Positions 1 through 64,000 of a DNA stretch of 64,000 nucleotides are shown here, in pieces; the stretch's first letter is position 1, and every line of letters begins with the position of its first letter. The DNA comes from Parasedimentitalea marina. GTDB taxonomy: Bacteria; Pseudomonadota; Alphaproteobacteria; Rhodobacterales; Rhodobacteraceae. Position numbers and translations under genes: made by a program. Below the pieces are notes generated by a model that worked only from the letters and a program-made list of their open reading frames with translations, had not been told where the DNA came from and ran no database searches. The stretch spans positions 2,108,001 through 2,172,000 of the forward strand of contig NZ_CP033219.1 of NCBI RefSeq assembly GCF_004006175.1, in the 5' to 3' direction.

Positions 1-2
1 AA

Positions 3-638
3 AACGCCAACAGCGCCTATACCAGTGCGGTCGACAATGGATCATTGATGAAATCGGCGGTTGATGCGATGGGAAACATTCAACAATCTTCCGCAGAAAT
101 CTCCAAAATCATTGATGTGATCGAGGACATTTCATTCCAGACGAATTTGTTGGCGCTGAACGCCGGTGTTGAAGCCGCCCGCGCAGGGGATAGTGGTCGT
201 GGCTTTGCGGTAGTTGCCGCCGAAGTGCGAGGCCTTGCTCAGCGCACGGCTGATGCCGCGAACCAAGTCAAAAGTCTAATTAGCACTAGTGCCATTCAGG
301 TTGATGAAGGTTCCACATTGGTGAATAGCGCGGGCAAAGCTCTGGAGGATATCGTTAAGAAGGTCTCGGTTACCAATGATTTGATTGGAAAAATATCGTC
401 GACCTCGACAGATCAGGCATCAGCGCTTTCGGAAATGGCAGATGCGCTAGGTTCGCTTGACAACGCGACACAAACCAACGCCGCTCTGGTCGAAGAAATG
501 TCAGCCCTCAGCATGACCATGGACTTGAAGGCACGCGATCTAGAAGCGACTTTGTCGCAGTACAGTTCAGGCGCAGATAACGAGTTTTCAGATGTTGTCG
601 ACATGAACAATGGAGCGACTTTTAGGGTTGCCAGTTAA
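3..638 (+). CDS. Methyl-accepting chemotaxis protein, C-terminal part (5' end outside window)
   Basis: This is the cytoplasmic signalling part of a chemoreceptor. Such proteins relay ligand or redox signals to the CheA kinase through CheW. The frame is open from the window edge, so sensor, membrane and HAMP parts lie upstream. The highly conserved hairpin tip is visible (IEDISFQTNLLALNAGVEAA, then RAGDSGRGFAVVAAEVR), followed by the heptad-rich descending helix rich in Ala, Ser and Thr. The C-terminal tail is short and acidic, and I see no NWETF-type CheR/CheB tether pentapeptide. The family call is secure. The ligand is unknown because the sensor is missing. The next gene is convergent, about 50 bp away. 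Confidence 0.93.
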   Translation, partial: NANSAYTSAVDNGSLMKSAVDAMGNIQQSSAEISKIIDVIEDISFQTNLLALNAGVEAARAGDSGRGFAVVAAEVRGLAQRTADAANQVKSLISTSAIQVDEGSTLVNSAGKALEDIVKKVSVTNDLIGKISSTSTDQASALSEMADALGSLDNATQTNAALVEEMSALSMTMDLKARDLEATLSQYSSGADNEFSDVVDMNNGATFRVAS

Positions 639-687
639 ATCTGTACAGCCCCCCGGCCAATATTGTGTTGGTCGGGGGCGGTGGCGT

Positions 688-1839
688 CTAAACGGCGTCA
701 AACCAAGGTTTTATGCGTGCCCTGACATGATGCCAAACCTCAGGTGCGCCCCGAAGAACCTTTTGGCCAACACGGGTGTCAATCTGATCAAGCGACACTT
801 GATATTCGACCCAGCTACCGCCGCCATTGAGCAGGTTTAACAACACAGGCTGAACGCGATCGATCGACTTGGCAAAAATAGCATCATGACTTTCAGCAGC
901 TTCGAATTCATGCCACAACGTATTAAATTCTGTATCCTGATCCTTGGGCAACAATCCAAACAGCCGCGTTGCTGCTGCCTCTTCCTTGGCTGCCAAAGCG
1001 ACTTGATCTATGTGCCCGTGAATGGGGGCATCGCCGGCGTCGATTTCCACGATATCATGCAGCAGAAGCATAATCATAACACGGTCGATATCAATATTGT
1101 CGGCGGAATGTTCTGCCAGCACCCACGCATAAAGCATAATGTGCCAGCTGTGTTCGGCTGAATTCTCACGCCGAGAGCCATTGCCCAAAAGTGTAGCTCG
1201 CAGAACCTGTTTTAGTCCGTCGGCCTCGTTTAGAAATGGCAGACGGCAGGTCAATGAGTCCAAGGTCTTAGCTGCAGGGCGGCCCAGCAACTCCTGGGCA
1301 TGCAAATAGGCCTCAGGAAATTCATGTTCGAGAGAAGCAGCACGTCCACCGTCCAGAGTATTCTTGACGATCTCAAGATGTTCTGGAACCGGACAAGCGC
1401 CATATAGAGTTTGAAATATTGGCTGGCAACGGTCTAGTTGTTTGGCGAACCGTGCATCGCTGGATTGATTGGTTTCGAACTCTTGCCACAGGGCAAGCAT
1501 ATCGGCACCTTGGTCATCCGGCAGTAAACCAAACAAGCGTTTTGCAGCCACTTGTTCAGCCTGAGCCACCGCATGCCAATTGGTTGCTTCATGAATGGGG
1601 TGGTCACCCACATCGATTTCAACCAAATCGTGGAGCAGCAGCATTTTGATAACACGGGCGATTTTGACATCCGGCGCCGCCAGGGGCGCTAGCACCAAAG
1701 CATAGAGCGCAAGGTGCCAGCTGTGCTCTGCCGAATTTTCACGCCGTGAACAATCCAGGATCAGATTGGCACGTTCCACTTGGCGCAATTTGTCCGCCTC
1801 TAAGAGGAATTCAAACTGCCCGTCTAACCGGCTCGTCAC
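688..1839 (-). CDS. Tandem HD-domain phosphohydrolase (two YfbR-like domains in one chain)
   Basis: The 383-aa protein is built from two homologous HD-superfamily domains, roughly residues 8-180 and 200-370, offset by about 191 residues. Each repeats SRRENSAEHSWH and then MLLLHD-VEID-GD-PIH, followed by a downstream FAK-(Q/S)-(L/I)DR motif. Putative metal ligands are H39/H70-D71/D136 in the first copy and H230/H261-D262/D327 in the second, so both copies look catalytically complete. Single-domain relatives (YfbR/HDDC2, about 190-200 aa) are 5'-deoxynucleotidases. That activity is inferred here. It is the last gene of a leftward three-gene operon and overlaps its upstream neighbour by 4 bp (ATGA), which implies translational coupling. 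Both domains are long enough to fold independently. Confidence 0.85.
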   Translation of the reverse strand: MTSRLDGQFEFLLEADKLRQVERANLILDCSRRENSAEHSWHLALYALVLAPLAAPDVKIARVIKMLLLHDLVEIDVGDHPIHEATNWHAVAQAEQVAAKRLFGLLPDDQGADMLALWQEFETNQSSDARFAKQLDRCQPIFQTLYGACPVPEHLEIVKNTLDGGRAASLEHEFPEAYLHAQELLGRPAAKTLDSLTCRLPFLNEADGLKQVLRATLLGNGSRRENSAEHSWHIMLYAWVLAEHSADNIDIDRVMIMLLLHDIVEIDAGDAPIHGHIDQVALAAKEEAAATRLFGLLPKDQDTEFNTLWHEFEAAESHDAIFAKSIDRVQPVLLNLLNGGGSWVEYQVSLDQIDTRVGQKVLRGAPEVWHHVRARIKPWFDAV

Positions 1840-2078
1840 GATTTTATGTCACCTTCAGTCGCGGCTTGGGCTTCGGCTATTTTCTTGTTCAGAAACTTGC
1901 GCGCAATGCGTTCAGCCAGGCGCACGCGCATTTCAGTTAGAAATGCTTCTTCCAACGTCTGGGAGGAAGCGGCCAAGACGCCGCTTACCTCCATGAACAA
2001 GCGGTCTTGACCAGTAGCGTCCTGCACTTTCATAGTGTCATCAGCCAATTGTTCGGCAAGCCGTTCAAGCGTCCCCAT
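1836..2078 (-). CDS. Small conserved-looking helical protein, unknown function
   Basis: This 80-aa product is predicted mostly alpha-helical with many charged residues (N-terminal MGTLERLAEQLADD, C-terminal ARKFLNKKIAEAQAA). It has no signal peptide, membrane segment, cysteine or metal motif. It is real by context: its start overlaps the stop of the upstream hydrolase by one base (TAATG) and its stop overlaps the start of the downstream HD protein by four bases, so the three genes are tightly coupled. I do not recognise the family. The operon position suggests it works with the hydrolase or HD protein, but nothing in the sequence shows how. Confidence 0.75.
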   Translation of the reverse strand: MGTLERLAEQLADDTMKVQDATGQDRLFMEVSGVLAASSQTLEEAFLTEMRVRLAERIARKFLNKKIAEAQAATEGDIKS

Positions 2079-2731
2079 TAGCGGGTGTTTTCTGTCAGGC
2101 GGCGTTTTACATAATCGGAGACATTCCCGATCATGTGGTCCATGTGAGGCTCCTGGAAAAAGTGGTCAGCGCCCTCAATTTCCTGATGGGTGATGGTAAT
2201 ACCCTTCTGCTCGTGCAGCTTGTTCACAAGATTCACAGTATCCGCCGGCGGGGCAACTCTGTCGGATGTGCCATTGATGATCAAACCCGAAGACGGGCAG
2301 GGCGCCAGAAACGAGAAGTCATACATATTGGCCGGTGGCGATACCGAAATGAACCCAGTGATCTCGGGACGGCGCATCAGCAACTGCATGCCGATCCACG
2401 AACCAAAGGAAAAACCAGCAACCCAACAATGTTTCGAATTGTTGTTCATCGACTGCAAATAATCGAGCGCCGAAGCCGCATCAGACAGCTCACCCACGCC
2501 TTGGTCATATTCGCCCTGGCTACGTCCAACACCGCGGAAGTTAAACCGCAATACGGTGAACCCCATATTATAGAACGCATAGTGGAGGTTATAGACCACC
2601 TTATTGTTCATGGTGCCGCCAAATTGTGGGTGCGGATGCAACACAATTGCGATGGGCGCGTCACGCTCTTTTTGAGGGTGATAGCGGCCTTCAAGGCGGC
2701 CTTCGGGTCCGGGAAAAATGACCTCAGGCAT
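2078..2731 (-). CDS. Alpha/beta hydrolase (COG2945-like)
   Basis: A 217-aa cytoplasmic alpha/beta hydrolase. The nucleophile elbow is GFSFG with Ser108, the likely acid is Asp157 in GTSDRVAPP, and the catalytic His is His190 in EGADHFF. The N-terminal HPHPQFGGTM stretch (residues 32-41) is the oxyanion/substrate loop typical of the small COG2945 group. Length fits that group and there is no signal peptide. It is the first gene of the leftward operon with the 80-aa protein and the tandem HD protein, and is divergent from iscR across about 190 bp. The substrate cannot be told from sequence. Confidence 0.85.
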   Translation of the reverse strand: MPEVIFPGPEGRLEGRYHPQKERDAPIAIVLHPHPQFGGTMNNKVVYNLHYAFYNMGFTVLRFNFRGVGRSQGEYDQGVGELSDAASALDYLQSMNNNSKHCWVAGFSFGSWIGMQLLMRRPEITGFISVSPPANMYDFSFLAPCPSSGLIINGTSDRVAPPADTVNLVNKLHEQKGITITHQEIEGADHFFQEPHMDHMIGNVSDYVKRRLTENTR

Positions 2732-2782
2732 GGGCAGTTGGATCCTATTCTTTTTTTGCGGGAGATGCCTGTCGGGTAATTC

Positions 2783-2819
2783 TTGACGAATTCCCTAAGG
2801 CACCTTAGAACGGTTCTAA
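2783..2819 (+). promoter_or_regulatory. iscR/suf promoter with overlapping palindromic operator
   Basis: A -35 hexamer TTGACG (2783-2788) is followed after exactly 17 bp by TAGAAC (2806-2811). The -10 lies inside a perfect inverted repeat, TTAGAAC-G-GTTCTAA (2805-2819). It is about 105 bp upstream of the iscR start. An IscR-type iron-responsive palindrome (the Iron-Rhodo-box of Rhodobacterales) is the natural reading. Overlap with the -10 implies repression of iscR and the suf genes when bound. The assignment of the binding protein is inference. Confidence 0.7.
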
Positions 2820-2924
2820 ATGTGGGCGCAGTATAAAAACCTTGCTCCGTCAGGCTGAGATACGCACTGACGCCGCTAAGGTCAATGTTTTCGCTGTGTT
2901 CAGGCCGATTGGAGTACGACAAAC

Positions 2925-3386
2925 ATGAAGCTTTCGACAAAAGGGCGCTATGCCATGGTTGCATTGGCCGATATTGCGTTGCAGCCCACGGATAAATTGG
3001 TCGTATTAGGAGACATTTCAAAACGCCAAGATGTCTCCTTACCCTATTTAGAACAACTATTCGTCAAGCTACGCCGTGCTGAGTTGGTTTGTTCAGTGCG
3101 AGGCCCTGGCGGTGGGTATCGTTTGGCGCGCCCTGCGTCGGAGATTCGTGTCGTTGAAATCCTATCTGCGGTGGACGAGACGGTGGATGCTATGCATAAG
3201 GGCGCCGGTGCGTCAGGGGGGACGTCTGGTAGTCGGGCGCAATCGCTTACGAACCGTTTGTGGGAGGGGTTAAGTGCACATGTGTATGTGTTCCTGCACC
3301 AAACACGGCTATCGGATATCATCAACAATGACCTCGCGCCCTGTCCTGCAGTGCCGGGATTGTTTTCAGTAGTTGACGCTGAATGA
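2925..3386 (+). CDS. iscR: IscR-like Rrf2-family regulator lacking the cluster-ligand cysteines
   Basis: This 153-aa Rrf2-family winged-helix regulator heads the suf gene set. Its N-terminus (MKLSTKGRYAMVALADIA) and GPGGGYRLARP wing match IscR closely. In E. coli IscR three cysteines and a histidine in the loop after the wing bind a [2Fe-2S] cluster. Here that loop (HKGAGASGGTSGSRAQS) has no cysteine at all, the only cysteines being in LVCSVRG and APCPAV. Rhodobacter sphaeroides IscR is known to have an atypical, cysteine-poor ligation scheme, so the loss looks like a lineage trait. It probably autoregulates through the palindrome at 2805-2819. Confidence 0.88.
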   Translation: MKLSTKGRYAMVALADIALQPTDKLVVLGDISKRQDVSLPYLEQLFVKLRRAELVCSVRGPGGGYRLARPASEIRVVEILSAVDETVDAMHKGAGASGGTSGSRAQSLTNRLWEGLSAHVYVFLHQTRLSDIINNDLAPCPAVPGLFSVVDAE

Positions 3387-3440
3387 GCAGTCAGAATTAC
3401 AGTCTGTTTATGGCGGACAAAACCGGGAAAACATGTATCT

Positions 3441-4484
3441 ATGACTAGGGTTTACCTGGATCACAATGCCACAACGATGTTACGGCCCGAAGCACGCGCT
3501 GCGATGATCGCGGCGATGGATGTTTGCGGCAATCCGTCTTCGGTCCACGGTGAGGGCCGCGCCGCCAAAGCACTGGTGGAGCGAGCTCGCGCTCAAGTGT
3601 CCTCAGCCTTTGGGGCGGATGGGGCGGATATAGTGTTCACGTCAGGATCAACTGAAGGCGCCTTACTCGCCTGTGGTGACCAAAAATTACATGGTTCTGC
3701 ACTTGAACATGATGCTGTAAGGTCTTGGATTTCTGAGGATCTACCCGTAAGTCACAACGGAGCCGTGACAGTTGAGCAGCCTAACCGTACGGCTCTGCAG
3801 CTTGCCAATTCTGAAACCGGTATCCTTCAGATCCTGCCACAGGGGTTGGCCGTTTCCGACGCAACACAAGCATTTGGAAAGCTTCCTATTGCCTTCAATT
3901 GGTTAGGCGTAACACGCGCTCTCATTTCGGCGCATAAACTGGGGGGGCCTAAGGGAACCGGCGCTGTTGTTTTGAAGCGTGGAACCGAGCTGGCCACTCA
4001 GATCAAAGGTGGAGGTCAGGAAATGGGGCGCCGCGGCGGTACTGAAAACGTTATCGGAATAGCAGGCTTTGGCGCTGCATCCGAAGCCGCTGCCCGTGAC
4101 TTGGCTGATGGCGTGTGGGAACGCGTTGAAGCCCTGCGAAATATGCTGGAGCAGGCCCTTGTGGCTGGAACTCAAAACACTATTTTTGTGGGGCAATCAG
4201 TTCCCCGCCTGCCAAATACACTGTGTTTCGCTACTCCCGGTTGGAAAGGCGAGACCCAAGTTATGCAAATGGACCTGGCTGGTTATGCAATCAGCGCCGG
4301 ATCGGCTTGCTCTAGCGGCAAGGTCCGCGGAAGCGCCGTGCTGACGGCCATGGGATACGACGAAATCACAGCTCAGAGCGCCATTCGTGTGTCGCTGGGC
4401 CCCGAAACAAGCGAAAGCGATGTGCTGCGATTTGCAGACACGTGGCTGGCAAAAGAAAAGACTTATCGCGCCCGGGTGGCGTGA
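3441..4484 (+). CDS. Cysteine desulfurase, IscS/NifS-like class V aminotransferase
   Basis: A PLP-dependent cysteine desulfurase of 347 aa that supplies persulfide sulfur for Fe-S assembly. The N-terminal YLDHNATT motif, the PLP lysine in [10 protein letters not shown], the RRGGTEN motif and the catalytic loop [11 protein letters not shown] with its active cysteine are all present. It is shorter than E. coli IscS (about 404 aa), as is common for the copy in alphaproteobacterial suf operons. It lies 54 bp after iscR and 16 bp before sufB, so it is in the operon. The window thus has two desulfurases in one operon, this one and the SufS type at 8816. Confidence 0.9.
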
Positions 4485-4500
4485 GCAAAGGAGACCTAAA

Positions 4501-6024
<1,524 letters not shown>

Positions 6025-6031
6025 CCGCAGC

Positions 6032-6049
6032 CGCCAGGTTTTCCTGGCG
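6032..6049 (+). other. Hairpin between sufB and sufC
   Basis: CGCCAGG-TTTT-CCTGGCG is a perfect 7-bp stem starting 7 bp after the sufB stop. There is no following T-run, so it is more likely an mRNA-processing or partial attenuation structure within the suf transcript than a full terminator. The rest of the 150-bp gap holds a short palindrome GGTCCGGACC and no gene that I can see. Confidence 0.55.
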
Positions 6050-6176
6050 CAATGGAAATTTTACTGGTCGGTTCAACTGACCAAAGAAGGATGAACGCTT
6101 TGGTGCATACTGAGGTCCGACCACAGGTCCGGACCCGCTCCGAAGCCCAATGAACATTCGCGACAAGGAGCGAAAA

Positions 6177-6932
6177 ATGCTGAATATTAATAACCTGCAC
6201 GTCCAACTTGAAGATGAAGACAAGCAAATCCTCAAGGGCGTCGACTTGACCGTAGAAGCCGGCAAAGTGCATGCCATCATGGGGCCAAACGGATCCGGAA
6301 AGTCTACATTGTCCTATGTGCTGTCAGGCAAGGGTGGCTACGTTGTCACCGAGGGGACTGCGTCCCTTGATGGTCAGGACTTGTTGGATTTAGAGGCCGA
6401 AGAACGTGCCGCTGCCGGTCTGTTTCTGGCTTTCCAATATCCAGTTGAAATTCCGGGTGTTGGCAACATGACCTTTTTGCGCACCGCTGTGAATGCGCAA
6501 CGTAAAGCGCGCGGTGAAGACGAAATGAGCGCGGCTGAATTTCTGAAGGAAGTGCGTGCCACAGCCAAATCGTTGAAAATTGACGCTGACATGTTGAAGC
6601 GACCAGTCAACGTAGGGTTCTCAGGCGGAGAGAAAAAGCGGAACGAAATCCTACAGATGGCGATGCTTTCTCCAAAAATGTGCATCTTGGACGAAACAGA
6701 TTCCGGGCTGGATGTTGATGCTATGAAATTGGTTGCCGAAGGTGTGAATGCGCTGCGTGACGGAAAACGCGGGTTTCTTGTGATCACACACTATCAACGG
6801 TTGCTGGATCACATTAAGCCCGATGTGGTGCATATTATGGCCAATGGCCGCATCATCAAATCCGGCGGACCAGAGCTGGCTTTAGAAGTTGAAAACAACG
6901 GCTATGCCGACATCTTGGCTGAGGTAGAGTAA
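6177..6932 (+). CDS. sufC: Fe-S assembly ATPase SufC
   Basis: SufC is the ABC-type ATPase of the SufBCD scaffold. The start at 6177 (MLNINNLHVQ, 251 aa) is preferred over an in-frame ATG 27 bp upstream because AAGGAG lies 7-8 bp before it. Walker A is GPNGSGKSTL, the signature is FSGGEKKRNE and Walker B is MCILDETDSGLDVDA; the Asp-Glu-Thr-Asp variant is the SufC hallmark. The stop codon is immediately followed by the sufD start (TAAATG), so the two are translationally coupled. Confidence 0.96.
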   Translation: MLNINNLHVQLEDEDKQILKGVDLTVEAGKVHAIMGPNGSGKSTLSYVLSGKGGYVVTEGTASLDGQDLLDLEAEERAAAGLFLAFQYPVEIPGVGNMTFLRTAVNAQRKARGEDEMSAAEFLKEVRATAKSLKIDADMLKRPVNVGFSGGEKKRNEILQMAMLSPKMCILDETDSGLDVDAMKLVAEGVNALRDGKRGFLVITHYQRLLDHIKPDVVHIMANGRIIKSGGPELALEVENNGYADILAEVE

Positions 6933-8213
6933 ATGGCTCTGCCTGATCTGAAACGAACCGCCACCGAGGCCCGTTTGGCTGAACTAACAATGCCGGTTGG
7001 CGGATGTTTGGCCGAGGCACGTCGGGCCGCTTTGTCACGGGTTCAAACCATGGGGTTGCCTGGTCGCCGGGACGAGTATTGGAAATACACCCGTCCGGAA
7101 ACACTGGTCCAGAGTACGGCACCAAAGGCCGCCGTATTCGTTCACGACGAAGCGCCGATATTTGAAAATTTCGACTGCTTGAAAATCGTGTTTGTCGACG
7201 GTGTTTTTGATGTAGAGGCTTCAGATAATCTGAAGCTTGAGGGTGTCCAGATTGATCGACTCTCGGATCTGGTCACACAAGACATCCATTGGGCCAAAGA
7301 CTTGTACGGCGTTCTTGAAGCGCGGGGGCAAGATCCTGTGTTCCGCCCACTGGCTGCTCTGAACACTGCGTTTGCCGATGACGGGGTTGCAATCCGGGTG
7401 ACCGGAAAGCCGAGCAAGCCAATAAATCTCATTTACAATCACAACGCCGAAGAATCGGATGGCATGTTACACCATGTCATTCGGGTTGAATCCGGCGCCG
7501 AGGCTACAGTGCTTGAAAACGGTCCTGCCGCCGCACGGTTCAATAAGTGCAGCGAAATTGACATCGCTGACGGAGGCGCTTTGCATATGATCTGTGCCCA
7601 AGGCCGAGATCATGAACGTCGCGCTGCAACTCATCTGTTCGCACGTTTGGGTAAGGACTCGGTTTTCAAATGCTTCACACTGACCGTCAACGGTGTGTTG
7701 ACACGTAATGAAACAGTCGTTGAATTGCTCGGCGATGATGCCATCGTTCATGTTGCCGGCGCCTGCGTCGGGGATGGCGATTTCCATCACGACGACACAG
7801 TGTTCATCACACACGTTGGCGAGAACTGCGAAAGCCGACAGGTTTTCAAAAAAGTACTTCGCAATGGGGCTACTGGCGTGTTCCAGGGGAAAATCTTGGT
7901 AAAAGCCAGCGCTCAGAAAACAGATGGTTATCAAATCAGCCAGGCGTTGATGCTAGATGATGACAGCCAGTTTTTGGCCAAGCCAGAACTGGAAATCTAT
8001 GCTGACGATGTTGCCTGCTCACATGGGTCGACCTCTGGCGCTATTGATGAAGAGGCTTTGTTTTACTTGCAAAGCCGAGGTGTGCCTCACAAAGATGCGA
8101 CCAACCTTTTAACATTGGCCTTTTTGGCCGAAGCTGTCGACGAAATTGGCAATCCGGATATCGTCGAAACGATTGTCAGCCGACTTGAAAGCTGGCTGAT
8201 CCGGCGCCTCTGA
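6933..8213 (+). CDS. sufD: Fe-S assembly scaffold protein SufD
   Basis: The 426-aa SufD partner of SufB. It begins directly after the sufC stop. The C-terminal half has the SufBD beta-helix with the FQGKILVKASAQKTDGYQ segment and the ACSHGSTSGAIDEEALFYLQ segment, which holds the conserved Cys-Ser-His near the SufB interface. The N-terminal part has the WKYTRP segment typical of SufD. Its TGA stop overlaps the ATG of the Yip1-family gene by one base. Confidence 0.95.
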   Translation: MALPDLKRTATEARLAELTMPVGGCLAEARRAALSRVQTMGLPGRRDEYWKYTRPETLVQSTAPKAAVFVHDEAPIFENFDCLKIVFVDGVFDVEASDNLKLEGVQIDRLSDLVTQDIHWAKDLYGVLEARGQDPVFRPLAALNTAFADDGVAIRVTGKPSKPINLIYNHNAEESDGMLHHVIRVESGAEATVLENGPAAARFNKCSEIDIADGGALHMICAQGRDHERRAATHLFARLGKDSVFKCFTLTVNGVLTRNETVVELLGDDAIVHVAGACVGDGDFHHDDTVFITHVGENCESRQVFKKVLRNGATGVFQGKILVKASAQKTDGYQISQALMLDDDSQFLAKPELEIYADDVACSHGSTSGAIDEEALFYLQSRGVPHKDATNLLTLAFLAEAVDEIGNPDIVETIVSRLESWLIRRL

Positions 8214-8698
8214 TGCCTGTAACAACAGACATAGTCGCTACATATAAGGGACCGCGCCGCGTTGTGGCGAGGATCCTGGCCATGGGGCCGCGGGAAGACC
8301 GTGCTTTGGCAATCCTTATGGGGGGCTGCGCACTGGCGTTTACAGCCCAAATGCCCCGGTTGGCCCGAGAGGCTCATTTTACTGGCCAAGATCTGAACAT
8401 GCTTCTAGGAGGAGCATTGTTTGGCCTGATCTTCATTGCCCCTTTAATTCTATATACACTCTCATGGGTGACCTACCTTGTGGCACGTGTTTTAGGTGGT
8501 AAGGGGGGCAGTTATGGCGCCAGGCTCGCTCTGTTTTGGGCATTTTTGGCGGCTAGCCCGCTGATGCTGCTCAACGGCCTCACAGCTGGATTTATCGGTC
8601 CGAGTCCCGCATTGTCCTTGGTCGGAGGGCTCTGGTTCGCGCTTTTCTGTTGGTTTTGGGTTTCTGGTCTAATTCAAGCCTATTGGATCGCTAAATGA
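8213..8698 (+). CDS. Yip1-family membrane protein in the suf operon
   Basis: A 161-aa integral membrane protein with about four hydrophobic helices (around residues 35-50, 63-90, 105-125 and 130-155). The signature resembles the YIP1 family that sits between sufD and sufS in many Rhodobacterales. Translation is coupled to sufD by a TGATG overlap. No catalytic motif is visible. Its role in Fe-S biogenesis is not established; membrane attachment of the SUF machinery would be a guess. Confidence 0.8.
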   Translation: MPVTTDIVATYKGPRRVVARILAMGPREDRALAILMGGCALAFTAQMPRLAREAHFTGQDLNMLLGGALFGLIFIAPLILYTLSWVTYLVARVLGGKGGSYGARLALFWAFLAASPLMLLNGLTAGFIGPSPALSLVGGLWFALFCWFWVSGLIQAYWIAK

Positions 8699-8815
8699 TA
8701 ATTCTCTGGCAGTCACTGGCTACGATGACACTGACATCGGTCAATCCTCATCCTGCGCCTACGCTGTCATTTCTACGAGGCCTAGCTCGGCCTTTCTCAC
8801 TGGGGCATTCTGCCA

Positions 8816-10036
8816 ATGTATGACGTAAACACAATTCGTGCTGATTTTCCGATCCTTTCTCGAGAGGTTAATGGCAAACCGCTGACTTATCTGGATAATG
8901 GAGCATCGGCACAAAAGCCAAAGGTGGTCATTGACGCAATTACCCGGGCCTACGCCGAGGAATACTCCAATGTTCACCGCGGCTTGCACTACCTATCTAA
9001 TCTTTCCACAGAGAGATACGAGGCCGTTAGGGGCACTATTTCAACCTTTCTGAACGCCGGTGATGAGAACACTATCGTGCTGAATTCCGGCACCACTGAG
9101 GGTATCAATTTGGTTGCCTACGCCTGGGCAATGCCGCGTTTCCAACCCGGAGACGAAATTGTGCTAAGCGTGATGGAGCACCATGCAAATATCGTTCCCT
9201 GGCACTTTCTTAGGGAACGACAGGGGATCGTGCTGAAGTGGGTGGATGTTCAACCAGACGGATCTCTGGATCCACAGGCGGTTATTGATGCAATCGGGGC
9301 CAAGACCAAACTGGTTGCTGTGACCCAGTGTTCGAATGTTTTGGGCACTGTCGTTGATGTCAAATCCATAACTCAAGGCGCCCATGCCAAGGGAGTTCCA
9401 GTCTTAGTTGATGGATCTCAAGGCGCAGTTCACATGCCTGTGGATGTGCAGGATATAGGTTGTGATTTCTATGCTATTACGGGCCATAAGTTATATGGTC
9501 CCTCCGGCTCCGGAGCCATTTTTATCCGGCCTGAGCGTATGGCAGAGATGCGCCCGTTCCTTGGTGGTGGGGACATGATTAAAGAGGTCAGCAAAGACCA
9601 CGTTTTGTATAATGATCCGCCTATGAAATTCGAAGCCGGCACGCCTGGTATTGTCCAAACTATCGGATTCGGTGTGGCGTTGGAGTACATGATGGGCTTG
9701 GGAATGGAAAATATTGCCTCCCATGAAGCCAGCCTTCGTGACTATGCAGAGAGCCGGTTCGCCGGATTGAATTGGTTCAATATACAAGGGCAAGCTTCTG
9801 GAAAGGCAGCTATATTTAGCTTCACTATGGACGGGGCTGCCCATTCGCATGACATCTCAACAATCCTTGATAAGCGCGGCGTCGCAGTACGGGCAGGTCA
9901 TCATTGCGCCGGACCGCTCATGGAGCATTTAGGAGTAACTGCAACCTGCAGGGCGTCCTTCGGGCTGTATAACACTACTGGAGAAATCGACACACTCATC
10001 GACTCTCTTGAATTGGCACATGATCTATTTTCATGA
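8816..10036 (+). CDS. sufS: Cysteine desulfurase SufS
   Basis: Group II cysteine desulfurase (406 aa) acting with the SufBCD complex. Motifs are YLDNGASAQKP at the N-terminus, the PLP lysine in TGHKLYGPSG, and the catalytic cysteine in RAGHHCAGPLM with the short active-site loop of the SufS type. It is 117 bp downstream of the Yip1 gene and is the last gene of the operon here. A strong hairpin follows at 10053. No SufT/DUF59 or A-type carrier gene comes after it, unlike the usual order in relatives. Confidence 0.95.
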   Translation: MYDVNTIRADFPILSREVNGKPLTYLDNGASAQKPKVVIDAITRAYAEEYSNVHRGLHYLSNLSTERYEAVRGTISTFLNAGDENTIVLNSGTTEGINLVAYAWAMPRFQPGDEIVLSVMEHHANIVPWHFLRERQGIVLKWVDVQPDGSLDPQAVIDAIGAKTKLVAVTQCSNVLGTVVDVKSITQGAHAKGVPVLVDGSQGAVHMPVDVQDIGCDFYAITGHKLYGPSGSGAIFIRPERMAEMRPFLGGGDMIKEVSKDHVLYNDPPMKFEAGTPGIVQTIGFGVALEYMMGLGMENIASHEASLRDYAESRFAGLNWFNIQGQASGKAAIFSFTMDGAAHSHDISTILDKRGVAVRAGHHCAGPLMEHLGVTATCRASFGLYNTTGEIDTLIDSLELAHDLFS

Positions 10037-10052
10037 TCATTGCGGCGTAAAA

Positions 10053-10080
10053 GTAATGGCGCCAGTTTTGGCGTCATTAC
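10053..10080 (+). terminator. Hairpin at the end of the suf operon
   Basis: GTAATGGCGCCA pairs with TTGGCGTCATTAC across a short loop, giving a stem of about 12 bp with one mismatch, 16 bp after the sufS stop. No uninterrupted T-run follows, but the position between a rightward operon and a leftward LysR gene supports a transcription end. Confidence 0.6.
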
Positions 10081-10403
10081 TAATTGCTTTCAAAAGTAAT
10101 TTACATAGACAAGTATTGTTGAAGTTCTATCTGACGAACTCAAGTTCAAGAAAAACATCTGCAAAATTGGGAATTTCTAACAGCGGATTAGGCGCTATCG
10201 TCATAGAAAGCAGGCAAAAGTATCAAAGTCGGGTGATTTAGGTGCGCTGATTTCGCACTCAAATAATGCAGTGAGCGGTGTTTCCTTGTGTAATGAACCA
10301 GTGTTCGGTTTCGGGCTGCGAACGGCATGATTAATACTGGCAATGAATTTGCTTTTGTTTGCCAGAACACTCAGCAACAATCGGATAGATTGGAGAGCGG
10401 TAA
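10081..10403. other. Intergenic stretch with no recognised gene
   Basis: About 320 bp between the end of the suf operon and the 3' end of the leftward LysR gene. It is AT-richer than the surroundings. Short frames on both strands have no recognisable product or ribosome-binding site. SufT/DUF59 or SufA genes often follow sufS in relatives; I find no remnant of either. Confidence 0.5.
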
Positions 10404-11279
10404 CTACGCTCCGACGGATGCGAAGGCACTGCAGATCCATTGCACCAAGCTTCCTATCTCCTCACTCAATTCTGAATGCCGTGGATGTATCAGCCCATAG
10501 GTTGATCCATCATCAACAAACCCAAGCGGCGCAATCAGGCGCCCCCTTTCGAGATCATCACAGGCCACGATTTGTGGGCAAACTGCGACGCCAAGGCCAC
10601 CCGCAGCAGCTTCTGCCAGCAAGAAATGGTGGTCGAACAATCTAATTTCAGCAGGTTTGGGCGCGTTCGGGATTTGATCCAACCAGGTCGACCACGCATT
10701 CGGCCTGGTTTTGCTGCCCAGTCCGATATAGTTCCCAGCTTGGAATGCGCCAATCATCTCCGGAGTCATCACGGCACCGATTTCCTCGTCAAACAACGGG
10801 ATGATCTGCCAGTCGGGATCAATAGGAAAATCCAGGCGGCGCACAGCCAATGTCACGCCATCCCGAGCGAAATTGAGCGTACCACCACCTACAGACAAAT
10901 GGACCGGGATATCAGGGTGTGCATCCTGAAACTGGCTCAGCCTGGGGATCAGCCACCGCATGGCGACAGATCGTTCACAGGAAAGCACAATCGGAGCATT
11001 TACTTTTTGAAGACGGATCGAGGTCAACGTTTCACCGATCAAAGCGAGGGCCTTGGAGGTGGCGTCGGATAAAAGCTCTCCCTCCGGAGTCATGGCAATG
11101 CCACGCCCATCAGGGGTTACCAAGCGAATATCCAGATCGCGTGATAGCTTAGTAACGCGTCTGCTGATTGCCCCATGCGTCAAGGCTAATTCGTCGGCGG
11201 CCGCCCGCACAGAGCCAAGTCTTGCAACGGCCTCAAAGGCGCGTAGGTCATCGAGGGAGGGGATCTCAGATCGCTTCAT
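10404..11279 (-). CDS. LysR-family transcriptional regulator (GcvA-like)
   Basis: A 291-aa LysR-type regulator starting at 11279 (MKRSEIPSLDDLRAFEAVAR). An upstream in-frame start would add 59 residues that do not look like protein of this family. The N-terminal winged helix contains ALTHGAISRRVTKLSRDL. The effector domain has GcvA-type features (CERSVAMRWLIPRL, AVRRLDFP). It is divergent from the four-carbon acid-sugar genes and so probably controls them. A perfect palindrome lies 2 bp upstream of the start codon and could be the autoregulatory operator. Confidence 0.88.
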   Translation of the reverse strand: MKRSEIPSLDDLRAFEAVARLGSVRAAADELALTHGAISRRVTKLSRDLDIRLVTPDGRGIAMTPEGELLSDATSKALALIGETLTSIRLQKVNAPIVLSCERSVAMRWLIPRLSQFQDAHPDIPVHLSVGGGTLNFARDGVTLAVRRLDFPIDPDWQIIPLFDEEIGAVMTPEMIGAFQAGNYIGLGSKTRPNAWSTWLDQIPNAPKPAEIRLFDHHFLLAEAAAGGLGVAVCPQIVACDDLERGRLIAPLGFVDDGSTYGLIHPRHSELSEEIGSLVQWICSAFASVGA

Positions 11280-11281
11280 AC

Positions 11282-11296
11282 GTGATAAATTATCAC
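11282..11296 (-). promoter_or_regulatory. Palindromic operator candidate for the LysR gene
   Basis: GTGATA-AAT-TATCAC is a perfect inverted repeat just upstream of the LysR start codon and in the divergent interval with the acid-sugar operon. Its dyad form suits a LysR-type site. Binding is inferred. Confidence 0.45.
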
Positions 11297-11394
11297 CAAT
11301 TTCGGTCAGAACAAATAGATTTATAAAGGTTACACGTTTGCTATGTTCACCATATGAAATACACGCATCGACATATCCTTCAGATTGGACAGCT

Positions 11395-12147
11395 TTTCGT
11401 GCCAGCGGGCGAAAACGAATTGTGATGGCGCCTGCCTGTCCTGAGGCCGGGCGCATTACCGCCGGCGGAGTTCAGCATGTGAACGGCGTTCCCGTGTGCC
11501 AGTCCTCCTATGCTGATGATCTTGTCCATCCTGCAACAACATCGCGGAACGCAGATCTCCTGCCTTACGCGAGCGCGGATGTGACCATTCTAGATGCGGT
11601 TACGCAGAAGGAACTGAACCAGAAGGTGGCTGCAGTAGAAGACGTTGAAGATACACTTTGGGTTGGCTCCCCGGGAGTGGCAATTGCATTGGCCAATCGG
11701 TTTGCGCAAGCGCGCTCTGATAAACTTGCAATCCGAATGTGCAACTCGATCCTGATCGTCGTCGGCAGTGCCAATCCGGTCAGCCGTCGGCAATTGACAC
11801 AGGTAATGCAGCATCCCCACACCACATACCTGATGATACCAAAGGATCGGGTCACCGCGCCTGCACAATCTCTTTCGGATCTGGTGGAGCAAGCCATGGA
11901 TCATTTTGGGGAATGTGACACCGTGATCGCTACAGGTGGGGACAAGATGGAAGCCGCGCTGAACTTGCTTGGAATTTGCCAGTTTTCCCTGGTCGGCGAA
12001 CTTGAGCATGGTTTTCCGCTCGCGATAGCCACGCTGCCAAATGGGAGCTTGTTAACGCTTGGAATGAAGGCCGGTGGCTTTGGCGTGGACACAACATTGT
12101 TGCATGCGGTCGATGTGCCGTGCACCAGGAAAGGGAAGGCTATTTGA
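11395..12147 (+). pseudogene. DUF1537 four-carbon acid-sugar kinase, 5'-truncated
   Basis: The readable product matches the C-terminal two thirds of the DUF1537 kinase family (OtnK/DtnK; D-threonate or D-erythronate phosphorylation). Recognisable segments are RIVMAPACPEAGRITAGG, SILIVVGSANPVSRRQL, VIATGGDKMEAAL and LTLGMKAGGFG. Members are about 400 aa with an N-terminal sugar-binding domain beginning with an Asp-rich motif. Here homology seems to start near 11395 and the N-terminal 100-plus residues are missing; upstream DNA is the LysR promoter region. An internal ATG at 11425 could still give about 240 aa. The stop overlaps the pdxA2 start (TGATG), so operon structure is kept. Probably non-functional as a kinase. 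Confidence 0.75.
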
Positions 12148-13148
12148 TGACAGAGCAAGTTAAACCCCTGGCCATCACTATGGGCGACCCGTCCGGGATT
12201 GGGCCAGAGATCGTCGTAATGGCGCTGGTCGAGCAGCCAGGAGTCCGCGCCTTGGTGTTCGGCTGTCCGAGTGTGATGGAACGGGCTGTCGGAATTGTTG
12301 GGGCCGATTGCGATGTGCGCTCGTTGCGCTGTGTGCAAGACGCTCGTTTCACGCCTGGCGTGATTGAGGTTGTGAGCAGTGGCAATCTGACCGAACTTCC
12401 CGCAATAGGACAGATCCAGGCAACAAGTGGAGATGCCGCCTTTTCTGCCATCCAGCTGGCCATCGCTTGTGCGCTGGAAGGGCAGGTGTCAGGTATCGTC
12501 ACAGCCCCAATCCATAAGGAGGCATTGTCTCAAGCCGGGATTTCATATCCCGGGCACACTGAAATGCTGGCCGATTTTAGCGGGGCAGAGCGCGTGGCAA
12601 TGCTGCTTGGGAATGACGAGATCCGCACCGTCCTCGTGACCATTCACTGCTCGCTTTCGGACGCCATCAAGGGCGGTAGTTTCGAGGCGCAGATGACGGC
12701 AATCCGGCTGACTCATGAGGGTGCCACAGCCTTGGGATACGACAATCCGCGTGTGGCAGTTGCAGGCCTTAACCCGCATGCCGGGGAAGGTGGGCTGTTT
12801 GGCCGGGAAGAGATTGAGATTATCGCGCCTGCAATCAAGGCCGCTCAGGCTGAGGGGATCAACGCCTCCGGACCCTGGCCTGGCGATACGGTATTCATGA
12901 TGGCGCGCCAAGGTCAGTTCGATATTGTCGTGGCGCAATACCACGATCAGGGGCTGATCCCCGTCAAATACATGGGACTGGAGAAAGGGGTGAACATCAC
13001 CCTTGGTCTGCCCTTCGTTCGCACCAGCCCCGATCATGGCACCGCATTCGACATTGCCGGAACCGGCAAGGCCGATGCCGCCAGCCTTCTGACCGCCATG
13101 AGTTATGCCAGCAAACTGGTATCTGCCCAAAGTAAAGGAATAGCCTGA
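12147..13148 (+). CDS. PdxA2-type 4-phosphoerythronate/threonate dehydrogenase
   Basis: A PdxA-fold NAD-dependent dehydrogenase (333 aa from the ATG at 12147, MTEQVKPLAITMGDPSG). PdxA metal ligands are visible as histidines in VTIHCSLSD and in VAQYHDQGLIPVKY, and HGTAFDIAGTG closes the family signature. Partners in the operon point to the PdxA2 subgroup, which acts on four-carbon acid-sugar phosphates made by DUF1537 kinases, and not to vitamin B6 synthesis. Starts and stops overlap by one base with both neighbours. Exact substrate (threonate or erythronate) cannot be read from the sequence. Confidence 0.85.
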   Translation: MTEQVKPLAITMGDPSGIGPEIVVMALVEQPGVRALVFGCPSVMERAVGIVGADCDVRSLRCVQDARFTPGVIEVVSSGNLTELPAIGQIQATSGDAAFSAIQLAIACALEGQVSGIVTAPIHKEALSQAGISYPGHTEMLADFSGAERVAMLLGNDEIRTVLVTIHCSLSDAIKGGSFEAQMTAIRLTHEGATALGYDNPRVAVAGLNPHAGEGGLFGREEIEIIAPAIKAAQAEGINASGPWPGDTVFMMARQGQFDIVVAQYHDQGLIPVKYMGLEKGVNITLGLPFVRTSPDHGTAFDIAGTGKADAASLLTAMSYASKLVSAQSKGIA

Positions 13149-14203
13149 TGGGACTTCGTTTTATCTTCATGCTCACCCGCAATGACAAGACGGTTGAGGA
13201 CGCAGAACAGCATCTGAAAACAGCGCTTGCTGCAGGTGTGCATCACATTGGCTTCAAGGATGTGGGCCTTCCTTTTGAACGGTTGAAGGATCTGAATGCG
13301 GCAATCAAGGCCGGTGGAGCCACCAGCTATCTTGAAGTGGTTTCCCTGGACAAGGAAAGCGAGATTGCCTCAGCCAAAGCCGCTGCGGAGATCGGTGTCG
13401 ATATCCTACTGGGCGGCACGAATGTGGATGCGGTTCTGACTGTTCTGGCGGGCACCGACATTCAGTATTTCCCGTTTCCAGGCCAGATCGAGGGCCACCC
13501 CAGCGTGCTCGCGGGTAGCATCGACGAAGTGGTCGACAGTGCGGTGGAATTGGCTGGGCGAGAGGGTGTGCACGGACTTGATTTGCTGGCCTATCGCTCA
13601 ACCGAAAATGTTACTGGGCTGATGGCGGCTGTCTGTGCAGCGGTGAAAAAGCCGGTGATCATGGCCGGCTCGATCGGTTCGCGTGAGCGCATCGAAATCG
13701 TCCGCCGTTCTGGTGCTGCTGGTTTCACCATCGGCACCGCGGCGCTTGATGGCGACTACCCAGCCGACAGCCCAGTGTTGGAAACCCAATTACGTTCGAT
13801 CCAACGGGACGTGGCTGGGGTAAACAAACACGTGTCTCCGCACGGTCCCAAGAACCTCGAAAAAGCATTTGCCTCATTCACGCAAACCTGGAGCCCGCGC
13901 CTCGCCGGAAGGGTCAACAATATGGCGGTCAAACTGGCCAAGTTCGAAGGTGAGTTCGTCTGGCATCACCATGAAACGGAAGACGAGATGTTCCTTGTCC
14001 ACAAAGGGCAGCTGTTGATGAAATTCCGTGACCGGGATGAGGTGGTAGACGAAGGTGAGTTCATCATTGTTCCGCATGGGGTGGAGCATTGCCCGGTGGC
14101 GTTGGGGGGCACCTGCGAGGTCCTACTGCTTGAACCAGATACGACGGTGAACACCGGGAACGCAGACGACCCACGTCGGGCAACCGATCTGGCGAAAGTC
14201 TAA
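13148..14203 (+). CDS. TIM-barrel/cupin fusion protein of the acid-sugar operon
   Basis: A 351-aa two-domain protein. Residues 1 to about 222 form a TIM-barrel-like domain with beta-strand motifs at IGFKDVG, DILLGGTN, VIMAGSIG and AGFTIGTAAL. Residues about 226-351 are a cupin: motif 1 is GEFVWHHHETEDEMFLVHKG (metal ligands H273, H275, E280) and motif 2 is GEFIIVPHGVEHCPVA (H314). The junction reads DVAGVNKHVSPHG. The VNKHVSPHG part resembles the start of a stand-alone cupin, so the fusion seems to have removed a stop and start codon. The barrel probably handles the four-carbon phosphate product and the cupin may isomerise or bind it; this is inference. Confidence 0.75.
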   Translation: MGLRFIFMLTRNDKTVEDAEQHLKTALAAGVHHIGFKDVGLPFERLKDLNAAIKAGGATSYLEVVSLDKESEIASAKAAAEIGVDILLGGTNVDAVLTVLAGTDIQYFPFPGQIEGHPSVLAGSIDEVVDSAVELAGREGVHGLDLLAYRSTENVTGLMAAVCAAVKKPVIMAGSIGSRERIEIVRRSGAAGFTIGTAALDGDYPADSPVLETQLRSIQRDVAGVNKHVSPHGPKNLEKAFASFTQTWSPRLAGRVNNMAVKLAKFEGEFVWHHHETEDEMFLVHKGQLLMKFRDRDEVVDEGEFIIVPHGVEHCPVALGGTCEVLLLEPDTTVNTGNADDPRRATDLAKV

Positions 14204-14257
14204 TGTGTGGTAGCGAATCGACCAGACTAATACAGCCAGAACATGAAAGCATGCGCA

Positions 14258-14298
14258 CCGAGACCCGAGACCCGAGACCCGAGACCCGAGACCCGAGA
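14258..14298. repeat. 7-bp tandem repeat (AGACCCG)n
   Basis: A perfect run of the heptamer AGACCCG, 41 bp or about 5.9 copies, begins 55 bp after the fusion gene. A unit of 7 is not a multiple of 3 and copy number may vary by slippage. It is outside any gene I recognise. Confidence 0.95.
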
Positions 14299-14582
14299 AT
14301 ACTGCTTCGCCTAAGATCGGTTCGCAAGCATCAGGCTTTGATTGCAGTCTTACATGAAGCCTCGTAGTCGACATCCGGATGGCGGAAGGAAAAGGGGCCG
14401 GCCCAAGAGGATGTTACGCAAAAATGAGAAAATACCTTTTTAGTATTTCGTGAAGCAGATCCATTTGTTGTTCAAGGTGCGGCACATTTTTTGACTAAAA
14501 AAGTCAAGTACCATAAGCGGCAATCAGCGACGGGTCCGCATGGCGAATAGCCAACTTTTTCTTTTTCAAAAAGAACGGCCCG
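14299..14582. other. Gap upstream of the broken siderophore operon, with a TTGACT dyad
   Basis: No gene is seen. A perfect dyad TTGACT-AAAAA-AGTCAA lies at 14491-14507, about 75 bp before the first transporter gene. It may be an operator of an iron regulator, though it does not resemble the palindrome in front of iscR. The region is otherwise AT-rich. Confidence 0.5.
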
Positions 14583-15499
14583 ATGCTGTCAAGAAGGTCC
14601 CTGTTATCCGTATTTAGCGGTCTTGTTTTCACTTTCCCATTCTGGGTTTCCGGCGGTGAAGTTGCTCATGAAATGGGCTCAACTACAGTTTCGGATGCGC
14701 CACAGCGTGTGGGTGTTCTTGAGTTTAGTTTCATTGATGCTTTGGCTTCGGTTGGTGTCGCACCGGTTGGCATCGCTGACGACAATAAACGAGTTGGAGT
14801 CTTTCCGGCTTATTCTGACGTTACTGGCGATGATTGGGTCTCGGTTGGAACCCCTAAAACACCCAGCCTTGAGATCATTGCTTCGTTGCAGCGAGACCTG
14901 ATCATAGCCGATAAAACGCGCCACGCAGCAGCCTATGACACACTGTCTGAAATTACCTGACCATTGGTCTGGACAGTCTGGGCGGTGATTATCACGCGTC
15001 GATGGTACATATGTCAGTTATCAGACAGGCCCTTGGCAAGCAGGCCGAAATGGACGCACGCGTTAAGGCCAATAAGGCAACAATGGCCGCCTATGTAGAT
15101 GAGATCAAGACCACCGGTAACGGGGTCGTTGCGCAATTTGGGGTCACCAATGCCAATGGGCTTTGGTTGCACAGCCCAGTTTCTTACAATGGATCCTTGT
15201 TGAAGATGTTCGGCTTCAACTCCAACATGGCTCCGACTGAGGGCAGCGTTTATCAAACCAATTAAGTTCCTACAACGCTGGAACAATTGTCTGTTGTTGA
15301 TCCTGGAGAAATACGTGCAGCCTGCATTTACGGATAGCTGTGCAGGGGATGCGCTGTATGAAGAGCTGAGTGCCGAAAAAATGGTAAAATGTACGAGATC
15401 TCCGCGCATAGCTTGTCCAAGTTACGTGGGATGCTTGCAGCTGAAATGACGGCGCAAGATATGCTGGAATTCATCAAGAAAATGCTCGAAGACAACTAA
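14583..15499 (+). pseudogene. Fe(III)-siderophore ABC transporter substrate-binding protein, broken
   Basis: The first 125 codons give a signal peptide (MLSRRSLLSVFSGLVFTF) and the start of a FecB/FepB-type binding protein (RVGVLEFSFIDALASVGVAPV). The frame ends at 14960. The rest continues in another frame from about 14955 (GLDSLGGDYHASMVHMSVIR, then AYVDEIKTTG, then SVYQTN and stop). More stops and another frame change follow before a last readable piece (MLAAEMTAQDMLEFIKKMLE) ends at 15499. At least two frame disruptions plus in-frame stops make this a pseudogene. It heads a three-gene uptake cluster, all members of which are damaged. Confidence 0.85.
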
Positions 15500-15500
15500 A

Positions 15501-16727
15501 ATGGAACGTGGCGAATGGCTTAAGCGCTTTGCGTTCGCCACTTCTATTTTCGCTCTTCTGTTCGTCGGTGGCACTGCTGCGTCCCTGGCGACAGGAGGGC
15601 GAAATGATGTTGGGCTGAACGCGCTGTTAGGCGTGTTTAGGGCCGAGCCAGCAACATTTGCTCAGTCCATTATGTTTGACATCCGGTTGCCACGGACAGT
15701 TGCGGTAATTCTTACCGGGATGAACCTCGCCATTACTGGTTTGGTTTTTGCAGGCAATCACAAGAAACCCATTGGCATCACACTCAATTTTTGGCGCCAA
15801 TCAAGGTGCTGCCTTGGGAATGGTTTTGATTCGATTTTCTTTCACAATGCTTGACGCTGCAGTAGGAGCGTTTGCCGTCGCCAGTGCGCTGGTTGCAGGA
15901 CTGTTGACTTTGTTGGTCTTGTTGAACGGCGGATGCCTTGCGATATCCGGAACCATTGTTCAGGCGCTATTGCGAAATCCTCTGGCCAGCCCGAAAATCA
16001 TCGGTATCAATTCAGGCGCCGCACTTGCCGTGTACTTGATGGTGATAATGTTTCCCAATCTGTCCATCACATATCTGCCTGTTGCAGCAGTCATGGGCGG
16101 CTGCCTTGCGGCCAGTCTGATCTATCTGGGAGCCGAATTTGGCAAGGTGTCGCCAGCCCGATTGGTCCTGATCGGTATTGCCGTCGGGCAGTTGTGTGAT
16201 GCGGGTGTGAACTACATCCTGGTTACATCACCCACGTTCACTTTTTCAACGCCGCTGGTTTGGCTAACGGGATCTCTGTGGGCGCGTGGTTGGGCCCATG
16301 TAGGAATGGTCTGGCATGTCCTGCCGCTGTTGGGCGTGGCCAGCGTCACCCTAAGCTTCCGGCTGGATTTGATCCGCCTTGGGGACGCTCATGCAACTGG
16401 CCTGGGCATGAATGTGCGCGTCGAGCGTTTTATGTTGATGGTTCTGGCGGTTCTGCTGGCCTCGGTATCAGTAAGCGTCGTTGGAGTGCTTGGTTTCGTC
16501 GGGTTGATGGCACCGCAAATCGCACGCAGCCTGATGGGAGGGGACATCACCGTATCCTAATACCGTGCGCCACTTTGACGGGCATGTTGCTGGTGGTCCT
16601 GGCGGACGCAACTGTTGGGACGCTGGTACCACCGACTGAAATCTCAGCTGGTATTCTGACCGCGATGTTCGGCGCACCGTTTTTCATCTTCATTCTGACA
16701 ACCTCGGGCAAAGCAAAACATTCATGA
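15501..16727 (+). pseudogene. FecCD-type siderophore permease, frameshifted and rearranged
   Basis: A membrane permease of the BtuC/FecCD family. The N-terminal 85 residues read normally, then a frameshift near 15755 moves the coding frame. The family signature then occurs twice within about 80 residues, as AITRNPLASHSIFGANQG and as QALLRNPLASPKIIGINSG, whereas a normal subunit has it once. This suggests two consecutive permease genes, or the two halves of a FhuB-like double permease, joined by an internal deletion. A second frameshift near 16550 separates the last segment (MLLVVLADATVGTLVPPTEI). The end overlaps the ATPase start by 4 bp. Confidence 0.82.
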
Positions 16728-17515
16728 GTATTGAACTCAATCAGGTCAGCGCTGGCAACAACGGCTTCAAGCTGTGTGACATCTCCCTGACTATTGCCAA
16801 AGGGAGCTTTACTGCTCTTATCGGCCCAAATGGCTGCGGGAAATCAAAATTGCTTAACACGATGGCCCGCGTCCTACAGGCACATCAAGGCACCATCCAC
16901 ATTGGGGGGAGCAACATAAAGACCGCCAAGACAAAAGAGATCGCCCGATTGGTGACGTTTTTGCCGCAAAACTCAGTAGTGCCGCCGACGATATCTGGGG
17001 AGCCGTTGGTCAACTACGGCCGCGCACCACATCAAAACCTGTTGGGTTTGCGCAGTCAGGCCGATCGCGACGCTGTCGAAAATGCACTTCACATTACCTC
17101 GCTCGCGGGTCTGCGTAAACGTCCGTTGGCGGAACTCTCAGGTGGTCAGCGCCAGCGAGCTTTCATCGCAATGTGTTTGGCTCAAGATACCCCGTATTTG
17201 CTGTTTGATGAGCCCACATCATTTCTTGATATTCACCATTAATTCGAAACCTTGGACTTATTGTCTGGGTTGCAGCGCGCGGGTAAGACCTGCGTCGTAG
17301 TGTTACACGACTTCGCTCAAGCTGCACATTTTGCGGATAATCTGGTTGTTATGCGGGACGGTGCAATTCAAGTGCAGGGCAATCCCGCCGATGTGGTGAG
17401 GTCAGCAATGCTGGGCCAAATCTATGACCTCCGAGCCAAGGTTATCTCAGATCCTGTAAGTGGAACGCCTATGATGAGCCCGGTTATGTCTTCCCAACTT
17501 TTAGGACAGAAATAA
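16724..17515 (+). pseudogene. FecE-type siderophore ABC ATPase interrupted by an ochre codon
   Basis: An ABC ATPase of the iron-siderophore family (264 codons in total). Walker A reads GPNGCGKSKLL, with Lys where Thr normally follows Ser. The signature is LSGGQRQRAFIAM and Walker B is YLLFDEPTSFLDIHH. The next codon (17240-17242) is TAA, where relatives have Gln (CAA), after which the frame continues cleanly through the H-loop (VVLHDFAQAAHFADN) to 17515. A single C-to-T change explains the stop. The truncated 172-aa product lacks the switch histidine and would be inactive. Confidence 0.88.
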
Positions 17516-17635
17516 GCCCCCGCAAGGTTCTGGATACTTCTAATTCCATGTCTGATAGTTTCGCCGTTCGAGAAGTATTTAAGGGCGTAATGGCACAGAG
17601 TAGCAGCCAGTTTAGGAGCTTTCACAAGAACTCAC

Positions 17636-18535
17636 TCACAATTGACCTGAAACTTTCCCGCTTATTTCGTGTTCACGATAGAATATCGCAGCAACAAGAA
17701 AGCGGACACAAACTCGCACCCGCTCGGTTGCGACCAGGTCTGGGTGGGTTAAAGCCCAGGTCGGCAAGGCGTGCGCAGCTCTGGGTTCAGAGATGCGTAC
17801 CAATGTCGGGTCGGGATCGGCAGCAAAGCAGTTTAGATAGCCAAAGCCCATTCCAGCACTGATCGCACTTTGTTGCGCCTGCATGTCTGAGATTACATGT
17901 GTCACCTTGCAGTTGGACATCGGCGAGTCTTCACGCCAGTGGGCCAATACATCTTTGCCACCCAATGCAATCCACTCGGCGGTTGGGTTTTCGCCAATAA
18001 AGCTATTCGCTTCGACATAGTCCTGGGTCGCATAGACTGTATTGGCAAAATCCGGCAGCCGGTGGGCGACCAGACCGTCATCAGGTTGCACCTGAAACCG
18101 GATGGCAATATCGGCGTTTCTCCGTCGCAAGTCGGCCACCTCAAAGGTTGCATCGACCTCAATTTCAATCTGCGGATAAAGCGTCGTAAACTCTGCCAGA
18201 ATAGGCATCAGCAGATCTTGTGCCAACAGCGGAGGCGTTGATATTCGCACCACCCCTGCAAGGCGTGCATCCCGGCCAAACACCTCGCGCTCCATACTCA
18301 GTATTTCACTTTCTACCCGCTCTGCACGTTCGACAAGTGCTTCCCCTACATCGGTCAGAACGAAACCATCGGGCTGACGCGTAAACAGTTTGATGTTCAG
18401 TTGATCCTCCATTGCTTGCAACCGACGCGACACAGTTGAGTGGCTGACACCCAACTGCTTGGAAGCAGCACGCACTGACCGTCCACGTAGCACTGCCAGA
18501 AAAAATCGCAGGTCATCCCATTCAAAAACTTTCAT
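17636..18535 (-). CDS. LysR-family transcriptional regulator
   Basis: A 299-aa LysR-type regulator. I take the start at 18535 (MKVFEWDDLRFFLAVLRG), the usual N-terminus of this subgroup; longer in-frame versions exist but add unlikely residues. The helix-turn-helix is in SKQLGVSHSTVSRRLQAMED, followed by the effector-binding domain with DIAIRFQVQP. It is divergent from the NmrA-family gene at 18693, with about 157 bp between, and is the likely regulator of that gene. It is convergent with the broken siderophore operon. Confidence 0.88.
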   Translation of the reverse strand: MKVFEWDDLRFFLAVLRGRSVRAASKQLGVSHSTVSRRLQAMEDQLNIKLFTRQPDGFVLTDVGEALVERAERVESEILSMEREVFGRDARLAGVVRISTPPLLAQDLLMPILAEFTTLYPQIEIEVDATFEVADLRRRNADIAIRFQVQPDDGLVAHRLPDFANTVYATQDYVEANSFIGENPTAEWIALGGKDVLAHWREDSPMSNCKVTHVISDMQAQQSAISAGMGFGYLNCFAADPDPTLVRISEPRAAHALPTWALTHPDLVATERVRVCVRFLVAAIFYREHEISGKVSGQL

Positions 18536-18692
18536 CAGGGCCTCTCTCATTCTTGGAATGCGATTCATTACGCATGGTGCAAAAACGGAACGAAACATTG
18601 CAACTATAGCCAGTTCCACACCGCAGTTGCACCCGGTATTCCAAATTTAGACGCAACGCTGCCCCAGATGAGGGCACCCAGGAGTTCTGAAA

Positions 18693-19556
18693 ATGAAAAA
18701 TCAAATCCTTATCATCGGCGGCACCGGAAACATTGGCACCCCGTTGGTCGATCTATTGAAGGACGGCGACCAAAGTTACCGCGTCATGGTGCGAAACGAG
18801 GAAAATGAGACTAAAATGGCGGCGGCAGGTGTCCCCTTTGTTCGTGCAGAACTGGGAGATTGGCCAAGCGTTGAGGCCGCTTTGGAAAACGTCGACACGG
18901 TGTTCCTTCTGAGCGCGCCGTCGCCAGTCATGTCAGACTTGCACAAAGGGCTCATTGATCGCGCCAAATCCGCAGATGTGCACAAAATTGTGCGGCTGTC
19001 GGCTGAGCCTGCCAACTATAGCAAGGGCCTTCCGATGTATGAACAGCATTCTGAGGTTGATGACTATCTGGTGGCGAGTGGGTTGGACTATGTCATTCTA
19101 AGACCACATTATTTCATGCAGAATATCCCACAAATGCACGCGACCTTCATGAAGGATCAGGGCATGTTTGCGCAATACATGGGTGACTCTCGAATTCCCA
19201 TGGTGGATGCGCGTGACATTGCCAAGGCAGCGCTGGCTGGACTGACTTCGGACGCGTTCAACGGCAAAATTCACGTTATCACGGGTCCACAGCCGATCAG
19301 TTTTGATGATGTTGCCAAGGCTTTCTCAAAGCCCCTCGGCAAGGAAATCAGCTACGTGAATCTATCCTACGAAGATCAGAAAGCCGGACTTGAAGCCTAT
19401 GGTACACCTGAAATGGTTGTTCAAACGGTCATGACCTTGTTCAAGCGCTGGTCCGAGGGAGAGGATCAACCGGCAACCAGCGACTACGAGAAAATCACCG
19501 GAGAAAAGGCGACAGATATCGAAAAGTTTGCAGCGGATTTCGCCCCGGTGATGTAA
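18693..19556 (+). CDS. NmrA-like NAD(P)-binding oxidoreductase
   Basis: A 287-aa atypical short-chain dehydrogenase/reductase. The N-terminal GGTGNIGTPLV is the GxxGxxG dinucleotide-binding loop of the NmrA/HSCARG group. The canonical YxxxK pair is not apparent, so it may be a redox sensor or a quinone- or nitroreductase-like enzyme. EQHSEVDDYLVASGLDYVIL is characteristic of this group. It is divergent from a LysR gene that probably controls it, an arrangement common for stress-induced reductases. Substrate unknown. Confidence 0.82.
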   Translation: MKNQILIIGGTGNIGTPLVDLLKDGDQSYRVMVRNEENETKMAAAGVPFVRAELGDWPSVEAALENVDTVFLLSAPSPVMSDLHKGLIDRAKSADVHKIVRLSAEPANYSKGLPMYEQHSEVDDYLVASGLDYVILRPHYFMQNIPQMHATFMKDQGMFAQYMGDSRIPMVDARDIAKAALAGLTSDAFNGKIHVITGPQPISFDDVAKAFSKPLGKEISYVNLSYEDQKAGLEAYGTPEMVVQTVMTLFKRWSEGEDQPATSDYEKITGEKATDIEKFAADFAPVM

Positions 19557-19661
19557 CTATTCGGCTTAAGTTAAACAAAAATATTCCGCGCCGCCTAAAT
19601 AGATTTGGGAGTGGCGCGGTGTATCATTGGGGGGTAGTTCCCATGAGAAGGAATAACAGAA

Positions 19662-20381
19662 ATGACCCGATTTCCATCTCAAACTCCGCATGGTGAAATC
19701 AGCGAAGTTTTTTCAGATGTCTTCTTTGTGACTGGAAGTGTCGACATGATGCCTGGTTTCAGGATCAGCCGCAGCATGACTATTCTTCGGGATGGAGACA
19801 TCCTGACGCTCATCAGCCCGGTTCGCCTGAGTGAGGCCGGGTTGAAAGGGCTGGACGTCTTGGGCCGGGTCGAAAATATCGTCAAACTTGGTTCGTATCA
19901 CTTGGGTGCCCACAACGGCTTGGATAATCCGTTTTATGTGGATCGCTATGGCGCCAAACTGTGGGCGCTGGCAGGGATGGAGCACAAAGGAGGCTTGAGT
20001 ACTGACCACATACTTAAGGCAGGCGGGGACATGCCAACCAGAGATCTGTCTTTGTTCGTATATGAGAGCTCAAAAATGCCTGAAGCAATGTTCGTGCTGA
20101 ATCGCGAGGACGGCGTAGTTATCGCAGCGGACAGCCTTCAGAACTGGAGTGAAGTGGATGAGTTTTTCAGCGAGGCCGCTGCCAACGCCATGACGAAGGG
20201 CGGATTTATCCGTCCTGCTAATATCGGCCCAGAGTGGAAGCGTCATTGTGCACCGGCCCCTGCAGAATTTGAAAAGGTCTCCAAACTGCCCTTTAGGCAT
20301 CTGTTACCCTCACACGGCACCCCTCTCTTGAACACCGCCAAAACTGATCTTGTCCAGACATTCTCCCATCAGTTTAGTTAG
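19662..20381 (+). CDS. Hypothetical protein, possibly metallo-beta-lactamase-fold-like
   Basis: A 239-aa cytoplasmic protein. The pattern ILRDGDILTLISPVRLSEAG, then VKLGSYHLGAHN, then LLPSHGTPLLN near the C-terminus resembles the metallo-beta-lactamase fold. The HxHxDH metal motif is absent, so it would be a degenerate or metal-free member. It follows the NmrA-like gene by about 105 bp and may be co-transcribed. I do not recognise a specific family and assign no function. Confidence 0.6.
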   Translation: MTRFPSQTPHGEISEVFSDVFFVTGSVDMMPGFRISRSMTILRDGDILTLISPVRLSEAGLKGLDVLGRVENIVKLGSYHLGAHNGLDNPFYVDRYGAKLWALAGMEHKGGLSTDHILKAGGDMPTRDLSLFVYESSKMPEAMFVLNREDGVVIAADSLQNWSEVDEFFSEAAANAMTKGGFIRPANIGPEWKRHCAPAPAEFEKVSKLPFRHLLPSHGTPLLNTAKTDLVQTFSHQFS

Positions 20382-20641
20382 CATTAAGGCGCTGTAATAC
20401 CTTTACCTCAGACAGCTGATCTCAATATCCGGCATGCGCGGACCATTCAAATGGCATTTGATGGAGATCGCTTCCTAGAGCCCATTGCACGCGGCATCCT
20501 GAAGGAGCCTATGCTCAAGCAATCAGGGAGTTAGGTGGCCCAATAACGTCATAAATTTCACCGTTTTCCTAACGTCCCCGCTTACTCACTGAGCCAAACA
20601 TTAGGGGAGACAAGATTGTCTGACGTTAGACACTGGGAAAA

Positions 20642-20731
20642 TGGCGGAGAGACAGGGATTCGAACCCTGGGAACCCGTGAAGGCTCAACGGTTTTCGAGA
20701 CCGCCCCGTTCGACCACTCCGGCACCTCTCC
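20642..20731 (-). tRNA. tRNA-Ser (anticodon CGA)
   Basis: Read on the minus strand, the 7-bp acceptor stem begins GGAGAGG. It is followed by a D-arm, the anticodon loop TCTCGAAAA with CGA at the anticodon, a long variable arm typical of class II serine tRNAs, the T-loop GGTTCGAATCC, and an encoded CCA (20642-20644). The discriminator is G as expected for Ser. It decodes UCG. Confidence 0.96.
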
Positions 20732-20854
20732 GCGGGGGTCTGGTGAGGCTGCATTTAAGGCGGTTCTTGAGGCTGTGCAAGAGGGTTTTCACAGTTCGGT
20801 CAAGAAAGTCTGTTTTCCATTGCCTGTATCCATAAATCGCTTAGGTATTGTGGT

Positions 20855-21706
20855 ATGAAATATTTTCTCCCCTTTCCCGTATTCGTGATGCGTGGCCTGC
20901 TAGTCCTTGTTCTTGCGTCCCTTTTAGTTCCGAAAAGTGTATCTGCGGCAGATCGTGATCGGATCGAAACCTTCCTGGAGGTTACTGGGTTTGATGTCGC
21001 ATTAGACAGTATTGCGCTGTCGGCTGGCAGTGCACCAGACATGCTGGGCTTAGAGCCGGGCGATTTCGGGACTGCCTGGAGCCGCTTGTCAAACCAGGTA
21101 TTTGATACAAACGTGATGCACGATCTTGCATTGCAAATTCTGTCGAAAACATTGGATGAAGAGGCGCTGGCCCATGCCTCGGCCTTTTATGCAAGTGATT
21201 TAGGGCAGCGGTTGGTTGTGGCTGAAAATGCAGCCCACATGATCGAAGAAGATGATGTCGTCCAACGGGCAGGAACACGAATTATCTCAGAGTTGGTGCG
21301 CGAGGGGTCTAAACGGCTGGCCATTTTAAAGCGTATGGGAACCGCAATTGACTCCTCAAATACCGGCGTTAAGGCGGTACAGCAGATCCAACTTCGTTTC
21401 CTTATGGCGGCTCGGGATGCTGGTGTCATTGAGTTGGAGTTGGGCGTAGATGGCTTAGAAGCCCTATTAAAGGAACAGGAAGGTGATTTACGCCTTGCAT
21501 TACAAGCGTCAGCACTGGCTGGTTCAGCTTATACCTATCAGGCATTTACGGATCGGGATTTACTGGCCTATGTCGAAGCCCTGGAACATCCCTTGATGCA
21601 ATCTGTCTATGAATTGCTGAATGCGGTACAGTATGAGATTACCGCAAACCGGTTCGAATTGCTGGCGTCCCGGCTATCTGAACTGGCCATGGGCCAGGAT
21701 ATCTAG
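20855..21706 (+). CDS. DUF2059 family secreted protein
   Basis: A 283-aa protein with an N-terminal signal peptide (hydrophobic FVMRGLLVLVLASLLVP, cleavage probably after VSA-AD). The body is all-helical, and residues around 115-140 (EEALAHASAFYASDLGQRLV) match the DUF2059 pattern of a helix pair near the end of the domain. The probable location is the periplasm. Function is unknown. It lies between tRNA-Ser and rplU with no obvious operon partner. Confidence 0.78.
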   Translation: MKYFLPFPVFVMRGLLVLVLASLLVPKSVSAADRDRIETFLEVTGFDVALDSIALSAGSAPDMLGLEPGDFGTAWSRLSNQVFDTNVMHDLALQILSKTLDEEALAHASAFYASDLGQRLVVAENAAHMIEEDDVVQRAGTRIISELVREGSKRLAILKRMGTAIDSSNTGVKAVQQIQLRFLMAARDAGVIELELGVDGLEALLKEQEGDLRLALQASALAGSAYTYQAFTDRDLLAYVEALEHPLMQSVYELLNAVQYEITANRFELLASRLSELAMGQDI

Positions 21707-21759
21707 GACAGCAGCAGGGCAGGGAATGCAGGTCCCTTTCGCCGTTCCTGTTGCGGGAC

Positions 21760-21788
21760 TTGACAGGGTCACGCAACTGCCGCATAAG
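21760..21788 (+). promoter_or_regulatory. rplU promoter
   Basis: TTGACA (21760-21765), a 17-bp spacer, then CATAAG (21783-21788), a near-consensus sigma-70-type promoter. It leaves a leader of about 130 nt before the rplU start. Confidence 0.65.
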
Positions 21789-21795
21789 CCCGCAT

Positions 21796-21897
21796 CCCGG
21801 CTCGGAATCTGTTCTGTGCCGGGTTCATTATGTAATCGGTCCCCAACGGGACGCGCAGTTCGAGGTGGCATAGGCCAAAACGCCCGTTGAGGGGACC
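21796..21897 (+). promoter_or_regulatory. Structured 5' leader of rplU-rpmA
   Basis: Two stems are visible. CCCGGC (21796-21801) pairs with GCCGGG (21818-21823). A longer stem pairs GGTCCCC-AACGGG (21838-21850) with CCCGTT-GA-GGGGACC (21883-21897), 13 pairs with a 2-nt bulge. The leader ends 29 nt before the ATG. Such leaders in ribosomal-protein operons often bind the product for feedback control; here that is inference. Confidence 0.6.
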
Positions 21898-21926
21898 ACA
21901 GAACGCGGTTAAAAAAGGAATGACGC

Positions 21927-22499
21927 ATGTTTGCGGTCCTCAAGACTGGCGGCAAGCAGTACAAAGTTCAAGCGGGTGATATCCTCCGCATTGAAAAATT
22001 GGCTGCTGATGCTGGCGAAACAATTCAGTTCAACGACATCCTGATGCTGGGCGGCGACGCTCCAGTTGTGGGTGCACCCTTTATTGAAGGCGCTGCTGTG
22101 CAGGCCGAGGTCATCGACCAGATCAAAGGCGAAAAGCTGATCCATTTCGTCAAGCGCCGTCGTAAGCACTCTTCTAAGCGCACCAAAGGTCACCGTCAGA
22201 AACTGACATTGGTCCGGATCACTGAGATCATGGCTTCTGGTGCTGACGCATCCGGTGTTAAAGTTGCAACGGGCAAAGACGCTTCGGCAGCTAAGGCAAA
22301 TGCACCCGCAGTTGCTGCATCCGATGATCTGACACAATTGACTGGTGTTGGCCCGGCCGCAGCTACAAAACTGAACGACGCTGGCCTGACCAGTTTTGCT
22401 CAGATCGCAGCCTTGTCGGCAGACGACATTGCTGGTATCGAGGCGGTCAAAGTGAAACCCGAGTGGGTTGCACAGGCTGCAGAGCTGGCTAAAGGCTAA
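21927..22499 (+). CDS. rplU: Ribosomal protein L21 with C-terminal helix-hairpin-helix extension
   Basis: Residues 1 to about 103 are canonical L21 of the 50S subunit ([18 protein letters not shown], and the basic [15 protein letters not shown] near residue 75). A linker rich in Ala, Lys and Asp follows. The last 65 residues form a helix-hairpin-helix-like unit ([19 protein letters not shown], then [17 protein letters not shown]). The whole is 190 aa against about 103 for E. coli. Similar tails occur in other Rhodobacterales L21 proteins, so this is not a mis-joined gene. rpmA follows after 11 bp with its own Shine-Dalgarno. Confidence 0.95.
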
Positions 22500-22510
22500 G
22501 GAGAGACAGA

Positions 22511-22780
22511 ATGGCACATAAAAAAGCTGGTGGTTCCTCCCGTAACGGCCGCGACTCTGCTGGTCGCCGCCTAGGCGTGAAACTATATGGTGGCCAAGCA
22601 GCCACTTCAGGTAACATCATCGTTCGTCAGCGCGGGACCAAATTTTGGCCGGGCGAAGGCGTAGGCATGGGTAAAGATCACACGATCTTTGCTGTTGTCG
22701 AAGGCGCTGTTACCTTCCACAAAGGCCTGAAAGGCCGCACCTTTATTTCGGTTCTCCCAGTGGCGGAGGCCGCTGAATAA
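22511..22780 (+). CDS. rpmA: Ribosomal protein L27
   Basis: 89-aa L27 of the 50S subunit, near the peptidyl transferase centre. The N-terminus [16 protein letters not shown] and the block GVKLYGGQ...[15 protein letters not shown] are diagnostic. The short N-terminus without a cleavable extension is the proteobacterial form. It forms an operon with rplU and is followed by a clear terminator. Confidence 0.97.
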
Positions 22781-22808
22781 ACCGAACCCACAAGGTTAAT
22801 AAATATTT

Positions 22809-22845
22809 GGGGGATCGGTGATAAGCCGGTCCCTCTTTCTGTTTT
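22809..22845 (+). terminator. Terminator of rplU-rpmA
   Basis: GGGGGATCGG (22809-22818) pairs with CCGGTCCCTC (22826-22835) through ten RNA pairs including two G-U, with a 7-nt loop, followed by TTTCTGTTTT. It lies 28 bp after the rpmA stop. Confidence 0.8.
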
Positions 22846-22940
22846 GGTGCAGACCACATGACTATATCTGTAGTCCCGATCTAAGCCAACCTGGCAAGGT
22901 TGTCTGTAGAACGAGTACCGAGTGAATAAGGAATATCTGC

Positions 22941-23477
22941 ATGAGCCTGGATCAAACACCTATACAACCGCTCATCGAAACAGAGCGATTTGTCTTGCGT
23001 CCTCTCAGGAAATCGGATGCCGGGTTGCTTGTGCAATATACCAGTGATGAACGTGTGGCACGTATGACCAGTTCCATACCTCATCCGCTGCCACCTGGCG
23101 CAACTGAAGCTTACATAGGACGTGCGCTGGCGGAAGAGCGCGACGAAGATGTTTGGGCGATCGATGGAACCCGTGATGGTGGTGCTGAACTTAAGGGTGT
23201 GATTGGTTTGAAGCGAATGGATCGCAACCAGTCAGAAGCAGGATTCTGGATCGCACCTGTGTTTTGGAATACGGGACTTGCTTCCGAAGCACTAAAGGCG
23301 CTGGTTGACGCAAACCCGTTGAACAACGCAGCTATGTTTGCCTCTGTCTTTCAGGACAATCCTGCCTCGGCGCGGGTGTTGACACATTGCGGCTTTGAAT
23401 ATCTGGGTGACGCTGAAACATTTTCGGTTTCGCGCAATGCAGCCGTGCCAACTTGGACATACAGCAGAAAACTGTGA
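22941..23477 (+). CDS. GNAT acetyltransferase, RimJ/RimL type
   Basis: A 178-aa GNAT-fold acetyltransferase. The opening IETERFVLRPLRKSDA is the usual strand 1 of the RimJ/RimL-like family. The acetyl-CoA region is WIAPVFWNTGLASEALKAL, with a shortened pyrophosphate loop, and the C-terminal pattern is NPASARVLTHCGFEYLG. It is cytoplasmic. The acceptor is unknown. The position between rpmA and obgE is common in this order of bacteria, which suggests a conserved neighbourhood. Confidence 0.85.
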   Translation: MSLDQTPIQPLIETERFVLRPLRKSDAGLLVQYTSDERVARMTSSIPHPLPPGATEAYIGRALAEERDEDVWAIDGTRDGGAELKGVIGLKRMDRNQSEAGFWIAPVFWNTGLASEALKALVDANPLNNAAMFASVFQDNPASARVLTHCGFEYLGDAETFSVSRNAAVPTWTYSRKL

Positions 23478-23605
23478 TTGGCGCGCCGCTCATGATGCGT
23501 TAAGGCAAGCGTTAAGCGAGGCGGGGATAAAATTGCCCCTGCCATGGATCATTCGATACTATCACGCTTGGGTCAGTGACTTGGACCGTGTGAAAAGGAG
23601 CAGTC

Positions 23606-24640
23606 ATGAAATTCCTCGATCTGGCAAAGGTCTATATCCGATCCGGTGGCGGCGGCAACGGCTGTATCAGCTTTCGGCGTGAGAAGAATGCAGAATATGG
23701 CGGTCCCAATGGCGGCGATGGCGGCAAGGGGGGAACCGTCTGGGTCGAGGTGGTCGATGGATTGAACACGCTGATTGATTTTCGCTATCAGCAGCATTTT
23801 TTCGCAAAAAGCGGCCAAAGCGGGATGGGCCAGCAGCGCACCGGTAAAGATGGTGATGACATCGTTTTACGGGTACCCGTCGGCACCGAGATTTTGGACG
23901 AAGACCAAGAAACAGTCATTGCTGATTTGACCGAAGTTGGGCAACGCATCCAATTGGCCAAAGGCGGCAATGGTGGCTTTGGTAACCTGCACTTCAAGAG
24001 TGCAACTAACCAGGCCCCCCGTCGCGCCAACCCAGGTCAGGAAGGCGTTGAGCGGACCATTTGGCTAAAGCTTAAGTTGATTGCCGATTCCGGTCTTCTG
24101 GGCCTGCCGAACGCCGGCAAGTCTACTTTTTTGGCGGCCAGCTCTAACGCACGTCCAAAGATTGCGGACTACCCTTTCACCACATTGCACCCGAACCTCG
24201 GCGTGGTTGGCGTTGATAATGCTGAATTTGTTATTGCTGACATTCCTGGCTTGATTGCAGGGGCCCATGAGGGTCGCGGTATCGGTGACCGGTTTTTGGG
24301 CCATGTCGAACGGTGTTCGGTTCTGCTGCATCTGGTTGACGGCACATCTGATACTATTGCTGAAGATTACCGCACTATCATCGGCGAATTGGAGGCCTAC
24401 GGCGGCGAGCTTGCAACCAAAAACCGGGTAACCGCGCTGAACAAGATCGACGCTCTTGACGACGAAGAGCGTGCAGAGGCCCAGGCAGAACTGGAAGCGG
24501 CAGTCGGTGGCTCCGTTCTAATGATGTCGGGTGTCAGCCGTGAAGGTTTGCCCGAAGTTTTGCGTGCGGTAAAAGCGGAAATTGAAGATGACCGCATTCG
24601 GTCGAAACCCGCTGAGGAGGCGGAGTCTTGGAGTCCCTAA
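23606..24640 (+). CDS. obgE: Obg/CgtA family GTPase
   Basis: A 344-aa GTPase involved in 50S subunit maturation and stress control. The N-terminal Obg fold has the glycine-rich segments [15 protein letters not shown] and GGDGGKGG. The G domain has G1 [11 protein letters not shown]3 DIPGLIAGA and G4 NKID. Residues past about 330 form only a short acidic tail. The 3' end overlaps proB by 13 bp. Confidence 0.96.
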
Positions 24641-25734
24641 GCAGCGCAAAACGCATTGTTGTCAAAATTGGTTCCGCGTTGCTGGTCGATCGCGGCAATA
24701 GTGCCTTGCGTACCAAGTGGCTGCGGGCTCTTGCTGAAGACGTCGCATGGCTGCGGGCACAACAGATTGACGTCATTCTTGTATCGTCTGGCTCTATCGC
24801 TTTGGGTCGTGGCGTGTTGTGCCTTTCAAGTTCCGATCTCCCTCTCGAACAGTCCCAAGCAGCGGCAGCCGTAGGACAGATCAGGCTTGCACGGGCATAT
24901 GAAGAAGCACTGGTTCCTCACGGAATTAAAACCGCACAGGTTCTTGTAACACTGGAAGACAGCGAAAATCGCCGCCGGTATTTGAATTCGCGCGCGACGC
25001 TGGAAACATTATTGGGTTTTGGCGTGGTTCCGATTGTCAACGAAAACGACACCATTGCAACTGACGAAATTCGCTACGGTGACAATGATCGACTGGCAGC
25101 TCAGGTTGCCGTGACTATTGGAGCTGATTGCCTGGTTCTATTGTCAGATGTTGATGGGTTTTACAGTGCCAATCCTGCGTTGGACCCAAAAGCGATCCGC
25201 TATGACAGGATTGCCCAGATCACTCCGGAAATCGAATCCATGGCTGGCGATGGTGTCTCAGGACTTTCCAAAGGTGGAATGATCACAAAATTGATGGCTG
25301 CCAAAGTAGCAACTGCCGCGGGTTGTGCCATGGTGATTGCTGAAGGTTCCCATTTGAACCCATTGAAAGTACTAGAGAATGGATCACCTTGCACTTGGTT
25401 TTCAGCACATACTGATCCCCAAACGGCACGCAAACGTTGGATTGCGGCCATGAAACCGCGCGGCGAAATAACAATTGATGTTGGTGCGGCGAAAGCTTTG
25501 AAATCCGGTAACAGTCTGCTTCCTGCAGGGGTCACTCAAGTGGAGGGCAATTTTGGCCGCGGTGAGCCGCTGGCCATTGTTAGCCCATCCGGGCATAAGC
25601 TGGGTCAGGGACTTAGCCGGTACACTGGCGCTGAAGCTCGGGCAATTTCGGGTCTCCAGTCGCACCAGATCGAGAATACGCTTGGCTATCCTGGCCGCGC
25701 GGCCTTGATCCACCGGGATGATATGGCACTCTGA
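24628..25734 (+). CDS. proB: Glutamate 5-kinase
   Basis: First enzyme of proline synthesis, phosphorylating glutamate. The 368-aa product starts with TTG at 24628; a GAGGAGG sequence about 9 bp upstream supports that start despite the overlap with obgE. The amino-acid kinase domain has [19 protein letters not shown] and [20 protein letters not shown]. The C-terminal PUA domain begins near residue 275 ([14 protein letters not shown]). It lies 76 bp before proA. Confidence 0.94.
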
Positions 25735-25809
25735 CTCTTTTTCTTGGTAAAAATGCCTCCGCCGGGGTCGACGAACTCTGGCGCCCAAATTGGGAAAGAT
25801 TTGAAACTG

Positions 25810-27075
25810 ATGAACGACATTGAAAATATCCCCGAACTCATGGCCAGTATTGGCGCGCGTGCAAAAGCGGCTTCGCAAATTTTGGCTACTGCTTCGGGTG
25901 AAGACAAACATACCGCACTGATGGCAGCTGCCGATGCTGTTTGGGCACGACGGAACGAGATTATCGCCGCGAACCTACGCGATCTGGATTTCGGCCGCTC
26001 CAAAGGCTTGTCCGACGCGATGATGGATCGCCTCATGTTGGATGAACCCCGCATTCAAAGCATCGTCGACGGCTTACGGGCGGTTGCTGGGCAAGATGAT
26101 CCGGTTGGCCAGGTTCTGGAAGAATGGGACCAGCCGTCAGGGCTCAACATCCAACGGGTTCGCACTCCGCTGGGAGTCATTGGGGTGATCTATGAAAGCC
26201 GCCCGAATGTTACGGCTGATGCGGGAGCCCTGTGTTTGAAGTCAGGCAATGCGGTGATCCTGCGCGGTGGTTCAGAGAGCTTTCATTCTAGTCAGGCTAT
26301 ACAGGACTGTCTGGTTGCCGGACTCAATATGGCCGGACTGCCGCTGGATGCTATTCAACTGGTTCCCACCCGTGACCGAGCAGCCGTTCAACAATTGCTG
26401 ACGATGACCAATTATGTCGACGTTATTGTACCGCGCGGCGGTAAAGGCCTAGTCGGGCTGGTCCAGCGTGAAGCGCGTGTCCCGGTTTTTGCACACCTTG
26501 AAGGTATCGTGCATATTTACATAGATAAGGCCGCTGATGTGAAAAAGGCACTGGAAATCGTGCTGAACGCCAAGACTCGTCGAACCGGCATTTGTGGAGC
26601 TGCCGAATGTCTGTTGATCCACAGCGATGTCGCTGAATCCCTGGGTAAGGACATCTTGTCGGCCTTGATGACCGCAGGCGTAGAAGTCCGTGCAGAAAAA
26701 GGCCTACCTGGTCCAGATAACATGGTGACAGCAACCGAGGCCGACTGGGGTTGTGAGTATCTTGACATGATCATCGCGGCCAAACGTGTGGACAGTATCG
26801 ATGATGCGATCGCACATATTCGTCGGCATCATTCGCAGCATACTGACTGTATCATCACAGAAGACCAGGATGCGGTTCAGACGTTTTTCACCGAGCTTGA
26901 TAGTGCTATCCTGATGCATAATGCATCAACACAGTTTGCAGATGGTGGTGAGTTTGGCATGGGGGCAGAGATTGGTATTGCAACCGGTAAGATGCATGCG
27001 CGTGGCCCGGTGGGAGCGGCACAATTGACCAGTTTCAAATACTTGGTCCGAGGCAACGGAACTGTTCGGAGCTGA
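25810..27075 (+). CDS. proA: Glutamate-5-semialdehyde dehydrogenase (gamma-glutamyl phosphate reductase)
   Basis: Second proline-synthesis enzyme, reducing gamma-glutamyl phosphate with NADPH. I place the start at 25810 ([15 protein letters not shown]), giving 421 aa, the length of E. coli ProA within a few residues; an upstream in-frame start adds 22 unlikely residues. The catalytic cysteine is in [13 protein letters not shown], and [20 protein letters not shown] marks the family. A hairpin follows the stop. Confidence 0.95.
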
Positions 27076-27082
27076 AACCAAT

Positions 27083-27113
27083 AGAGCGTCGGCCCATGGG
27101 GGACTGACGCTCT
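27083..27113. terminator. Hairpin between convergent proA and chpT
   Basis: AGAGCGTC (27083-27090) pairs perfectly with GACGCTCT (27106-27113) with a 15-nt loop, 8 bp after the proA stop and about 20 bp from the chpT stop. There is no long T-run, but the position suits a shared transcription end. Confidence 0.6.
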
Positions 27114-27133
27114 GCAAATTTAGGCTTACATGA

Positions 27134-27730
27134 TCAAAAATTGATAGTGATTTTGTCCAAGCTTTGTTCGACCCGTACAGTGCGATCCATACTCTTTGCC
27201 ATTTCAGGCAACATGGCAAATTGCACCAACGCTGGGGTGATTGTAGAACTGGATTGACCACCACTGATCCGCGCCCAGAGATCATCATCAACGTTTATCT
27301 TTGGTGCTTCACCAATCACGGTCCATTTTCCATCCGCATAAAAAACTTTAGCAGTACCGCCATAGGGCATGGCTGTCTCAAGGCACTGTAAGGCCAAAAA
27401 CGAAAGACGGACTTCTTGTCTGTTGCAGGCTTCCAGCGGAGACCACTGAAACTGTAGCCGGGCTCCTTTGCTCATGTCTTCCAAGATCGCAACGGTTTCA
27501 GCTCGGCTGAGTTGTTGATTTCCAGCACTGCCAAAGGCCACTCTAAAAAACCGAATGCGTGCATTGGCATTGCCAACGCTGTCAGAGATAAGTTCCAGTT
27601 CAGGACCGGCAAGGTCGCCAGACATCTCGAGTAATTCGAGGCCATTGTTAATGGCGCCCACTGGGCTGATCAAATCGTGGCAGATCCTTGACCCTATCAA
27701 AGCCGCCAAATTGACGTTATCTATACCCAT
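27134..27730 (-). CDS. chpT: Histidine phosphotransferase ChpT
   Basis: A 198-aa ChpT-like phosphotransferase that passes phosphate from the CckA kinase to CtrA and CpdR, controlling cell cycle, motility and, in roseobacters, gene transfer agents. The four-helix-bundle helix 1 carries the phospho-accepting His18 in SRICHDLISPVGAINNGLEL. The C-terminal half is a degenerate ATPase-like domain without N- and G-box motifs, as in other ChpT proteins. It is divergent from the DUF3553 gene with 29 bp between the starts. Confidence 0.88.
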   Translation of the reverse strand: MGIDNVNLAALIGSRICHDLISPVGAINNGLELLEMSGDLAGPELELISDSVGNANARIRFFRVAFGSAGNQQLSRAETVAILEDMSKGARLQFQWSPLEACNRQEVRLSFLALQCLETAMPYGGTAKVFYADGKWTVIGEAPKINVDDDLWARISGGQSSSTITPALVQFAMLPEMAKSMDRTVRVEQSLDKITINF

Positions 27731-27759
27731 GTCTTTCCTCCGAATTGGGCCAATCCCTT

Positions 27760-27942
27760 ATGACCGACCTCAATGCGATTTTATCGCCCGGTATGTTTGT
27801 CCAGCACCCAGATCATCCCGAATGGGGAGTGGGGCAAGTGCAATCAAATATCGGCGGTAAAATCTCCGTAAATTTCCGTGACCAAGGCAAGCTGGTGATC
27901 GACGGATCCCGCATTGCTCTGACACCAGTATTTGATCCGTGA
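27760..27942 (+). CDS. DUF3553 small protein
   Basis: A 60-aa protein starting MTDLNAILSPGMFVQHPDHP. The core VQHPDHPEWGVGQVQS and VNFRDQGKLVID match the DUF3553 family, a small SH3-like beta-barrel also found at the end of UvrD-type helicases and CarD-like proteins. It is divergent from chpT. The start at 27760 is chosen because it follows the divergent promoter gap and fits the family N-terminus. Function unknown. Confidence 0.8.
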   Translation: MTDLNAILSPGMFVQHPDHPEWGVGQVQSNIGGKISVNFRDQGKLVIDGSRIALTPVFDP

Positions 27943-28071
27943 TAACGGTTGATGAAGAGTTAACGATTTAGGTAAGTTTTGCTTAAATTGTTGCTTATTC
28001 ATCGCAATGTTGCTTGTTGATCGCAATCTGGTCTATCTAAGCCCGACTTTGAAATGTGTTAGCTGTTTATC

Positions 28072-28833
28072 ATGCCAGACCAAGGCCCTGCCTTTACCGT
28101 AAAAATCGCTGAAACCCGCGAGGATTTGCAAGCCGCGCAAGCGCTACGTTATCAAGTTTTTGTTCAGGAACTTGGGGGAAATGGAAACCTAGTCGACCAC
28201 TATGCCGGCTTGGAAAGTGACGATTTCGATTCCTACGGCGACCACATGATAATTAAGGATAACTCCAATGGAGTTGTGGTCGGTGTTTACCGGTTGTTAC
28301 GGGAGGATCAGGCCGTCGCAGCCGGAAGTTTCTATTCAGAAGATGAGTACGATCTGACCAAACTCAGAGCTTCGGGTCGCAAACTGTTGGAATTAGGGAG
28401 AACTTGCCTCCATCCCGACTATCGCGGAGGTGCTGCGATGTTTCATTTATGGTCGGGACTGTCAGAATATATCGCATATCACAGTATAGAAATCCTGTTC
28501 GGTGTGGCCAGTTTTCACGGGACAAACCCTTTGGCTTTGGCAAACTCCCTTTCGATACTGCGACAAAACCATCTTGCACCAACCGAGTTGCGCGTGCGTG
28601 CCAAGACCTATCAGTCGATGGACCTAATACCACAAAATGCACTGGATCGACGTCAGGCTATGATCGACACACCAGCGTTGATTAAGGCCTATTTGCGTCT
28701 TGGCGGATGTGTTGGAGACGGCGCCTTTATCGATTATGACTTTAACACCACCGACGTCTTTCTCATCCTTGATACAGAGAAAATAAACCATCGGCAAAGA
28801 CGTATATATTCAGGCGGGCGAGGGCACCGATGA
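28072..28833 (+). CDS. olsB: Ornithine lipid synthesis: L-ornithine N-alpha-acyltransferase OlsB
   Basis: A 253-aa GNAT-like acyltransferase that transfers a 3-hydroxyacyl chain from ACP to ornithine, forming lyso-ornithine lipid. Its family pattern is ALRYQVFVQELGG, LLELGRTCLHPDYRGG and FGVASFHGTNP. It is followed immediately by OlsA with a 4-bp ATGA overlap, so both steps of ornithine lipid synthesis are encoded together. Ornithine lipids replace phospholipids under phosphate limitation in marine bacteria. Confidence 0.9.
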   Translation: MPDQGPAFTVKIAETREDLQAAQALRYQVFVQELGGNGNLVDHYAGLESDDFDSYGDHMIIKDNSNGVVVGVYRLLREDQAVAAGSFYSEDEYDLTKLRASGRKLLELGRTCLHPDYRGGAAMFHLWSGLSEYIAYHSIEILFGVASFHGTNPLALANSLSILRQNHLAPTELRVRAKTYQSMDLIPQNALDRRQAMIDTPALIKAYLRLGGCVGDGAFIDYDFNTTDVFLILDTEKINHRQRRIYSGGRGHR

Positions 28834-29651
28834 GCACCAGTTGGCAGAGCGAAATTGAACCTGATCCGATTCACATTTCGGGACTTGGCTGGGCACTGAT
28901 TAGTTTGCGATGCTTGGTTTTGGGGGTGTTGGTTTTTGGCGGACTTTTGATCCTGCTCACTTTGCGTCTATTTGAACGACCAATGTGCGGGCTGCATCGC
29001 CCCATCACTCCTTACGTCACCCAATTTGTATGTCGCAATGCGTTTCGTGTCATGGGCATTGGCTTTCGGACAACCGGTGACCTTATGCAGGAACGTGGAG
29101 CTGTCGTCGCCAACCACTCGTCTTGGTTGGATATTTTCGCACTCAATGCTCGCAAGCGTATCTACTTTGTCTCAAAGGCAGAGGTCGCAAAATGGCCAGG
29201 AATTGGCTGGCTGGCCAAGGCGACCGGCACTGTGTTTATCGAGCGAAATCCAAAGAAGGCTCGCGAGCAAACATTGCTTTTTGAACAGCGCCTTAAAGCG
29301 GATCATAAACTCGTATTTTTCCCCGAGGGAACCTCGACTGACGGATTGCGAGTTTTACCCTTTAAAACAACACTTTTTGCGGCGTTCTTTAGTGAACACT
29401 TACGTGACTTTATGTCTGTGCAGCCGGTGTCTGTTGTGTACCACCCGCCCAAAGGGGAACCAAACAGGTATTATGGATGGTGGGGAGACATGGATTTTGC
29501 TCCACATTTGCTCAAGATATTGGCCACTGTGCATCAAGGTTCAGTCGAACTTATTTACCACCCTCCGGTCTCTGTGTCAGACTTTGAAAACCGTAAGGTT
29601 CTAGCGGCATACTGTGAGGATCAGGTACGTAGGGGGCATGATAAAGGGTGA
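28830..29651 (+). CDS. olsA: Ornithine lipid synthesis: O-acyltransferase OlsA
   Basis: A 273-aa membrane-associated PlsC-family acyltransferase that acylates lyso-ornithine lipid. The catalytic NHX4D motif is NHSSWLD, and the acceptor motif is FFPEGTSTDG. One N-terminal hydrophobic helix (around residues 20-45) anchors it to the membrane. Some OlsA homologues also make phosphatidic acid, so a second role is possible. Confidence 0.9.
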   Translation: MSTSWQSEIEPDPIHISGLGWALISLRCLVLGVLVFGGLLILLTLRLFERPMCGLHRPITPYVTQFVCRNAFRVMGIGFRTTGDLMQERGAVVANHSSWLDIFALNARKRIYFVSKAEVAKWPGIGWLAKATGTVFIERNPKKAREQTLLFEQRLKADHKLVFFPEGTSTDGLRVLPFKTTLFAAFFSEHLRDFMSVQPVSVVYHPPKGEPNRYYGWWGDMDFAPHLLKILATVHQGSVELIYHPPVSVSDFENRKVLAAYCEDQVRRGHDKG

Positions 29652-29713
29652 ATGAACAGAGGTCGTCATTTGCACTTGCACCATCTATGAACCTGCCTTA
29701 TACGCGCGTCATT

Positions 29714-29759
29714 CAAACCCGCAGGCGGGGTTTGGCCTGATTGGGGGAGACATCCCCAA
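29714..29759 (+). promoter_or_regulatory. Structured leader of rpsB-tsf
   Basis: Two perfect hairpins lie 70-115 bp before rpsB: CAAACCC/GGGTTTG (29714-29734) and TTGGGG/CCCCAA (29741-29759). A TTGCAC hexamer with a TATACG -10 lies upstream around 29673-29701. These look like a ribosomal-protein leader; control by S2 is inferred. Confidence 0.5.
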
Positions 29760-29827
29760 CAGACCGCCGGTTGGAGCATCCGCTCTAAGACCCCCGCCGA
29801 GGAAAAAACCGGAAAGGTAATACGAAT

Positions 29828-30595
29828 ATGGCTCTTCCTGAGTTCACTCTTCGTCAGCTGCTTGAAGCTGGCGTACACTTTGGCCACCAGACACAGCGCT
29901 GGAACCCGCGTATGGGTCCGTACATCTATGGCGCACGTAACGGCATCCACATCATGGATCTGACCCAAACTGTTCCAATGCTGGATCAAGCTTTGCAGGT
30001 CATTCACGACACCGTTGCAAAAGGTGGCCGCGTTCTTTTTGTTGGTACTAAGCGTCAGGCTGCAACGCCAATCGCCGAAGCCGCTGAGAAATCAGCTCAG
30101 TACTTCATGAACCACCGTTGGCTCGGCGGCACATTGACCAACTGGAAAACCGTTTCCCAGTCGATCAAGCGTCTGAAAGACATCGATGAGAAGATGGAAG
30201 TCGGCTTCGAAGGTCTGACGAAAAAAGAGCGTCTGGGCATGGAACGCGACCACGGGAAGCTGCAGGCTTCGCTTGGCGGCATCAGCGAAATGGGCGGTGT
30301 ACCTGATCTGCTCTTCGTCATCGACGTGAAAAAAGAATCCTTGGCCATCGCCGAAGCCAACAAACTGGGCATCCCAGTTGTTGCAATCGTCGACACCAAC
30401 TGCTCACCTGATGGCGTAGACTACGTCATTCCTGGCAACGATGACGCATCCCGTGCGATCTCGTTGTACTGTGACCTGGCTGCCCGTGCAGCTCTGGAAG
30501 GTATGTCCACTCAACTGGGCGCCGCTGGCGTTGACCTTGGCGCATTTGAAGAAGCGCTAGTTGAAGAAGCTACGGCTGAATCTGCCGAAGCCTAA
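29828..30595 (+). CDS. rpsB: Ribosomal protein S2
   Basis: S2 of the 30S subunit (255 aa). It begins [27 protein letters not shown] across its first block and contains [14 protein letters not shown] and the C-terminal [14 protein letters not shown]. The acidic alanine- and glutamate-rich tail is typical of alphaproteobacteria. It is followed by a hairpin and then tsf, the usual order. Confidence 0.97.
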
Positions 30596-30620
30596 TTCAA
30601 CCGTCACAGGTTTAACACAT

Positions 30621-30641
30621 GGGGCAGGGTTGACCTGCCCC
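30621..30641 (+). other. Hairpin between rpsB and tsf
   Basis: GGGGCAGG pairs perfectly with CCTGCCCC across GTTGA. It is followed by a short T-rich stretch (TTCGTTTTGATTT), so it could act as a partial terminator lowering tsf expression relative to rpsB. Confidence 0.65.
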
Positions 30642-30671
30642 AATTCGTTTTGATTTGAGGAGAGCCAAAAG

Positions 30672-31547
30672 ATGGCAATCACAGCAGCACTCGTGAAAGA
30701 ACTGCGCGACTCGACCGGCGCAGGCATGATGGACTCGAAAAAAGCCCTGACCGAAACCAATGGTGACATGGAAGCCGCCGTTGACTGGCTGCGGACCAAG
30801 GGTCTGGCCAAGGCAGCAAAGAAATCCGGCCGTACCGCCGCTGAAGGCCTAGTAGCTGTAAGCGTTGAAGGTACCAAAGGTGTCGCGGTAGAAGTGAATT
30901 CAGAAACCGATTTCGTCGGAAAAAATGCTGAATTCCAAGGCATGGTCAGTGACATTGCTAAGGTTGCACTGAGTGTAAACGATGTTGACGCACTGAACGC
31001 AGCAGATATGGGCGGCAAGACTGTCGCTGAAGTAGTAACAGCCAAGGTTGCAACTATTGGTGAGAACATGTCGGTGCGCCGTATGTCCGCACTTGAAGGT
31101 GACCTGGTTGTTTCATACGTCCATAATTCGGTTACGTCCGGAATGGGCAAAATCGGTGTTCTGGTTGCATTGACCGGTGGTGACGAGGCTTTGGGCAAAC
31201 AGATTGCGATGCACATTGCAGCTGTAAATCCGGCCGCACTGAGCGAAGCCGATCTGGACGCTTCGGTTGTTGAAAAAGAAAAACAGATCCAAATGGACAT
31301 TGCCCGCGAGTCTGGCAAGCCGGAAGCTGTTATCGAAAAGATGATCGTCGGCCGTATGAAGAAATTCGTCGGTGAGTCGACATTGCTGAACCAATCGTTT
31401 GTAGTGAACCCTGATCTGACCGTTGGTGCTGCAGCCAAAGAAGTCGGCGCAACAATTACTGGTTTCGTTCGTCTTGAAGTTGGCGAAGGCATTGAAGTTG
31501 TGAAGGAAGACTTTGCGGCTGAAGTCGCCAAAGTTTCACAAAGCTAA
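30672..31547 (+). CDS. tsf: Elongation factor Ts
   Basis: EF-Ts, the nucleotide exchange factor for EF-Tu (291 aa). The N-terminal ubiquitin-associated-like domain has [18 protein letters not shown], and the core has [18 protein letters not shown] Shine-Dalgarno precedes it. Two strong terminators follow, marking the end of the operon. Confidence 0.97.
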
Positions 31548-31590
31548 TATGGTTATCCAGCGGTTTTGAAGCTGGACATATATAGACAAG

Positions 31591-31632
31591 ATGAGACCCG
31601 GCTCCGGACAGGTGCGGGTCTCATTTTTTTTC
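31591..31632 (+). terminator. Rho-independent terminator of rpsB-tsf
   Basis: ATGAGACCCG (31591-31600) pairs perfectly with CGGGTCTCAT (31615-31624), directly followed by a run of T residues. This is textbook intrinsic termination. Confidence 0.92.
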
Positions 31633-31655
31633 TGTGAGTTCCTTCTGGTACAAAA

Positions 31656-31685
31656 AAACGGAGCCGCGTTACCGCGACTCCGTTT
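31656..31685. terminator. Second, bidirectional-looking terminator
   Basis: AAACGGAG-C-CGCG pairs with CGCG-A-CTCCGTTT around a TTAC loop, one mismatch. It has an A-run before (31652-31658) and T-rich sequence after (31683-31692), so it can work on either strand. Confidence 0.8.
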
Positions 31686-31692
31686 CTTTTTC

Positions 31693-31950
31693 GAAGGGTC
31701 CCTCAAGATGGGGATGGAAGAAACCCTTCATTGACTTCCGGCTTGATGCCATCAATACGCACCCAACACGAAAAACGGGCTAGACTAGTTTAAAATAAAA
31801 ACGCCTTCACTCGAATGTCCCTTTGGCTAAAGCCACCACTCACGGAACAATTGTAGAATGCAATTATTCTCGTTTTGGTGGAAGTAGTGAATACCTTACT
31901 TGCTCGGGTAGATTGAAACACAAAAAAAGACAACCACTTGGAGATTGAAG
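31693..31950. other. Gap between terminators and luxR-type gene
   Basis: About 260 bp without a recognisable gene. An imperfect pairing of GAAGGGT (31694-31700) with ACCCTTC near 31723-31729 is present. Nothing else stands out. Confidence 0.4.
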
Positions 31951-32706
31951 TTAAGCTTCCATCACAAACATCTGGTTCAGCAAGGCAGCCTTCAGTACAG
32001 CCTGCGCGGTGGTTTCAACGCTCAAGGAATCTCGTGCGAGACGTAAATGTTTTTCAACCGTGGCGGACGTTAAGCCCATCAGTATAGCAATATCCTGAGT
32101 GGTCTTTCCGTCACCGACCCATTGCAAAGCCTCGCGCTGGCGCTTGGTCAAGCCACGATTAGGAGGAGAGTAGGGAAGTGACAGAATTTTAAGATGGGTG
32201 ATGTTGTTGATCAGGGTAATATCTTCACCGTGCTCGAGCCACATCTCATCCAAATGTTCCTGTGTCAGATCACGCTTGCCTGCCAGGGAAATCGCACCTT
32301 TGAATCGCCTTGAAATGGAATGAAAGCTAATTGTGTAACCCGCAGTCATTCCCATACGTTTATTAAACTCAATAACCTTTCGGCCTTCTGTACTTAACTC
32401 CCGATTGGCGTCCATTGCGTGTACTTGGCGCCAGCTACACGCGCCCTCATTCTCCAAGGCCCAGCGTGTCATTGGAGCATGAAAATAAAGTCCAGTGTGC
32501 ATAAACCCTTTAAGGTACTCACTCGAGTGATTGGAAAGAATGACAAAATCATCTGGATCGCCAAGTGACGTTTCGGTTTTGTATCGCGTATAACCATAGA
32601 TCAGCCGGTCAAAACCGTACTGTCCCATTTGGTCAATATGACCGACCCAGAGCTCCTCCAGGCTTCGGCTGCCAGATACAAAATGCAGATATTCCGTCAG
32701 CTTCAT
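31951..32706 (-). CDS. LuxR-family regulator with autoinducer-binding-type domain, coupled to aroQ
   Basis: A 251-aa regulator starting MKLTEYLHFVSGSRSL. The start at 32706 lies one base after the aroQ stop (TAA-A-ATG), so it is coupled; a longer frame would run inside aroQ. The N-terminal 170 residues resemble the acyl-homoserine-lactone-binding fold and the C-terminal helix-turn-helix is GLTKRQREALQWVGDGKTTQ followed by DIAILMGLTSATVEKHL. In the ligand region the usual Asp-Pro reads Ala-Pro (YFHAPMTRW), so it may bind another ligand. No luxI gene is nearby, making it a solo LuxR. Confidence 0.85.
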   Translation of the reverse strand: MKLTEYLHFVSGSRSLEELWVGHIDQMGQYGFDRLIYGYTRYKTETSLGDPDDFVILSNHSSEYLKGFMHTGLYFHAPMTRWALENEGACSWRQVHAMDANRELSTEGRKVIEFNKRMGMTAGYTISFHSISRRFKGAISLAGKRDLTQEHLDEMWLEHGEDITLINNITHLKILSLPYSPPNRGLTKRQREALQWVGDGKTTQDIAILMGLTSATVEKHLRLARDSLSVETTAQAVLKAALLNQMFVMEA

Positions 32707-32707
32707 T

Positions 32708-33160
32708 TTAACTGCACTCTTCCAAATGGGCCAATAGAGCACTGATTGCCATCGTGTACCCCATAGATCCAAATCCACAAATTTGCCCAAGTGCTACTTT
32801 TGATATGTAAGACAACTGCCGAAAATCTTCCCGTGCGTGGATATTTGAAAGATGAACCTCGACACAGGGAATTTCTACGGAAGCCAGCGCATCCATAAGG
32901 GCAATTGACGTATGAGTGTAAGCTCCCGCATTCAGAACGATACCTTGGTGATGTCCCTTGGCGGCGTGTATGGCGTCGATCAAAGCACCTTCGTGATTAG
33001 ACTGGTGACACACGACTTGAGCACCTTGAGACTTGGCGTGCTCAATGCAGTCATTGTCGATCATGTCCAAAGTGACCAGTCCGTATACGTCAGGCTGTCG
33101 AGTCCCAAGTAGATTTAGGTTCGGACCGTTCAGAACCAGGATACTACGCATTACAATCAA
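32708..33160 (-). CDS. aroQ: 3-dehydroquinate dehydratase, type II
   Basis: A 150-aa dodecameric type II dehydroquinase of the shikimate pathway. Its motifs are LNGPNLNLLGTRQPDVYG (with the catalytic Tyr), NAGAYTHTS and VEVHLSNIHAREDFR. The C-terminus GFGSMGYTMAISALL is also typical. It is directly followed by the luxR-type gene, an unusual partner for a biosynthetic enzyme. Confidence 0.95.
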   Translation of the reverse strand: MIVMRSILVLNGPNLNLLGTRQPDVYGLVTLDMIDNDCIEHAKSQGAQVVCHQSNHEGALIDAIHAAKGHHQGIVLNAGAYTHTSIALMDALASVEIPCVEVHLSNIHAREDFRQLSYISKVALGQICGFGSMGYTMAISALLAHLEECS

Positions 33161-33375
33161 TTCCTTTTACTCATTATCGTGCGGATTATGCCAGCCATCG
33201 CTGAAAGTCGAAAGGGAACTTACAAAATACTCGCCTTTTCTCAAATAAACTTGCCCATTGGGGCAAAAATACAAGAACGATTATCATCACAGAAACAGTA
33301 CTCTAAAGTACCTGCTCTAAACCAAAAGTGCGTTTAGCATGGCTGCAAAGCCAGTCGGGGGCACAACTTTTTCTC

Positions 33376-34371
33376 TTACCCGTTGGTCAAGACTACTTTG
33401 CCTAACACATTTCTATTTTGCAGCATCTCAAGTGCCTGTTTGGCATCTTTCATATCGAATCGTGCACCTATATGAGGTTTAATTTTTCCGGCAATGTAGA
33501 GGTCAAATAGTTCCGACAAGTTCTGCAAATGTGATTTGGGATCTCGGAGTACTGACGCTCCCCAAAATACGCCGAGGATTTGGCATCCTTTCAACAGTGT
33601 CAAATTCAAAGGAATTTTGGGAATGCCGGCAGGGAACCCAACGACCAAATACCGTCCTTCCCATGCCAATGTACGCAATGCAGCTTCCGCATAATTCCCA
33701 CCAACGGCATCGTAAACAATATCAACGCTCTCATTTCCCGCTAGCTCTTTGATACCACGCGTAAAATCCTTTTGCCCGGTCCGATCAAGTTCTTTACTGT
33801 AGACAATTGTTTCATCAGCACCAATGTTCCGACAAAACACCGCTTTTTCCTCGCTCGACACTGCCGCAATAACGTTTGCACCTGCGGCTTTTGCCAGTTC
33901 AATCGCTGCAGCCCCAACGCCGCCAGCTGCTCCGAGAATTAGGAGAGTTTCTCCGGACTGGATCCGGGCGCGATCCTTTAATGCGTGGTAAGACGTGCCA
34001 TAGGTAAAGATAAAACAAGCGGCTTCTTCAAAAGTCATTTGCGACGGAAATTTGATAGCTTGATCAGCAGAAATGCAAATATGGGTGGCAAAACCGCCAT
34101 GACCCGTCAGCGCCAAAACACGGTCGCCCAGTGAGAAGCCTTCGACATCCTCTCCAATGCCTATGACCCGTCCAGAAATTTCACCACCGGGGGCAAAGGG
34201 GCGAGGGGGCTTCATTTGGTAAAGGTCTCGAATGATTAGTGTGTCCGGGTAGTTAACCCCCGCAGAATGAATGCGAACTAGCAGTTGACCAGGTGCTACA
34301 TTTGGATTTGGAATTTCGCTCCATTCCAAGGTTTCTGGGCCGCCCGGAGCGGTGCTGAGCATTGCCTTCAT
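33376..34371 (-). CDS. Zinc-free NADPH:quinone oxidoreductase-like MDR enzyme
   Basis: A 331-aa medium-chain dehydrogenase/reductase of the quinone-oxidoreductase type. The GroES-like N-terminal half ends near 120. The cofactor loop is LGAAGGVGAAAIELAKAAG, a pattern close to the AAxGGVG of NADPH-binding QOR/acryloyl-CoA reductases. Catalytic zinc ligands are absent. Neighbouring genes for a phosphotransferase and SDR suggest CoA or lipid metabolism; the substrate is unknown. The 215 bp before aroQ hold no gene. Confidence 0.85.
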   Translation of the reverse strand: MKAMLSTAPGGPETLEWSEIPNPNVAPGQLLVRIHSAGVNYPDTLIIRDLYQMKPPRPFAPGGEISGRVIGIGEDVEGFSLGDRVLALTGHGGFATHICISADQAIKFPSQMTFEEAACFIFTYGTSYHALKDRARIQSGETLLILGAAGGVGAAAIELAKAAGANVIAAVSSEEKAVFCRNIGADETIVYSKELDRTGQKDFTRGIKELAGNESVDIVYDAVGGNYAEAALRTLAWEGRYLVVGFPAGIPKIPLNLTLLKGCQILGVFWGASVLRDPKSHLQNLSELFDLYIAGKIKPHIGARFDMKDAKQALEMLQNRNVLGKVVLTNG

Positions 34372-34745
34372 TTTGCTTTCTCCTTGATTTGACCTGAGCG
34401 AGCCAAAGTTACGTCAAGTCTTCTTTCCACCGACAGCGTTGTCAATGAAATTGCAAGATGCAATTCTGTTCAGAGGCGAAATATTCGTCTGGTACCCGTT
34501 CATTCACTGAGGCTACGATAACAATGGCTGAGATTACCCATAAACCATTCATTCGAAAGACTAATGGTATTGAGGATGAAGAGACACAACTACGCCTCAC
34601 ACTGAACGGTTCACCATAGGCACTGTTACCTTAAATTTGATTGCAGCACGTCCAAGGAAACGGAACTGAAATGTTCGAAAATAATCAAATCATCGAAATT
34701 TGAGTGCTCGTCAATTCAGCGACATAATCACATGGGAGACAAATA
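34372..34745. other. Divergent promoter region, no gene recognised
   Basis: This 374-bp AT-rich interval separates two divergent genes. I see a GGGAGA Shine-Dalgarno for the downstream GTG start at 34746 and no convincing frame or dyad. Confidence 0.45.
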
Positions 34746-35774
34746 GTGTCATCTGAGAATACAGCCCTGGATCTCATTGCCGTTGAGGCTTACTTGCGTG
34801 CTCACCTTCCAAATTTCGCGGGTCCGTTAAGCGCTGTCAAATTTGAAACAGGACAGTCAAACCCGACCTTCCTGCTGAAAACACCCGCGCGCAACTATGT
34901 ACTCCGACGTAAACCCATGGGGGTTCTGCTAAAATCAGCACATGCCGTAGAGCGCGAATTTCGCATTCAAAAAGCATTGATAGCTTCGAATGTTCCGGTC
35001 GCAGGTATGCATTTACTGTGCGAGGATGAAGACATCATCGGGTCATCATTTTATATCATGGATCATGTCGTCGGGCGAAATTTCGTAGAGCCAACACTTC
35101 GCGGCCTGGACGGATCGGAGCGAATGCAAGTGTTTGAGAATATGGGGGAAGTTTTGGCAGACCTTCATATGGTAGATATTAATGCAGTGGGCTTGTCCGA
35201 CTATGGCCCCGCCGGCAACTACTTTGAACGTCAGCTGGCCCGCTGGACCAAACAATATCGCTCCACGGAAACCGAGCGTATTCCCGAGATGGACACGTTG
35301 ATAAAGGAATTGCAGTCAACATTGCCACTAGATGACGGTCAACGAAGTTTGGTTCACGGTGACTATCGCATAGATAATCTGATTTTTCAGAATAACGGTA
35401 CGCAATGCCTTGCCGTTTTGGACTGGGAATTGTCAACCATTGGGCATCCTTATTCAGATCTGGCTGGGGTGATAATGCAATGGCAAATGCCCCAGGGACC
35501 TGAGGGCCGTGGTCTTTTAGGTGTCGATCGCGAAGTTAATAATATTCCTTCAGATCAAGAGTTTATGGATATGTATTGCGCCCATCGGGGCCTACCAGGG
35601 ATCGAGAGTTTTGAATTCTATCTTGCCTTCAGTTTCTTTCGCATGGCCGGGATCCTTCAAGGCGTTCTGAAACGCGCAATGAGCGGAAATGCCTCGAACC
35701 CCGAACGGGCAAAGAAACTTGGGCAATATGTTCCGCTTTTTGCTCGGCACGGGCTGGATGCTCTTTCAAAGTAA
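34746..35774 (+). CDS. APH-family phosphotransferase (ACAD10/11 N-domain-like)
   Basis: A 342-aa aminoglycoside-phosphotransferase-fold kinase with a GTG start preceded by GGGAGA. The catalytic loop is LVHGDYRIDNLIF and the metal-binding motif is LDWELSTIGHPYSDLA. This is the subgroup usually placed beside acyl-CoA dehydrogenases and SDR enzymes in alphaproteobacteria, where related human ACAD10/11 phosphorylate 4-hydroxyacyl-CoA. A role in hydroxyacyl-CoA breakdown is plausible but inferred. Convergent with the SDR gene. Confidence 0.87.
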   Translation: MSSENTALDLIAVEAYLRAHLPNFAGPLSAVKFETGQSNPTFLLKTPARNYVLRRKPMGVLLKSAHAVEREFRIQKALIASNVPVAGMHLLCEDEDIIGSSFYIMDHVVGRNFVEPTLRGLDGSERMQVFENMGEVLADLHMVDINAVGLSDYGPAGNYFERQLARWTKQYRSTETERIPEMDTLIKELQSTLPLDDGQRSLVHGDYRIDNLIFQNNGTQCLAVLDWELSTIGHPYSDLAGVIMQWQMPQGPEGRGLLGVDREVNNIPSDQEFMDMYCAHRGLPGIESFEFYLAFSFFRMAGILQGVLKRAMSGNASNPERAKKLGQYVPLFARHGLDALSK

Positions 35775-35920
35775 GTATCTTCTTGATCTTGGACAACAGG
35801 ACCGGAATCTCTTCCGCGGAATTGGTTAGGGCGGAGAAACGCCAACACGCATCTACGTCGCTCAAGAGGGATTAATGCGCCCAACAAAAAGTTGAAGAAT
35901 GACTTCCAATGCATTGGCAG

Positions 35921-36688
35921 TTATAACTTTTCATAGGATCTCTTTAGTTTTTGCATGCCTCGTATCCAACGGTCATAGTCCGTCGTTTTGGCGCGCATGT
36001 AGCCCAGGACCTTCCGATGAGGTAATATAAGGAACCTTTCACTTTCAATAGCCTCGATACAGGCCAAGGCCACGACATCTGGCTCTAGAATTCCATCAAT
36101 ACTCGCAACCTGGTTTTCCAGACCATGTATCATGTTTGAACGAACGGCCTGAGGGCACAATACAGATACACCGATCCCGGAATCACCGTAAGTGATTGCC
36201 AACCATTCTGCAAAACCGACCGCTGCATGTTTTGTCACGCCATAAGGCGCGGCGCCGATTTGATTTAACAGGCCTGCAGCAGAAGCAGTGTTCAAAAAAT
36301 GTCCGCCACCGCGCTCTATCATTTTGGGCACCATGTGTCGAGCGGCCCACACATGAGACATGACATTGATATCCCACGTTTTTTGCCAGCTATCGTTATC
36401 AACTTCGACACCGCCCAGCGTCAGAACTCCTGCATTTGAGCAAAACAGATCAATAGGAGCGATTGTCTCCTCAACGTATGAGATCAGGTCAGAAATCTGG
36501 CCTTCGAACCTGACATCCACTTGCATTGCCGTCCCATTGATTTCTGCAGCAACTTTCTTAGCTCCTTCGATATCTATGTCGGCGCAAATGACATGTGCGG
36601 CTCCTTTCCGAGCGAGAGCGTAAGACAGTGCACAACCAATCCCATTTGCAGCTCCTGTGACCACAACACATGATTTTTCAATAATCAT
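35921..36688 (-). CDS. Short-chain dehydrogenase/reductase
   Basis: A 255-aa classical SDR. The cofactor loop is VTGAANGIGCALSYAL with an Asp at the end of strand 2 (CADIDIEG), pointing to NAD(H). The catalytic residues are a serine in NTASAAG and YGVTK. It is adjacent to the left edge of the phage region and convergent with the phosphotransferase gene. Substrate unknown. Confidence 0.88.
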   Translation of the reverse strand: MIIEKSCVVVTGAANGIGCALSYALARKGAAHVICADIDIEGAKKVAAEINGTAMQVDVRFEGQISDLISYVEETIAPIDLFCSNAGVLTLGGVEVDNDSWQKTWDINVMSHVWAARHMVPKMIERGGGHFLNTASAAGLLNQIGAAPYGVTKHAAVGFAEWLAITYGDSGIGVSVLCPQAVRSNMIHGLENQVASIDGILEPDVVALACIEAIESERFLILPHRKVLGYMRAKTTDYDRWIRGMQKLKRSYEKL

Positions 36689-36755
36689 TTATCTATCCTT
36701 TGTCGTGCTTAGAAGTTTACGCTGGCCCAAGATGTCAGGCAATCAAACTTCACCT

Positions 36756-36783
36756 ATAATACATAATACTGATTATGCGTCTA
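36756..36783 (-). other. dif-like XerCD site, left edge of prophage (attL)
   Basis: On the minus strand this 28-mer reads TAGACGCATAA, spacer TCAGTA, then TTATGTATTAT. E. coli dif is GGTGCGCATAA-TGTATA-TTATGTTAAAT. The inner palindromic arms CGCATAA and TTATGT match exactly, with the same 6-bp spacer. It sits 68 bp after the SDR start and 30 bp before the first phage gene. Microviridae prophages are known to use dif via host XerCD. Confidence 0.75.
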
Positions 36784-36813
36784 ATTCAACGTTAAGTAGA
36801 TTAGGGGCTAAGA

Positions 36814-37032
36814 ATGAAATGGCTAACAAACGAAATTCTCGGACCTCTCGCCCGTCGCGTCGGCGGTCAGGCCGGAGCTGCTCTTGTGGCTCTGGGCGTG
36901 GCTCAACAGCACGAAAGCGCAGTGGCGGCAGTCGTCGCATGGGCAATCGTAAGCGTCGGTGAATTAGCCGTAAGCTCACGGGGCCGCAAAAATCTTGCGG
37001 ATACTGCAAAGCAAGCATGGGGAACTAACTGA
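36814..37032 (+). CDS. Microvirus small protein with hydrophobic centre
   Basis: A 72-aa product with an excellent Shine-Dalgarno (AGGGG, 6 bp before ATG). The middle is Ala/Val-rich and hydrophobic (SAVAAVVAWAIVSVGELAV), flanked by polar ends. It could be membrane-active (holin-like) or a minor virion protein. Its TGA overlaps the next ATG (VP2) as TGATG, the usual phage coupling. I do not recognise a family. Another frame overlaps it almost completely (36819-36962). Confidence 0.65.
   Translation: MKWLTNEILGPLARRVGGQAGAALVALGVAQQHESAVAAVVAWAIVSVGELAVSSRGRKNLADTAKQAWGTN
36819..36962 (+). CDS. Overlapping arginine-rich frame, possible J-like packaging protein
   Basis: Inside the previous gene, in another frame, an ATG 5 bp downstream opens a 47-aa frame with 15 Arg and 3 Lys (MANKRNSRTSRPSRRRSG at its start, ending NRKRR). 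Microviridae J proteins are small, extremely basic DNA-binding proteins, and overlapping genes are typical of the family. The caution is that arginine-rich shadow frames arise easily opposite alanine-rich genes in GC-rich DNA, so this may be chance. Confidence 0.35.
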   Translation: MANKRNSRTSRPSRRRSGRSCSCGSGRGSTARKRSGGSRRMGNRKRR

Positions 37033-37969
37033 TGGTTTTTCCCGCTAATTGGGGCTTTTCTGGGAACAGCAGGTGGCGCGGCGGCTATTACTGCCGGTTC
37101 TACTCTGATCGGTGGTGCGCTAAATCGTAGGGCCGAAAAAAAAGCCAATGCGGCGAATAGTCCCGCTAGCCAAGTGGCACAATGGGAAGCTGCCGGAATT
37201 AACCCTGAATTTGGGATTAGTTCCGGTGCGTATATTCCTCAACAAGCTACATCAATGGGCGATAGCTTTGCCGCTGCTGGCGGTCAATTCGCCCGTGCGC
37301 TTGACTTGAACCATGAGAAAGGACTTCGCGAAACCAATATTGAATTGGAAAACGAGAAGTTGCGCAAGGAAATCGATATTCTTGCCAACCCATCAGATCC
37401 ATCATATATGCAGAGATACGGGGGATACTCCCCCTGCCCTCTGTTGGTGGTTATAGTTCTCATGCAAGATCTAGTGTTCAAGCTGTTTCTGGTTCTGGTT
37501 CTGACGATATTCTTGGGTCAGACGGGGCTCCTGAGTTAAACCAGGGCACTGTCACGTCGGCCCAAGACTTTGGAAGCGGTACTTGGGTTGACACTCGGGT
37601 TAGAGACGCGGAAGTGTCTTCCGATCGCTATGGCGATATTGCCGAAGAGGCCGCTGGCTTTCGCAATCTTTACATGGATGCTTTCGCAATCTTTACATGG
37701 ATAATGTGTATAATGAGCGGCTTGGTGCCTTAGGCGACCAATATGGCCCTCACATTGCTAACGAAGTTCATGGCGAGTACGAGCGGGCGGATGGTCGTAC
37801 TAACGACCAAGTTATATCGGACGTAACGGACGGAAAGCCTACCACCTTAAGGCCTAAATTTCGCACTTATCCCGAAATGTCTGTTCTTCATGACAATTTT
37901 GAATCCGGCATTGTTCCCCTTTGGGGGACTGGTGAATATTCGGAACATATGCGCCGTTTGTATCCATAA
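37032..37969 (+). pseudogene. Microvirus DNA pilot protein VP2, three frame disruptions
   Basis: The product, when read across frames, is a VP2-type pilot protein: a hydrophobic Gly/Ala-rich N-terminus (LIGAFLGTAGGAAAITAG), then VAQWEAAGINPEFGISSG, the family hallmark AAGINP, and an acidic coiled-coil segment (RETNIELENEKLRKEID). The start ATG overlaps the upstream stop, but a 1-bp gain in T5C3 (37036-37043) shifts it. A 1-bp loss near 37420-37434 shifts it again. A 23-bp tandem duplication at 37657-37702 shifts it a third time. The C-terminus ends SEHMRRLYP at 37969. Repaired length would be about 304 aa. Confidence 0.85.
37657..37702. repeat. 23-bp exact tandem duplication inside VP2
   Basis: Two identical 23-bp copies, 37657-37679 and 37680-37702, start GCTTTCGC and end ACATGGAT. 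Removing one copy restores the reading frame across NLYMDNVYNERLGALGDQYG. A true slippage event is more likely than a sequencing error. Confidence 0.95.
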
Positions 37970-38004
37970 CGGCTTCTATCCCCCTCTAAAATCTAGGAAA
38001 AAAT

Positions 38005-39553
38005 ATGAACTAAGCAAATCCACGACTCGCAATCCGTCAAGAGTTTAACGGCCAGCGCCGTTTGCGCCCTTGGTCTAATGCTCACTTTGGCGGAATGAAG
38101 GCTGTTGAGGCCCATCCGCTGGCAATCTGTCGTTTCCGTCCCGATGAAGGCGGAACCGTATCCTCAAGTCTTAGGGTCGGTCTTGCGCCGCTCAGTGGGC
38201 ACATGCGTAGTAAGGCCTATGTTGAGGTGACGCAGGTTGCGGTGCCTTATAAAGCCATTGAAAAGCTTTTGCTTGATGGTCAAGAGGATGCCGGGGTCAC
38301 TGAAATGTCCCGACGCCGCCTTTTGGCTGGTGAGGGTTTTGGCCTTGAGGACCAGGGGCAGATTACAAAAGCGGCAAACATCCACCCGCGAAGCGTCGGC
38401 GGTAATAAGCGGGTTACTAAAACCGCTCGGGCTGCTTACCTTTGTGCAGGTAATCATTTGCTCAAAGTTGCATACTTTAACGCAACCCCTGCGCCCCATA
38501 CCGAAACGGCAAATTTGCCGGCTCTTTTAACAGCGAATGTTCTTGAGCGGTTTAATGGCGTTCTTGAGCCTGAAAGGCTGGTTGATGGGGTTGTCAATTT
38601 GACGGGTGAACTACCCATCAAGGGTATTGGTACCCGTATTCGTGATTTCGACACCGTCAATTCGGATTCTTATAAAGAGTCTGGGGAGACTGCTCCTAGG
38701 CAGGTTACTGGTTGGCAAGTTGGCGATGGTCATGGCAACAACTCCGTGATTTTGGAACAGGACCCTGATGATCTTGATTTTCCTCTTATCCGTGCTGATC
38801 TTGACGGTGTTGGCGAGCTTACGTTTCGCGATATGATGGCTAGCCAAAAGTTGGACGGTCTTATTCAGAAATTTGCCCAAATGATCAAGGCAGATCCTGT
38901 CAATGGTGAAGAGGCTGTTGAGCGGGCTTTGTATGGCATTAAAGTTGACTATGACCACAATTGCCAAGTGTTGTATCGAAAGGTACATGAACTCACTGCT
39001 GTGCATCAGCGGCCAATGGATGGCGCTTCAATTAACGATGTGTCAGCGCATTTTGAGCTTAATAGCGCCTTTACATCTTTGGTGCCGGTTTCTGAGTTGG
39101 GCTTGCAGTTAGTTACTATTGTATCTGTCAAGCTGCTCGAATCGCTGACCCATCAGCCGGACCCTGCCCAAACTTAAACTTGGGAATTGGTGAACCGCGT
39201 TCACGACAAAACGGAGCTTGATGAAGTTCTTCTTACTCGTGCTGATTTGGAAAGTAAGGTTCTTACACACAATGAGGACTAAAGGGCTTTCTGGGTGGGT
39301 CACAACTCAGGGCGTGAACGACCAACAAGTTGCTGGCGTCGAAATGAAGACCTCCATGTGGACTTATGAAATTCCGACCTCTGTTACGCCAAGCAACGTT
39401 AGCTACCCGGCGGAAGGTATTACTATGTATCCGTTTCATAATTGGAACGGGGCGCATGCTGAATACACCTTCTCGCAGGTGGCGGCCATTTCCACATCGC
39501 ACGCCAAGGGCCCGAACCCTGTAGAACGTATTCAACTCTTCGCTGATGATTAG
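38005..39553 (+). pseudogene. Microvirus major capsid protein VP1, with nonsense and frameshift mutations
   Basis: The real start is ATG at 38005 with AGGAA 5 bp upstream. The third codon is TAA (38011-38013), after which the frame runs cleanly (ANPRLAIRQEFNGQRRLRPW, then VGLAPLSGHMRSKAYVEVTQ). A second TAA at 39175-39177 interrupts it, followed in the same frame by TWELVNRVHDKTELDEVLLT. A +1 shift near 39275-39285 leads to the C-terminal capsid segment MKTSMWTYEIPTSVTPSNVS and YPAEGITMYPFHNWN, ending at 39553. Repaired length about 516 aa fits Microviridae capsids. A 1-bp loss at 39549-39551 may have removed a further acidic tail running to 39666. Confidence 0.87.
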
Positions 39554-39655
39554 AAGCCACTGAGGCTGTCACAGAGCCTGTTGCGCCTTTGGTCGGCGTC
39601 GGGCCGCGCGAGGACTTGGCAGATACCTCCGTCAATGAACCGGAGGTAAGCACCG

Positions 39656-40166
39656 ATGAAACGTGATCCAGCTATGGGTGAGCCGCGTAAGCGCCTCACA
39701 AGAATGCGCTACGGCGTTGGTCCGATGGGCTTTTTGGCCGATCAGATTATGAAGGAATTACAGCGGGCGGGTTATCCCCCCCCGCGAATTCAATCTGTAC
39801 CGAACGCCAGAGCAACAGGCCAAATACCTATCGGGGGGGACCTCGCAGGCAAAGGCCTATACTAGTGCACATCAGTACTATGGTGCGTCCGATATCATCC
39901 ATGAAAAATGGGCGTGGTTTGACAAGCGACAGAAAGGCAATGTGCCTGACGGTACACAGTTTTGGGACCGCCTCTGGGATTGCGTCGAGGTCGTTGGCGA
40001 AAAATTCAACGTTGAGTGCAGTGACCGGCTGTCTTGGGACCCTGCACATGTGCAGTTGGCAAACTGGCGCGAATTTCGCGAGGTTGTCGGCCTCAAAGAG
40101 CCGAACCAGATGCAACTTGACTGGTATTTCCAGATCACGCTCCCGGCTGTTTGGAAGCAGCACTAG
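39656..40166 (+). pseudogene. Microvirus M15-type peptidase (endolysin-like), frameshifted
   Basis: Read across one frameshift the product is about 169 aa. The N-terminal 44 residues (MKRDPAMGEPRKRLTRMRYG) run into a C8 homopolymer at 39776-39783. Dropping one C joins them to REFNLYRTPEQQAKYLSGG. The peptidase M15 signature SxHxxGxAxD is seen as SAHQYYGASD, and the C-terminal ligand motif DxxH as WDPAHVQL, so all three zinc ligands (His, Asp, His) are present. Such peptidases cleave peptidoglycan stem peptides. A lysis function is inferred from the phage context. Confidence 0.8.
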
Positions 40167-40197
40167 CGCAGCAAGCAACGCGCTACATAGGCAACGT

Positions 40198-40223
40198 AGA
40201 GGCCCCCTTTAAGGGGGGCCTCT
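40198..40223 (+). other. Strong GC-rich hairpin upstream of the Rep gene
   Basis: AGAGGCCCCC pairs with GGGGGCCTCT around a 6-nt loop, a perfect 10-bp stem between the peptidase stop and the Rep start. It may be a phage intergenic terminator or part of a replication origin region; there is no T-run. Confidence 0.7.
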
Positions 40224-40283
40224 GCGGCCCGATACATCCCCCTTGTTCCTGTATACATTTAATGACACCCTCGGATTGAAACA

Positions 40284-41264
40284 TTGTGCACTAACCCCCC
40301 CATATTCAATGGCTACGAAACAAGCTGTCGCGAGTGCGATGAATGTGTGGCTACATATAAAAACACTTGGGTTTCTCGTTGTGTGGCTGAAAAGCAAACA
40401 ATGCCGCACGCTTATGCCATTACTTTCACCTATGCGGATATAACAGAAGAAATCGATGGTGAGTGGATCACTGAGCCACCGCTAGGCGCTCGGGTCTATC
40501 GGTATAAAGATGTTGAGCTTATGTGGAAGCGCATAAGATCTGCCGCTAACCGCAAGTGGAAAAACGAAGAATTCGAAATGCGGTACGTGATAGTTGGGGA
40601 AAAGGGCACTCGTTTCGGGCGGTGTCATTATCATGGCGTCGTCTTTGCCACTCATCCAATAATTGAGCTTGGCAAGATAACCAGCAGAAAAGGCAACGAA
40701 TTCGCTTATAAACGACGCCTAAACTGGAGTATTTGGGGGCACGGATTTGTTGAGTTCCAAATCGCTGACCGTAAGGGAATAGCCTACTGCCTCAAATACA
40801 TCCTAAAAGCCCGCATGACCGCTGAGCGCTCTAAGGGGCATAAACGCGAGGGCAAAACGGAGTGGCTCGCAAGCTCCTATCTTTGGTGCTCCAAAGTTCC
40901 AGCGATTGGGTCAAAGTGGCTTTGGGGTAAACTGAATGATCTCCTGAGTAAGGGGATGTGCCCACCTGCCCTGCGTGTGCGGGTTCCCGGCGGTGGTGAC
41001 TGGTATGTAAGCGGTAAGCTGCAAATGGAAATGTGTCTGTTTCTGCATCAGGCAAACAATGAATATCAGCAATTGCGAGGGCGTAACCTCGCTGGCTGGT
41101 TGACACTGATAGAAAGTGTCCAGGACGAAATTGAAAATTCTGAAACTGGTGAAATCTGTAAACGAAAACCATGGGAGTGGCTTGTCAATGGCGAAGAACT
41201 GGAAGAAAACCCCGAACACACAGCGGAGCAGGCGCAGGCCGACTTCAACGCGCTCAAGGAGTGA
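40284..41264 (+). CDS. Microvirus replication initiator VP4 (rolling-circle Rep)
   Basis: The 326-aa product begins at TTG (40284) with CTNPPIFNGYETSCRECDEC, matching microvirus Rep N-termini. The HUH-like metal motif is RCHYHGVVF (His115, His117) and the nicking motif is AYCLKYILKA with Tyr168 and Tyr172 spaced YxxxY, as in phiX174 gpA-type initiators. No stop or frameshift is seen, so it is the best preserved phage gene. The TTG start has no good Shine-Dalgarno, so it may have lost an ATG. The 3' end overlaps the following frame by 77 bp. Confidence 0.9.
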   Translation: MCTNPPIFNGYETSCRECDECVATYKNTWVSRCVAEKQTMPHAYAITFTYADITEEIDGEWITEPPLGARVYRYKDVELMWKRIRSAANRKWKNEEFEMRYVIVGEKGTRFGRCHYHGVVFATHPIIELGKITSRKGNEFAYKRRLNWSIWGHGFVEFQIADRKGIAYCLKYILKARMTAERSKGHKREGKTEWLASSYLWCSKVPAIGSKWLWGKLNDLLSKGMCPPALRVRVPGGGDWYVSGKLQMEMCLFLHQANNEYQQLRGRNLAGWLTLIESVQDEIENSETGEICKRKPWEWLVNGEELEENPEHTAEQAQADFNALKE

Positions 41265-41646
41265 GTGGTACGCCCACAAGCGTCGGATCGCCGCGCCGAT
41301 CACGAACGCAAGGGCGACACTCCGTAATTGTGGGCACATCGTCCCTTGTGACCTCTGCGCCAGCGAGGTTGACACAGGAAACCTTGCCGACCTCGAGCAA
41401 GAGTACCTCCTACGGTTCTCAGAATGGCAGGAAAGACATTCGCAAGGCTCGAGGGAACAGGCTGGGGACTACGAAGAGAGATTCAAGGAATGGTGGCTTA
41501 CACGCCTCCGAGCTTCTCGGGGATGCGTACTACGAGAAACCGACCTCCTCCAAGAACAGTTCAAAAGGCTTATCCCCGTCACCAAAGCGCAGCACGGTCT
41601 CACCTACAAGGGAGCCGTTGGAAAAGCGCTGCAAGGAACGTCCTGA
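41188..41646 (+). CDS. Phage-associated 152-aa protein of unknown function
   Basis: It starts at ATG 41188 inside the 3' end of the Rep gene. The N-terminus is strongly basic (MAKNWKKTPNTQRSRRRPTS), then NCGHIVPCDLC gives a small cysteine cluster, followed by a charged helical part (NLADLEQEYLLRFSEWQERH) and a basic tail (LQEQFKRLIPVTKAQHGLTY). The balanced composition and long uninterrupted frame favour a real gene. I recognise no family. It might bind nucleic acid. Confidence 0.6.
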   Translation: MAKNWKKTPNTQRSRRRPTSTRSRSEWYAHKRRIAAPITNARATLRNCGHIVPCDLCASEVDTGNLADLEQEYLLRFSEWQERHSQGSREQAGDYEERFKEWWLTRLRASRGCVLRETDLLQEQFKRLIPVTKAQHGLTYKGAVGKALQGTS

Positions 41647-41781
41647 CAGTCGCGAAGCAAGAAAGGGTAACGGGGGCTCTAGGCCCTTCGTTCCATGGTG
41701 CGATAGAAAAAAAACGACTAATCCAAAAAACAGCGAAACCAAGGGGGGGCAATGCCTCCCCTTTTGTTGTCAACAATAGCC

Positions 41782-41816
41782 TGAAAACGGAAACTCCAAA
41801 TATTGGAGTTTTCAGG
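41782..41816 (+). terminator. Hairpin at end of phage transcription unit
   Basis: AAACTCCAA pairs with TTGGAGTTT around ATA (41791-41812), with the outer bases CCTGA and TCAGG also complementary. A short TTTT is part of the right arm. Probably the phage terminator, in a gap of about 700 bp that holds no recognised gene. Confidence 0.6.
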
Positions 41817-41974
41817 CGGGGAACCTGCCAAAACCCAGCATAGCTAGCTATTCGTCCAAGACGCGCGGTAAAGGCAAAAAATAGCCCGACAAAATCAGGA
41901 AAAAATTGACAACTTAAGGCTGAACTGCAAAGGAATAGTCAAAAAAGCTATGGACAACCTAAAGAATGTGTGAG

Positions 41975-42003
41975 ACACAATATGTAGTGCGCATCCTGCG
42001 CAC
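41975..42003. other. Possible degraded right att site and adjoining inverted repeat
   Basis: ACACAA-TATG-TAGTGCGCA on the plus strand has the order of the left dif-like site (XerD arm, then XerC arm with TGCGCA). Two bases seem missing from the spacer and the match is partial. GTGCGCA-TCC-TGCGCAC at 41987-42003 is a perfect 7-bp inverted repeat. This is only a candidate. Confidence 0.3.
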
Positions 42004-42364
42004 GGGTTAGCGCATTTATCTAGTAATATCAGGTAAATAGTACTGATTTTCAGAGTTTCTATATGCTATGAGTGCGCGCTATTTCCAACTGCTACTATAG
42101 TTAGAAAACAGTGGTAACTTTGCCTAACCACCGTTCGCCAACAAAACCAGAGCGACACTGTATAGAGCACGATGTATTCCAAGATGGTAACAGCTTTAGG
42201 AACAGTGCTTTATTGGACCTCAGTCACAGGACTGGCCTGCGACGGCCTTGAATGGAAGGCCTCCAAAGAGGTCTTCCAAGGGAAGATGCTGTAGGAACAG
42301 TAATGATGTTCCTACCTTGAATCTCACGAGGTATCACCATTTAAGAAACGCTCTCACGGAATAC
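42004..42364. other. Gap to gcdH, with a hairpin at its 3' side
   Basis: About 360 bp with no recognised gene. GTAGGAAC (42291-42298) pairs perfectly with GTTCCTAC (42308-42315), about 50 bp past the gcdH stop on the minus strand, and may serve that gene's transcript end. The rest is unassigned and could include phage remnants. Confidence 0.45.
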
Positions 42365-43588
42365 TTAGAAAAAGGCTTGCAACCCTGTTTGCGCACGCCC
42401 AAGGATCAACGCATGTACATCGTGCGTGCCCTCATATGTGTTGACTGTTTCAAGATTCATCATGTGGCGTATAACCTGAAATTCCAGCGAAATACCGTTT
42501 CCACCATGCATATCACGGGCGTGGCGTGCGATTTCGAGTGCTTTTCCACAGTTATTTCTTTTCACAATTGAAATCATTTCAGGAGCTGCTTTGGCCTGAT
42601 CCATCAAGCGACCTACTTGCAATGAAGCTTGAAGACCTAACGAAATTTCGGTCTGCATATTGGCGAGTTTCAATTGGAATAACTGCGTTTGTGCCAATGG
42701 TCGATTAAACTGGTGCCGGTCCAACCCATATTGACGCGCGGCGTGCCAACAGGCTTCAGCAGCCCCCATTGCACCCCAGCTGATGCCGTAACGCGCACGG
42801 TTCAAGCAACCAAATGGACCTTTTAGCCCCTGGACATGAGGCAGCAATGCATCCTCACCAACCTCAACACCGTCCATCACAATTTCACCCGTGATTGATG
42901 CTCGCAACGACATCTTGTTTTCAATTTTCGGCGCTGTCAGGCCCTTCATGCCTTTGTCGAGGATGAAGCCACGTATTTTATTCCCGTGTTCCTCTGATTT
43001 TGCCCAAACAACAAACACGTCCGCAATCGGTGCATTTGAAATCCACATTTTGGATCCGGTCAGTTTATACCCGTTTTTTGTCTTTTCGGCGCGCGTTTTC
43101 ATGCCCGAAGGATCAGACCCGGCATCCGGCTCTGTCAGGCCAAAACATCCAATAAATTCGCCGCTCGCCAATTTAGGCAAGTACTTCTGCCGTTGCTCTT
43201 CACTTCCGTAAGCATAAATTGGGTACATAACCAATGAACTTTGAACAGACATCATTGACCGATAGCCGGAGTCTACACGTTCTACTTCCCGGGCAACCAA
43301 ACCGTAGGCAACGTAGCTGCCGCCCAATCCACCGTACTCCTCGGGAATCGTTGTACCGAGCAGACCCATGTCTCCCATTTCCCGAAAGATTGAGGGATCG
43401 CATTCTTCGTTGGCATATGCACTGTTCACGCGGGGTTGCAATTTTTCCTGCGAATAGGCCCGTGCCGAGTCCGCAATCATTCGCTCGTCTTCACTAAGCT
43501 GGTCACTTAGACGTAAGGGATCGGTCCAGTCAAAACTGCTCAGATCCGGCGCATCTTTGGCGCGAAGCTCCGGTTTGGTATGGGCCAT
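42365..43588 (-). CDS. gcdH: Glutaryl-CoA dehydrogenase
   Basis: A 407-aa flavoprotein of the acyl-CoA dehydrogenase family, oxidising and decarboxylating glutaryl-CoA to crotonyl-CoA in lysine and tryptophan breakdown. FAD-binding segments are [20 protein letters not shown] and KMWISNAP. The catalytic glutamate lies in [20 protein letters not shown]. Length is typical. It is divergent from a LysR regulator 103 bp away, the usual GcdR arrangement. Confidence 0.94.
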
Positions 43589-43672
43589 TTCTCTATTTCC
43601 TTCCTCAAAGTCTCTTTTGAAATGACTTTAGACTCGAACAATTGACAAAAACAGCGAGACTTTAACACAAAA

Positions 43673-43691
43673 GTATGAGTATTTATCATAC
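43673..43691 (+). promoter_or_regulatory. LysR operator between gcdH and its regulator
   Basis: GTATGA-GTATTTA-TCATAC is a perfect inverted repeat ending at the LysR start codon and contains the T-N11-A form of LysR sites (ATGA-N7-TCAT). It likely serves both autoregulation and gcdH control. Confidence 0.55.
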
Positions 43692-44603
43692 ATGGTTACA
43701 CCGCGACGTTTACTCCCCTCTATCTCTTCGCTCCGCGCTCTGGAGGCACTAGATCGTCTTCAGTCAGCTTCAGCGGTTGCTGAAGAACTGTCCCTAACTC
43801 AGAGTGCCGTAAGCAGGCAATTACAAACACTTGAGCGGCAATTGGGTATGGAGCTGATCATTCGAGAGAAGAAACGCCTGTCGTTAACCCAAGAGGCGCA
43901 GGAATATGCTGCCGAAGTCCGGCAATCGCTCTCTCAAATAGCTCAGTCGACTTTGAGATTACAAACTTCCCCAATGGCTGGCACGCTTAGTCTGGCTATT
44001 CTTCCTGCATTTGGCATGCGTTGGCTGATGCCGCGATTGCCGGATTTTTCCCGGTTGCACCCTGATGTAACAATAAACATGGCCACTCGGCTTAAAGAGT
44101 TTAATTTCTCTGGGGAACCATTTGATGCCGCAATACATTTTGGTTACGCCGAATGGCCCGGCACCCAGTCACTTCTATTGAAACACGAACAAGTTTTGCC
44201 AGTTTGCGCCCCGTCTTTATTGGGCAAAATGAAGATTTCATGCCCATTGGATATTTTGAAATTGCCGTTGCTCCATATTCAAACCCGCCCGCAGGCATGG
44301 GGAACCTGGTTTTCGGAACAGGCAGGCGTGTCGCAACAGTCGGTATCGGGAACGATGTATGACCAATTCGCAACTATTACCCAAGCCGCTTTGCATGGGC
44401 TTGGCGTCGCCTTGATGCCTGATTATCTGGTTGAACAAGAATTAGCCGCTGGAAGCTTGATCGCCTTGCACCCTGCCCCAGTCGAAACCAGCGGCGCTTA
44501 TTATTTGGTCTGGCCCGAGAGCAAGTCCCGTCACGCTGCCTTAACCAAATTTCGGCATTGGTTAGCGACGCAGTCACAGCCCGAGGACCCGTTACCGAGG
44601 TGA
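43692..44603 (+). CDS. LysR-family regulator of gcdH
   Basis: A 303-aa GcvA-type LysR regulator. The helix-turn-helix is EELSLTQSAVSRQLQTLERQ, and the effector domain has ILPAFGMRWLMPRLPDFS and AAIHFGYAEWPG. It is divergent from gcdH, so the target is probably glutarate catabolism. Start at 43692 is supported by the operator and the typical N-terminus; no strong Shine-Dalgarno is apparent. Confidence 0.87.
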   Translation: MVTPRRLLPSISSLRALEALDRLQSASAVAEELSLTQSAVSRQLQTLERQLGMELIIREKKRLSLTQEAQEYAAEVRQSLSQIAQSTLRLQTSPMAGTLSLAILPAFGMRWLMPRLPDFSRLHPDVTINMATRLKEFNFSGEPFDAAIHFGYAEWPGTQSLLLKHEQVLPVCAPSLLGKMKISCPLDILKLPLLHIQTRPQAWGTWFSEQAGVSQQSVSGTMYDQFATITQAALHGLGVALMPDYLVEQELAAGSLIALHPAPVETSGAYYLVWPESKSRHAALTKFRHWLATQSQPEDPLPR

Positions 44604-44638
44604 CCGGGTGACCTGCACAGCATCGAACCTTTGGGGTT

Positions 44639-45169
44639 TTACTTCGGTAAAACCTCTGTCAATTCAGTCCGGAAACGGCGCATATTGTCCTGATAGTGCA
44701 AGGCACTGTTGGTCAGACTTTTTTCCATGTCGGCATCCACAGAACGTATCACTCTTCCTGGAGATCCCATGACCAATGAATTATCCGGGATCTCCTTATT
44801 CTCCGTAATCAAAGCGCCCGCACCGATTAAGCAGTTCTTACCAATCTTGGCTCCGTTCAGCACGATCGCTCCCATTCCAATCAATGTATTATCGCCAATT
44901 GTGCATCCGTGCAGCATGACCTTGTGGCCAATTGTGCAATTCTGACCGATGGTCAACGGGTAACCGGCATCGACATGCATGATGCAATCTTCTTGCACGT
45001 TCGACCCCAGCCCGACCCGGATTTCTTCATGGTCAGCGCGAATAGTGCAGCCAAACCAGATCGAGGCACCCTGCCCGACCAAAACCTGGCCAATCAAATT
45101 GGCATCTGGTGCCACCCAAGTGTCACTGTGAATTTGCGGTACATGCTCACCCAAGGCATAAATAGTCAT
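44639..45169 (-). CDS. Gamma-carbonic anhydrase family protein
   Basis: A 176-aa left-handed beta-helix protein with hexapeptide repeats ([20 protein letters not shown]). The three metal-binding histidines of gamma-carbonic anhydrases can be traced to MHVDAG, IGHKVM and MLHGC. It is the third gene of the leftward yicC-gmk-gammaCA operon, overlapping gmk by 4 bp. Real anhydrase activity is not certain in the YrdA/PaaY branch. Confidence 0.85.
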
Positions 45170-45807
45170 GACTGTTCCTCAAATTCGGTTTGAAGTTTAC
45201 GCACATGATCTGTCAAACTGGGTTGCTGGATACGACGTAACCGGGTCGCTGTGATAATTGTTTTAAGACGCTCTTCGGTCATATCCAGATTATCGTTGAT
45301 CAACACATGATCGTAGCCGTCCCAATGGGAAATTTCGTCCCAACTTTTCATCATTCGGCGTGAAATCGTTTCGGCATCATCCTGGCCTCTGTTTTCCAAC
45401 CGTCTACGTAGCTCGATTATTGAAGGTGGAAGGAGGAAGATTGACAATGTGTGCTGGCCAAGAACCGAGTTGCGGATCTGTTGGGCGCCTTGCCAATCGA
45501 TGTCAAACAGCACGTCTTCGCCCGCATCAATTGCGGTTTGAACCGGTCCTTTTGGCGACCCATAAAAATTGCCAAAAACATGCGCATGCTCCAGCATTTC
45601 TCCAGAAGCCACTGCCGATTTAAAATCACTTTCTGCAGTGAACTTATAATCAGTCCCATCCACCTCGCCACTGCGTGGTGCCCGAGTGGTCGCAGAGACA
45701 GAGAACCTAATACTTGGATCCCACGCCCGTAAGCGTTTGGCCAGCGTGGATTTTCCCGCTCCAGATGGGGAAGATAGGATGATCAATAGGCCGCGCCGTT
45801 CTGTCAT
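45166..45807 (-). CDS. gmk: Guanylate kinase
   Basis: A 213-aa GMP kinase for nucleotide synthesis. The P-loop is [11 protein letters not shown], and substrate-binding residues lie in [19 protein letters not shown]. Motifs NFYGSPKG and [10 protein letters not shown] are typical. It follows yicC by 18 bp. Confidence 0.96.
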
Positions 45808-45825
45808 GACGTGCTCTCCTTGTTC

Positions 45826-46722
45826 TTATTCTATGTTTTGGACCTGCTCACGCATCTGATCGATAATGGCTTTCAGTTCAAGCCCGGTAGCCGTTAGATC
45901 GCTGTTCTGGGCTTTTGAGCACAGTGTGTTGGCCTCGCGGTTGAATTCTTGCATCAAAAAATCAAACTTGCGTCCAACTGCACCGCCTTTGGTCAGCAAT
46001 TCCCGCGCGGCCGCGACATGTGCACCCAATCGGTCGATCTCTTCTGTGACATCTGATTTGACGGCTAAAATAGCCAATTCTTGGGCGACACGTGCGGCGT
46101 CGGCTCCTTCGGTATTGTCTAAAACTTTCGCTAGATTCACCTGCAACGCTGCTGCTACCAGAGGCTTGCGAGCCTCGGCCTGACCGGCAGAAAGTGCCCT
46201 TAACTGTTCAACTTGGGTCAATTGTTTGGTTAATATTTCAGCCAGCGCCGCCCCTTCGGTTTCACGCATTTGCACGAACTCTGACACAAGAGTTGCGAAT
46301 TCCTTAGCCAATTCCTTAACAAGGGGAGCAGGATCATCTTGGACATTGGTCAGTTCAAAAACTCCGCGCTGGGACAGGATATCTGCGGCACTGGATGGGG
46401 CCAAATTAAGGCCGGCTGCATCAGCGGACGCTTCGATGTCGGACAGTGCTTTCACGATCGACGTCACGACAGCTGCGTTTACTTCCAGCTGTGAACCGGT
46501 GTCGTCAGCACGTGACACGCGGAGCGCCAGAGATACATTCCCACGAGCCAAAGCCTTACCCAGTTGACTGCGCAGCTGTGTTTCCAATCCGTCTAGCCAA
46601 TCCGGCACCCTCAGACGAAGGTCTAATCCCTTGGCATTCACCGAGCGTATTTCCCAGCTCCAGCTGTGAGGTCCCAGGCTACCTTGGGATGACGCAAAAC
46701 CAGTCATTGATCTCAAAGTCAT
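45826..46722 (-). CDS. YicC family endoribonuclease
   Basis: A 298-aa YicC/YloC-family protein. The N-terminus LRSMTGFASSQG and the C-terminal EEIDRLGAHVAAARELLTKG and RKFDFLMQEFNREANTLCSK are diagnostic. Members are endoribonucleases affecting small RNA turnover. It leads the operon with gmk, a widely conserved pairing. Confidence 0.93.
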   Translation of the reverse strand: MTLRSMTGFASSQGSLGPHSWSWEIRSVNAKGLDLRLRVPDWLDGLETQLRSQLGKALARGNVSLALRVSRADDTGSQLEVNAAVVTSIVKALSDIEASADAAGLNLAPSSAADILSQRGVFELTNVQDDPAPLVKELAKEFATLVSEFVQMRETEGAALAEILTKQLTQVEQLRALSAGQAEARKPLVAAALQVNLAKVLDNTEGADAARVAQELAILAVKSDVTEEIDRLGAHVAAARELLTKGGAVGRKFDFLMQEFNREANTLCSKAQNSDLTATGLELKAIIDQMREQVQNIE

Positions 46723-46820
46723 GCGGCGCGTTCCTTATGGTTGGGTAGCAACTTGCCCAGCACCTAAAGCCATGGACCCGGTCTGCACAAGGTCGGATAC
46801 TGGGCCTTGGCGGTAAAATT

Positions 46821-46852
46821 GGTTAATAGGGCATGCTCCGAGCATATTAACC
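46821..46852. promoter_or_regulatory. Nested inverted repeats in the divergent yicC/PAS promoter region
   Basis: GGTTAAT (46821-46827) pairs with ATTAACC (46846-46852), enclosing a second perfect dyad ATGCT-CCG-AGCAT (46833-46845). It lies between two divergent genes and may be an operator. Confidence 0.5.
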
Positions 46853-46991
46853 ATTGGTTTAACATTTAGTCCAAATTTGAACTAGATTGTGTCATGTTAA
46901 CTCCAGAGTAACCATTCCGGTACTAATCATTAAAAGCAAGTTTGCTCTGATGGAAACGGGATGAAATCGGATGCGAACGGAGGGATAGGAT

Positions 46992-47810
46992 ATGTTTTTT
47001 GGTAACCGCAAGGGTTCTGGACAAAACACAGGTCAGGACAAGGTGATTTCAATGGATAGTTTCCGCAGTGGGTGTTCACTGTCTCCAATTCGCCAAGCTG
47101 AAGCCTATTGGACGGCCTTGCGCCGGGGTAATGACGTCCCAAATCGGTCACAGATTGATCCCCGTGGGTTAGAAAACATCCTAAGCCAGACCTTTGTTCT
47201 GGAACGTATTGCTCCAGGGATTGCACGCTTTCGCCTTGCAGGGCAGAAACTGAATGAAATGGCCGGAATGGAAGTACGTGGCATGCCACTCACTGCATTT
47301 TTCACGCCGGCAGCCCGTAAGCAAGTGAGCGCCTCCCTTGAACATATGTTTGATGCACCCTCGATTGTTGAACTGACCCTTTCAACTGTGGCCACTCGAA
47401 ACAATCCGGCGCAAGAGGCGCGTATGCTCATGTTGCCATTGCGGAGTGATTTGGGTGACGTTAGCCGGGCTTTGGGTGTCTTTGTATCTGAAGGCAACGC
47501 GACAAAAACGTCCCAGCGCTTTGATGTGGTAGCAACCGAATTGCGCGCCGTCACTGCCGTACGTCCAGTTCAGAAGAAACAAGAATATAAGTCTCCGGCA
47601 AAAACGACCAACGAGCTCAACGCTGGATTTGCTGAAACGCAAGCCAAATTTGGTGACGAACGGTCTGTGATGGATGAAGCACGGGCCCTCGCGAAGAAAA
47701 GCCGTGAAATCATGGATGAGACTCGCCAGACGTTACAAAAGACAGGCGATCAATCAAAGTCTAAACAAAATATCGCGCCTCACCTACGCTTGGTCGTGAG
47801 CCGGGATTGA
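46992..47810 (+). CDS. PAS-domain protein, PAS_5 type
   Basis: A 272-aa protein. Residues about 25-165 resemble the alphaproteobacterial PAS_5 domain (SPIRQAEAYWTALRRGNDVP, and FRLAGQKLNEMAGMEVRGMP). The C-terminal 90 residues are charged and helical with no output domain, so it may act by protein contacts. No kinase or cyclase is fused. The ligand is unknown. It is followed by two terminators. Confidence 0.8.
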   Translation: MFFGNRKGSGQNTGQDKVISMDSFRSGCSLSPIRQAEAYWTALRRGNDVPNRSQIDPRGLENILSQTFVLERIAPGIARFRLAGQKLNEMAGMEVRGMPLTAFFTPAARKQVSASLEHMFDAPSIVELTLSTVATRNNPAQEARMLMLPLRSDLGDVSRALGVFVSEGNATKTSQRFDVVATELRAVTAVRPVQKKQEYKSPAKTTNELNAGFAETQAKFGDERSVMDEARALAKKSREIMDETRQTLQKTGDQSKSKQNIAPHLRLVVSRD

Positions 47811-47880
47811 TCCAACCCTGCTAATCTGTTAATATATTGTTATTGGTTCAAGCCGCTGGTCATAGCTCTTGGAACAACCG

Positions 47881-47913
47881 CGCCCCGAGGAGAATCCCGG
47901 GGCGTTTTCTTTT
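47881..47913 (+). terminator. Rho-independent terminator after the PAS gene
   Basis: CGCCCCG (47881-47887) pairs with CGGGGCG (47898-47904), followed by TTTTCTTTT. It lies about 70 bp after the stop. Confidence 0.85.
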
Positions 47914-47957
47914 GGACGCAGCATTTTCAATTATTACCTATTTAAACAATGGGATAC

Positions 47958-47990
47958 AAAAAATGCCCGACGTCTTCGCCGGGCATTTTT
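47958..47990. terminator. Bidirectional terminator between PAS and DAHP synthase genes
   Basis: AAAAAATGCCCG (47958-47969) pairs with CGGGCATTTTT (47980-47990). The flanking A-run and T-run allow termination on both strands, suited to the convergent arrangement. Confidence 0.88.
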
Positions 47991-48012
47991 GATAGTGATT
48001 TTGCTCACGCAG

Positions 48013-49383
48013 TTAGCTGACCTGGCGGGCCTTTCGCTGCACGCGATGATTTGACAGTTCTTCTGCCACCAGAAAGGCCAGTTCAAGTGATTGACTGGCG
48101 TTTAGCCGTGGATCACAGGCCGTATGATACCGGTCGCTGAGGTCTTCGTCCGTCACAGCCCGAACTCCACCAGTACATTCAGTCACGTCCTGGCCAGTCA
48201 TTTCGAAATGCACACCACCAGGCACAGTCCCTTCTGCATCGTGAACCGCAAAGAACTCACGAACTTCGCGCAGAACGCTTTCAAATGGACGCGTTTTATA
48301 GCCCGACGACGACTTGATAGTGTTGCCATGCATCGGATCGCAAACCCAAGTGACGTTAGCGCCTTCTTCGGCCACTGTCTTAATAAGTCGCGGAAGATTG
48401 TCACCGACTCCGCCTGCCCCAAACCGAGCAATCAGGGTCAGTTTACCCTCTTCGTTTTCTGGGTTTAGCTTTGACATCAAAACCTTGAGATCGTCAGCTG
48501 TAGTTGTAGGACCACATTTCAAGCCAATGGGATTCAGGACGCCTCGGCAGAATTCAACATGCGCACCATCCGGCTGGCGAGTCCGATCTCCGATCCAAAG
48601 CATGTGCCCGGACCCAGCCAGCCACTGTCCTGAGAGCGAATCCCGCACGGTCAATGCTTCCTCATACTCCAGCAGCAAACCTTCGTGACTGGTGTAGAAT
48701 TCAACCGATTGCAACGTATGCGCAGTGTCCTGGGTCACGCCTGCAGCCTTCATGAAGTCCAGGGTATCACTGATGCGGCTAGCAACTTCGCGATACTTCT
48801 CAGCCTTCTCAGATTCAGTGAATCCCAGCGTCCAAGCATGAACCTGATTGACGTCCGCATAGCCACCAGTCGAAAAGGCCCGTAGCAGGTTTAGGGTTGC
48901 AGCTGCCTGAGTATAGGCCTGCAACATCTTGTTCGGGTTGGGAGTTCTGCTTTTTTCAGTAAAGGCCAACTCATTGATGATATCGCCGCGGTAGCTCGGC
49001 AATTCGACACCATCGATGGTTTCTGTCGCCGCACTGCGTGGTTTAGCAAACTGACCAGCCATCCTGCCCAGTTTGATTACCGGCACTTTTGCGCCATAAG
49101 TTAACACCATCGCCATTTGCAGCATCACCTTAAAGGTGTCGCGGATGTTGTTACCGCTGAACTGTTCAAAGCTCTCGGCGCAATCCCCCCCCTGTAACAG
49201 GAAGGCTTCACCGCGCCCAGCAGCAGCAAGATGCTGTTTCAGGCGCCTTGATTCACCGGCAAAAACCAGAGGTGGATAATTGGAGAGCTGTGCCTCAACG
49301 CCAGCAAGGGCATTAACGTCGGTATAGTCAGGCATCTGAACCCGCGGTTTGGCGCGCCAGTTCGATTTTTGCCACTCACTCAT
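48013..49383 (-). CDS. Class II 3-deoxy-7-phosphoheptulonate synthase
   Basis: Plant-type DAHP synthase of 456 aa (start at [20 protein letters not shown]), the first enzyme of the shikimate pathway. The class II hallmarks [29 protein letters not shown] and [20 protein letters not shown] are clear. I rejected a start 5 codons earlier because it lacks a good Shine-Dalgarno. It is downstream of a bidirectional terminator and ends a single-gene unit. Confidence 0.95.
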
Positions 49384-49563
49384 AGCTCTTCTCCACATCA
49401 GAGGTCTTAAGTTAATTGAAGCTTCTCTATACTAAAGCCAAACCTTTGTGGCCAGTTGTGAAATGCACCCACTTGACGTGGCTGCAAAGCTGTGAGCACC
49501 GTATTGCATACACCTTGGACTATCACCCTAAAGTGTCCCCGAATATTTAAGGAAACTTGCGCC

Positions 49564-50568
49564 ATGCAAGAGCAACGCCAGCTTGTCGAAATAGACAGCG
49601 CTACGGATCGTCCTCGCCGGTTTGTCTTTGTTTTAATGGACAAATTCACAATGTTATGCTTTTCGGCTGCATTGGAAAGCCTTCGTATTGCCAACCGTAT
49701 GAGTGGCAAAGAGCTGTATTCCTGGGTCCTTTCGGGCGAGGGAGGCGACTACGTTACATGTTCAGCGGGTACCTCCTTCCGGTTAGATCAGGATCTTAGT
49801 GACTTACAACGCGACGATACGATTCTGCTGTGTGGTGGCATCGAGGTGCAGCACGCCACGACAAAAAAGCTGTTGGGCTGGCTGCGTCGGGAATCACGCA
49901 AGGGACTTTTGGTTGGTGGCCTTTGCACAGCCGCCTATGTCCTTGCCAAAGCAGGACTGCTGGACGGCAAGAAGGCAACGATTCACTGGGAAAATTCGGA
50001 CAGTTTTTCGGAAGAGTTCGACGAGGTTGAATTGACGCGATCCGTGTTTGTCCTGGACGGCAAACGCATGACCACAGCTGGTGGCACGTCGTCGATCGAT
50101 CTGATGTTAAAACTGATTGCCACGGATCATGGTGAAGAACTGGCCAATGCGGTCGCGGATCAGTTGATCTATTCTTCTATCCGAACAGACCAAGATAGTC
50201 AGCGACTGTCTGTACCGACCCGTATTGGGGTCAGGCATCCCAAGTTGTCGACGGTCATTCAATTGATGGAAACCAACATAGAAGAACCAATCAGCCCTTC
50301 TATTCTGGCAAAAGACGTCGGCATGTCGACCCGCCAGTTGGAACGCCTGTTCCGGCGCTACCTAAACCGTTCTCCTAAACGATACTACATGGAGCTGCGC
50401 TTACAAAAGGCCCGTAACCTATTGATGCAAACAGATATGAGTGTGATCAACGTGGCCTTGGCTTGCGGCTTCGCCTCGCCTTCACATTTTTCAAAATGCT
50501 ACCGCGCCCACTATGATACCACGCCTTATCGCGAGCGCGGCAGCATGGCATCACGCCAACAAACGTGA
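49564..50568 (+). CDS. GlxA-family AraC-type transcriptional regulator
   Basis: A 334-aa regulator starting MQEQRQLVEIDSATDR, with AAGGAAAC upstream. The N-terminal domain is DJ-1/PfpI-like (VGGLCTAAYVLAKAGLLDGK, with the nucleophile-elbow Cys, and TTAGGTSSIDLMLKLI). The C-terminal two helix-turn-helix units of AraC begin SPSILAKDVGMSTRQLERLF and include FASPSHFSKCYRAHY. Such proteins often control choline, carnitine or arginine metabolism. The target here is unknown. Confidence 0.88.
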   Translation: MQEQRQLVEIDSATDRPRRFVFVLMDKFTMLCFSAALESLRIANRMSGKELYSWVLSGEGGDYVTCSAGTSFRLDQDLSDLQRDDTILLCGGIEVQHATTKKLLGWLRRESRKGLLVGGLCTAAYVLAKAGLLDGKKATIHWENSDSFSEEFDEVELTRSVFVLDGKRMTTAGGTSSIDLMLKLIATDHGEELANAVADQLIYSSIRTDQDSQRLSVPTRIGVRHPKLSTVIQLMETNIEEPISPSILAKDVGMSTRQLERLFRRYLNRSPKRYYMELRLQKARNLLMQTDMSVINVALACGFASPSHFSKCYRAHYDTTPYRERGSMASRQQT

Positions 50569-50630
50569 CGTCCTGCCGAAACGATCACCCGTCTGTCGTT
50601 TCGAATAGAAAACAACCCAAATTTGGGCAG

Positions 50631-51728
50631 TTAAGGCGACGGTGCCAGTCTGAAAATGGCGCCGTCGGTTTCAGACGCAAACCAAATACTACCATCTGGC
50701 GCTTCTACAACGTCCCGAATTCGTCCTGTACGGGGGCTCTGCAATCTCTCTTTTTCTGACAAATTTCGCCCGGAAAGCCTTGAAATATAGTCAAACTTCA
50801 AGGATCCGACAAAGAAATGTCCGCGCCAGTTAGGCCATAGTTTTCCAGAATAAATCATCATGCCCGATGGTGCTATAGAGGGATCCCAGTACCAGGACGG
50901 CTGTTGCATCCCTGTTTTGGACCTTCCCTCGCCTATTTGTGCACCGGAATAGTGGCGGCCATATGAGATAACTGGCCAACCATAGTTATTACCTTTTTGA
51001 ATTTCATTGATTTCATCACCACCTTGGGCGCCATGCTCAACCGCCCATAGACCGCCTTTAGAATCGAGAGCGAGGCCTTGCGGGTTTCTGTGACCATAAG
51101 ACCAAATGTGAGGCTGTGCCGTGGGTTCATTGATAAAGGGGTTACCCCGAAAGGCCGATCCGTCCCGGTTCAAATGGATGATCGATCCCTGATGTAATGA
51201 AAGGTCTTGAGCAGTTTCTTTCTGACCGCGTTCACCTAACGTCATGAACAAAGAGCCGTCTTGAGCTTCTATAATACGGGAACCATAGTGCCTAGAAGTG
51301 CTTGAACTTGGTGCTGCTTCAAAGAGAATTCGTAGGTCGCTCAGCCTCTTAATGTCGGAACTCAATGTCGCAACAGCAAGTGCGGTACCCGACCCAAGAC
51401 CTTGCCGTTTAGAGAACGTCATGAAAATCTCCCGACTAATGGGAAAATCGCGAGGCACCATCACGTCCAGCAAACCGCCCTGACCGTTGTTGACCACTTT
51501 CGGGGTTCCCTTAATCTTTTGGTTTTTTGCCCCATTTACGATGTACAACCCTTCGTTTCGATCCGTAACCAACACAGCGCCACCCGGCAAAAATGCAATC
51601 GCCCATGGGACGTCAAAGCCATTTGCCATTTGGGTCACCTGCATTGCCCCCTGGCTGGAAACCAGTATCTCCGCCGTAGATGTGCCGGCAAAGAATGAAA
51701 AAAGTAGAAAATATCTAACTAGTGTCAA
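50631..51728 (-). CDS. PQQ-dependent aldose sugar dehydrogenase-like protein
   Basis: A 365-aa secreted beta-propeller protein of the glucose/sorbosone dehydrogenase family (YliI/Asd type). A signal peptide (YFLLFSFFAGTSTA) leads to VPWAIAFLPGGAVLVTDR, the first propeller blade. Other family motifs are SYGHRNPQGLA and AVEHGAQGGDEINEI. It would oxidise sugars in the periplasm with PQQ, if PQQ is made or taken up. It is convergent with the AraC gene. Confidence 0.9.
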   Translation of the reverse strand: MTLVRYFLLFSFFAGTSTAEILVSSQGAMQVTQMANGFDVPWAIAFLPGGAVLVTDRNEGLYIVNGAKNQKIKGTPKVVNNGQGGLLDVMVPRDFPISREIFMTFSKRQGLGSGTALAVATLSSDIKRLSDLRILFEAAPSSSTSRHYGSRIIEAQDGSLFMTLGERGQKETAQDLSLHQGSIIHLNRDGSAFRGNPFINEPTAQPHIWSYGHRNPQGLALDSKGGLWAVEHGAQGGDEINEIQKGNNYGWPVISYGRHYSGAQIGEGRSKTGMQQPSWYWDPSIAPSGMMIYSGKLWPNWRGHFFVGSLKFDYISRLSGRNLSEKERLQSPRTGRIRDVVEAPDGSIWFASETDGAIFRLAPSP

Positions 51729-51900
51729 TTTCTCTTCCCTTCCATTTATTTTAAGCCTAAAGTAAATTGACCTTCTGACCCCCGTTAAGAGGTGGCAGGG
51801 CGATCTGAACCACGCGCAAATTGATAAGACTTTTCTTTTTTACCGCGCTTGCCTAGGGTCTAGGTTGAACAGTTATGTTCCAAAAAATGGGAGTTTTCTA

Positions 51901-53094
51901 ATGAAAAAATTGTTGATGGCCACTGCCGCCGTTGCACTGACTGCGGGCACAGCTTTTGCTGGCGGCCACGCGAAAGAAGTAAAGCTGGGCGTTCTCTTCG
52001 GTTTCACTGGACCAATTGAATCGCTGGCACCAGCCATGGGCTCTGGCGCTGAACTGGCTATGGCCGAGGTCACCAAGTCCGGCGCGCTGTTGGATACCGC
52101 AACCGTGACGCCAATGCGCGCAGACACTGGCTGTATTGATAACGGCTTGTCCACTGCTAACGCTGAAAAACTGCTGGCCGATGGCGTCAACGGAATCATT
52201 GGTGGTGATTGCTCGGGTGTGACCGGTGCGATTCTTCAGAACGTAGCCATTCCAAACGGTATGGCAGTCATTTCACCATCCGCTACGTCACCTGGTCTGT
52301 CGACCATGGAAGACAATGGACTGTTTTTCCGGACATCTCCATCGGATGCTCGTGAAGGCCAGGTTATGGCGGAAATCCTGCAGAGCCGTGGTATCAAGTC
52401 AATTGCTTTGACCTACACCAACAACGACTATGGCAAGGGCCTAGCTGACGCGATCAAGACCTCATATGAGGCGATCGGTGGCGAAGTTACCATTTCGACT
52501 GCGCATGAAGATGGCAAAGGCGACTACTCGGCTGAAGTTGGCGCTTTGGCTTCGGCTGGTGGTGATATTTTGGTTGTAGCAGGCTACCTTGACCAAGGCG
52601 GACTGGGCATCATTCAGGGTGCTTTGGACAGCGGAGCGTTTGACACGTTTGGTCTGCCTGGTGGCATGATCGGTGATTCACTTCCTGCGAATGTTGGTGC
52701 TGATTTGAATGGATCGTTTGGACAAATCGCCGGTTCCGGTGGCGAAGGTGCCAAAGCGTATTTTGCAATGGCTGAGGAAGCGGGCTTTGACGGGTCTAGC
52801 CCATATTCGCCAGAATCCTATGACGCCGCAGCGTTGTTTATGCTGGCTATGCAGGCCGCGAACTCAAAAGACCCTGCAGATTATGTATCCAAGATTCTAG
52901 AGGTAGCAAACGCTCCGGGTGAGAAAATTTACCCGGGTGAATTGGCCAAGGGACTGGAGTTGATCAAAGCTGGTACAGACATCGATTATGTTGGTGCCTC
53001 AGCGGTTGAGCTGATCGGGCCAGGGGAAAGCGCTGGTTCCTACCGCGAGATCGAAGTAACAAACGGCGAGAACAAAACCGTCAAGTTTCACTGA
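51901..53094 (+). CDS. ABC transporter substrate-binding protein, branched-chain amino acid (LivK-like)
   Basis: A 397-aa periplasmic binding protein starting at 51901 (MKKLLMATAAVALTAGTAFA as signal peptide). The type I periplasmic-binding fold is clear (KLGVLFGFTGPIESLAPAMG, GIIGGDCSGVTGAILQNVAI). It heads a five-gene Liv-type operon and is separated from the ATPase gene by a hairpin that probably raises its level. The substrate may be an amino acid, amide or related compound. Confidence 0.92.
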   Translation: MKKLLMATAAVALTAGTAFAGGHAKEVKLGVLFGFTGPIESLAPAMGSGAELAMAEVTKSGALLDTATVTPMRADTGCIDNGLSTANAEKLLADGVNGIIGGDCSGVTGAILQNVAIPNGMAVISPSATSPGLSTMEDNGLFFRTSPSDAREGQVMAEILQSRGIKSIALTYTNNDYGKGLADAIKTSYEAIGGEVTISTAHEDGKGDYSAEVGALASAGGDILVVAGYLDQGGLGIIQGALDSGAFDTFGLPGGMIGDSLPANVGADLNGSFGQIAGSGGEGAKAYFAMAEEAGFDGSSPYSPESYDAAALFMLAMQAANSKDPADYVSKILEVANAPGEKIYPGELAKGLELIKAGTDIDYVGASAVELIGPGESAGSYREIEVTNGENKTVKFH

Positions 53095-53121
53095 TCTCAG
53101 CTGATACGTGATACGAAAGAA

Positions 53122-53144
53122 CAGCCCGGGCCTTGCTCGGGCTG
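53122..53144 (+). other. Hairpin between binding-protein and livG genes
   Basis: CAGCCCG pairs perfectly with CGGGCTG across a 9-nt loop. There is no T-run. It probably stabilises or partly terminates the binding-protein transcript. Confidence 0.7.
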
Positions 53145-53194
53145 ATCCAAATCAAAAGCTGCAAAAAAAAATACGCGGTGGGGGAAATTATGAA

Positions 53195-53980
53195 ATGATC
53201 GTCGTCGACGATGTGCACAAGCACTTCGGAGGGTTCCACGCTGTTGATGGGTCAACGCTGGAAATCGCCAAAGGCTCCATAACCGGGTTAATCGGCCCTA
53301 ATGGCGCAGGAAAAACCACTCTTTTCAACGTAATAGCAGGCGTTCTTCCACCAACATCGGGACGGGTAACGATGGATGGCGAAGATATCACCGGACTGCC
53401 ACCACACACCCTGTTTCACAAAGGGCTGTTGCGAACCTTTCAGATCGCGCATGAATTTTCATCGATGACCTGTCGAGAAAATCTGATGATGGTGCCCGGC
53501 GGACAATCCGGAGAGACCCTGTGGAATACATGGTTTGGCCGAAAACGCATCGCCGACGAGGAACGAGCACTACGTGCCAAAGCCGACGAAGTGATGGAGT
53601 TCCTAACAATCGAACAGATCTCCGACCTTAAGGCTGGTGAAGTCTCTGGCGGACAAAAAAAATTACTGGAACTTGGCCGCACTATGATGGTGGATGCCAA
53701 GATCGTGTTTTTGGACGAGGTCGGCGCCGGCGTGAACCGAACGCTGCTCTATACGATTGCCGATGCCATCAAACGCTTGAATGAAGAACGAGGTTACACC
53801 TTTGTTGTGATCGAGCACGACATGGAATTCATCGGCCGTTTGTGCGACCCGGTGATCTGCATGGCCGAGGGAAAAGTGCTGGCGCAGGGAACGCTGGACG
53901 AGATCAAAGCCAACGAACAAGTGATCGAAGCTTATCTTGGCACTGGTTTGAAAAACAAAGATAAACTGGCCGACGCATAA
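53195..53980 (+). CDS. livG: Branched-chain amino-acid-type ABC ATPase LivG
   Basis: A 261-aa ATPase starting MIVVDDVHKHFGGFHAVDGS. Walker A is GPNGAGKTTLF, the signature is VSGGQKKLLELGRTM, and the family's C-terminal GLIEVAYL-like tail is seen as VIEAYLGTGL. Walker B reads IVFLDEVGAGVNRTL, with Val where Pro usually follows Glu. The start at 53195 gives the normal N-terminus; a longer frame exists but runs through the intergenic hairpin. Confidence 0.93.
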   Translation: MIVVDDVHKHFGGFHAVDGSTLEIAKGSITGLIGPNGAGKTTLFNVIAGVLPPTSGRVTMDGEDITGLPPHTLFHKGLLRTFQIAHEFSSMTCRENLMMVPGGQSGETLWNTWFGRKRIADEERALRAKADEVMEFLTIEQISDLKAGEVSGGQKKLLELGRTMMVDAKIVFLDEVGAGVNRTLLYTIADAIKRLNEERGYTFVVIEHDMEFIGRLCDPVICMAEGKVLAQGTLDEIKANEQVIEAYLGTGLKNKDKLADA

Positions 53981-54031
53981 CAATGGCAGTTGGTACAAAC
54001 GCTCCGCTCGAACGGGGTTTGGGGGTCGTGA

Positions 54032-54745
54032 ATGTCTGAACCATTTTTGATTGGCGATAGCATGACAGGCGGGTACGGCAAGGGGCCGGATATCCTGCAT
54101 GAGTGTACAATCGCTGTAAACCGCGGTGAAATTGCGGTGATTGTTGGGCCCAACGGTGCTGGCAAGTCCACGGCAATGAAGGCCGTGTTTGGAATGTTGA
54201 ACGTGCGTGGCGGTTCAGTCCGGCTGGACGGAGAAGATATCACCGCTTTCAGTCCACAAGACCGAGTGGTCAAGGGCATGGGATTTGTGCCGCAGACCAG
54301 CAATATATTCACCTCACTCACGGTTGAAGAAAACCTTGAGATGGGGGCTTTTATCCGCACAGATGACATCCGCGATACCATGGAGCAGATCTATCATTTA
54401 TTCCCAATCCTGAAAGACAAGCGCAATCAAGCAGCCGGAGAGCTGTCCGGTGGTCAACGCCAGCAAGTCGCTGTTGGGCGAGCCCTGATGACACAGCCCA
54501 AAGTGCTGATGCTGGATGAGCCCACTGCCGGCGTTTCACCGATTGTGATGGACGAGCTATTTGACCGGATCATTGAAGTCGCGCGTACTGGCATTCCGAT
54601 CCTTATGGTGGAACAAAATGCCAGACAAGCGCTGGAAATCGCTGACAAAGGATATGTTCTAGTGCAGGGACGCAATGCCTTTACCGGTACCGGGAAAGAG
54701 CTGTTGGTTGATCCTGAAGTTCGCAAATCGTTCTTGGGAGGCTGA
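54032..54745 (+). CDS. livF: Branched-chain amino-acid-type ABC ATPase LivF
   Basis: A 237-aa partner ATPase with Walker A GPNGAGKSTAM, signature LSGGQRQQVAVGRALM and Walker B VLMLDEPTAGVSPIVMDE. It forms a heterodimer with LivG at the membrane. It is 51 bp after livG and 82 bp before livH. Confidence 0.94.
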   Translation: MSEPFLIGDSMTGGYGKGPDILHECTIAVNRGEIAVIVGPNGAGKSTAMKAVFGMLNVRGGSVRLDGEDITAFSPQDRVVKGMGFVPQTSNIFTSLTVEENLEMGAFIRTDDIRDTMEQIYHLFPILKDKRNQAAGELSGGQRQQVAVGRALMTQPKVLMLDEPTAGVSPIVMDELFDRIIEVARTGIPILMVEQNARQALEIADKGYVLVQGRNAFTGTGKELLVDPEVRKSFLGG

Positions 54746-54827
54746 GGATGAAACGCTCTTTTGATCCCAAGCCGCTTTCGCATTCTCCTGCAGTGCGAAT
54801 ATTTAATATCTATTCGGAGACCAAATA

Positions 54828-55838
54828 ATGGATCTTCTCAACGCCCTTGTGGCGCTTACCAACTATGTGATGATCCCAGCGGTTGCTTACGGCAGCCAAT
54901 TGGCTCTCGGCGCGCTGGGTGTCACCTTGATCTACGGCGTTCTTCGGTTCTCGAACTTTGCCCATGGCGATACAATGGCATTTGGCGCGATGATCACCAT
55001 TTTGGTGACCTGGTGGATGCAGTCAGTCGGGATTAACCTTGGCCCGCTGCCAACTGCTCTGCTCGCCCTGCCCTTTGGGATTTTGGGCTCCATGGCATTG
55101 CTGTTGGTCACCGATCGGGTTGTCTATCGGTTCTACCGAGAGCAAAAAGCCAAGCCAGTTATCTTTGTGATGGTCTCACTTGGTGTCATGTTCATGATGA
55201 ACGGGTTGGTCCGTTTTATCATCGGACCTGGCGATCAGCGCTTTGCTGATGGTGAACGTTTCATCATTTCCGCGCGTGACTTCAAAGCGATGACAGGCCT
55301 ACGTGAGGGGTTGGCATTTAAGACCAGTCAAGGCATCACGGTGATCACTGCAGTGGTTGTGGTGGTCGCTCTGTTCTGGTTCCTGAACCGCACCCGCACG
55401 GGTAAATCGATGCGGGCCTATTCGGACAACGAGGATCTGGCTCTTCTGTCAGGCATCAACCCCGAACGCGTGGTGATGTACACTTGGATGATCGTAGCAG
55501 CATTGGCCACAATTGCCGGTGTATTGTACGGGTTGGATAAGTCTTTCAAACCCTTTACATATTTCCAGCTTCTTCTGCCAATATTCGCCTCGGCCATTGT
55601 TGGCGGCCTTGGCAACCCGTTGGGGGCCATCGCAGGTGGTTTTATCATTGCCTTTTCCGAGGTCTCAATCACCTATGCCTGGAAAAAGGTCTTAGGGTAT
55701 TTGATGCCTGAAAACCTGGAACCCGATGGATTGGTGCAGTTACTCAGCACAGACTACAAATTCGCGGTCTCTTTCATTATCCTTTTGATCGTTCTTCTGT
55801 TCAAGCCCACCGGCCTCTTCAAAGGAAAATCGGTATGA
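54828..55838 (+). CDS. livH: ABC permease LivH
   Basis: A 336-aa inner-membrane permease with about eight hydrophobic helices. Family motifs are YGVLRFSNFAHGDTMAFGA and GLDKSFKPFTYFQLLLPIFA, the latter near the coupling helix with the following GGLGNPLGAIAGG. Its end overlaps livM by 4 bp. Confidence 0.93.
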   Translation: MDLLNALVALTNYVMIPAVAYGSQLALGALGVTLIYGVLRFSNFAHGDTMAFGAMITILVTWWMQSVGINLGPLPTALLALPFGILGSMALLLVTDRVVYRFYREQKAKPVIFVMVSLGVMFMMNGLVRFIIGPGDQRFADGERFIISARDFKAMTGLREGLAFKTSQGITVITAVVVVVALFWFLNRTRTGKSMRAYSDNEDLALLSGINPERVVMYTWMIVAALATIAGVLYGLDKSFKPFTYFQLLLPIFASAIVGGLGNPLGAIAGGFIIAFSEVSITYAWKKVLGYLMPENLEPDGLVQLLSTDYKFAVSFIILLIVLLFKPTGLFKGKSV

Positions 55839-57157
55839 GCGAGACTATAAAACACTCTCTTATGTTTGCCTTCGTCGGACTCCTGATCATATTAGATGGC
55901 ACCACCAGTTATGGCATCTTTTCAGGTACTTGGAACTCGGCTTTAGGTATTCTGAACATGGGGCTGGTCTCGGCCATTATGGCGCTGGGTGTGAACCTGC
56001 AATGGGGATTTGCAGGCTTGTTCAACGTCGGCATCATGGGCTTTACTGCGCTTGGTGGTTTGGCGGTTGTACTGGTAACATCGGCGCCGACACCCGGCGC
56101 CTGGAGCCAGGGTGGCGTTGGTATCATCATAGGTTTGATACTGGGCGCACTGACAATTGTAGCTGCAGTCTTTGTCACCAAGAACATGGCAACGGGTAAA
56201 CCCCGAATGCTAGTACTGGCCGCGATCCTAATCGGCGGGTTCTTTGCTTTTAGGGCAGTTTTTGATCCGGCAGTCTCTGGAGTTGAAGCCATCAACCCGG
56301 CGCTATTGGGGAACCTTGGAGGGTTAAATCTACCCGTCTTGCTGGCATGGCCCGCCGGCGGATTGCTCGCAGCAGGAGCTGCTTGGTTGATCGGCAAAAC
56401 CGCATTGGGGCTGCGTTCTGATTATCTTGCAATTGCAACGCTTGGCATCGCTGAAATCATCATCGCAGTTATGAAAAACGAGGACTGGCTATCGCGCGGC
56501 GTCAAAAACGTTGTTGGCCTGCCCCGACCCATGCGAAAAGAGATTGCTCTACAGGAAGATCCTGGGTTCATGGAAACTGTTACATCTCTTGGTTTGGACC
56601 CAGTCATTGCCTCTACCCTCTATGTGAAAATCATCTACTCTCTGTTGTTTACCGCAGTTCTGCTGGCCTTGTTGTGGATGGCACAGATGGCTCTCAAGAG
56701 CCCATGGGGACGGATGATGCGGGCTATACGTGACAATGAGGTTGCCTCAGAGGCAATGGGCAAGGATGTCACGCGCCGTCACCTACAGATCTTTGTACTC
56801 GGCTCGGCGATTTGCGGTATAGCCGGTGCGATGATGACAACATTGGATGGACAGCTGACACCTGGAACCTATAACCCTCTGCGGTTCACCTTCTTGATTT
56901 GGGTGATGGTTGTTGTTGGCGGTTCAGGTAACAATTTTGGCGCTGTACTGGGCGGTATTTTGATCTGGTTCTTCTGGATCAAAGTTGAACCGATGGGCAC
57001 TGGCTTAATAACATTCGCCACCTCCGGTCTGGCCGAAGGTAGCGCGCTAAAGACCCATCTTTTGGAAAGTACAGCCCACATGCGACTGTTCACCATGGGG
57101 TTGATCTTGCTGCTTGTTCTCAGGTTTAGCCCTCGCGGACTAATCCCTGAAAAATAA
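55835..57157 (+). CDS. livM: ABC permease LivM
   Basis: A 440-aa permease with multiple membrane helices. The motif NLQWGFAGLFNVGIMGFTAL is the LivM counterpart of the LivH segment above, and RAIRDNEVASEAMGKDVTRR is the cytoplasmic coupling region. A GC-rich hairpin follows the stop by 6 bp. Longer than E. coli LivM through extra hydrophobic segments in the first half. Confidence 0.93.
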   Translation: MSETIKHSLMFAFVGLLIILDGTTSYGIFSGTWNSALGILNMGLVSAIMALGVNLQWGFAGLFNVGIMGFTALGGLAVVLVTSAPTPGAWSQGGVGIIIGLILGALTIVAAVFVTKNMATGKPRMLVLAAILIGGFFAFRAVFDPAVSGVEAINPALLGNLGGLNLPVLLAWPAGGLLAAGAAWLIGKTALGLRSDYLAIATLGIAEIIIAVMKNEDWLSRGVKNVVGLPRPMRKEIALQEDPGFMETVTSLGLDPVIASTLYVKIIYSLLFTAVLLALLWMAQMALKSPWGRMMRAIRDNEVASEAMGKDVTRRHLQIFVLGSAICGIAGAMMTTLDGQLTPGTYNPLRFTFLIWVMVVVGGSGNNFGAVLGGILIWFFWIKVEPMGTGLITFATSGLAEGSALKTHLLESTAHMRLFTMGLILLLVLRFSPRGLIPEK

Positions 57158-57162
57158 AACAA

Positions 57163-57187
57163 CGCCGCCCTGGTTGCCGGGGCGGCG
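57163..57187 (+). terminator. Hairpin ending the liv operon
   Basis: CGCCGCCC (57163-57170) pairs perfectly with GGGCGGCG (57180-57187), a strong stem between the convergent livM and HerA-like genes. No T-run follows directly. Confidence 0.75.
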
Positions 57188-57221
57188 CCAATATTTAAGT
57201 GTCAACAAAGTCGGGCAAACA

Positions 57222-58763
57222 TCAACGCCCCTTGAACAATCCGCCCAAAATCCCTCGGACCAAACGGCGGCCCGTAGTGCCCTTTAGCTCTTTGATCACT
57301 GCTTCGCTCATGGCTGAGCCAAATGTATCACGCGGTCGCGTCATGCGCGATGAGGACCGGCTGACCCGGTGACCGGTAAATCGGCGTGCCGATTGATACT
57401 CACGTTCCATGGTGGGCAAACTTTCAGTCTGTTCCTCAATAACCTCGGCCTCAGAAGCGGCTGCCTGTGCCCGCTGGGACAAAATTTCGTATGCAGAACG
57501 GCGATCTAAAACCTTGTCGTATTTATTGGCCATCTCAGACGTGGCCATTATGCCGACCCGTTCGGCTTTTGTTATTGGACCAAGTTGCGAACTGGGTGGC
57601 CGGATCAGAGTACGTTCAACAATGCCTGGCACACCCTTTTTCATCAGCATTGAGGTCACCGCCTCGCCAACCCCAACTTCACGTATAGCCTCCTCAGTGG
57701 AAAACCTCGGGTTTTCTCGATATGTCTCAGCCGCCATTTTCAGACTCTTGCGATCTTTGGCTGTAAAGGCACGCAAAGCATGCTGAATGCGGTTGCCCAG
57801 TTGACCTAAAATATCCTCGGGAACGTCCGCTGGGTTTTGAGTGACAAAATAGATCCCGACACCTTTGGATCGAATGAGACGTGCAACCTGTTCAACCTTA
57901 TCGACGAGTGCCTTGGGGGCGTCATCAAACAACAAATGCGCCTCGTCGAAAAAGAATACCAGCTTGGGCTTGTCGGGGTCACCTACTTCGGGCAGTTCCT
58001 CAAACAATTCGCTCAACAACCACAGCAGAAATGTTGCGTATAACCCTGGTGCCGCCATCAATTTGTCTGCAGCCAAGATATTTACCATGCCTTTTCCTTC
58101 GGCATCGCATCGCATCAAATCACTCAGCTCTAGTGCGGGCTCGCCAAATAGCTGGTTCCCACCTTGATTTTCCAACACCAGCAATCGCCGCTGAATGGCT
58201 CCTATCGACGCGGTTGAGACATTTCCATAGCGAAGTGATAGCTGGCCTTTATTTTCGCCAATCCAGACAAGCATAGACTGCAGGTCTTTTAGATCCAGCA
58301 GTGGCAAGCCTTCAGTATCTGCCAATCGAAAGGCAATATTCAAGATGCCTTCCTGTGCGTCGCTCAGTTCCAAAAGACGCGCCAGTAAAAGCGGACCCAT
58401 TTCAGCGACTGTGGTACGAACTGGATGACCCTGGACTCCAAACAGGTCCCAAAAAGTCACCGGGCAAGCATGGTAGGCGAAACTTTCAAATCCAATTTTG
58501 GTGGCACGAGCGGCAAATGCATCATGCAATTTGTGACCTTCGCTACCAGGTTTTGCCAATCCTGATAAATCACCTTTGACATCAGATAAAATCACTGGCA
58601 CGCCCGCGTTCGAAAAGCCTTCGGCCAGTATTTGCAGGGTTACAGTTTTTCCAGTCCCAGTCGCCCCCGCTATCAAACCATGCCGGTTGGCGTATTTCAG
58701 GGTCAACCCCTGTTTGGCGGCGTAATCGTCTCCACCACCGCCAACAAAAACTGTCTTTTCCAT
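57222..58763 (-). CDS. HerA-like ATPase (DUF853 family)
   Basis: A 513-aa P-loop ATPase of the HerA/FtsK superfamily. Walker A is AGATGTGKTVTLQ, Walker B is KLVFFFDEAHLLF, and sensor region FVTQNPADVPEDILGQLGNR is typical for DUF853. The C-terminal 90 residues include an Arg- and Ser-rich low-complexity section (HRVSRSSSRMTRPR). No nuclease gene is beside it, so a NurA-linked repair role is not supported; cellular role unknown. Confidence 0.9.
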   Translation of the reverse strand: MEKTVFVGGGGDDYAAKQGLTLKYANRHGLIAGATGTGKTVTLQILAEGFSNAGVPVILSDVKGDLSGLAKPGSEGHKLHDAFAARATKIGFESFAYHACPVTFWDLFGVQGHPVRTTVAEMGPLLLARLLELSDAQEGILNIAFRLADTEGLPLLDLKDLQSMLVWIGENKGQLSLRYGNVSTASIGAIQRRLLVLENQGGNQLFGEPALELSDLMRCDAEGKGMVNILAADKLMAAPGLYATFLLWLLSELFEELPEVGDPDKPKLVFFFDEAHLLFDDAPKALVDKVEQVARLIRSKGVGIYFVTQNPADVPEDILGQLGNRIQHALRAFTAKDRKSLKMAAETYRENPRFSTEEAIREVGVGEAVTSMLMKKGVPGIVERTLIRPPSSQLGPITKAERVGIMATSEMANKYDKVLDRRSAYEILSQRAQAAASEAEVIEEQTESLPTMEREYQSARRFTGHRVSRSSSRMTRPRDTFGSAMSEAVIKELKGTTGRRLVRGILGGLFKGR

Positions 58764-58889
58764 GCTCGAATCCTGAATTAAGTCAATACTCTCATACTCG
58801 CACTAAACGTTAACTTCTGTGTGCAATAGTAACAATTGTCCGCTGTTGTCATCCTGGCAGTCAAGTGGACATTCCTCCCTGTCAGACTG

Positions 58890-58919
58890 GGCCGTGCCTC
58901 GTGGCACGGCCATTTTTTT
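58890..58919 (+). terminator. Strong intrinsic terminator in the HerA/IalB gap
   Basis: GGCCGTGCC (58890-58898) pairs perfectly with GGCACGGCC (58903-58911) across TCGT, followed by ATTTTTTT. It points rightward, though no rightward gene lies just upstream, so it may end a small RNA starting in 58764-58889. Confidence 0.9.
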
Positions 58920-58991
58920 AGGTCCGACTAACCATCTAACACCTCTAACCCCATTATTTTCACTCTCAATACATTTTTTTGCGCCTAGCTG

Positions 58992-59020
58992 TTGACCGAA
59001 CGCTGCCCCCCTCGTAACCT
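58992..59020 (+). promoter_or_regulatory. Promoter of candidate small RNA
   Basis: TTGACC (58992-58997), 17-bp spacer, TAACCT (59015-59020). The spacing is ideal. The -10 matches consensus at 4 of 6 positions. Confidence 0.55.
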
Positions 59021-59026
59021 CACAAA

Positions 59027-59094
59027 CAATAATAAGTCGGCCAGTCCGACGGGGAGAACAAACGGAAAAGGGAACCTTATTGGTTCCCTTTTTT
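59027..59094 (+). ncRNA. Candidate small RNA of about 68 nt
   Basis: From the predicted start the RNA would hold a hairpin GTCGG-CCAGT-CCGAC (about 59036-59050), a single-stranded purine-rich linker (GGGGAGAACAAACGGA), and a textbook terminator AAGGGAACC/GGTTCCCTT (59068-59090) with a T-run to 59094. No coding frame with a ribosome-binding site fits. This layout is that of a trans-acting small RNA. Its targets are unknown and its existence needs expression data. Confidence 0.55.
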
Positions 59095-59171
59095 GAATTT
59101 TGTTCCAACATGTTCTTTCTGGTACTGACATGGGCCTGGAAGTAGTCAATTCTCGCTGACGGCATAGATAT

Positions 59172-59188
59172 CTACCTGACACAGGTAG
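59172..59188. promoter_or_regulatory. Inverted repeat upstream of ialB
   Basis: CTACCTG-ACA-CAGGTAG is a perfect 7-bp dyad about 48 bp before the IalB start, in the right place for an operator or a leader stem. Confidence 0.45.
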
Positions 59189-59236
59189 CACACCATGCTA
59201 ATGCCTGAATGGACGCCCAGAAAAAAAGAGACTTTC

Positions 59237-59878
59237 ATGTTTAAATCCCTGACTCAGCTTTCGGTTGCCGCAATTATCACGTTTTCAGCCCCATTAGCGG
59301 CCCAAGAGAGCAACGCAGTTACTCCAGCCGAAACCACTGAAACAGAGCAGCCGGAAACCACTACTGAAGCCCCTAACATAGCAGGGTTGGATCTTGGCCA
59401 ACCAGTGAATGCAGGCCCCCAATTGGGTGATCGTTATTCTAACGGCAAACACGGCGACTGGGATCTCGCTTGTGTCAAGACAGAAGCCGAAACTGATCCA
59501 TGCTCTATCCTCCAAATTTTGTCCGATCCTAACGGAAACCCAATGGCCGAGTTTTCGATGTTCCGGATTAATCAACCAGGGGGCCAAGCCGTTGCAGCCG
59601 CAACTGTAATCGTTCCATTGGAAACCCTGCTAACAGCAGCGTTGACTATCTCAGTAGATGGTGCCCCAGGAAAGCGCTACAATTACACCTATTGTAGCCC
59701 ACAGGGATGCGTTGCACAGATCGGCCTGACACAGACTGACGTTGATGCCTTTAAAAAGGGCGGCTCTGCAACTCTTTCAATACGTCCTGCCCCAGCGCCG
59801 GACCAGATCATCGACCTGAAATTGTCGTTGAAGGGCTTTACTGCAGGGTATGACGTTGTAGATATCGTCGAGCCATAA
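59237..59878 (+). CDS. Invasion-associated locus B (IalB) family protein
   Basis: A 213-aa secreted protein starting MFKSLTQLSVAAIITFSAPL, a clear signal peptide ending AQES. An acidic Thr/Glu-rich linker (residues about 20-45) precedes the IalB domain: HGDWDLACVKTEAETDPC, TYCSPQGCVAQIGLT. The four conserved cysteines probably form two disulfides. Periplasmic or surface location; biochemical role unknown despite the name. I chose the start 14 codons into the open frame because it begins the signal peptide. Confidence 0.87.
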   Translation: MFKSLTQLSVAAIITFSAPLAAQESNAVTPAETTETEQPETTTEAPNIAGLDLGQPVNAGPQLGDRYSNGKHGDWDLACVKTEAETDPCSILQILSDPNGNPMAEFSMFRINQPGGQAVAAATVIVPLETLLTAALTISVDGAPGKRYNYTYCSPQGCVAQIGLTQTDVDAFKKGGSATLSIRPAPAPDQIIDLKLSLKGFTAGYDVVDIVEP

Positions 59879-59904
59879 GGCAGATATTCAGGACTGGAAA
59901 TTTC

Positions 59905-59937
59905 GACCGCTGCTCATACCAGAGCGGCGGTTTTTTA
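59905..59937 (+). terminator. Terminator between ialB and the KAS gene
   Basis: ACCGCT and AGCGGCGGT pair around a loop of about 12 nt, followed by TTTTTT (59931-59936). It ends the ialB transcript. Confidence 0.8.
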
Positions 59938-59951
59938 TTTGACCAATTGAG

Positions 59952-61160
59952 CTAGACTCCACGCAGGGCCAATACTGCGTTAAGTCCGCCAAAGGCAAAT
60001 GCATTGCTAAGAACAACGTCAACCTCTGCATCACGTGCTTCATTCGGCACCACATCCAAGGCACATTCGGGATCTGGCTCCTGATACCCAATGGTCGGGG
60101 CAATCACACCGTCTCGTATTGCCATGATACAAGCCAGTAACTCGACTGCACCGGTTCCGCCGATCAGATGCCCATGCATGGATTTTGTCGACGACATCAT
60201 GAGGCGGTCTGCATGTGGACCAAAAACATCAGCGACTGCAGCGCATTCAGTTTTATCATTTGCAGCCGTACCTGTTCCGTGGGCGTTGATGTAACCAACT
60301 TCATCTGCATTGACCCTTGCGTCGGTCAATGCACCGGAAATAGCGCGCGCAGCCCCCTGTTTGCTGGGCATAACAATATCTGCCGCATCTGATGACATGG
60401 CAAACCCGATCACTTCACATAATATCTCAGCACCACGAGCATGGGCGTGATCGTAATCTTCAAAAACAAATATTCCAGCCCCTTCTCCCTGCACCATACC
60501 GTTTCTGTTCGCACTAAATGGCCGACAGGCGTCTTTTGACATCACCCGCAAACCTTCCCAGGCCTTCACACCGCCAAAACACAACATCGATTCTGAACCA
60601 CCCGTCACCATGGTTGGCGCCATTCCGGTTCTCACCATTTGAAAGGCCTGAGCCATGGCATGATTGGACGATGCACAGGCCGTCGAAACGGTAAAACTGG
60701 GCCCCTTAAGATTATACTGCATGGAAACATGACTTGCGGCAGCATTGTTCATTAGTTTTGGAACAACAAACGGATGAACCCGGTTTTTGCCGTCCTCATA
60801 GACGGAACGATAATTGTCATCCCATGTTGAAACGCCGCCCCCGGCAGTGCCCAATACAACACCGGATTTAGCTGCCAATTCACCGACGAATTCGAGCCCC
60901 GATTGCTCGATCGCCTCTTTGGCTGCTGTAAGGGTAAACTGAGTAAACCGGTCATACAGGCTAATCTGTTGTCGGTTAAAACGTCCTTCGGTTTCGAAAC
61001 CACGGACTTGTCCGCCAATTTTGATCGTCAGACGATCGACATCCTGAAAGTCCAAATCACCAATGCCGCATCGCCCTTCGCGCATTGCCGCCAGTGTCGT
61101 CGGAACCGAATGGCCCAATGCGTTGATTGTTCCAGCCCCAGTGATGACAACGCGCTTCAT
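59952..61160 (-). CDS. Beta-ketoacyl-ACP synthase (FabF-like)
   Basis: A 402-aa KAS II-type condensing enzyme beginning MKRVVITGAGTINALGHSVP (start at 61160; a longer frame adds 18 odd residues). The catalytic triad is Cys in STACASSNHAM, His in INAHGTGTAANDKTE and His in HGHLIGGTGAVE. It follows a dedicated acyl carrier protein and lpxD on the same strand, so it is probably specialised and not the main FabF. A role in making unusual acyl chains for lipid A or another envelope lipid is inferred. Confidence 0.9.
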   Translation of the reverse strand: MKRVVITGAGTINALGHSVPTTLAAMREGRCGIGDLDFQDVDRLTIKIGGQVRGFETEGRFNRQQISLYDRFTQFTLTAAKEAIEQSGLEFVGELAAKSGVVLGTAGGGVSTWDDNYRSVYEDGKNRVHPFVVPKLMNNAAASHVSMQYNLKGPSFTVSTACASSNHAMAQAFQMVRTGMAPTMVTGGSESMLCFGGVKAWEGLRVMSKDACRPFSANRNGMVQGEGAGIFVFEDYDHAHARGAEILCEVIGFAMSSDAADIVMPSKQGAARAISGALTDARVNADEVGYINAHGTGTAANDKTECAAVADVFGPHADRLMMSSTKSMHGHLIGGTGAVELLACIMAIRDGVIAPTIGYQEPDPECALDVVPNEARDAEVDVVLSNAFAFGGLNAVLALRGV

Positions 61161-61188
61161 ACTATCAACCTCGGGCTGCAGACTGTTG

Positions 61189-61443
61189 TTATTTTTCAGA
61201 AATAAGCACTTCAATACCCGATATTATCGAGGCAATATTTGAAATGTCAAAGTCACCATTTCCAGGCTCGTTAGCATTGAACGGTATTGAAATGTCGAAC
61301 TCTTCCTCGATAGCAAAGATGCACTCGACAACGCCCATGCTATCAATTCCAAGGTCATCTAATGTGCTATAGAGAGTGACATCGGACGGGTCCAGAATCG
61401 CCTGCTCGGCAATGATGGAAAACACCTTGCTTTGAATGCTCAT
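61189..61443 (-). CDS. Acyl carrier protein (specialised)
   Basis: An 84-aa ACP. The phosphopantetheine serine is in DDLGIDSMGVVECIFAIEEE, where DSM replaces the usual DSL. It is acidic and four-helical in outline. Placed between lpxD and a KAS gene with short gaps (48 and 28 bp), it is likely a dedicated carrier, somewhat like AcpXL of Rhizobiales, though I cannot confirm orthology. Confidence 0.9.
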   Translation of the reverse strand: MSIQSKVFSIIAEQAILDPSDVTLYSTLDDLGIDSMGVVECIFAIEEEFDISIPFNANEPGNGDFDISNIASIISGIEVLISEK

Positions 61444-61491
61444 ATTAGACCTCTGATCAGACGCATTGATGTTGACCTATCGGCTTAGCTA

Positions 61492-62565
61492 CTATTTGAA
61501 AACAGCCTTTTTCAACGCTTCAATATCTCGCATTATTCGCGGCAGACGGCGTTGTGCTTTGTATATGTCCGTGTGTGTGTCCATCTTCACCGCTGGATAT
61601 CCCATGACCACTCGACCGGCAGGCACATTGGATATTATTTTGGTGCCACCACCAGCGACCACTCCATTGCCAATGAAAATATTGTCGTTCACTCCACATT
61701 GGCCAGCCAATACAACATTGTCTCCAATGTCTACTGACCCAGAGACGCCAGTTTGACCACACAATAAGCAGTCTTTACCAATTCGCGTATTGTGGCCGAT
61801 ATGGACCTGGTTATCGAGTTTGCTCCCGTCACCGATCACTGTGTTGCGAATTGTCCCATTGTCGATAGTGCAATTGGCGCCTACTTCGACGTCGTCACCG
61901 ATAGCGACCGCCCCAAGAGAATGAATTCTCAACCAGGTTTGCGCCGCCGCTTCACCTTGATCCACAAGGGATTTACGAACATTTTCAACTCCTGAAACCT
62001 CAGGTGTTACAAACGAAAACCCATCACTACCGACACGGGCCCCTGGTTGGGCAATGAAACGGGCACCAATCGTAGCGCGAGCACCAATAGAGACCATCTC
62101 GCGTAGAAACGCATTTGGACCAATCACGGCTTCAGTACCAACAAAACAATGCGGACCGATTGTGGACCCTTTTCCAATACGAGATCCCGCACTGATAATC
62201 GACAGTGGGCCAACACTGACACCTTCTGCCACTTCAGCAGAGGGATCAATGATTGCTGAGGGATGAATACCCCCCCCGAAACCTTGCCCCGAATCCAACG
62301 TTGCCGTTACACCTGCCATGGCCATTCGTGGGCGTGGTGAGAAGATTGCAGCCTGCAGGCCCATGGCCTGCCAATTGGCATCTGGCCACAACAAGGCAGC
62401 TTTTGCGCTGCCTTGACCCAAAGTATCCGCATATTTGGGCGACATTGCCATCGCCAGATCCTGCGGACCTGCGTCACCGGGTTCGGCTGCGCTGGAGATC
62501 TGAAGATCCAAATCCCCTTGGGCGTCTGCGCCCAGTGCTTCAGCTATCTGGCGAATAGTAAACAT
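61492..62565 (-). CDS. lpxD: UDP-3-O-acylglucosamine N-acyltransferase
   Basis: A 357-aa lipid A biosynthesis enzyme that adds the N-linked hydroxyacyl chain. Left-handed beta-helix hexapeptides (IGKGSTIGPHCFVGTEAVIG) fill residues about 110-320. The catalytic histidine is in NQVHIGHNTRIGKDCLL. The N-terminal uridine-binding domain has AMSPKYADTLGQGSAKAALL. It lies 41 bp after the L,D-transpeptidase gene. Confidence 0.95.
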   Translation of the reverse strand: MFTIRQIAEALGADAQGDLDLQISSAAEPGDAGPQDLAMAMSPKYADTLGQGSAKAALLWPDANWQAMGLQAAIFSPRPRMAMAGVTATLDSGQGFGGGIHPSAIIDPSAEVAEGVSVGPLSIISAGSRIGKGSTIGPHCFVGTEAVIGPNAFLREMVSIGARATIGARFIAQPGARVGSDGFSFVTPEVSGVENVRKSLVDQGEAAAQTWLRIHSLGAVAIGDDVEVGANCTIDNGTIRNTVIGDGSKLDNQVHIGHNTRIGKDCLLCGQTGVSGSVDIGDNVVLAGQCGVNDNIFIGNGVVAGGGTKIISNVPAGRVVMGYPAVKMDTHTDIYKAQRRLPRIMRDIEALKKAVFK

Positions 62566-62606
62566 ATCAGGCCCTTCCCGAAATGAATTGGCTTAGGGCC
62601 TGAGGG

Positions 62607-63998
62607 TTACCCTTGAACGCTGCTCAACACCACCCCTGCCCGTTCAAGAGCTGCCCAAACTTTGGCGTCACGTCCATAGACATCCCGACGAAATTCGGTG
62701 CGGCCCTTGGACGACACAAACGCCGTGCGATAAATGATGTGCACGGGGATATTTTGTTCAAGTTCAACCTTAGTCTCTTTGCCAGTGTTCAATACTCGGT
62801 GAAAAAACTCTTTGGGATCTTCAGACTGCCGCGCTAGTAATGCATATGCAAATTCAAATGGTTGTTGCAATCGGATACAACCATGTGAATAGGCCCGCAC
62901 CTCTCGCGAAAACAGGTTTTTGGCTGGCGTGTCATGTAGGTAAATGTTGTATTTATTGGGAAACATGAATTTAACCAGCCCCAATGCGTTACGATTACTC
63001 GGCGGTTGACGCATAGCGAACGGAAAGCTTCTTGCAGTAAATTGTGTGAAGTCCACAGCACTGCGGTTGACCCGACGTCCCCGGCTGTCGGTTATTTCAA
63101 TATGGCTTGCGGCGTTTGGATTCGCCTTCAATTTTGGCAAGTATTCCTTGGTCACAATGGACCGCGGAACATACCAACTGGGATTGATAACCATATGTTC
63201 CATTACGTCTGAAAATTCAGGTGAACGACGGTCACCCTGGTTCTTTCCAATAACTGAACGCGTTTCGAACGTGACATCACCATGATCAACTATTCTAGCC
63301 GTGAAATCAGTCTGATTGACCAATACATGACGTTCGCCGCGCTCAGTCGGCAGCCAACGCTCACGTTCCATGGCCACAATGACCGACTTCAGTCTTGCTG
63401 AAACCGATTTGTTCACTTCGGCAATGGTGCCTTTGCCAGCCACACCATCAGCTTCCAGCCCATGTTCAGCCTGAAATTGCTGGACTGCAGCCTCAATCGC
63501 ACCGTCATAGGTAAGCGTGGCGCTCCGCTGCATATACCCCATGGAAATTAGTCGGTTACGTAAGGCAACAATATCCGGGCCGCTTTGACCGGGTTCCAGT
63601 TTGCGGTTTGGCAGTGTCGGCCCCCAACCGCCCTGCTGCACTAGCGCTTCGAGGCGAAATTTCTCTTTCATCAACGCCCGATACTGCGATGATTTGGGCG
63701 CCAGAGATCGCATGAACGCTGTTGGCTGACCGTCGCGTATTCCGGTCAGGAAATCACTACTATTTGTCTCTGGGTTTTCCCGAACCATCCCGTCATCAAT
63801 TTGTGAAGGAACCAAAAAACCGGTTTGAATATCAGTCGCATAGTCGACAAATGCCTGACTTAGTTGGACTTCGAGCAAGCCCAGATCACGTGTGGTTCGA
63901 GCATTCTGCATCTGCTCAGCTAGCCGCGCTACCTCAACAGATCGATCCGGCAAACCGTGGACTGAAATATTGCCGAGCGCCGCGAGTAAAGCAGACCT
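62607..63998 (-). CDS. L,D-transpeptidase, YcbB/LdtD type (5' end outside window)
   Basis: The frame stays open to the right window edge, so the N-terminus is missing. The visible 463 residues have a peptidoglycan-binding domain (VALRNRLISMGYMQRSATLT, then VQQFQAEHGLEADGVAGKGT) and a YkuD catalytic domain ending in YSHGCIRLQQPFEFA with the nucleophile Cys. It forms 3-3 cross-links in peptidoglycan in the periplasm. It leads the leftward group with lpxD, acp and KAS, all envelope-related. Confidence 0.9.
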   Translation of the reverse strand, partial: RSALLAALGNISVHGLPDRSVEVARLAEQMQNARTTRDLGLLEVQLSQAFVDYATDIQTGFLVPSQIDDGMVRENPETNSSDFLTGIRDGQPTAFMRSLAPKSSQYRALMKEKFRLEALVQQGGWGPTLPNRKLEPGQSGPDIVALRNRLISMGYMQRSATLTYDGAIEAAVQQFQAEHGLEADGVAGKGTIAEVNKSVSARLKSVIVAMERERWLPTERGERHVLVNQTDFTARIVDHGDVTFETRSVIGKNQGDRRSPEFSDVMEHMVINPSWYVPRSIVTKEYLPKLKANPNAASHIEITDSRGRRVNRSAVDFTQFTARSFPFAMRQPPSNRNALGLVKFMFPNKYNIYLHDTPAKNLFSREVRAYSHGCIRLQQPFEFAYALLARQSEDPKEFFHRVLNTGKETKVELEQNIPVHIIYRTAFVSSKGRTEFRRDVYGRDAKVWAALERAGVVLSSVQG

Positions 63999-64000
63999 GC

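Follow-up and report, generated by a model that had tools for sequence, protein, structure and literature searches.

A decayed Microviridae provirus occupies positions 36767-42040 (5,274 bp between spacers) of the window, by which we mean the whole stretch of 64,000 nucleotides of the Parasedimentitalea marina chromosome analysed here, and it sits in the chromosome's own dif site. We consider it likely (with a probability of about 0.88) that a microvirus without an integrase was inserted into dif by XerC/XerD, that its left site is a rebuilt chimera and its right site has decayed, and that it probably cannot leave the chromosome. A preliminary description of this DNA had proposed a decaying Microviridae provirus, and homology, stops and frame changes bear this out; the identity of the site with the chromosomal dif and the wear of the right end go beyond that proposal. 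Integrase-free microviruses at dif-like sites are already known. Here, a chromosome assembled as one contig ties the position of such an element to GC skew and to the polarity of KOPS motifs.

Microvirus genes and their remains

The provirus is of a size expected for Microviridae genomes (~4-7 kb), after partial loss of one gene (Table 1). The capsid piece at 38062-39174 matched only two of 50,697 phage records at E≤1e-5, both of them alphaproteobacterial microviruses (29.6% and 30.4% identical), and Rep likewise matched microviruses of alphaproteobacteria. The homology that had been anticipated was therefore recovered, and the contrary outcome, pieces without similarity to Microviridae, did not occur. 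VP1 pieces were 61% and 64% identical to VP1 of the related locus L027 (uncultured Rhodobacteraceae, CANMIX010000004.1), with further matches to Ascunsovirus and Ebor. An intact capsid homologue (P0009) matched a solved 511-residue 'Major capsid protein' (9ffh; E 4.5e-70), a structure that its length and the Ebor paper suggest to be the Ebor capsid. A single jelly-roll capsid of the microvirus type is indicated through homologues, among them the solved homologue of P0009.

The 326-residue Rep frame was recognised by phrog_942 (replication initiation; E 3.3e-36) and PF23343 (E 1.1e-14) and is 72% identical to the L027 protein. The histidine and tyrosine motifs pointed out in the preliminary description, HxH (H115, H117) and YxxxY (Y168, Y172), do not vary when the Rep sequences of the window, Ebor and Ascunsovirus are aligned; they are the HUH-type and tyrosine motifs of a rolling-circle Rep, as in Microviridae. 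Rep starts with TTG, and the L027 and Ebor genes start with ATG. VP2 shares 52% identity with its L027 counterpart over 37099-37440 (tblastn) and weakly matches Ascunsovirus; the L027 VP2 has a weak PHROG pilot-protein match of its own (E 2e-4), and it is through L027 that a DNA pilot gene is recognised upstream of the capsid gene, as in Microviridae. Of the provirus pieces in the window, Rep alone was recognised by Pfam or PHROGs, and the capsid, VP2 and peptidase pieces were not. A VanY match was obtained below the Pfam cut-off for the peptidase homologue of L029 (E 6.3e-5) and at 0.023 for that of Ascunsovirus, and none was obtained in Pfam for the window piece. Of the core genes first listed, pilot, capsid and Rep consequently found their matches, while the peptidase is a tentative label. 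The gp10-like frame weakly matches Ascunsovirus and Ebor Gp10, a virion protein according to its record note. No recombinase was detected among ten window frames (Pfam, E≤0.1) or in the six of seven L027 frames scanned (E≤0.01).

Table 1. Features of the provirus and its flanks (window positions).
Feature	Position	Strand	Evidence
attL, complete dif	36756..36783	+	sole G000 match of 36-base stretch, ≤3 mismatches
attL parts	XerC arm 36756-36766 (presumably host); spacer TACTGA 36767-36772; XerD arm 36773-36783 (probably viral)	+	
Small open frame, 72 aa	36814..37032	+	67% identical to L027 frame 5791-6003
VP2 (DNA pilot protein) remains	37033..37969	+	tblastn 37099-37440 (frame 1) and 37428-37688 (frame 3) to L027 VP2
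Exact 23-bp tandem duplication within VP2	37657..37702	+	direct repeat D2, 100% identical
VP1 (major capsid protein) remains	38005..39553	+	tblastn to L027, Ascunsovirus, Ebor
gp5-like gene interval, gene mostly missing	39554..39655	+	present in L027 8597-9061, Ebor Gp5, Ascunsovirus 2913-3440 (145-175 aa in the three)
Putative peptidoglycan peptidase remains	39656..40166	+	84% and 71% pieces to L027; Ascunsovirus
Rep (VP4) N-terminal 326 aa, open, HxH + YxxxY	40284..41264	+	phrog_942, PF23343
Rep C-terminal part, other frame	41263..41634	+	70% to L027 Rep residues 325-448
gp10-like open frame, overlaps Rep	41171..41779	+	47% to L027 frame over 41240-41701
attR, worn	42030..42057	+	only other TACTGA in 35.5-43.5 kb; alignment with G003 dif continues into the IS end
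attR parts	XerC arm 42030-42040 (probably viral, poor); spacer TACTGA 42041-42046; XerD arm 42047-42057, starts TTTT	+	
IS30-type remnant	42068..42356	+	left end to 42115, right part 42236-42356, middle missing
Host short-chain dehydrogenase, left neighbour	35921..36688	-	PF00106, E 6e-38
Host acyl-CoA dehydrogenase, right neighbour	42365..43588	-	PF02771, PF00441, PF02770

VP1, VP2, the peptidase and Rep are all broken. VP1 is interrupted by in-frame stops at 38011, 39175 and 39280 and by a frame change near 39302-39309, and VP2 is split over two frames, holds the tandem duplication and has no match for its first 37 residues. Only 102 bp stand where L027 has the 154-aa gp5 gene, which gave no tblastn match in the window at E≤1. 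The peptidase changes frame near 39777, at a run of eight C, and Rep is continued in another frame. The 72-aa and gp10-like frames are still open, as are the adjoining host frames (331, 342, 255, 407, 303 and 176 aa).

The provirus in the chromosomal dif

The spacers that bound the provirus are the sole two copies of TACTGA in their neighbourhood, and both carry dif-like arms. The start first proposed, 36756, coincides with the opening base of the left dif. On the right, the provirus ends some 40 bp past the proposed 42003. attL is the only ACATAA-N6-TTATG site on the chromosomal contig. Another near-copy of the dif core on this contig, at 2338484, lacks a second arm and is regarded as a chance match.

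GC skew was positive in 21 of 22 sampled stretches to the left of dif and negative in 19 of 20 to its right, the lone exception on the right being the last 20 kb of the contig. The KOPS motif GGGNAGGG showed forward-to-reverse counts of 72:8 on the left and 7:62 on the right without that last stretch, which itself gave 5:2. Within the window, KOPS point rightward at 2295, 21717 and 30622 and leftward at 37432, at 39162 and at five more positions past the provirus. Because of these directions the motifs meet between 30622 and 37432, an interval that points to attL and not to attR. When the provirus is omitted, cumulative skew over the window peaks at 32,215, which is 4.6 kb left of the junction and counts against this placement. 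Skew and KOPS locate the provirus at the terminus, as is expected of a Xer-exploiting element (IMEX), and dif-like sites with a shared spacer at both ends are a further IMEX property. Two full-length XerD-family (XerC/XerD-like) genes score 303.9 and 240.7 against the TIGR02225 cut-off of 329.6.

The locus could be resolved in two of seven congeners. G003 has one provirus-free dif between the same two host genes, the empty site that had been predicted for a relative, and in G005 an empty dif lies at a distance of 126 bp from that acyl-CoA dehydrogenase gene (the neighbour previously named gcdH, which is supported as an acyl-CoA dehydrogenase). VP1 is absent from both genomes and present in one of the eight genomes of the genus.

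Related proviruses and known systems

Among eight related provirus loci, seven combine a complete left site with a right site whose XerC arm is poor. The XerC arm ends in CATAA in all seven left sites and in none of the seven right sites, and shuffled right flanks produced a CATAA pair in 1 of 2,400 runs. Note that the paired-site search required TTAT on both sides; its presence in the seven right XerD arms is by construction, so that the TTTT of the window is not in itself proof of decay. L032, without a paired right site, might be another worn copy, and the right site of L031 is a join between tandem copies. The provirus of G350, which is the same contig as L029, is also located at a KOPS flip. 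The family of the window's host is the one containing Candidatus Rhodobacter lobularis. Capsid matches were present in 9 of 394 genomes, two of them weak (G069, E 1e-12; G049, E 1e-6). As to dif-type sites, G134 has one left site only and G237 none.

A quick capsid tree placed the window in a 66-row clade, apart from a 13-row clade with Ebor and Ascunsovirus (support 100), after six of 71 database proteins had been left out by a length filter (over 480 aa). The window consequently did not group with Ebor, of the proposed Tainavirinae, in this tree, which was built without the subfamily's own reference set. The capsid lineage is 28-30% identical to Ebor and Ascunsovirus, and occurs in Pseudophaeobacter, Tritonibacter and metagenome contigs; of the 50,697 annotated phages that were searched, none comes close to it. 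Among IMG/VR viral contigs as scanned, the capsid piece alone found no relative, and a 14-row alignment found two contigs (29-31% identical) and no close kin.

L027 shares the lineage and layout of the provirus (capsid 63%, Rep 72% identical) and also its paired sites, good on the left and with a poor XerC arm on the right. However, all seven of its frames are open, its spacer is TACACA and its right XerD arm begins with TTAT. Ebor (Rhodobacter phage, PP754850), which also has a prophage in R. capsulatus DE442, shows the same order of pilot, capsid, gp5, lytic gene and Rep with overlapping gp10. Its attachment site is of the dif type, with TACTGA as spacer and with arms that are good for XerD and poor for XerC. 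It differs in being intact (6,611 b), in a capsid only ~30% identical, in a methylase-like gene and in its lytic gene, Gp7, which has no match in the window. The Sulfitobacter microvirus Ascunsovirus oldenburgi ICBM5 (OM782324) has the same gene set, including the peptidase type, but is 30% identical in capsid and 32% in Rep; a TACTGA-TTAT dif-type site was not found in its record.

Integrated microviruses had been called rare in the preliminary description. Such proviruses are indeed known, but they are less unusual than was stated, temperate microviruses of Rhodobacteraceae having been published, as excerpts of two papers indicate (PMC9239249, PMC11980548). By the portion consulted of Krupovic and Forterre 2011 (PMC3091885), the Bacteroidetes proviruses BMV1-7 lack an integrase, have dif-like bounds and were proposed to use XerC/D; they belong to another host phylum, and their authors state there that position by GC skew was untestable. 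The Vibrio IMEX phages CTXphi, VGJphi and TLCphi, which are filamentous, use host Xer at dif, and TLCphi reportedly changes dif or restores it; its attP is described as keeping the XerC side and diverging on that of XerD, the reverse of the arrangement in the window provirus (excerpts of PMC5357621). In the part of PMC8224337 available, a Microviridae 'prophage' is described that is circular, measures 5.4 kb, is 100% identical across three genera and carries Pfam names of phiX type; it looks like phiX174 control DNA and was not used as precedent.

Proposed insertion and trapping, and alternative explanations

We propose that host XerC/XerD put a microvirus without its own integrase into the chromosomal dif. 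The viral attachment site would have combined a good XerD arm with the host's 6-bp spacer and a poor XerC arm. Insertion would thereby have rebuilt a complete dif on the left, from the host XerC arm and the viral XerD arm, and left a second-rate site on the right, from the viral XerC arm and the host XerD arm. With a complete left dif, the host could have kept resolving chromosome dimers. After insertion the virus genes decayed and, in this scheme, the right site with them, with the result that the provirus is probably no longer able to leave. We lean towards the further view that the working dif is a chimera: selection for dimer resolution would maintain its viral XerD arm, whereas the remainder of the virus and the right site rot. 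If so, half of an essential site of the host has been replaced for good by a dead virus, and each insertion would rewrite the host dif in the same direction, given that such microviruses carry in an XerD arm that is good and an XerC arm that is poor.

Microvirus reads are common assembly contaminants, and a free phage or contaminant contig joined in assembly had been named as a possible source of the provirus. This explanation is practically excluded: each end has a dif-type site, the contig of 4,417,125 bp contains only one copy, the flanks are continuous with the empty site of G003, and the genes are broken in a way that a replicating phage would not tolerate. Scarcely more credible is a real and intact provirus disguised by sequencing errors: the eight-C run of the peptidase is a typical place for one, but three VP1 stops, the duplicated 23 bp, the loss of most of another gene, further frame changes that do not fall in long runs and the open host frames nearby speak against it.

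Insertion into a dif-like site near ter other than the working dif is very unlikely, although the skew maximum lies some distance away and Ebor was inserted in the cbbII operon, not at ter, by the excerpted account in PMC11980548. The contig has no other site of this form, the KOPS flip falls within 30622-37432, and G003 and G005 each have a dif-like site in this position. We give slightly more weight, while still regarding it as improbable, to the idea that the provirus is not decaying but is retained because it serves the host, for example by giving immunity to related microviruses by means of the Rep piece, the 72-aa frame or the gp10-like one. The three frames are open, but they could be chance survivors, and Rep is shortened and starts with TTG where its relatives have ATG. 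With the empty dif of congeners, relatives that are intact and one worn copy available for comparison, the statement that such viruses probably use XerC/D becomes a testable scheme of viral arm, host tolerance and trapping of old copies.

An IS30-type element beside dif

The IS remnant next to attR matches an element of G003 whose transposase has HTH_38 and rve. Its end lies 21 bp from the TTTT of attR, the spacing found elsewhere from the TTAT of dif, which suggests that attR keeps the old host side of dif. The occurrence of an IS30-type element 21 bp from dif is a side observation and may be a newer finding than the microvirus part.

Provirus content and decay

The window covers positions 2108001-2172000 of the 4,417,125-bp chromosome (C1) of the host. 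The genes of its Microviridae provirus all lie on the plus strand and comprise a 72-aa frame, VP2, VP1, a putative peptidase, Rep, and a gp10-like frame overlapping Rep, an order shared with Rhodobacter phage Ebor, Ascunsovirus (Sulfitobacter microvirus ICBM5) and L027, an open-frame provirus from an uncultured Rhodobacteraceae. A search of phage records matched the capsid piece to two records at ~30% identity and the Rep piece to 1,225, the best being Ebor (33%) and Ascunsovirus (32%). The capsid piece had 72 matches in a large protein set (the window's own counted), headed by a Pseudophaeobacter protein at 68%. Capsid matches at E<=0.001 were present in 9 of 394 genomes of the family, host included, and among eight genomes of the genus in the host itself only. 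More than 60 capsid relatives from that protein search, at 48-68%, derive mostly from contigs only a few kb long, many of them about as large as a microvirus genome, and none is close to an annotated isolate; these relatives represent a little-described microvirus lineage.

Lesions were mapped against L027. VP1 has stops at 38011, 39175 and 39280 in its first frame and continues in another from about 39302, the peptidase shifts frame near 39777, the last 124 residues of Rep lie in a different frame from 41263, and VP2 is split over two frames and carries a 23-bp tandem duplication. No match to L027's gp5-like gene was obtained in the provirus, which has just 102 bp at that position. The 72-aa and gp10-like frames are still open, as are the adjoining host frames. 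One frame change coincides with a run of eight C and, taken alone, could be a sequencing error; the remaining lesions do not all suit that reading.

Provirus ends and chromosomal position

The provirus ends are dif-type sites, and their TACTGA spacer occurs within 35.5-43.5 kb only at these two positions. GC skew was positive in 21 of the 22 stretches sampled left of the site; of the 20 sampled right of it, 19 were negative and the one exception was the last 20 kb of the contig, presumably beyond the origin. KOPS-type polarity motifs were counted at 72:8 on the left and 7:62 on the right (last 20-kb stretch left out), and within the window their polarity flips between 30622 and 37432. Since the local skew maximum falls 4.6 kb left of the junction, skew alone would not locate the site with single-base precision. 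C1 and the secondary replicons C2 and C3 each have one exact occurrence of ACATAA-N6-TTATG. The dif-type sites of the secondary replicons share spacer CCCCTA, as opposed to TACTGA of the chromosome.

Coordinates of provirus ends, neighbouring genes, secondary-replicon sites and IS30-type elements (G000, host; G003, congener; G002, G007 and G020, further genomes)
Feature	Position	Strand	Remarks
Short-chain dehydrogenase gene	35921-36688	minus	left neighbour
Left end (attL)	36756-36783		ATAATACATAA-TACTGA-TTATGCGTCTA
Right end (attR)	42030-42057		CAGGTAAATAG-TACTGA-TTTTCAGAGTT
Acyl-CoA dehydrogenase gene	42365-43588	minus	right neighbour
Secondary-replicon dif-type sites	G000 C2:84012-84028, C3:218236-218252
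IS30-type element	42068-42356		window
IS30-type element	G000 C2:2400, C2:84049, C3:218273; G003 C1, C2, C3
IS30-type element	G002 C38; G007 C97, C175; G020 C1		further genomes

The locus was resolved in two of seven congeners, G003 and G005. In G003 the interval between the same two genes has no virus and contains one dif-like site plus an IS30-type element, and the window's attR and IS remnant align unbroken with the G003 dif and IS end (73% over 81 columns). In G005, too, the virus is absent, and 126 bp separate a dif-like site from the acyl-CoA dehydrogenase gene.

Asymmetry of attachment sites

Of eight related provirus loci, seven have their genes bracketed by a pair of sites with identical spacer. 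The XerC arm ended in CATAA on the left in 7/7 and on the right in 0/7, and CATAA pairs arose in one of 2,400 runs of a shuffling control. TTAT in both XerD arms is no result, because the search demanded it after the spacer on both sides. The annotated attP of Ebor, which that search did not cover, is built in the same way (TTTTTCCGATT-TACTGA-TTATAGGATTT). The provirus of G350, one of these loci, likewise sits at a KOPS flip.

The right site of the window has TTTT in place of the TTAT of host dif sites. In a search allowing 8-36 bp, an IS end followed TTAT by 21 bp in 7/7 matches; the window IS end lies 21 bp after TTTT, which marks this arm as the old host arm. The asymmetry of the ends suggests that the viral site supplies the spacer and XerD arm without a good XerC arm, and that upon insertion the left end would become a full dif while the right end would be a poor site. 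The ends of the provirus in the window fit this rule.

A Nioella nitratireducens contig (L031, 5837-11561 and beyond) carries two tandem microvirus provirus copies, 5,724 bp apart, whose join bears a dif-type site; the arrangement may reflect insertion in tandem or an artefact of assembly.

Temperate microviruses using dif-like sites have already been published for Bacteroidetes (PMC3091885) and Rhodobacter (PMC11980548), Rhodobacteraceae temperate phages are mentioned (PMC9239249), and TLCphi is reported to rebuild dif for CTXphi (PMC5357621). Given the precedents for microviruses and TLCphi, the kind of element and the class of mechanism are already known; we infer a chimeric, frozen dif, a view that the present case sharpens. 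The Figure 2 text of PMC8224337 describes a Microviridae 'prophage', circular, 5.4 kb long and 100% identical across three roseobacter genera, which looks like the phiX174 sequencing control and not a broad-host prophage.

IS30-type element beside dif

On several replicons an insertion sequence flanks a dif or dif-like site on its XerD side. The transposase of its G003 copy has HTH_38 and rve domains, a combination that we take to be IS30-type. Left ends numbered 21, from 6 of 12 genomes; TTAT precedes them by exactly 21 bp in 11 and by 20-23 bp in 14; several copies have flanks in common and are not independent. Of the other seven, one is the window TTTT, one has TTAC at 22, and five lack such a site. 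Among the five genomes matched in the 8-36 bp search, three (G117, G262 and G395) had no match to the 33-base end pattern, and their elements are therefore more distant or different. Among the papers listed by literature searches on IS30 with dif, none reported an IS30-type element at dif. IS1202-family elements are known to lie on the XerC side of dif sites, 5 bp away (PMC10132070), whereas the present element, on the XerD side, looks like a dif-targeting insertion sequence of the opposite side. In both G020 and G395 the site lies at a KOPS flip.
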